A stretch of DNA of 22,674 nucleotides from Planctomycetota bacterium. Lineage in GTDB: Bacteria; Planctomycetota; Phycisphaerae; WQYP01. The notes under the pieces are model-generated. The model had not been told where the DNA came from. It worked only from the letters and a program-made list of their open reading frames with translations, and did no database searches. The stretch's first letter is position 1. Each line of letters starts with the position of its first letter. Location of the stretch: assembly GCA_021785155.1 (NCBI GenBank), contig JAJYGE010000558.1, positions 1-22,674 of the forward strand, read 5' to 3'. The translations under genes were made by a program, and so were the position numbers. This document shows, one piece after another, positions 1 to 22,674 of the stretch.

Positions 1-335
1 TTATGTACCGCTTGAAAACTCACACCCAGTTCATACCAACTATGAAAGCTTTTTGGATTCAGCGTGACGGCGTGTTGATAATCGTCAATGGCGTTGTGTA
101 ATCGCCCCTGTTTACGATAAATATCTCCACGGGCTTCGTACGCCAGCACCATATCGGGATTCTGGCTGATCGCCTCGGTCAGTTCTTCCAGCGCCTGCCG
201 AATTTTGCCACTCTCAGAATCCAGCTTTCCGCGGACAAAATGCTCGACTGCGGTACTCTGCCGCTGCGCGCTGCAACCGCCAAGCCCCAAGGCACAGGCA
301 AGCACCATCGACATCACGATACGATATTTCATCAT
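1..335 (-). CDS. TPR-containing lipoprotein, C-terminus cut by window edge
   Basis: The visible part encodes about 111 residues starting MMKYRIVMSMVLACALGLGGC, a lipoprotein signal peptide whose lipobox ends at Cys22 (or Cys21 from the second ATG). The mature part reads as tetratricopeptide repeats: one unit around residues 36-65 (alanine and glycine at TPR positions, ending NPDMVLAYEARGDIYRKQG) and a second around 70-105 (AIDDYQHAVTLNPKSFHSWY). The frame stays open to base 1, so the protein continues outside the window. A GAGG sequence lies 8 bases before the first ATG (335), supporting this start; the ATG at 332 is the alternative. TPR lipoproteins are usually protein-protein adaptors anchored in the envelope. 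The partner is not visible here, so no specific role is assigned. The next gene upstream on this strand is the small lipoprotein ending at 659, 323 bases away. Confidence 0.8.
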   Translation of the reverse strand, partial: MMKYRIVMSMVLACALGLGGCSAQRQSTAVEHFVRGKLDSESGKIRQALEELTEAISQNPDMVLAYEARGDIYRKQGRLHNAIDDYQHAVTLNPKSFHSWYELGVSFQAVH

Positions 336-658
336 TGATTAACCCTCGCGGTCATATAAACGACGGCGGCCAAAACTGCCGACAATCCGTATCCACGGAA
401 CGAATCGATAACCCGCTGACGGCGATCACCAGTCTGAATATAGCCTCAGATCACCGCAGTATTTTCATTATCGGCTCAATGACAATAACCGGCCAACAAA
501 TATCCGTGCCATCGCTTGCCGTATCGGAATCGCCTGGGAATACCCATGCGGTAAAAAACGTCAACACACCACCCATCCAATTTCAGACGGCCAAACGGTG
601 CGCCAATCCGGCACGAATGCGGGCAGTTCCAAGCCGGGCCAAAATCAGGCCACAGCGA
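336..658. other. 323-base stretch without a recognised gene
   Basis: This lies between the tiny lipoprotein and the TPR lipoprotein, both on the minus strand. Plus-strand frames here give only low-quality reading frames without a ribosome-binding site. The minus strand stays open for 60 codons directly after the TGA of the small lipoprotein, but the translation is rich in Trp, Cys and His and unlike a lipoprotein tail. The stretch probably holds the untranslated region, and perhaps a promoter, for the TPR lipoprotein; I see no convincing terminator or RNA. Confidence 0.4.
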
Positions 659-877
659 TCACTGCATAGGCACTGGCCTGTCGGACAACTGTGTTGGGCG
701 GTTCAATAATAGAACCGATTCGGCATTATCCGGAATCTGAAGCCAATCCGTCGTAACGGCGTGATCAACGCGCACCGCGTTTTGTCCCGGTGTGTCGGTG
801 AGTGTTTGACAGCCCGCCAACATTGGCAACATCGACGCCGCGCCAAGCATTAGTAAAAGTGCCGCGTACCGCTTCAT
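659..877 (-). CDS. Small lipoprotein of 72 residues, unknown function
   Basis: The product starts MKRYAALLLMLGAASMLPMLAGC: two basic residues, a hydrophobic core and a lipobox LAGC with the acylated cysteine at position 23. The mature part is only about 50 residues (QTLTDTPGQNAVRVDHAV and onward), with no recognisable domain. The start is well supported: TGGAGG at 885-890 sits 7 bases before the ATG at 877, whereas the longer reading to 916 has no such site. A promoter with TTGACA and TAAAAA boxes lies just upstream (926-954) with a perfect palindrome over its spacer, so it is probably a separately controlled gene. Small lipoproteins of this kind resemble entericidin-like or envelope-stress lipoproteins in size only; sequence identity to any family is not claimed. 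Confidence 0.65.
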   Translation of the reverse strand: MKRYAALLLMLGAASMLPMLAGCQTLTDTPGQNAVRVDHAVTTDWLQIPDNAESVLLLNRPTQLSDRPVPMQ

Positions 878-925
878 GCAATAGCCTCCAAAGCAAGACA
901 TCCGCCCCGTGGTCATATCGGACGA

Positions 926-954
926 TTTTTATCCGCTCACGCGCCGCGTGTCAA
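926..954 (-). promoter_or_regulatory. Sigma70-type promoter of the small lipoprotein gene
   Basis: On the minus strand, TTGACA (954-949) is followed after 17 bases by TAAAAA (931-926). The -35 box is consensus; the -10 box matches 4 of 6. The predicted transcript would start near 919 and carry about 40 untranslated bases, including the TGGAGG ribosome-binding site of the lipoprotein gene. Confidence 0.55.
938..950. promoter_or_regulatory. 13-base palindrome overlapping the lipoprotein promoter
   Basis: CACGCG-C-CGCGTG is a perfect inverted repeat about a single central base. It covers the promoter spacer and touches the -35 box, the position from which a bound repressor would block RNA polymerase. 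The binding protein is unknown. G+C-rich palindromes can occur by chance, so an operator role is inference. Confidence 0.4.
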
Positions 955-1172
955 ATAAATTTTCGTCGAAATCGGTTGATTTTCGTTTCCGAGTCCCGCT
1001 GACCCGGAGAGTTCAACCAACTCCATTTTTAATTTTCCCATAAAAGTGTGGATATATCCAGCGTTGGTACTGGAAAAACCGTCCAGGCCGTCCGGAAGCA
1101 GCGTAACCGGCCTGTTGCCACGGACGTTAAACCGGCAAATTTTCGGCAATTAACAAGGAAATAATAATGCTT

Positions 1173-1192
1173 ACAGGGGCACCATCCCCTGT
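1173..1192 (-). terminator. Hairpin downstream of the phosphoesterase gene, possible terminator
   Basis: ACAGGGG and CCCCTGT form a perfect 7-bp stem around a 6-base loop, 42 bases after the phosphoesterase stop codon. In the minus-strand direction it is followed by an A+T-rich run (aagcattattattt) rather than a pure T tract, so it is at best a weak intrinsic terminator or an mRNA 3'-end stabiliser. Confidence 0.35.
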
Positions 1193-1234
1193 GATCGCCC
1201 CGGATATAACCGCTTATCTGCGCGAATTTCGATG

Positions 1235-2158
1235 CTATGCCCGTGCCGAAACTGGCACCTCCGCTGATAGGTCATCCGCCACCGACTCCTGCGTATACGG
1301 ACATATTGCCACCCGCCCGGCGTAAACAGCCAGCCATGTCGGGGGCAATTCGGTCCAGCAACCGCTGTTGAAGTAATCGATACCCTGCTCACGGGCCGCC
1401 GCGCTATGGTGCGTATGACCACACATCACCACATCACACCCGCGCCGGCGGGCATGGGCAATGGATTTTCGCTGGACTTTTTCCAGACAATGCAGAAATA
1501 CCTTTGATCGGGCCTTGGCCAGCCGGGCGATATAATGTCGCCGATCAATCCGCTGCAGTGTGTTATAAATCAGATCACCAAACCATGTCAGAACGGGGTG
1601 CTCATCAATAAAATCATCAAAGATATGCCCATGCAGCACCAGCATCCGCCGCCCGCCAGAGGTGAAAATAAATTCATTAAGGACCTGCACCCCCAGCAAG
1701 TGGGATACAATTTCCGCCGGGCCGTCATGGTTGCCGCAAGTCCATATTACTTCCATCTTGTCCGAAAGATGCCGGATCATCGAAAGCACTTTCCAATGCG
1801 TTTTTTTCAAGCGCCGAAAGTCGATGGAATCGAACACATCACCATTGATGATTAACCGCCTGGCAGGCGTCCGTCCGGCCAGAATATTTTCCAGAAACCC
1901 AGTTACCAACTTAGCCTGACAATTGTCACTGCCAAGGTGAATATCCGAAATAACCACGGCATCCAGCGGTTCAGGATAAGCCCCCTCGCCGCCCGCAGTC
2001 ATGTGCGACTGCCCACAATCAAACACGGACGCAAAGTCCGGACGATTGACCATGGGAAGTGCGTGCGGCGCGGAAATTCCCGCAATATCACCCGTGGTTC
2101 CCGCCGATACTCTGTTGAGCGGATGCCGCGATTCCGTAATCTGTCGCACCAATTCCAT
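1235..2158 (-). CDS. Calcineurin-like metallophosphoesterase, LpxH (COG2908) type
   Basis: The full metallophosphoesterase motif set is present: SDIHLGS (Asp72, His74), GDVFD (Asp107), GNHD (Asn143, His144), HGHIFD (His176, His178) and GHTH (His248, His250), which bind two metal ions. Spacing and flanking sequence resemble UDP-2,3-diacylglucosamine hydrolase-like proteins, which cleave the UDP-sugar in lipid A synthesis; a basic helical stretch near 205-240 before GHTH matches that group. Substrate is inferred and could be another phosphoester. No ribosome-binding site clearly decides the start: ATGs at 2158, 2053 and 2002 are all in frame, and the last lies only 13 codons before the first beta strand, so residues 1-52 may not be translated. 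It sits 61 bases after the O-antigen ligase-family gene on the same strand, consistent with a joint role in surface glycolipid. Confidence 0.85.
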   Translation of the reverse strand: MELVRQITESRHPLNRVSAGTTGDIAGISAPHALPMVNRPDFASVFDCGQSHMTAGGEGAYPEPLDAVVISDIHLGSDNCQAKLVTGFLENILAGRTPARRLIINGDVFDSIDFRRLKKTHWKVLSMIRHLSDKMEVIWTCGNHDGPAEIVSHLLGVQVLNEFIFTSGGRRMLVLHGHIFDDFIDEHPVLTWFGDLIYNTLQRIDRRHYIARLAKARSKVFLHCLEKVQRKSIAHARRRGCDVVMCGHTHHSAAAREQGIDYFNSGCWTELPPTWLAVYAGRVAICPYTQESVADDLSAEVPVSARA

Positions 2159-2219
2159 GACCCGATGCTACGCGATCAATATGTGGATACTAAGAGCGCA
2201 GCGTTAAGAAACTGTTTGT

Positions 2220-3629
2220 TTACAGCACGGTGTACCGCCCCGCCCAGTTCAGTGCCAGATAAAATGCCACATCCAACTCCAGCGATGCCACTTCCAGGGG
2301 ATAATCAAAACTGGCATGAATGAAAACACCCAGCAACGCAATGCGCGAACACCACCGCAAAATATCATCCGCTGACAACATCCGCCTTACCCCACGCTCA
2401 TGTCCAGTCCCCCCCGGCCAAAACGGCCCGAACACCAGCACGCCCCACACCACCATACCGGCCACGCCCCATTGTACCAGCGTTTGCAAATAGTCATTGG
2501 TCGCATTACTCCACCGGCTCACCCGATGCCCCGGCACATAAAAAGTTACAATCCAATGGCTGTACAATGCCTGAATCATGTGATGGGACAGCGGCAGCCG
2601 AATCTTGAAACTTCCCGGCCCGGAACCAAACAATGGATGAACCATTGCCATACCCCATCCCACCCGCCACTCCAGCAGCCGACCATTATTATGCCATGAA
2701 AAATCCTTATAAAACGTCTCCCATCGCGCCAGGTTATGCCGCACAGCCAATCCCCCGGCCAACACCACCACACACGCCCCCGCAAGTAAAAGGTGTTTCC
2801 ACCGCCCCAGCAGCGCATACATCCGAGGATCATGGCGATACATCCAAATAACCAGCAGGGCCAAGAGCGCCAATTCGCCACCACAAATCAGCGCCGCCCC
2901 ACGCGATATGTTGAGCATCACGCCACTGATGGTCAACAGGGTCATGATGGCCCAGAATATACATTGGCGCGCCGGCCGTGATTCCCGGAAATACAATATC
3001 ATCAGACCCCATTGCGCGGGAATGGCTAGATTCAGATATGCTCCGGCCACGCCGTGATAAACGAACGATCCAAATACGCTCGCTTGATCCCCCGGTACAT
3101 GGAACATGTTGTCAAATATTCCAGCCTTGGCCCCCAATCCGTAAACAGATATGGACGCACCGGTCATTGCCAATGTCTTCCAGAACCGCATGCGCCATTC
3201 GGAAAACCGCACAAAATCGCACGCGATCAGAAAGGCCAGCAGAATGACGGTGACATGCAGCATTGCCGCCACCGCAATGGTCTGATCCACTGAACCGGGA
3301 AGCAGGCGAATCAGCGGATGCGCCGGCGTGAACGTATGGGCCACCGCGTTGTAAACGCTGTGGGCGTTGAAGGCCATCCACCAACCTTGCAACAAGAGCA
3401 GCCCCACACACACCACGGCGAGGCGTGGTATTTTCGGGCGGCACTGCGGCTCGAGCATCGCCATGAACCACAATGCAGCGGCCAGCGCTACAATAATTTC
3501 CAGACCCGATAATCCAATAGGCTTAACGGTTCCCCATGCCCAGGGTGCGAAGATCAGCGCCACAGCCAACAGCCATCCCGCCATCTGGCGGCAGAAAATG
3601 AGAACTGCTTTCACGGACCGCAACTCCAT
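2220..3629 (-). CDS. O-antigen ligase/polymerase family (Wzy_C) membrane protein
   Basis: A 469-residue polytopic membrane protein with roughly 10-12 hydrophobic segments, among them LLAVALIFAPWAWGT, IIVALAAALWFMAML and LLLAGACVVVLAGGLAV. A large soluble loop (about 310-390) contains RLLEWRVGWGMAMVHPLFGSGPGSF, the arrangement of the Wzy_C/O-antigen ligase family, in which this periplasmic loop helps transfer lipid-linked glycans to lipid A, protein or another glycan. Which acceptor is used cannot be read from sequence. The ATG at 3629 has no ribosome-binding site; the in-frame GTG at 3614 has GGAG 9 bases before it and may be the real start. It diverges from the CCA-adding enzyme gene and is followed by the LpxH-like gene. 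Confidence 0.85.
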   Translation of the reverse strand: MELRSVKAVLIFCRQMAGWLLAVALIFAPWAWGTVKPIGLSGLEIIVALAAALWFMAMLEPQCRPKIPRLAVVCVGLLLLQGWWMAFNAHSVYNAVAHTFTPAHPLIRLLPGSVDQTIAVAAMLHVTVILLAFLIACDFVRFSEWRMRFWKTLAMTGASISVYGLGAKAGIFDNMFHVPGDQASVFGSFVYHGVAGAYLNLAIPAQWGLMILYFRESRPARQCIFWAIMTLLTISGVMLNISRGAALICGGELALLALLVIWMYRHDPRMYALLGRWKHLLLAGACVVVLAGGLAVRHNLARWETFYKDFSWHNNGRLLEWRVGWGMAMVHPLFGSGPGSFKIRLPLSHHMIQALYSHWIVTFYVPGHRVSRWSNATNDYLQTLVQWGVAGMVVWGVLVFGPFWPGGTGHERGVRRMLSADDILRWCSRIALLGVFIHASFDYPLEVASLELDVAFYLALNWAGRYTVL

Positions 3630-3697
3630 AACACTGACTGCGGACTACCCAGGACCCTTGCCAAGCAGCAGCCGCGACGAACACCGCTGCGCGCGGA

Positions 3698-3716
3698 TTT
3701 ATACAAAGCGTATAAT
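3698..3716. promoter_or_regulatory. Symmetric divergent -10 boxes between the ligase and CCA-enzyme genes
   Basis: TTATAC-AAAGC-GTATAA (3699-3715) is a perfect inverted repeat that places TATAAT (3711-3716) on the plus strand and TATAAA (3703-3698) on the minus strand, back to back. TATAAT is exactly 7 bases upstream of the ATG at 3724, so transcription would start on that A. No good -35 box is visible at 16-18 bases on the plus strand, so promoter strength is uncertain. Confidence 0.5.
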
Positions 3717-3723
3717 GCCACCC

Positions 3724-4986
3724 ATGGTCGACCATGTAAAACCTGACTTGCGGCATCTGGCCACCGAAGTGGTTCAAAAACTCCAATCATCCGGATTCGA
3801 AGCTTATTTTGCCGGGGGATCTGTGCGTGATCAACTTATGGGCACCACACCCGAGGATTACGACATTGCCACATCCGCCCGTCCGGATCAGATCATGGGA
3901 CTTTTCCCGCGCAGCGTGCATGTTGGTGAAGCGTTTGGTGTGGTCATGGTGCGCCAGCAGGGACGATCCCTGGAAGTTGCCACGTTCCGCTCCGACGGCA
4001 TATATTCCGATGGCCGCCGACCTGACAGCGTGACATACACCACCGCTGAACACGATGCCCAGCGACGGGATTTTACCTGTAATGGACTATTTTTTGATCC
4101 AGTAGTCAATCGGCTTATTGATTATGTTGGTGGTCAGGCGGATATTCACGCCAAAATACTTCGCGCCATCGGCGATCCGGCGCATCGGTTCCGCGAAGAC
4201 CACCTGCGCATGATGCGGGCCATCCGTTTCGCCGCCCGACTAAGATTTACCATTGAACCGGCAACTTGGATGGCCATTTGTGCCAACGCCGACAAACTCT
4301 CTGAAATAAGCCGTGAACGTATTGGCCAGGAATTACGAAAAATACTTAAGGATCCGTCGCGCGTAACCGCTGTCACACTGCTTATTGAAAGCGGATTGTT
4401 TCGATCCTTCTGGCCTGCTTGCGCGACCGTTGCCGCCAACAAAAGCATCAGATTTCCCAGGCTGGCGGCATTGCCCAAAAGCAGCTCTTTTTCCCAGGCA
4501 CTGGCGGCGCTGGTGCTGGATATGGCCGAACCGCAAAAAAACACATCCGTTCCGGCCGCAGCCCTGGCCACTATTGAGGGCTTGCAATGCGATATTGTTC
4601 TCAGCACGGAAGAAGCGGAATCGATAAAATGGATTTTGACCAATCTCCCGGTGCTGGGAAACTGGCGAAATATGAGATTGGCCGCGTTCAAACGTATGCT
4701 GGCTCATGCCTGGTCAGATGATCTGCTGCGGATTTACGCCGCCGAGCATCAGCATGATGGCCAATACCCGCCCCTTGCCGCATATATCGCCGAACTGCAA
4801 AAGGCGGGACCCCTTACGCCCGATCGCTTTGTCAATGGGGGAGATTTAATTGCCATGGGGGTTTTACCCGGACCACGGTTCAAATTATGGCTGGAGGAAC
4901 TTTATGATCGCCAACTGGAAAATGATTTTCCCGATCGCCCCAGCGCTCTGCTGGCGGCGAAACAATTAATTCAACGCCCCTCATGA
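3724..4986 (+). CDS. cca: tRNA nucleotidyltransferase (CCA-adding enzyme / poly(A) polymerase family)
   Basis: This 420-residue class II nucleotidyltransferase adds or repairs the 3' CCA end of tRNAs using CTP and ATP. Motifs run in the usual order: GGSVRD (31-36) binding the triphosphate, EDYDIAT with catalytic Asp45 and Asp47, RRDFTCNGL (114-122), IGDPAHRFREDHLRMMRAIRFAARL (149-173, nucleotide-selecting EDxxR) and SRERIGQEL in the neck domain. Length is normal. The frame is open back to 3367, but that extension lies opposite the ligase gene and reads like noise. ATGs exist at 3715 and 3724; the first lies inside a TATAAT box and neither has a ribosome-binding site, so 3724 on a leaderless mRNA is preferred. 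Strict CCA-adding versus poly(A) polymerase activity cannot be separated by eye. Confidence 0.9.
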   Translation: MVDHVKPDLRHLATEVVQKLQSSGFEAYFAGGSVRDQLMGTTPEDYDIATSARPDQIMGLFPRSVHVGEAFGVVMVRQQGRSLEVATFRSDGIYSDGRRPDSVTYTTAEHDAQRRDFTCNGLFFDPVVNRLIDYVGGQADIHAKILRAIGDPAHRFREDHLRMMRAIRFAARLRFTIEPATWMAICANADKLSEISRERIGQELRKILKDPSRVTAVTLLIESGLFRSFWPACATVAANKSIRFPRLAALPKSSSFSQALAALVLDMAEPQKNTSVPAAALATIEGLQCDIVLSTEEAESIKWILTNLPVLGNWRNMRLAAFKRMLAHAWSDDLLRIYAAEHQHDGQYPPLAAYIAELQKAGPLTPDRFVNGGDLIAMGVLPGPRFKLWLEELYDRQLENDFPDRPSALLAAKQLIQRPS

Positions 4987-5153
4987 ACGCCCACCGCCGT
5001 GGACACTCTTGTATCCGGCACGCCGCGCCCCACCTTCCAATTCACCACTCCGATGGCCGCCAACGCCAACACCAATAGCCCAAGTAACACCAGAAGACAG
5101 GCGGCTGTACCGGTCAGCGGCTTACTGGGAACCCGATTAACATTCTTATTCAT
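4971..5153 (-). CDS. Small single-helix membrane protein, 60 residues, unknown
   Basis: The product begins MNKNVNRVPSKPLTGTAACL and has one strongly hydrophobic segment (about residues 17-39, LLVLLGLLVLALAAIGVV), then a short polar tail. The start at 5153 is supported by GGAG 6 bases upstream; a TTG at 5165 is less likely. A TACAAT -10-like sequence lies about 20 bases further upstream. Its last 16 bases overlap the convergent end of the CCA-adding enzyme gene. It is transcribed divergently from the MarR-exporter operon, so it might share that regulator, but nothing in the protein shows a function. It is short enough that a chance frame is possible, although signal, site and hydrophobicity agree. 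Confidence 0.5.
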   Translation of the reverse strand: MNKNVNRVPSKPLTGTAACLLVLLGLLVLALAAIGVVNWKVGRGVPDTRVSTAVGVHEGR

Positions 5154-5184
5154 CGGATGCTCCAACGCTTACGATTGTATACTG

Positions 5185-5196
5185 TTGTCCCGACAA
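5185..5196. promoter_or_regulatory. 12-base inverted repeat in the divergent region
   Basis: TTGTC-CC-GACAA is a perfect inverted repeat between the divergent small membrane protein and MarR genes, close to the -10-like sequence of the minus-strand gene. It is a second candidate regulator site, different in sequence from the one overlapping the marR promoter. Confidence 0.3.
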
Positions 5197-5227
5197 AATG
5201 AATCATTGCTGCCGGTACGGCGGACCA

Positions 5228-5264
5228 TTGGACATTTAATGTTAGGTACCTTACAATTTACCTT
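5228..5264 (+). promoter_or_regulatory. marR-exporter promoter with overlapping operator-like palindrome
   Basis: TGGACA (5229-5234, within TTGGACA) and TACAAT (5252-5257) are separated by 17 bases, a good sigma70-type promoter. Between and over them lies TGTTAGGTACCTTACA (5240-5255), palindromic except for one base pair (5243/5252), the size and symmetry expected of a MarR dimer site. The -10 box ends exactly 7 bases before the ATG at 5265 and there is no ribosome-binding site, so the mRNA is probably leaderless. Autoregulation by the MarR protein is inference from position and family habit. Confidence 0.6.
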
Positions 5265-5876
5265 ATGAGTTCGCAGATTATTTACCTCAAGGACCTGCCC
5301 AAGCATCAAACTCTCCGGGCGATGGCCAAGGATTATCCCCAGGCGGATATTGAGGCGGTGGAACTTTACATTCTGCTGCTTCGGCTGGTCAACGATATGA
5401 TCGCCGTGGTGGAAGATCATCTCGCGCGGCACGGACTGTCGCGCGGACGCATTACCATTCTGATGATCCTTCGACATCAGAAGGAAGACCGCATGTGCGC
5501 AGCGGAGCTGGCCCGGTATTGCGGAGTGTCACGGCCTACAATGACCGAGCTGTTGCGAGGGCTGATTCGCGCGGGATTGGTATGTAGAGAGCCGACACCG
5601 CATGATCGGCGCAGCAGTGTGATTCGGATTACGGAAAAAGGACGCGGCACCATGAAGACGGTCATGCCGGATTATTACCGAAAAATTCAGGAATTTTCCG
5701 CCGGCCTCAAACCGTCCGCCAGAAAGCATTTGATGGCCGCCGCACGGAACATGATGGCGGATTCAACTCTCTGGCGACAAAGCGCGGCCAGCCGGCGACA
5801 CGTTGCCTCAAGAACGGCGGCGGGAAACGTGCGCGCGAGGATCACGGTGGGCACGGATGCGGGAGAGCAACCGTGA
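5265..5876 (+). CDS. MarR-family transcriptional regulator of the adjacent exporter
   Basis: A 203-residue winged-helix protein. Helices at 25-60 would form the dimer interface; MCAAELARYCGVSRPTMTELLRGLIRAGLV (77-106) is the helix-turn-helix with its recognition helix at about 89-103, and DRRSSVIRITEKG (114-126) is the wing with the conserved Asp-Arg pair. MarR proteins repress drug-efflux or stress genes until a phenolic or drug ligand releases them. The gene overlaps the start of the exporter gene by four bases (GTGA), indicating one mRNA and coupled translation, so the exporter is its obvious target. After residue 165 there is an Arg/Ala-rich tail of about 35 residues not typical of the family. 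The ligand is unknown. Confidence 0.9.
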   Translation: MSSQIIYLKDLPKHQTLRAMAKDYPQADIEAVELYILLLRLVNDMIAVVEDHLARHGLSRGRITILMILRHQKEDRMCAAELARYCGVSRPTMTELLRGLIRAGLVCREPTPHDRRSSVIRITEKGRGTMKTVMPDYYRKIQEFSAGLKPSARKHLMAAARNMMADSTLWRQSAASRRHVASRTAAGNVRARITVGTDAGEQP

Positions 5877-7450
5877 GTACCGCCGTATCCCAGGATCATG
5901 CTTTATGGAAACCGCAGGCCAATCCCTGGATGATTGCGGTTTCCGTAATGCTCGGCACGTTCATGGAGGTGCTGGACACGTCCATTGCCAATGTGGCGTT
6001 GCCGCATATTGCCGGCAGCATGTCGATCACACCCGATGACGCCACCTGGGTCCTTACGAGTTATCTGATCTCCAATGCCGTGGTGCTGACTGCGGCGGGG
6101 TGGCTGAGCCGAACCTTTGGACGAAAGCGGTTTCTCCTGACGTGCATCACCATTTTTGCGGCGGCATCCGTCATGGCTGGCGCTGCCCCCAATTTTCCAT
6201 TTCTTATCGTGGCACTGGTTATACAGGGTGCCGGAGGCGGCGCGTTGCAGCCCAGCGCACAAGCAATCCTGCTGGAGAGTTTTCCGGTGGAAAAGCGCGG
6301 GCAGGCGATGGCGTTTTATACCTTTGGCGTCATTTGCGCACCGGTAATCGGCCCCACGCTCGGTGGATGGATTACCGATTCATTCAGTTGGCGATGGGTG
6401 TTTTACATCAATATTCCGGTGGCCATTCTGGCGTTTCTCATGGTGCAAACCTATGTCGAAGATCCGCCGTATATCCGCCACGCCATAAAAACCAAACTGG
6501 ATATGGTTGGCTTTATCCTGCTGTCGGTTTGGATTGCGGCCCTGCAGATCATGCTGGACAAGGGACAGGATGCGGACTGGTTTGGGGCCGTATGGGTCCG
6601 ATGGCTCGCCGCGATCGCGCTGCTGGGCTTTTTAGCGTTTATTGCCTGGGAACTTACCAGCGATGCCCCTTTGGTTAATTTACGAGTATTGAAAAATCGC
6701 AATCTGCTGATTGGGACCGTATTGATTTTTATTGTCGGTATTGTGCTCTACGCCACCACGGCGCTGTTACCATTGTTCCTCCAGACACTACTGGGATACT
6801 CGGCTCTGGACAGCGGCCTGGCCGTGAGTCCGCGCGGACTGGGATCAGTGGTGGGTATACTGGTCATAGGACGATTAACGAATCTTATTGATAACCGGTT
6901 TTTAATGATCAGTGCGCTGATGGCGCTGGCCTATTCCAGCTTTCTGCTGGGCCACATAGATACCGAAATCGGCAAGTTCAGCGTTACCTGGCCCATTATT
7001 ATTAATGGATTTGCCACCAGCATGTTATTTATTCCGCTTACCACCACCGCCGTGGGCACATTGCGCAATGATCAGATGGGCAATGCCACCAGCATTTATA
7101 ATTTGATGCGGAATATCGGCGGAGCCTTTGGCATTTCCATCACCACCGCGTTGCTTAGTCGTGAAAGTCAAATCAACCAGAATATGATAGTATCCCACAC
7201 CACAGCGCTCAATGCGGCCTTCAACACGCAAATGGAAAAAATGCAGGGCATGTTTGCTCAGCACGCCCCTATGGTCACCGCCCACAAACAGGCGCTGGGG
7301 TTGATTTATCAGATAGTTGGACAGCAGGCCGGGGTTATGGCGTATGTGTTTAACTTCCGATTGATGAGCATTCTGGTGCTATGCTGTATTCCATTTATAT
7401 TGTTTTTGAAAATACCCAAACATCGCACCAAGCCCGTGGCGGTACATTAA
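5873..7450 (+). CDS. EmrB/QacA-type (DHA2) multidrug exporter, MFS
   Basis: A 525-residue major facilitator protein with about 14 hydrophobic segments, the DHA2 pattern of proton-driven drug efflux. Family motifs are clear: LDTSIANVALP in helix 1 (34-44, Asp35), motif A GWLSRTFGRKR (76-86), motif C GVICAPVIGPTLGG (152-165, the antiporter motif) and FSWRWVFYINIPVA (171-184). GTG at 5873 is the start, with GGGAGAG about 6 bases before it and a four-base overlap with marR. EmrB proteins often work with an EmrA/HlyD adaptor and an outer membrane channel; neither is encoded beside it, so it either acts alone at the inner membrane or borrows partners. The loop after helix 13 (about 425-465, polar and Met/Gln-rich) is in the usual position. 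Confidence 0.93.
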   Translation: MSTAVSQDHALWKPQANPWMIAVSVMLGTFMEVLDTSIANVALPHIAGSMSITPDDATWVLTSYLISNAVVLTAAGWLSRTFGRKRFLLTCITIFAAASVMAGAAPNFPFLIVALVIQGAGGGALQPSAQAILLESFPVEKRGQAMAFYTFGVICAPVIGPTLGGWITDSFSWRWVFYINIPVAILAFLMVQTYVEDPPYIRHAIKTKLDMVGFILLSVWIAALQIMLDKGQDADWFGAVWVRWLAAIALLGFLAFIAWELTSDAPLVNLRVLKNRNLLIGTVLIFIVGIVLYATTALLPLFLQTLLGYSALDSGLAVSPRGLGSVVGILVIGRLTNLIDNRFLMISALMALAYSSFLLGHIDTEIGKFSVTWPIIINGFATSMLFIPLTTTAVGTLRNDQMGNATSIYNLMRNIGGAFGISITTALLSRESQINQNMIVSHTTALNAAFNTQMEKMQGMFAQHAPMVTAHKQALGLIYQIVGQQAGVMAYVFNFRLMSILVLCCIPFILFLKIPKHRTKPVAVH

Positions 7451-7513
7451 TTCACTACAACGTCATCTGACTGGCCCGCGATGGGTCGGAAACGGCCCGA
7501 CAACGAAGCAGGC

Positions 7514-7545
7514 GGGTGGTTTCCAGCCCACCCCGAAGGGTGGCT
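7514..7545. terminator. Competing hairpins between convergent genes
   Basis: GGGTGG (7514-7519), CCACCC (7528-7533) and GGGTGG (7538-7543) allow two mutually exclusive 6-bp stems. The second has a CGAA tetraloop and can be extended by G-C and A-T pairs past a one-base bulge. It lies 63 bases after the exporter stop and 35 bases after the phosphatase gene's stop on the other strand, where a bidirectional terminator is expected, but no T run follows on either side. It may instead be a REP-like repeat. Confidence 0.4.
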
Positions 7546-7578
7546 AGCCAGATCGCGTTGCAGGGTTAAAAGGCACCT

Positions 7579-8208
7579 TTATTTGCCGACGGTATACCAG
7601 GGCCGAACATCAATACAGATCATGCCGGCGGCGGCGGCGGCTTGGAATCCCAATTCGCCGTCTTCATACACAACACACTCTTCAGGTTTGACGCCCATGC
7701 GCGAAGCCGCAATAAGAAATGAATCGGGGGCGGGTTTACCGTGTTCAACATCATCCGCACAAATCACAACGGGAAATAAATCCGCGAGTCTGGCCGCCTG
7801 CAACTGTACATCTACAATGCGGTGGATGCCGCCGCTGGCCACCGCAAGGCCCCGGCGGCCACGTTCGCGCCGGGCGACCCCCACCACCGCCGGGATCAGT
7901 TGAATATCGGGAATGCTCTGAATATAAGCTTCCTCTTTACGATGGGCGATCTGCTCGCCCGAAGCCTTGGAATTATGAGCGCGTGCCAGAGACTCGGCTA
8001 TTTTCAAAGTTGGCATTCCGGCGAGGCGATAAAACGCATCTTCAGTCATCGGAATGCCCGCTTCCGCCAGGGCAATCTGCCAGGCGTGATAATGGACCGG
8101 CATGGTGTCTACCAGCGTGCCATCACAATCAAAGATCAGCCCGCGTATATTATCCGGCAGATCCGCGGACGCATTGGTTTGCCATTCCGGTTTGGTTTTG
8201 AGCATCAT
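7579..8208 (-). CDS. HAD-superfamily phosphatase, beta-phosphoglucomutase-like
   Basis: A 209-residue HAD protein with all four motifs: IFDCDGTLVDT (nucleophile Asp27, acid/base Asp29), ASGG (Ser125), HGKPAPDSFLIAASRMG (Lys158) and VVYEDGELGFQAAAAAGM (Glu182, Asp183). An alpha-helical C1 cap lies at about 35-105. This set fits the beta-phosphoglucomutase/fructose-1-phosphatase (YqaB-like) subfamily, soluble enzymes acting on small sugar phosphates. The helical-cap signature of true beta-phosphoglucomutase (T-x-x-x-R-A-G) is not well kept, so a phosphatase is likelier than a mutase. The start at ATG 8208 has AAGG 9 bases upstream; a TTG at 8235 is less likely. It follows the permease gene by 73 bases on the same strand and may be cotranscribed. 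Confidence 0.85.
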   Translation of the reverse strand: MMLKTKPEWQTNASADLPDNIRGLIFDCDGTLVDTMPVHYHAWQIALAEAGIPMTEDAFYRLAGMPTLKIAESLARAHNSKASGEQIAHRKEEAYIQSIPDIQLIPAVVGVARRERGRRGLAVASGGIHRIVDVQLQAARLADLFPVVICADDVEHGKPAPDSFLIAASRMGVKPEECVVYEDGELGFQAAAAAGMICIDVRPWYTVGK

Positions 8209-8281
8209 CACATTCAACCTTAAAAGCAGCAACAATAATCGTCATGGTCATCCGGATTTTGCGGCTCGACAATCATGACAT

Positions 8282-10399
8282 TCATGCGTGAATAAGCAGA
8301 GGGATATCTTGCGGCAACTGATCCGCCACCGCGGTCAGTGTATCGCCATGCAATGCCCGCAACATGGTGCCGCGTCGGGATACGCCCATCAGCAGCGCGT
8401 TGACGGAATAAGTTGCGGCGAAATCCAATATCGTATAGGCCACATCGGGAGAAACCGCGTAAATAGGCACCAGTGGAACGCCATCCTTGTTACAGGCTTC
8501 CTGGGCCTTGCGGAAAGTGGCAATCGCCTCCGAGTCTTCTTCCAGCGTCGGGCCTTCGCTATCTGCGGCAAACGCCAGATTTAACTGACGCACAAAAATC
8601 ACAAACAGTATCGCCCCGGATTGCCTGGCGTATTGGGCGGCAAAATCCAAAAGTCGCGGCGACCCGCGCGTGGCTACCAGCACCTTGGGCATCGACATTT
8701 CCAGTTCCCGCGCGGGCGTGCCGAACGCGAGTTGCTCCGGCTTGGTTTCCGCAGCCTCGGCGGGTAGATGGGCGGCCTTTAACTGCGGCACCAAGCGCCG
8801 CAGTTGATTAACCGCTCCCCCCGCCAGAACCAAACAAATCCCCGTCGCCGCAAATAACCATCCCGCATAAACCGGGTGATGATGCAAAAACATAAATCCA
8901 AGTTTCAACATGGCCACAGCGATCACGACCGCCGACGCACAACTGCCGGCTAAAACGCGGGACCGCACTTTTAAGGTCAGCTCCGGATATTGCTTGGTAT
9001 AGAACCGGGCCAGCAAACCGCTGCCCAGCACACACAGCGCAAAGATAAGGGCTTCGTGTTTCTCGAGCGCCAGTGTCAGTTCAATGGCCCCCATTATTAA
9101 ACCCACCGCCGCCAGAAATAAGCGCTCCCAGCGTTGAAGTTGGAGTTCCCTGTTAAGTGCCGCACTGGAAAGATTGATGGTTATCGCCCCCACCACGCCG
9201 ATGGCATATAAATCTCCCAACGTGCTTAAATCATGAAAAATACTGAGAATCAGCACGGGTACAATAACCGCCGGGATCAGAGCCAGCCAAGGCACGCCGA
9301 ACATGTTCAGCCGGGACAAAAACCGCGGTAATTCATTATCACGTGACATCGTGTACTGAATACTCATCATGGCCCCGATGGCGGTATTGACCGCTGAAAT
9401 AAGAAGCAGACCGAAGACGATGCCGCAGATCCAGCCAAAAGGACGACCCACAAAATCACTGGCCATGACCCGCAAGACTTCATTCTGGATTTCGTTTTCA
9501 CGATCGTAATTCGTGTCCATTCTTTTGACTTGCCCCACCATTTGCGGGTGGATTTTCCAGTCCGGATGCCGAGCTTTGAACACATGAACTTCGTGATGAA
9601 GTACGACGGCGGGCGTGGTGAATGTCTCCCGGGGAAGCCTGGGATTCGGGCTTAATGCGCACATACCTATGGCCAATATGGCGTTTAATACAACCACTTC
9701 CACGAGCACGGGTAAAATGGTCTTTCGAGCGGTGGTCTTGACGGGGCGAACCATCACGCCGGTCATATTTGCCACCGCTTCCACGCCTGAAAGCGCCAAG
9801 ACAACATTAACCAGCGCAAACCATTGATCCCCCAGATTTCCGGTAAGCTGTCCATGCGTCATGATGCGGTGCCATCCAGTGGCCAGATGAGGCACGCTGA
9901 ACGCCGTAATTATCAGGGTCAGCACAAACGTGGCCAATGCCGCAATCAGCGCCAGTACGCCCACTTTCCGCAGGCCAAAATAATTAAGAATGCCGATGAG
10001 GATAATGGCTCCGATCCCGCACACAGGCACCAACGGGCCGTCATTGGGCACACCGATATATTGGATGCCGTCATACGCGGACATCGCGGCAGTGACAATA
10101 AAATCCGCGCACAGCAACAGCGCTCCAATGACCGCCAACTGCCGACTTAAATGTTTGGCCGAGGTATAAACGCCGCCGCCATCGGGAAAGCACCGACAAA
10201 TAATGGTGTAGGCCCAGCCCACCAGTGCCACCAGCACCCCCACCGCCAGCACATACCAGAAACTTTGATAAAGTGAATAAAAGAACGCCAAACCCAGCAC
10301 ATAGAACCGGCTCGTACCCCAATCACCATACAAGATGCCCGATGCGTGGTACCACTTCAGTTCCCGTGGACGCTCGTTATGTCGAACGGAATGATCCAT
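8282..10399 (-). CDS. APC-family amino-acid permease fused to a universal stress (UspA) domain
   Basis: Residues 1-560 form a transporter of about 12-14 helices with the APC-superfamily look: GVYTSAKHLSRQLAVIGALLLCADFIVTAAMSAYDG near 75-110, then WFALVNVVLALSGVEAVANMTGV near 190-215, where substrate and sodium or proton sites lie. A loop of about 60 polar residues (near 270-330, containing KARHPDWKIHPQMVGQVKRMDT) interrupts the core. Residues from about 575 form a cytosolic Usp domain beginning MPKVLVATRGSPRLLDFAAQYA and ending VNALLMGVSRRG with a glycine-rich nucleotide-binding-like turn, although the usual Gly-Ser/Thr is Gly-Asp here. Such fusions are thought to let nucleotide or stress state gate transport. 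The start at ATG 10399 has GGAG 4 bases upstream. The substrate is unknown. Confidence 0.85.
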   Translation of the reverse strand: MDHSVRHNERPRELKWYHASGILYGDWGTSRFYVLGLAFFYSLYQSFWYVLAVGVLVALVGWAYTIICRCFPDGGGVYTSAKHLSRQLAVIGALLLCADFIVTAAMSAYDGIQYIGVPNDGPLVPVCGIGAIILIGILNYFGLRKVGVLALIAALATFVLTLIITAFSVPHLATGWHRIMTHGQLTGNLGDQWFALVNVVLALSGVEAVANMTGVMVRPVKTTARKTILPVLVEVVVLNAILAIGMCALSPNPRLPRETFTTPAVVLHHEVHVFKARHPDWKIHPQMVGQVKRMDTNYDRENEIQNEVLRVMASDFVGRPFGWICGIVFGLLLISAVNTAIGAMMSIQYTMSRDNELPRFLSRLNMFGVPWLALIPAVIVPVLILSIFHDLSTLGDLYAIGVVGAITINLSSAALNRELQLQRWERLFLAAVGLIMGAIELTLALEKHEALIFALCVLGSGLLARFYTKQYPELTLKVRSRVLAGSCASAVVIAVAMLKLGFMFLHHHPVYAGWLFAATGICLVLAGGAVNQLRRLVPQLKAAHLPAEAAETKPEQLAFGTPARELEMSMPKVLVATRGSPRLLDFAAQYARQSGAILFVIFVRQLNLAFAADSEGPTLEEDSEAIATFRKAQEACNKDGVPLVPIYAVSPDVAYTILDFAATYSVNALLMGVSRRGTMLRALHGDTLTAVADQLPQDIPLLIHA

Positions 10400-10430
10400 T
10401 TTGCTCCGGCTTACCTGTTTCCCCCGGGGG

Positions 10431-10448
10431 CGGCGAGGTTTATCGCCG
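10431..10448 (-). promoter_or_regulatory. Hairpin in the permease mRNA leader
   Basis: CGGCGA and TCGCCG form a perfect 6-bp stem with a 6-base loop, directly adjoining the self-complementary CCCCCGGGGG at 10421-10430. Both would lie in the 75-base untranslated leader of the permease mRNA, upstream of its GGAG. It could control translation, but I do not recognise a known riboswitch class. Confidence 0.3.
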
Positions 10449-10481
10449 ATGCCCGGTAATTACGCCACAAATCACAAGGGG

Positions 10482-10509
10482 ATGGTATACGGTTCTAAAC
10501 TCCAGTCAA
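10482..10509 (-). promoter_or_regulatory. Probable permease promoter
   Basis: On the minus strand, TTGACT (10509-10504) and TACCAT (10487-10482) are 16 bases apart; the -35 box matches 5 of 6 and the -10 box 4 of 6. Transcription would start near 10475, giving a leader of about 75 bases before the permease ATG at 10399. Confidence 0.4.
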
Positions 10510-10577
10510 GCGCGCGGACGAAAGCAAAATGTCGGCATGTCTTTCCAATTTGCGCCCCACAGGCCATGATAGGAACG

Positions 10578-12119
10578 ATGAAATATGAGCGGCCATTTAT
10601 TTCTGTTCATCTGGCCTATCCGCGCATGCTCAATGCAACGGACGGCGGAGCCCATTTCTTTAAACCGCGCGTGGTCATTGGCGTAACCGCCCTGATGTTG
10701 ACCATATTGGTGTTCGCCGAGCGCCTGCTGACCCGCGTTAGCCGCACCGTTTCACTACCGCGGGTTGGCGCATTATGGATATTGCCGTTTGCGGTGCTCT
10801 TAGGAGGCATTGCGCTGATGCCCGGACTGTTTCCGCAATGGTGGAGAAAATGGTACGGTTGGTATTGCCTGGGCCTGAGCATCCTTGCCGCGGCATGGTA
10901 CCTGCGGTGCTATGGCGGTGGGGCGATGGCCGGATTGTCCACAAGTGTGGCGCTTTACACCGATTTTATTGTCTTGCTGGGAACATTGTTCATCATTGCG
11001 TCGGGCATTGTGGTACGGGTAGACCAATCGGCCTCGCCCGGAATCAATGTGCTGGTCTTACTTCTGGCGGCACTCATGGCGAACATCCTGGGCAGCATGG
11101 GGGCGTCCGTGCTGCTGGCGCGACCATTTTTTCGCATGAATCGCGACCATATTCAAGCTTTTCATGTTGTCTTTTTTGTTGTCATTGTTGCCAATGTCGG
11201 AGCAGCATTAACGTCTCTCGGAGATCCTCCGCTGCTGCTGGGATTTCTCATCGGAGTCCCATTCTGGTGGATTACCATCCACGCATGGCCAGTCTGGCTT
11301 CTTACAATGGGCCTGCTGCTGCCGATGTTTTACATTTTGGATCGGCATCATCGCCGCAAGTTGCCGTCGGTAAGTCCACGTATCGGTGCACAAAGCAGTT
11401 CCGCTGTTATAAGCATAAACGGAGGGGAGCAACTGCTGCTTTTGTTCACGGCCCTGCTGGCCTTGTTTCTGGCGGCTCCATGGCGCGACGGTATTATGAT
11501 TGCGGCATCTGCCATTTCCCTGTTGATCTGTCCGGCAGAACTGCGCCGGGAAAATCGTTTTAATTTCAAACCCATCCGTGAAATCGGTATTTTGTTCCTC
11601 GCCATCTTTGTGACCATGACACCGGTATTAAATCTGCTTTCCGCACGCGGACGCTCCGGCGATCTGAAGTATTGGCTTAGCAGTCCCGGAAAATGTTTTT
11701 TCACCGCCGGGGCAATGTCATCCGTATTGGACAATGCCCCAACGTACCTGGCTATTCTGCAGGCCCGATTAGCCCAACGCCCTGACACGGTTGCCACGCC
11801 ACGACCCCCACAAATAAAACGCCCTGGCTCCGGGCGGGTCGCCGCGGATAAAGCCCATGCGACGGCAGGTTCGCCCGCACTTTTGCGCGACAGGCTGGCT
11901 GATCCGGGAACAGCGCTCGATGTCATGGCCATATCTCTGGGTGCGGTATTTTTTGGTGGTTTAACCTGGATCGGCAACGGCCCGAATCTGATGATCCGTG
12001 CCATTGCCCAACAAGAGGGCATTGCTTGTCCGGGCTTTATCCGTTATGTGGTCCATTATGCCTTACCGATTTTGATGCCGCTGCTGCTGGTGGTCTGGCT
12101 GATATTTTTCTGGCGGTAG
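10578..12119 (+). CDS. Sodium:proton antiporter / CitMHS-like ion transporter
   Basis: A 513-residue membrane protein of the ion transporter superfamily, closest by eye to the NhaD/CitMHS_2 group that exchanges sodium or carries organic anions. Diagnostic stretches are LYTDFIVLLGTLFIIASGIVV, NVGAALTSLGDPPLLLGFL, GAMSSVLDNAPTYLAIL and GGLTWIGNGPNLMIRAIAQQEGI, the last two forming the re-entrant substrate region with conserved Asn, Asp and Gly. Between these two lies an insertion of about 45 residues rich in Pro, Arg and Ala (RPDTVATPRPPQIKRPGSGR and onward) that looks disordered and cytosolic. The start is uncertain: ATGs at 10566 and 10578 both fit, each with only weak AGG-type sites; the upstream extension to 10401 reads like noise. 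pabB follows after 22 bases. The transported ion is not determined. Confidence 0.8.
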   Translation: MKYERPFISVHLAYPRMLNATDGGAHFFKPRVVIGVTALMLTILVFAERLLTRVSRTVSLPRVGALWILPFAVLLGGIALMPGLFPQWWRKWYGWYCLGLSILAAAWYLRCYGGGAMAGLSTSVALYTDFIVLLGTLFIIASGIVVRVDQSASPGINVLVLLLAALMANILGSMGASVLLARPFFRMNRDHIQAFHVVFFVVIVANVGAALTSLGDPPLLLGFLIGVPFWWITIHAWPVWLLTMGLLLPMFYILDRHHRRKLPSVSPRIGAQSSSAVISINGGEQLLLLFTALLALFLAAPWRDGIMIAASAISLLICPAELRRENRFNFKPIREIGILFLAIFVTMTPVLNLLSARGRSGDLKYWLSSPGKCFFTAGAMSSVLDNAPTYLAILQARLAQRPDTVATPRPPQIKRPGSGRVAADKAHATAGSPALLRDRLADPGTALDVMAISLGAVFFGGLTWIGNGPNLMIRAIAQQEGIACPGFIRYVVHYALPILMPLLLVVWLIFFWR

Positions 12120-12141
12120 AGCAGGGAATGGAATTGTTTTG

Positions 12142-13545
12142 ATGGCCAGATACGAACTCAATTTGCATTCCCGGAACATCGCCACCCCGGCTGATCCCAT
12201 GCGACTGTTGGCCCTGTTGGCGGCACAACCAGGCGATATGGCGATGCTCCACAGCGGATCAGATGGCAATGTGATATTGGCGGTTAACCCCATCGCCGGC
12301 GTGCTGATGGAACCATTCACCGGTCAGATCGCATTCCAATTCACCGGCCTGTCCGCTGTTGCCGAGGGTCGCGCACGCATTATTGTTGAATTATCTGTGG
12401 CCTGGCAAAAGTGGCAGGGCGTTCTAACCGGGGTTTCTATTTTACAGCCAGTACCCGAACTCGTTGGCTGGCTGGGATGGATAAGTTATGAAGCCGGTGT
12501 CATCAATGAGCTCCCGCGGCTGTATCAAGTCCAGCCGACGGATGTTCCATTGGCCCACTGGCAACTCTTTGAACGCTATTTTCTTTTTGATGCCGACACA
12601 CAACAGTGGCGGCTGGTTGCACTGCATCAAAACATCGCTACGGCCACGCAAGCCGCGGATCAAATGGAATCTCAACTCGCCGCTACCGCCACCTTGCCCG
12701 TTGCCGCTTATCCCGACGCTGCCGGCTCGGAATTATTGCGGCAACCAAATGCCGATGAGTTCAAAGCCGCGGTGCGCCGATGTCAGGATTATATTGCCGC
12801 TGGCGATATTTATCAGGCCAACTTATCCGTACTCTGGATTGCGCGCGTGGCAGCCGGCGGCGATCGGGTCTTCACACGCCTGCTGGCGCATAACCCCGCG
12901 CAATACGGCGCATTTATGCGTTACGGCGCGCATGAACTCATTTCCGCTTCGCCGGAATTATTTCTGCGGCGCAAGGGACAGAGGATCGAAACACGGCCCA
13001 TTAAAGGCACGCGTCCGCGCGATTTAGATAACGTAGCCATGGATCAGAAACTCCGCGATGAACTGCTGCACAGTGAAAAGGACCGCGCCGAGCTGGCGAT
13101 GATTGTGGATTTACTGCGTAATGATGCAGGGCGTATATGCACCAAAGTGCGCGTCGAAAACAGCCGACAACTTGAATCATTGCCCACGCTCTGGCATACG
13201 CATGGAATTATCTGCGGTGAATTAAATGATCCTTTACGCAATGGCTGGGGACAGATTATCCAGGCCATGTGCCCGGGCGGCTCCATTACCGGTGTGCCGA
13301 AGATACGGGCGATGCAGATTATTCATGAACTGGAAGCTCATCTGCGCGGCATATATTGTGGCAACATAGGCTGGATCAGCCCCGCCGGCGACGGCACCTT
13401 GAATATCGCCATTCGCACGCTTCATCTTGCCAATGGATTGGCCCAATTCCGCACTGGTGCCGGGATCACTGCAGACAGCGACCCCGATGAGGAATACGAG
13501 GAAATACTGGCGAAGGCGGCAGCCTTGGTGAAAGCGGTCATGTGA
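12142..13545 (+). CDS. pabB: Aminodeoxychorismate synthase component I
   Basis: A 467-residue chorismate-utilising enzyme that makes 4-amino-4-deoxychorismate from chorismate and ammonia for folate synthesis, normally with the glutaminase PabA. C-terminal domain motifs are complete: YQANLS (224-229), SPELFL (270-275, metal-binding Glu272), TRPIKGTRPR (284-293), SEKDRAELAMIVDLLRND (311-328), GSITGVPK (380-387) and FRTGAGITADSDPDEEY. Lys288 in PIKGT is the PabB-specific active-site lysine; anthranilate synthase has Ala there, so TrpE is unlikely. Full length, with no fused glutaminase or lyase domain. No pabA lies nearby; a TrpG-type subunit elsewhere probably serves. Start ATG 12142 rather than the TTG at 12139; GGAA lies about 8 bases upstream. 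Likely cotranscribed with the antiporter gene 22 bases before it. Confidence 0.92.
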   Translation: MARYELNLHSRNIATPADPMRLLALLAAQPGDMAMLHSGSDGNVILAVNPIAGVLMEPFTGQIAFQFTGLSAVAEGRARIIVELSVAWQKWQGVLTGVSILQPVPELVGWLGWISYEAGVINELPRLYQVQPTDVPLAHWQLFERYFLFDADTQQWRLVALHQNIATATQAADQMESQLAATATLPVAAYPDAAGSELLRQPNADEFKAAVRRCQDYIAAGDIYQANLSVLWIARVAAGGDRVFTRLLAHNPAQYGAFMRYGAHELISASPELFLRRKGQRIETRPIKGTRPRDLDNVAMDQKLRDELLHSEKDRAELAMIVDLLRNDAGRICTKVRVENSRQLESLPTLWHTHGIICGELNDPLRNGWGQIIQAMCPGGSITGVPKIRAMQIIHELEAHLRGIYCGNIGWISPAGDGTLNIAIRTLHLANGLAQFRTGAGITADSDPDEEYEEILAKAAALVKAVM

Positions 13546-13559
13546 TGGTCTACAACGGG

Positions 13560-13588
13560 TTGTCACGGATGGCCGGAACTGGTATTAT
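13560..13588 (+). promoter_or_regulatory. Strong promoter of the TPR/twin-alphaCTD gene
   Basis: TTGTCA (13560-13565) and TATTAT (13583-13588) lie 17 bases apart; each matches the sigma70 consensus at 5 of 6 positions. It starts 15 bases after the pabB stop and predicts a leader of about 76 bases, so the downstream pair of genes has its own promoter. Confidence 0.6.
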
Positions 13589-13670
13589 TATGGGTTTGTC
13601 AGGGCGAGCGCCACGGAACGCTTAACCGATGGCCCCGCCGATTAGGTAACAGAGGAACCGAGTTTAACAC

Positions 13671-14597
13671 ATGACGACAACAGCATCTTCAACCGTAAAA
13701 CCATCTGCTTCGCAAGACGCCGGAAAAGCGAAAACGCTTTATGAGCAGGCCATGAAATTGGCCCATTCAGGTCGCATTGAAGCGGCGGCTGAAAAACTTG
13801 AATCAGCCTATCAAGCCGATCCGGAAAATGAGGAAGTGGCATTCAAACTTGCCTATTACGCCGATCTGCTGGGAGATGATGAATTATCGCTGGCAATTTA
13901 TGAGACCATGGCCCAGCGGCAACCCACCCGTGAAGGAGTGTTGTTGAACCTTTCGGTGCTCTATGAAGATCTCGGATTTTACAATGATGCGGAAGAGTGT
14001 TTACACCGCTTATTATCGGTGAATCCCAACAGCGCGCATGGCCGCATGTATTATGAACATGTGGACAGTTCCATGTACATGGAAGTTCCGGACGACAATG
14101 ACAGGCGTATTTTGCCCCGCAACATGCTGTTGGAATTGCCCACCACTGATTTTGAACTCTCTGTTCGTGCCCGCAACTGCCTGAAGAAAATGAATATTCG
14201 CACTTTGGGCGATCTGGTGCGCACCAGCGAAGCGGAGCTTATCAGCTACAAAAACTTCGGGGAAAGCAGCCTGGATGAAATCCGGGAGATGCTCGCCAAA
14301 AAAGGCTTGCGCCTCGGACAGGCTGTGGATGAAGCCCGCGAACTGCAGCGGCAAGAGCTTATGAAGCAGGTAGCCGCAAAAGTCCCCGAAGAGGTGCTCA
14401 ATAAACTGGTGACGGAACTGGATTTTTCCGTTCGATCCACCAAGGCTCTGGAAAAGTTGAAGATAAAAACGGTCGGTGATCTGGCCAGTAGAACCGAAGC
14501 GGAACTTTTGGGGGTTCCAAACTTCGGCCAGACCAGTTTGGACGAAATAAAGCAGAAGCTCACAGAATTCAACCTGACATTGCGGCGCGTTGAGTAA
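13671..14597 (+). CDS. TPR protein with two RNA polymerase alpha C-terminal domains
   Basis: The 308-residue protein has TPR-like helices at about 20-120 (AKTLYEQAMKLAHSGRIEAA, then two more units), then two domains homologous to the RNA polymerase alpha C-terminal domain: one at 152-217 (TTDFELSVRARNCLKKMNIR and onward) and one at 244-305 (TELDFSVRSTKALEKLKIKT and onward). The DNA-contacting Arg of alphaCTD is kept in both (Arg166, Arg255); the neighbouring Asn is Asn169 in the first but Lys258 in the second. The alpha N-terminal assembly domain is absent, so it is not the polymerase subunit. A charged helix (218-243) links the domains. It probably binds A+T-rich DNA, sigma or activators while the TPR recruits a partner. 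A near-consensus promoter lies upstream; the nearest AGAGGA is rather far from the ATG. Confidence 0.88.
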   Translation: MTTTASSTVKPSASQDAGKAKTLYEQAMKLAHSGRIEAAAEKLESAYQADPENEEVAFKLAYYADLLGDDELSLAIYETMAQRQPTREGVLLNLSVLYEDLGFYNDAEECLHRLLSVNPNSAHGRMYYEHVDSSMYMEVPDDNDRRILPRNMLLELPTTDFELSVRARNCLKKMNIRTLGDLVRTSEAELISYKNFGESSLDEIREMLAKKGLRLGQAVDEARELQRQELMKQVAAKVPEEVLNKLVTELDFSVRSTKALEKLKIKTVGDLASRTEAELLGVPNFGQTSLDEIKQKLTEFNLTLRRVE

Positions 14598-14640
14598 ATA
14601 ACACGAATAAAAAAACATGAGATCATGGAGGATCCGCGTC

Positions 14641-15873
14641 ATGCCACTACGTCCGTTTGTGACAGCGATTCTGTCCGTCACGTTGGCCGCGGCGGCATTC
14701 GTGACATCAGGATGCCAGAGTGCCAACTCCAATGTATCGGTTGGTAATATTCCCGCGCCGCCGGGCATAGGTTCAATTTCAGAAGCTCCCCCATTGGTGG
14801 CCTCCACCAGCAGTGCACCGGGCTATCCGGCAGTACCGGCGATTTTGCCTAAACCGGAAATTCTCGGCCCCGTGTATCCCGGCATCATTCCTTTGCCATC
14901 CCGGATGCGCGAACCATGGATTCGCGTACGCATTACGCAGGAATCCTCCACGCCACCATACATTAATCCGAATCTTTATCGCGGCACTGTAACCATTGCC
15001 CATTTGCCGGATGGCCGATATGCGGCCATTAACAGCCTGCCGATTGAAAGTTATCTGGCAGGTGTGTTATCACGGGAATTATACGGCGATTGGCTGCCGG
15101 CCACGTACCGCGCACAGGCCATCGCCGCGCGCACATACGCCCTGTATCAAATTGAAACATTTGGACGCACCCATGCCTGGGATGTCACAGGCGGCCAGAA
15201 TTCGCAAGTATACGGCGGAAAAAACGCTGAAACGCCCCGGGCGTGGAATGCGGTGCGGGCCACCACCGGCGACGTGATGGAAACGCGCACCCCGCAGAAC
15301 ACCGGCTTGTTTTGCGCATTTTATTCCGCGTGCAATGGCGGTGCATCGCAAAGTGCCGCGGACGCATGGGGAGATCCTTCCGTGCCTCCACTGGTAAACC
15401 GTGTATTTGGCCCTCTAGACGCCAATTGCCCTAAATTTACCTGGCCCACCATGACCTTAAGTCTAGCACAGGTAACACAGGCGGTAACCTGGTGGGGAGA
15501 GCAAAACAAGCTGCCTTATCTGGCGGAACTGGGCCCCATCGTGTCTGTGCGCATTACACAGCGAAATCCCGTCACCCGCCGCCCCATGATTATTACCCTC
15601 ACGGATGCCGCCGGTCATATCGGAAAAATGAGGGCCGAGGAATTCCGTCTCGCGCTGGCTTTGGACCCCATGCGAAACATTCCCGCCCCACCAAGCAGCT
15701 TTTTTAAAATACAAAACGACGGTAATAATATCGAACTGGTTGATGGCCATGGATTTGGCCATGGCATCGGTCTATCCCAATGGGGTGCACAAAGCCTGGC
15801 CCAACGCGGCTGGCGGGCGGAATCCATCCTTAGTATTTATTATCCCCGCTCCTGGATTCATAAGGAATGGTGA
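14641..15873 (+). CDS. SpoIID/LytB-family lytic transglycosylase-like lipoprotein
   Basis: A 410-residue lipoprotein: signal MPLRPFVTAILSVTLAAAAF with lipobox ending at Cys25, then a Pro/Ser/Ala-rich linker to about 90. The SpoIID domain follows: SYLAGVLSRELYGDW (catalytic-type Glu146), YRAQAIAARTYAL (157-169), FYSACNGG (228-234, the YxATxGG position) and HGFGHGIGLSQWGAQ (370-384, metal-binding His region). SpoIID cleaves denuded peptidoglycan in sporulating Firmicutes; homologues in non-sporulating bacteria are thought to remodel the wall at division. The start is ATG 14641, because GGAGG lies 10 bases before it; an upstream ATG at 14617 would put that site inside the gene. It follows the twin-alphaCTD gene by 43 bases, so the two are likely cotranscribed. 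Confidence 0.88.
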   Translation: MPLRPFVTAILSVTLAAAAFVTSGCQSANSNVSVGNIPAPPGIGSISEAPPLVASTSSAPGYPAVPAILPKPEILGPVYPGIIPLPSRMREPWIRVRITQESSTPPYINPNLYRGTVTIAHLPDGRYAAINSLPIESYLAGVLSRELYGDWLPATYRAQAIAARTYALYQIETFGRTHAWDVTGGQNSQVYGGKNAETPRAWNAVRATTGDVMETRTPQNTGLFCAFYSACNGGASQSAADAWGDPSVPPLVNRVFGPLDANCPKFTWPTMTLSLAQVTQAVTWWGEQNKLPYLAELGPIVSVRITQRNPVTRRPMIITLTDAAGHIGKMRAEEFRLALALDPMRNIPAPPSSFFKIQNDGNNIELVDGHGFGHGIGLSQWGAQSLAQRGWRAESILSIYYPRSWIHKEW

Positions 15874-16040
15874 GCGTTCGCCACGGTAGCGTCGGAAAAC
15901 AAACCATCCGGTAAGGCACCGCAACACAATGACTTTCGTTGATTCTACGCTATCTGAGCGGCCCGCGACGGCCATTCAGGCAGGATTAACCGCAGCTTGA
16001 GATACCAGTGGATGTCGGCGGAGCCGTTTTGAGTTCTTAC

Positions 16041-16961
16041 CTATTCTCCGCGATTCCCCTTACGCGTTGACCGCTGAAGTGAAGCATCGGGGTATTTCTT
16101 TTCAATGTAGCGTTGTAACCCGCTGCGCCAACCGGTCATGATGTCCATGCCCAGATGGCGCAACCGGGCGTTATCCAGAACGGAATAGTCTGGTCGCCGC
16201 GCCGGAGCGGCAAATTCATTACTGCTCACTGGCTCAATGGGATGGTCAATGCCGGCCAAAGTCAAAGTGGCCGACGCAAATTCATGCCAGGAGCATTGCC
16301 CGTGAGAAACCGCATGATACAAGCCGGGATCGGGCCGACGTTGCAACATAAGAATTAGCTGTCGGGCCAAATCATCTGTGGGCGTTGGTGCCACAATTTG
16401 ATCCGCGACCACGCGCATCGGCCTGGCCGCCCGGGCGGCGGCAATCATAGTGTCGACAAAATTCAGCCCACCTTTGAGTTTACATCCAGCCATGCCAAAT
16501 AATCCACAGGTTCGCACGACATATCCCATCGTCGGGGCATGGGTAAGGGTCATGCAATCGCCACCGAATCGCGTGAGGGCATAAATGCTTTTCGGATGGA
16601 CCGCCGCAGTTTCTGGAAGTGCTTTACATTCCGGCTGACCCTCCATGACATAATCGGTACCGATTTGAAACAAGAGTACATTGCGCTTTTGACATTCTAC
16701 GGCCAATCCGCGGACCGCAACGGTATTGACACGGTACGCCGTCTCCGCTTCGCTTTCGCATAAATCCACGTTATGAAAAGCGGCGGTGTTAATAACCGCA
16801 TCGGGTCGGTGTTGATCCAGAAAACCTGCAAATGCCGGAGTATTGCATATATCCAACTGGTCTCGCCCACGGACGGGAAGAACCGTGTAGCCAGCCTGCG
16901 GCAGTGCCTCCACCAGATCTGCTCCCAGTTGTCCTGTACTTCCCACAACCAAGACCCTCAT
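16041..16961 (-). CDS. RmlD-like dTDP-4-dehydrorhamnose reductase family protein
   Basis: A 306-residue extended short-chain dehydrogenase of the RmlD family, which reduces dTDP-4-keto-rhamnose to dTDP-rhamnose for surface glycans. It has the NAD(P)-binding GSTGQLG (7-13), INTAAFHNVDLCESE (57-71, typical AAYTxVDxAE region), QIGTDYVMEG (99-108, catalytic Thr102) and IYALTRFGG (126-134). The catalytic YxxxK is Tyr127 but Arg131 instead of Lys, an odd change in a normally invariant residue. C-terminal substrate-domain motifs (GLYHAVSHGQCSWHEFA, RPDYSVLDN) are kept, so the fold is intact. Start at ATG 16961 is firm: AGGAG lies 7 bases upstream. No other rml genes adjoin it; the O-antigen ligase-family gene near 3 kb may use the same glycan. 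Confidence 0.8.
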   Translation of the reverse strand: MRVLVVGSTGQLGADLVEALPQAGYTVLPVRGRDQLDICNTPAFAGFLDQHRPDAVINTAAFHNVDLCESEAETAYRVNTVAVRGLAVECQKRNVLLFQIGTDYVMEGQPECKALPETAAVHPKSIYALTRFGGDCMTLTHAPTMGYVVRTCGLFGMAGCKLKGGLNFVDTMIAAARAARPMRVVADQIVAPTPTDDLARQLILMLQRRPDPGLYHAVSHGQCSWHEFASATLTLAGIDHPIEPVSSNEFAAPARRPDYSVLDNARLRHLGMDIMTGWRSGLQRYIEKKYPDASLQRSTRKGNRGE

Positions 16962-17278
16962 GGTGCAACTCCTGAACCAAATGCCCCACATTCCAAGATC
17001 TTCAATGCATTTTACTCCCATTGGAACATGTCGGCGATCAGCGATGCTTGGGGCCAGTGCAAGGATAACTCCGTCGCATTCACAGAGTCTCGATCACAAT
17101 CGGGATGAAAACCCACGCCCGTTTAGCTGGTGCCCTGTTCCATCCGTAATTACGGGTTGGCGGAGGGCACTAGTTTGGCAGTGAAAAAACACAACGTTAA
17201 TCATGCACCGGCCCTTTATGAACAATCCGATTCTACAGACCACAATTCAATTTTCTGCGTGTCCCTGCTGTCCGGCGG
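16962..17278. other. 317-base non-coding stretch with a nested inverted repeat
   Basis: This lies between the stop of the 799-residue TPR protein gene and the start of the reductase gene, both on the minus strand. No reading frame here has both a ribosome-binding site and plausible composition. It contains the reductase ribosome-binding site (AGGAG) and the nested inverted repeat at 17127-17173; no clear -35/-10 pair is seen. Confidence 0.5.
17127..17173. repeat. 47-base nested inverted repeat
   Basis: Outer arms CTGGTGCCCT (17127-17136) and AGGGCACTAG (17164-17173) pair over 10 bp with one G-T wobble. Between them, framed by 7- and 8-base spacers, sits the perfect palindrome CCGTAATTACGG (17144-17155). 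No T run follows on either strand, so an ordinary intrinsic terminator is unlikely; an operator, an mRNA 3' structure or a mobile repeat are alternatives. Confidence 0.55.
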
Positions 17279-19678
17279 CTATCCCTTGGCGGGAGCGGTG
17301 GTCGGCTTTTTTACGGGTCCCAATGCGGCTTGCGCGGCGAGTTCCGCTGCCCAGGCGGAAGCGAGTTTATCTCTATCCGCATGGGCTAAAGCTGACAGCC
17401 GCTTTGCCGCCGCCGCCAGCGCCTCGGCCTGGTTGGATTTTTCAGCCACTGCCAGAACTCGCCAATAGGCTTCCATGCGCACCACGGTATGAGCAGAATC
17501 ACAGGCGGCATCCAAGGCTCTGGACAGATTCTTTGGAGCACCCGTCAGCGGTGCCCAGCGCGTCAACCAAGCCTGTGCATAATAATCATCAGGCGTATCC
17601 ATAACATTTAACAGGGCGGTAGTGATTTTTTTTCTTAGAGCTGCCACAGATTTAGCCTGATCGGCGGCCGAGGCACCGGGGTGGGCGGAACTTTCAATCC
17701 CGGATAGTTGGGGCAGACTGCGGGCCAGCACGCCAGCGGTCAGCATCTGCTGCCGCGCGGGAACGGTTGTCAGACCATGGGCTAAATTGGCCAGCGCCTG
17801 TGGATCGCCGGCACAAAAGCCATCAACATTAAAATAACCCGCATTCATTTCCTGGCCACCCAGGCCGGGAACGATTAAACCCTGTATGGCCAGAGGATTG
17901 GTAATGACTTCGATTTGCCCACCGAGGATTGAAATCGGATGGCGCAGAATCAGTTTCCGCAGTGCCCCCTGATCCACACGGTAGCGCACCGTAATGCCGC
18001 CCTGCGGTTCCAACCGCAGTACCGTCGGGTTGCTATCCACGGCATATACACCCAGCGCGGAATTATTGACCCCCTGAATACTTCCGGCCAGCGCGATATT
18101 CGTGGAAATAGCCGCATTTTGACCGACGGCAAGGGTATACGGAGAGGTATTGTAATAGTGTACGCGGATATACATCGGATCGCCGGTCGTTATAAAGCGA
18201 TTGGACCAGTCAGTGGTTACCAGGATAATCTTGCCGGGGTGGTCCGCCGCGTCCAGCATCAGCTTGGGATAACCGGCAACGGTCGCGCTGATGTCCTGAC
18301 TGGAAGCAGGCTTCGCAAGTGTAACGCCGAGAGCGGCTGCGGCCTGGGTTACATCCAGCGCCGGCAACGGCGGCAACGGTGCATCCCAGAGCCGCTGGAG
18401 AATTTTTGCAGCCTTTGCGGTCTGATGCGCGTCAGCCAAGATGCGCTCGATGCCCAACTGCGCATAGGGATCATCGCCCGCCATATTCAGATGCGTTAAT
18501 GCGGCGGCGCTAAAGCCTTGCCGCAATAATTGCCAGCCGCGCAGGCGGTCATATTCCGGCGCATCGGCGGGCAGTCTTTTTTTCAGCTCCGCCACCTGAT
18601 GGGCGATATCTTTCGGAAGCGTTGGACTATAAAAAAGGTCCAGCCACAATACGTCGGCCTGGAGCGAGGGATTCTTCGGATCGGTTTTCATCGCGGCAGC
18701 CAGACGATTATGGATACGTGCCAGCAAAGCTCTGGCTGTCGGTCCGGAGACAAACTTTCCGTGCGTGCGATACGTCAGCGCCATCATTAACACCGGCGTG
18801 GAGGGGTGCTTTAATCCCAGCAATTCTCCCATGTAGGCCTGATATTCATCATTTTGTCCGGAAATCGCCCAATAATCCGCAAGATTCGCCGCCAGCTCGG
18901 GCGAAATGCTTATGCGACGCTGCTGATATTGACGGATGGCCGCATTCGCCCATGCCGCGGCCTGCCGGTAGTCATGGGCATCGGCCAGAATTTCCGAAAC
19001 TGCGGAAAGTGCATCAGGTTGATAGGGGTCCGCCCGCAGCGCATGTAACAACGCATAAAGCCGCTGCGTCACCGGTGCATTTTCCGCAGCCAGTGTTCGG
19101 GCCAGGGACTGCCAGGCGGCTAAATTGGCGGCATTGAGTCGAACGGCCCGAATGTACATATCTGCAGCGGCGGCTTTGCGCCCCTGGGCCTCAAGTAACC
19201 CACCGATGCGCTGCGCCATGGCACTGCGAACCTGATCATTAAAGGTTTTATGTATCAAAACCGTGCGATATACGGATATGCGGCCAAGCACGGTTTGCCG
19301 TACTGCTGCAATCGCATCGAAAAGCTGAACCTGAGCCGTAAGATCATCGGGTTTCAGATTTACCAATTCTTGAAGCACCTTGGCCCGCAGCGCATCATCA
19401 CCATTGGTTTGTGCGGCTTCGGCCAACAATCGCAAGACGGTCGCGGATTGCCCATCAATTTGCCGTGCCGCCGCCAGTAAGGTCAGAGCCTGTCTCGCCG
19501 CTATATTTGCGGGCAAATTGAGATCACGGCTGGCCGTGCGAGCATCATCGACGAGTTGGGCCGCCAACAGATGCTGCGCCGATCCCCTTCCTTGTGCGTG
19601 AACCATGGCAGGCAGGCTGGCGGGCGAACAAGCTGCCAGCATCAGGATTATTACTCTTCTCCGGAGGTGGTAAATCAT
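17279..19678 (-). CDS. Large exported TPR-repeat protein, unknown function
   Basis: A 799-residue protein starting MIYHLRRRVIILMLAAC. The N-terminus is a signal: LAAC is a lipobox (Cys17), though cleavage after VHA a little later is also possible. Residues about 30-430 are Ala-rich tandem helical hairpins of TPR type (SATVLRLLAEAAQTNGDDAL, LAAWQSLARTLAAENAPVTQ, YRQAAAWANAAIRQYQQRRI). About 480-610 is beta-rich (IILVTTDWSNRFITTGDPMY and onward) like an Ig or beta-sandwich domain, and 640-785 is helical, HEAT-like, with a Lys/Pro/Ala tail. It is probably periplasmic or membrane-anchored scaffolding. Start ATG 19678 has AAAGGG 8 bases upstream; a TTG just before it is less likely. No family is recognised. 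It stands alone, with non-coding stretches on both sides. Confidence 0.75.
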   Translation of the reverse strand: MIYHLRRRVIILMLAACSPASLPAMVHAQGRGSAQHLLAAQLVDDARTASRDLNLPANIAARQALTLLAAARQIDGQSATVLRLLAEAAQTNGDDALRAKVLQELVNLKPDDLTAQVQLFDAIAAVRQTVLGRISVYRTVLIHKTFNDQVRSAMAQRIGGLLEAQGRKAAAADMYIRAVRLNAANLAAWQSLARTLAAENAPVTQRLYALLHALRADPYQPDALSAVSEILADAHDYRQAAAWANAAIRQYQQRRISISPELAANLADYWAISGQNDEYQAYMGELLGLKHPSTPVLMMALTYRTHGKFVSGPTARALLARIHNRLAAAMKTDPKNPSLQADVLWLDLFYSPTLPKDIAHQVAELKKRLPADAPEYDRLRGWQLLRQGFSAAALTHLNMAGDDPYAQLGIERILADAHQTAKAAKILQRLWDAPLPPLPALDVTQAAAALGVTLAKPASSQDISATVAGYPKLMLDAADHPGKIILVTTDWSNRFITTGDPMYIRVHYYNTSPYTLAVGQNAAISTNIALAGSIQGVNNSALGVYAVDSNPTVLRLEPQGGITVRYRVDQGALRKLILRHPISILGGQIEVITNPLAIQGLIVPGLGGQEMNAGYFNVDGFCAGDPQALANLAHGLTTVPARQQMLTAGVLARSLPQLSGIESSAHPGASAADQAKSVAALRKKITTALLNVMDTPDDYYAQAWLTRWAPLTGAPKNLSRALDAACDSAHTVVRMEAYWRVLAVAEKSNQAEALAAAAKRLSALAHADRDKLASAWAAELAAQAALGPVKKPTTAPAKG

Positions 19679-20281
19679 CAATGCACACCCTTTTTAACCG
19701 CTTTATATTTCCGTCATCATCCCCGGACGCGTGCGCTTGAGTATGGCGCACAGGCAGTCAATTTTGGCCCTTCAGCGCTTCCAGACCGTGACGGAAGTCC
19801 ATGCGTTATATCGGTCAATTTGTCCAAGGTCAATCCTGCAAGCCCTTATCACCAGAATTTTCACCCGTCGGTACACCATGATTACCCTTTCCGAGCATCG
19901 GCATCAGGTCCAATAACATGGTTTAGAGTCCCATTGCAGACGTTTCCCGTGTCTGGAGAGTTATACTCCGCCCGCCATCCTATGGGACGAGTTGCTTCTG
20001 CGGCCCAGTGTACCGCAGGCACCTTGCGTGCATCGGCATGGGATACCAGCAGGCCGGGTTGCGGCATCTTTGGGCGTTAGGGGTGCTCTTCCCACCTTCG
20101 GAAAAATGCGATTACTTACCACTTTCTCAACACCGACGACTGCCGCGTAAAACGCGCGGTGCAAGCACACGCGGCTAAAAGGGGATGGGGTGTCCCGGTA
20201 CGCTGGTTCGGATGTATTGCCACACTGCGGCAACCTGCAGTCAGCTTGGCCGTTATCACCCGAATGGCAAGCCGCGAGAAT

Positions 20282-20342
20282 GCTGGTGGATAAATATCCG
20301 AAACCTCCAGCGAAACGCCATTTACGACGGTTGTGGACAACC
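20282..20342. promoter_or_regulatory. Cluster of inverted repeats upstream of dnaB
   Basis: GGATA-AA-TATCC (20288-20299) is flanked by GCTGG (20282-20286) and CCAGC (20307-20311), making a nested structure. GGTTGT-GG-ACAACC (20329-20342) is a second perfect inverted repeat. Sequences one base away from the DnaA box (GGTGGATAA at 20285, TGTGGACAA at 20332) fall inside them in the same orientation. This could be regulatory DNA for dnaB or a structured RNA; neither is shown. Confidence 0.35.
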
Positions 20343-20373
20343 TGTCGGCAGATTTTTAGTTCACCGTCGTGCA

Positions 20374-20403
20374 TTGCCGGGGCAATCACGGTAAAGTTAT
20401 TCT
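20374..20403 (+). promoter_or_regulatory. Possible dnaB promoter
   Basis: TTGCCG (20374-20379) and TATTCT (20398-20403) are 18 bases apart, each 4 of 6 against consensus. The -35 box is half of a perfect inverted repeat TTGCC-GG-GGCAA (20374-20385). Weak on sequence, but at the expected distance from dnaB. Confidence 0.3.
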
Positions 20404-20465
20404 GAAAGGCGCGATTGTCACGACAGCCTGCTTGGACATTGTTGGAGAGAAGCGGAACAGAAACT

Positions 20466-21881
20466 ATGGATGAAGCCACAACAACCGCCCGTCCCCGTCC
20501 GCGTGATATGCCGCTGGCACCGGTGCCGCAAGGCATCACCGAACGCACGCCACCGCATGATTCCGCAGCAGAAATGGCATTGTTGGGATCCATGCTGTTA
20601 GATCCGTCAAGCATCGGTGATCTCTGCGCGATCATCGAATCCGGGAATGCTTTTTTCAGTCGACAGAATCAGATACTCTTTGAAGGTATTCTTGATTTAT
20701 TTCAAGCCAGTACCGCAGTGGATGGCGTCACACTGACACATAAGCTCAAACAAAAGGGCCTCTACGAAGCGGCCGGCGGATTTGATTATCTTGAGCAATT
20801 GGTCAATTGTGTACCCAGCGCCGCCAACGCGATTTCCTACGCCCAGATTGTCCGCGACAAAGCGCTGCTGCGACGACTCATCAGCGCATGTTCGCAAACC
20901 CTGGAATCCTGCTATGACAATTCCGAAGAGGCGGCGGTGATTCTAGACCGCAGTGAACGCGCCATTTTTGAAGTTGCGCAATTAAAAGTTACCGGCCAGC
21001 CGGTGTCACTTACCGAGGTGTTGCACGAAACATTTGAAATGTTGGATCGCAACACCGGCAACACCATTACCGGTGTGCCGACAGGTTATGTGGAATTGGA
21101 CAATCTTACCAGCGGCCTGCAACGCGGGGAAATGATTGTTCTTGCGGCACGTCCGAGCGTGGGAAAAACCGCTTTAGCCATGAATATTGTGGAACATGTC
21201 GGGGTCGATCTGAAAAAGCCGGTGGCGGTGTTTTCGCTGGAAATGTCCAAGCAGCAACTCGCCCAGCGTATGCTCTGTTCCCGCAGCGGCGTGGACTCGC
21301 AAAATCTCCGTCGCAATATGTTGGCACGGGAAGATCGCAACCGCTTAAGCATGGCGGTGGGGGAATTATCCGAGGGCAATATCTATATTGATGATACGCC
21401 CGCATTGTCCATTCTGAACTTGCGCACCAAGGCCCGAAGATTGTTAAGCCAGCAGCGTATTGAGCTGGTGGTCATTGACTATCTGCAATTAATGGAAGCG
21501 CCACGCGAGGAAAATCGCCAGCAGCAGATCAGTTCGATCAGCCGGGGCATCAAGGCGCTGGCCCGCGAATTAAATTGCCCGGTCATGTGCCTCTCGCAGT
21601 TAAACCGCGCCTCGGAAAGTGAGAACCGCCTGCCCCGCACCAGCGATCTGCGCGAGTCGGGCAGCATCGAACAGGATGCCGATGTGGTCATGCTTCTGCA
21701 CCGCGAAGCGGTCATGCACCGGGGCGATCAGGAATGGGCGCAGACCAATCCGGATAAGATTAACGAGGCCCAACTCATTATAGCCAAGCAGCGCAACGGC
21801 CCGTGCGATAATGTCCGTCTGACATTTATCGCCGCCAACACGCGCTTCGAGACGTATCATGCAGGGTCAGAATTTCAGTGA
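20466..21881 (+). CDS. dnaB: Replicative DNA helicase DnaB
   Basis: A 471-residue hexameric 5'-3' helicase that unwinds DNA at the replication fork and recruits primase. The N-terminal domain begins PPHDSAAEMALLGSMLLDP (29-47). The RecA-like domain has GVPTGYVELDNLTSGLQRGEM, Walker A ARPSVGKT (228-235), FSLEM with catalytic Glu259, Walker B VVIDYLQL (335-342), CLSQLNR (375-381) and the RTSDLRESGSIEQDADVVML block (391-410). No intein interrupts these motifs, although DnaB is a frequent intein site. The start is uncertain: ATG 20466 gives a normal N-terminus but has only a GGA 11 bases before it, while a TTG at 20415 has AAAGG 5 bases upstream and would add 17 residues. The common neighbours rplI and ssb are absent; thiG converges from the right. 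Confidence 0.96.
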   Translation: MDEATTTARPRPRDMPLAPVPQGITERTPPHDSAAEMALLGSMLLDPSSIGDLCAIIESGNAFFSRQNQILFEGILDLFQASTAVDGVTLTHKLKQKGLYEAAGGFDYLEQLVNCVPSAANAISYAQIVRDKALLRRLISACSQTLESCYDNSEEAAVILDRSERAIFEVAQLKVTGQPVSLTEVLHETFEMLDRNTGNTITGVPTGYVELDNLTSGLQRGEMIVLAARPSVGKTALAMNIVEHVGVDLKKPVAVFSLEMSKQQLAQRMLCSRSGVDSQNLRRNMLAREDRNRLSMAVGELSEGNIYIDDTPALSILNLRTKARRLLSQQRIELVVIDYLQLMEAPREENRQQQISSISRGIKALARELNCPVMCLSQLNRASESENRLPRTSDLRESGSIEQDADVVMLLHREAVMHRGDQEWAQTNPDKINEAQLIIAKQRNGPCDNVRLTFIAANTRFETYHAGSEFQ

Positions 21882-21976
21882 CGCTTTTTAACACGATCTC
21901 AATTCCCTCCCCTATTAACGCAAGGCGCGGCTCTTATTGGCACCACAGCATTTATCGGGCGCAGGCGCATGATGGT

Positions 21977-22674
21977 TCAACCGTTGATCCGGCCTTCCCA
22001 GGGACTGCTGGCGGTAGCATAAAGCTTGCGCGGAATTCGTCCCGCCGCATACGCCAGGCGCCCGGACTCGGTGGCCAACATCATGGCGCGGGCCATTTTG
22101 ACCGGCTCCCGCGCTGCGGCGATGGCGGTATTCAGCAGTATGCCATCCACGCCTAATTCCATAGCCGCCGTCACATCACTGGCGGTACCGACCCCGGCAT
22201 CCACAATCACCGGATACGCGGGATCACCATCCTTGAGTTCTTCGAGAATAATACGCATAGCGTTGGGATTCAGGACGCCCTGGCCGGATCCGATCGGCGA
22301 ACCCGCCGGCATGACCGCAGCCGCACCGGCTTCTTTGATGCGTTTGCAGAGCATGACATCATCCGAACAATAGACCAGTACGTGGAAGCCATCCTGGACG
22401 AGACTTTTCAGTGCTTCAAGCGTTCCGACAGGCTCGGGTAAAAGCGTTTTGGTATCGCCCAGACATTCCAGCTTCACCCAATCCGCGCCACGATACCCTG
22501 AATCCTTGAGCATCTCACGGCCCAATTGCGCCACACGCACCACTTCCTGGGCGTTAAAGCAGCCGGCGGTGTTGGGCAGAAGAATATATTTGCGCGGATC
22601 AATAAAATCCAAAATGTTCCGCCCGGAATTTTTATCCACCAGCCGTTCACGGCGTACCGCTACCGTGACAACCT
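21977..22674 (-). CDS. thiG: Thiazole synthase ThiG, N-terminus cut by window edge
   Basis: ThiG condenses 1-deoxyxylulose-5-phosphate, dehydroglycine and ThiS-thiocarboxylate sulfur into the thiazole half of thiamine. The visible 232 residues include [19 protein letters not shown], the Schiff-base lysine in [41 protein letters not shown] and the phosphate-binding [20 protein letters not shown] followed by [12 protein letters not shown], all at normal spacing for this (beta/alpha)8 barrel. A GTG at 22639 could be mistaken for a start, but the frame continues upstream to the edge and reads [17 protein letters not shown], matching the N-terminal strand of the family, so the gene begins outside the window. 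Its partners, such as thiS, would lie beyond the right edge if clustered. Confidence 0.93.

Follow-up and report, generated by a model that had tools for sequence, protein, structure and literature searches.

Tetratricopeptide repeats joined to tandem RNA polymerase alpha C-terminal domains in a core protein of the Planctomycetota

Planctomycetota encode, as a core gene, a protein that joins tetratricopeptide repeats (TPRs) to two tandem copies of the C-terminal domain of the RNA polymerase alpha subunit (alphaCTD), an architecture that is phylum-wide and not rare. We give about even weight to the reading that this TPR-alphaCTD protein serves as a stand-alone DNA-binding, transcription-linked adaptor, core to the Planctomycetota. 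The protein was analyzed in a window of 22,674 nucleotides, i.e., the whole stretch of DNA under study, with the following features:

13671..14597, + strand: TPR-alphaCTD-alphaCTD protein (P0001), open reading frame of 308 aa with ATG start (Pfam, AF2)
13719..14075, + strand: three TPR hairpins and capping helix, residues 17-135
14130..14324, + strand: first alphaCTD (D1), residues ~154-218 (Pfam, residue alignment, solved-chain match, Foldseek)
14319..14375, + strand: helical linker between D1 and D2, residues 217-235 (AF2 secondary structure)
14379..14588, + strand: second alphaCTD (D2), residues ~237-306 (residue alignment, separate AF2 model)
14617..15873, + strand: downstream SpoIID/LytB-domain gene (TIGR02669, 154.7 bits against a cut-off of 83.3)

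The Pfam family RNA_pol_A_CTD (PF03118) matches two stretches of the 308-aa protein (E 1.1e-42; 144 bits, with the cut-off at 23.8), and in relatives each of both domains lies above the cut-off separately. TPR_19, TPR_2 and TPR_14 all exceed their cut-offs, with a TPR fold present in the AF2 model, and an alpha N-terminal (assembly) family is absent from the 20 Pfam families found at E ≤ 0.1. This confirms the preliminary description of the protein as TPRs followed by two tandem alphaCTDs with no assembly domain. Unlike RpoA, it carries TPRs in place of the alpha N-terminal domain (NTD) and two alphaCTD copies per chain; rpoA equivalog models stay far under cut-off (e.g., 146.7 of 302 bits). 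We class the TPR-alphaCTD protein as an alphaCTD-bearing protein and not as RpoA. Among solved structures, the closest sequences are those of RNA polymerase alpha subunits (E 7.8e-14), with residues 142-221 giving the best match. Three further models, BREX PglW (NF033442, 32.8 of 990 bits), a beta' model (NF011498, 28.6 of 1437 bits) and a 95-aa hypothetical protein (NF005841, 41 of 115 bits), are matched by the alphaCTD part and are related by domain only. TPR families and RNA_pol_A_CTD occur together in the 120 matches listed (best 120 of 7705, the latter being those with E ≤ 1e-3 among 7999 scored candidates), at identities to the window protein from 83% down to ~42%; the joining of TPRs and alphaCTDs is therefore not due to chance. 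The spacing between the starts of D1 and D2 is 83-99 residues in 112/115 family proteins.

The AF2 model of the full protein, computed from a 103-row alignment (A1, comprising 22 protein ids and 81 of 102 locus stretches), reaches a mean pLDDT of 89.3 and a pTM of 0.49, and the mutual orientation of the domains is therefore not fixed by the model. Its layout consists of three TPR hairpins (helices at 17-117), a cap helix (122-135), D1, a 19-residue helix (217-235) and D2. Foldseek superposes the full model on the alphaCTD of Caulobacter in complex with AT-rich DNA (9zum) at 0.6-0.7 Å over 64 columns with 48-50% identity; Foldseek gives no aligned range, and we infer that this match belongs to D1, because the 32 identities in the sequence alignment of D1 fit 50% of 64. 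D2, modelled separately (AF2 pLDDT 78.8), matches 9zum_E at 0.8 Å (48% identity) and 1lb2_E at 1.1 Å, and the best 50 of its 215 PDB matches are all RNA polymerase alpha or complexes containing alpha, with large rmsd values in some of the Foldseek rows for entire polymerase chains. The VIA-align matches listed are TPR domains and uninformative on D1 and D2. The likeness to the RpoA CTD thus extends to a fold within 0.6-1.1 Å of DNA-bound alphaCTDs at 43-50% identity, and the profile, the sequence matches to solved chains and the fold all identify both domains specifically as alphaCTDs. A generic helix-hairpin-helix protein, the outcome that would have spoken against the preliminary description, was not found: HHH_5 scores 25.9 against a cut-off of 27, PF03118 is stronger by 118 bits, D2's 50 listed PDB matches (of 215) are polymerase alpha or complexes that include it, and the models match the DNA-bound Caulobacter alphaCTD at 0.6-0.8 Å.

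Distribution was assessed in 244 Planctomycetota genomes, an even draw from the phylum with a requested completeness of at least 90%. The family profile matches 241/244 genomes at E ≤ 1e-64, in line with the earlier suggestion that similar proteins occur in planctomycetes. Tracking of the Planctomycetota, named there as a point to check, holds as a near-universal presence inside the phylum. The remaining three (G031, G091 and G157) yield values of only ~1e-22; G091 has D1-D2 sequence at a contig end, and a search found no D1-D2 sequence in G031 and G157. PF03118 itself is found in 244/244 genomes, with exactly three domains in 202, fewer in 9 and more in 33 (counted by hand). In detail, 8/8 relatives' genomes have one CTD in rpoA and two in the TPR protein, 2/8 with one extra, weaker match, and all eight encode a separate, complete rpoA (PF01000 and PF01193, 80-111 bits each). 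A split RpoA or a substitute for a lost alphaCTD is therefore rejected, as rpoA is complete in 8/8 relatives and the 37 planctomycete rpoA CTDs examined are normal. Three genomes (G023, G106 and G034) carry, besides the TPR-alphaCTD family, large frames of 822, 734 and 701 aa with 3, 3 and 2 tandem alphaCTD matches, respectively (G023:C19:17212-17892, G106:C151:1396-2082, G034:C215:8340-8804).

A genome scan across all phyla for close relatives returned 238 loci, and the best 80 comprise 78 titled planctomycetes, one 'bacterium' and one 'Vicinamibacteraceae'. The scan picks up close relatives alone, and its result hints that the family might be confined to Planctomycetota. One family protein stems from a record named Laminaria digitata and is probably from an associated bacterium. 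Cultured carriers, known by their database names, include Blastopirellula, Bremerella cremea and Bremerella alba, whose members are ~440 aa long with more TPRs, compared with 308 aa and three TPRs in the window form. PF26169 is precomputed for most Phycisphaerae-type members listed and for none of the Pirellula-type members listed.

Domain calls, including those of D2 losses, neighbors and the 19-genome comparison below, relied on a three-row domain profile. D2 is missing in five genomes (G074, G133, G153, G169 and G211), which retain the TPRs, D1 and a short tail; the D1-only proteins (L279, L280, L282, L284 and L274) end 10-22 residues past the D1 match. As these five genomes keep TPR and D1 without D2, TPR plus D1 represents the irreducible core of the protein.

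A mobile-element origin was also considered and rejected. Matches occur in 75 plasmid and 15 phage records, none of which covers 80% of the query at one place; 14 of the best 15 of the 75 plasmid matches fall inside residues 148-305 and the 15 phage matches inside 144-306. One plasmid (H1, Yoonia sp. BS5-3, 16.6-kb) matches residues 84-304 in two pieces with no annotated gene. Streptomyces accounts for 21/75 plasmid records with a match, and Streptomyces and Tsukamurella plasmids with alphaCTD sequence (H9-H15) are annotated as DNA-directed RNA polymerase subunit alpha in 5/7 cases.

Selective constraint was compared in the 19 genomes in which both family and rpoA loci were found, six of which are close relatives of others. 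D1 has the highest mean pairwise identity at 71.2%, followed by the rpoA CTD (63.0%), the rpoA NTD (57.3%), D2 (54.1%) and the TPR part (38.4%), and the identity of D1 exceeds that of the rpoA CTD in 153/171 genome pairs. The order is the same in a 13-genome subset (69.2, 60.7, 54.7, 49.2 and 36.9%, respectively). D1 is the most constrained part of the protein, held more tightly than the CTD of the polymerase itself. A tree of 148 rows, resting on 74 columns and with some long D2 branches, resolves D1, D2 and the rpoA CTD as three groups (support 99/94, 96/90 and 97/96); alignment A2 contains 100 of 110 locus stretches. Since the three form separate groups, the split between them is old and the domains have not been homogenized.

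Residues were counted in 168 distinct proteins (C-terminal parts) from 176 overlapping loci, with D2 present in 167. Relative to E. coli alpha, D1 of the window protein aligns as R166=R265, N169=N268, N195=N294, E198=K297 and E203=E302, and D2 as R255=R265, K258=N268, N284=N294, E292=E302 and R305=G315. Arg166 and Arg255, previously proposed to be the DNA-contacting arginine, hence both align with R265, and Asn169 and Lys258, singled out as a difference between the domains, both align with N268. Across the family, the R265 equivalent is arginine in 168/168 D1 and 166/167 D2, and the N294 equivalent is asparagine in 168/168 and 162/167; G296 (168/168 and 162/167), S299 (164/168 and 161/167) and E302 (168/168 and 167/167) equivalents are likewise kept. 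At the rrnB P1 UP element, R265 and N294 from both alphaCTDs enter the minor groove (PMC7822876), and R265, N294 and K298 are named for the alphaCTD elsewhere (PMC5101437). Outside this shared set the two domains differ. D1 has N268 in 164/168 and C269 in 161/168, whereas in D2 position 268 is K in 101/167 and R in 54/167, and position 315 is R in 129/167 and K in 22/167. A division of roles, suggested in the preliminary description, fits with a nearly frozen D1 and a D2 that carries these basic residues, changes more rapidly and is absent from five genomes.

Other positions set the domains apart from the polymerase CTD. In E. coli, K291 and K298 form salt bridges with DNA phosphates (PMC7822876). 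The window protein has no lysine at these positions, either in D1 (S192/S199) or in D2 (G281/T288). All 115 D1 compared carry S, A or G at position 291, against K291 in 21/37 planctomycete rpoA; position 298 is T in 100/115, and the loss of this lysine is not particular to D1, because planctomycete rpoA has T298 in 37/37. Position 297 of D1 is E or D in 168/168, whereas the rpoA CTD has K in 34/37 planctomycete rpoA; the acid at 297 is special to D1. Thus, unlike the E. coli RpoA CTD, D1 is without K291 and K298 and acidic at 297. Summed over DNA-facing positions of our choice, the charge is +1 for D1 and 0 for D2 of the window protein, and the family means over the same positions are +2.3 for D1, +2.1 for D2 and +3.1 for rpoA. 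We read D1 and D2 as probable minor-groove readers with a weakened backbone grip, possibly aided by the tandem arrangement or by a partner, or else as domains turned partly to protein contact.

In the adaptor reading, D1, and D2 where present, would reach with the invariant arginine and asparagine into narrow minor grooves of AT-rich DNA, like the alphaCTD of polymerase, and the tandem D1-D2 would suit two adjoining grooves, comparable to the two alphaCTDs of a single polymerase. D1 is acidic (D/E) at position 259 in 167/168 proteins and at 261 in 166/168, a pair that we take to be the contact of the E. coli alphaCTD to sigma region 4; because it is kept, D1 could sit beside sigma at promoters. 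The TPRs would hold a partner protein, which would be brought to promoters or kept off them. Architecture, fold, residue conservation, distribution within the phylum and neighborhood are direct observations; DNA binding by D1 and D2 is predicted, and the location at promoters, the sigma contact and the TPR partner are suggested with less assurance than DNA binding. The intact minor-groove set, i.e., the R265, N294, G296, S299 and E302 equivalents, favors the DNA-binding adaptor, as do the specific alphaCTD identity of both domains, the kept acidic pair, the strong constraint on D1, the near-universal occurrence alongside rpoA and the old split of the three domain groups. Plain UP-element binding by D1 is opposed by the absence of K291 and K298 and by the invariant acid at 297. 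Competition for activators and global regulation, also raised in the preliminary description, are conjectural. Against the adaptor reading, in addition to the missing lysines and the acid at 297, the chosen DNA-facing positions are less positive than in rpoA, the neighboring genes are housekeeping and not regulatory, the pTM of 0.49 leaves the two-groove geometry unsupported by the model, and five genomes manage without D2.

The same residues could be read in the opposite direction, with D1 largely off DNA and acting as a decoy or anti-activator whose targets would be sigma region 4, activators or the true alphaCTD, under regulation by the TPRs. This would agree with the acid at 297 and the missing lysines 291 and 298, with the nearly invariant acidic pair 259/261, with the residues that separate D1 from rpoA (K272, M273, Y292, K310 and R313, each at 88-97%), and with conservation of D1 above the true CTD, as expected of a frozen protein interface. 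However, pure protein contact would not need R265 and N294, which never vary in D1 and seldom do in D2, and the 287 determinant, presumably the CAP contact of the alphaCTD, is not retained as such, with R317 lost. We consider the decoy a good deal less probable than the adaptor, yet the strongest of its competitors.

The gene neighborhood was analyzed at 176 loci, 80 from a protein scan (L001-L080, with record titles that mostly read Phycisphaerae or Planctomycetota) and 96 fetched by genome handle; seven pairs are common to L001-L080 and the handle loci, so that the sets do not represent distinct lineages. Four of 180 loci had been dropped for lack of a family protein (L139, L162, L165 and L169, with single-CTD frames that are probably rpoA), and L161, where the contig ends within the frame, was left out of one locus analysis. 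The same-strand gene directly after the family gene is spoIID in 75/176 loci, ruvA in 49, tgt in 8 and something else in 44; one of spoIID, ruvA or tgt is therefore directly downstream in 132/176. As 100/180 loci were hand-picked (the first 40 mostly by a long open frame), the ratio ruvA:spoIID:tgt is no estimate for the phylum. spoIID is next in 60/80 of L001-L080 and in 15/96 loci fetched by genome handle; all cases with ruvA (49) or tgt (8) next lie within the latter 96.

Four loci (L150, L166, L171 and L172) keep ruvA, spoIID, tgt and yajC in order. In L166 and L172 the order is TPR-alphaCTD, ruvA, ruvB, queH, spoIID, tgt and yajC, with secD last in L166, where the eight genes from TPR-alphaCTD to secD lie on one strand (L166:2-8001) and the seven downstream genes were confirmed by Pfam. 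The TPR-alphaCTD gene heads an old cluster, ruvA-ruvB-queH-spoIID-tgt-yajC-secD, and the pair TPR-alphaCTD and spoIID of the window is best read as a remnant of it. In the window, 19 bp separate the TPR-alphaCTD gene from the ATG used for the SpoIID/LytB gene, another ATG following GGAGG at 14641 (by eye), and the two genes are probably co-transcribed.

This arrangement bears on two further explanations. A role in chromosome maintenance or repair, in which the domains would clamp DNA for a partner in recombination or replication and not serve transcription, could account for ruvA as next gene in 49/96 handle loci, followed by ruvB in L166 and L172, and for priA directly 3' of the TPR-alphaCTD gene in L017 (8968-11337, Pfam) and, judged by the letters, in L015, L016, L020, L206 and L207, of which L206 and L207 repeat L017 and L020. 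However, ruvA stands without a following ruvB in L151 and L155, other loci have spoIID or tgt adjoining instead, and the cluster also has queH, spoIID, tgt, yajC and secD, so the adjacency reflects an old, mixed housekeeping cluster; moreover, the solved structures matched are polymerase alphaCTDs. We regard a maintenance function as unlikely, somewhat more so than the decoy. A cell-envelope regulator dedicated to the downstream SpoIID/LytB gene in Phycisphaerae would be in keeping with spoIID as immediate same-strand neighbor in most of L001-L080 and in some handle loci, but the family is near-universal in the phylum and spoIID is not adjacent in 101/176 loci; the idea is further weakened because the full cluster explains the adjacency, and it is very improbable. 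The adjacency marks an old gene amid housekeeping genes and does not tell its function.

Other genes of the window were inspected as well. pabB lies upstream, and no pabB match was found in L001-L080 within the locus sequence available, which rules it out as a conserved upstream partner. Positions 8282-10399 (- strand) encode a 705-aa chain with AA_permease_2 and a C-terminal universal stress protein domain (Pfam), and 17279-19681 (- strand) an 800-aa protein whose N-terminus looks signal-like by eye and whose Pfam matches are all weak, DUF7017 being below cut-off.

Databases already name the TPR-alphaCTD protein from its domain, as 'DNA-directed RNA polymerase subunit alpha C-terminal domain-containing protein', 'RNA polymerase subunit alpha domain protein' or 'tetratricopeptide repeat protein'. 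Among the papers listed in a literature search, judged by title or abstract opening, none deals with the protein or its function. Within that scope, five findings are new: the gene is near-universal in the phylum, D1 is more constrained than polymerase alpha, position 297 of D1 is invariably acidic, D2 has been lost in some genomes, and the gene belongs to an ancestral cluster. The adaptor reading can be extended to a bolder proposal, which we put forward tentatively and hold to be rather doubtful: Planctomycetota would own a detachable, trans-acting alphaCTD pair as a core transcription factor that takes or shares the UP element and the sigma-proximal site, which the alphaCTD occupies in other bacteria, its TPRs plugging partners into polymerase, so that promoter regulation throughout the phylum would run partly via a second alphaCTD outside RNA polymerase.

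The protein carries a domain that defines promoter contact by bacterial RNA polymerase, was copied out of polymerase early in the history of the phylum, was fused to protein-binding repeats and is now under tighter selection than the copy in polymerase itself. If it acts at promoters, the textbook logic of UP element and activator would need a second player across the Planctomycetota. Owing to the near-universal distribution, the question can be tested in cultured genetic models; transposon essentiality has been reported for Planctopirus limnophila (PMC10632474). The acid at position 297 of D1 and the natural losses of D2 would provide ready variants for comparison.
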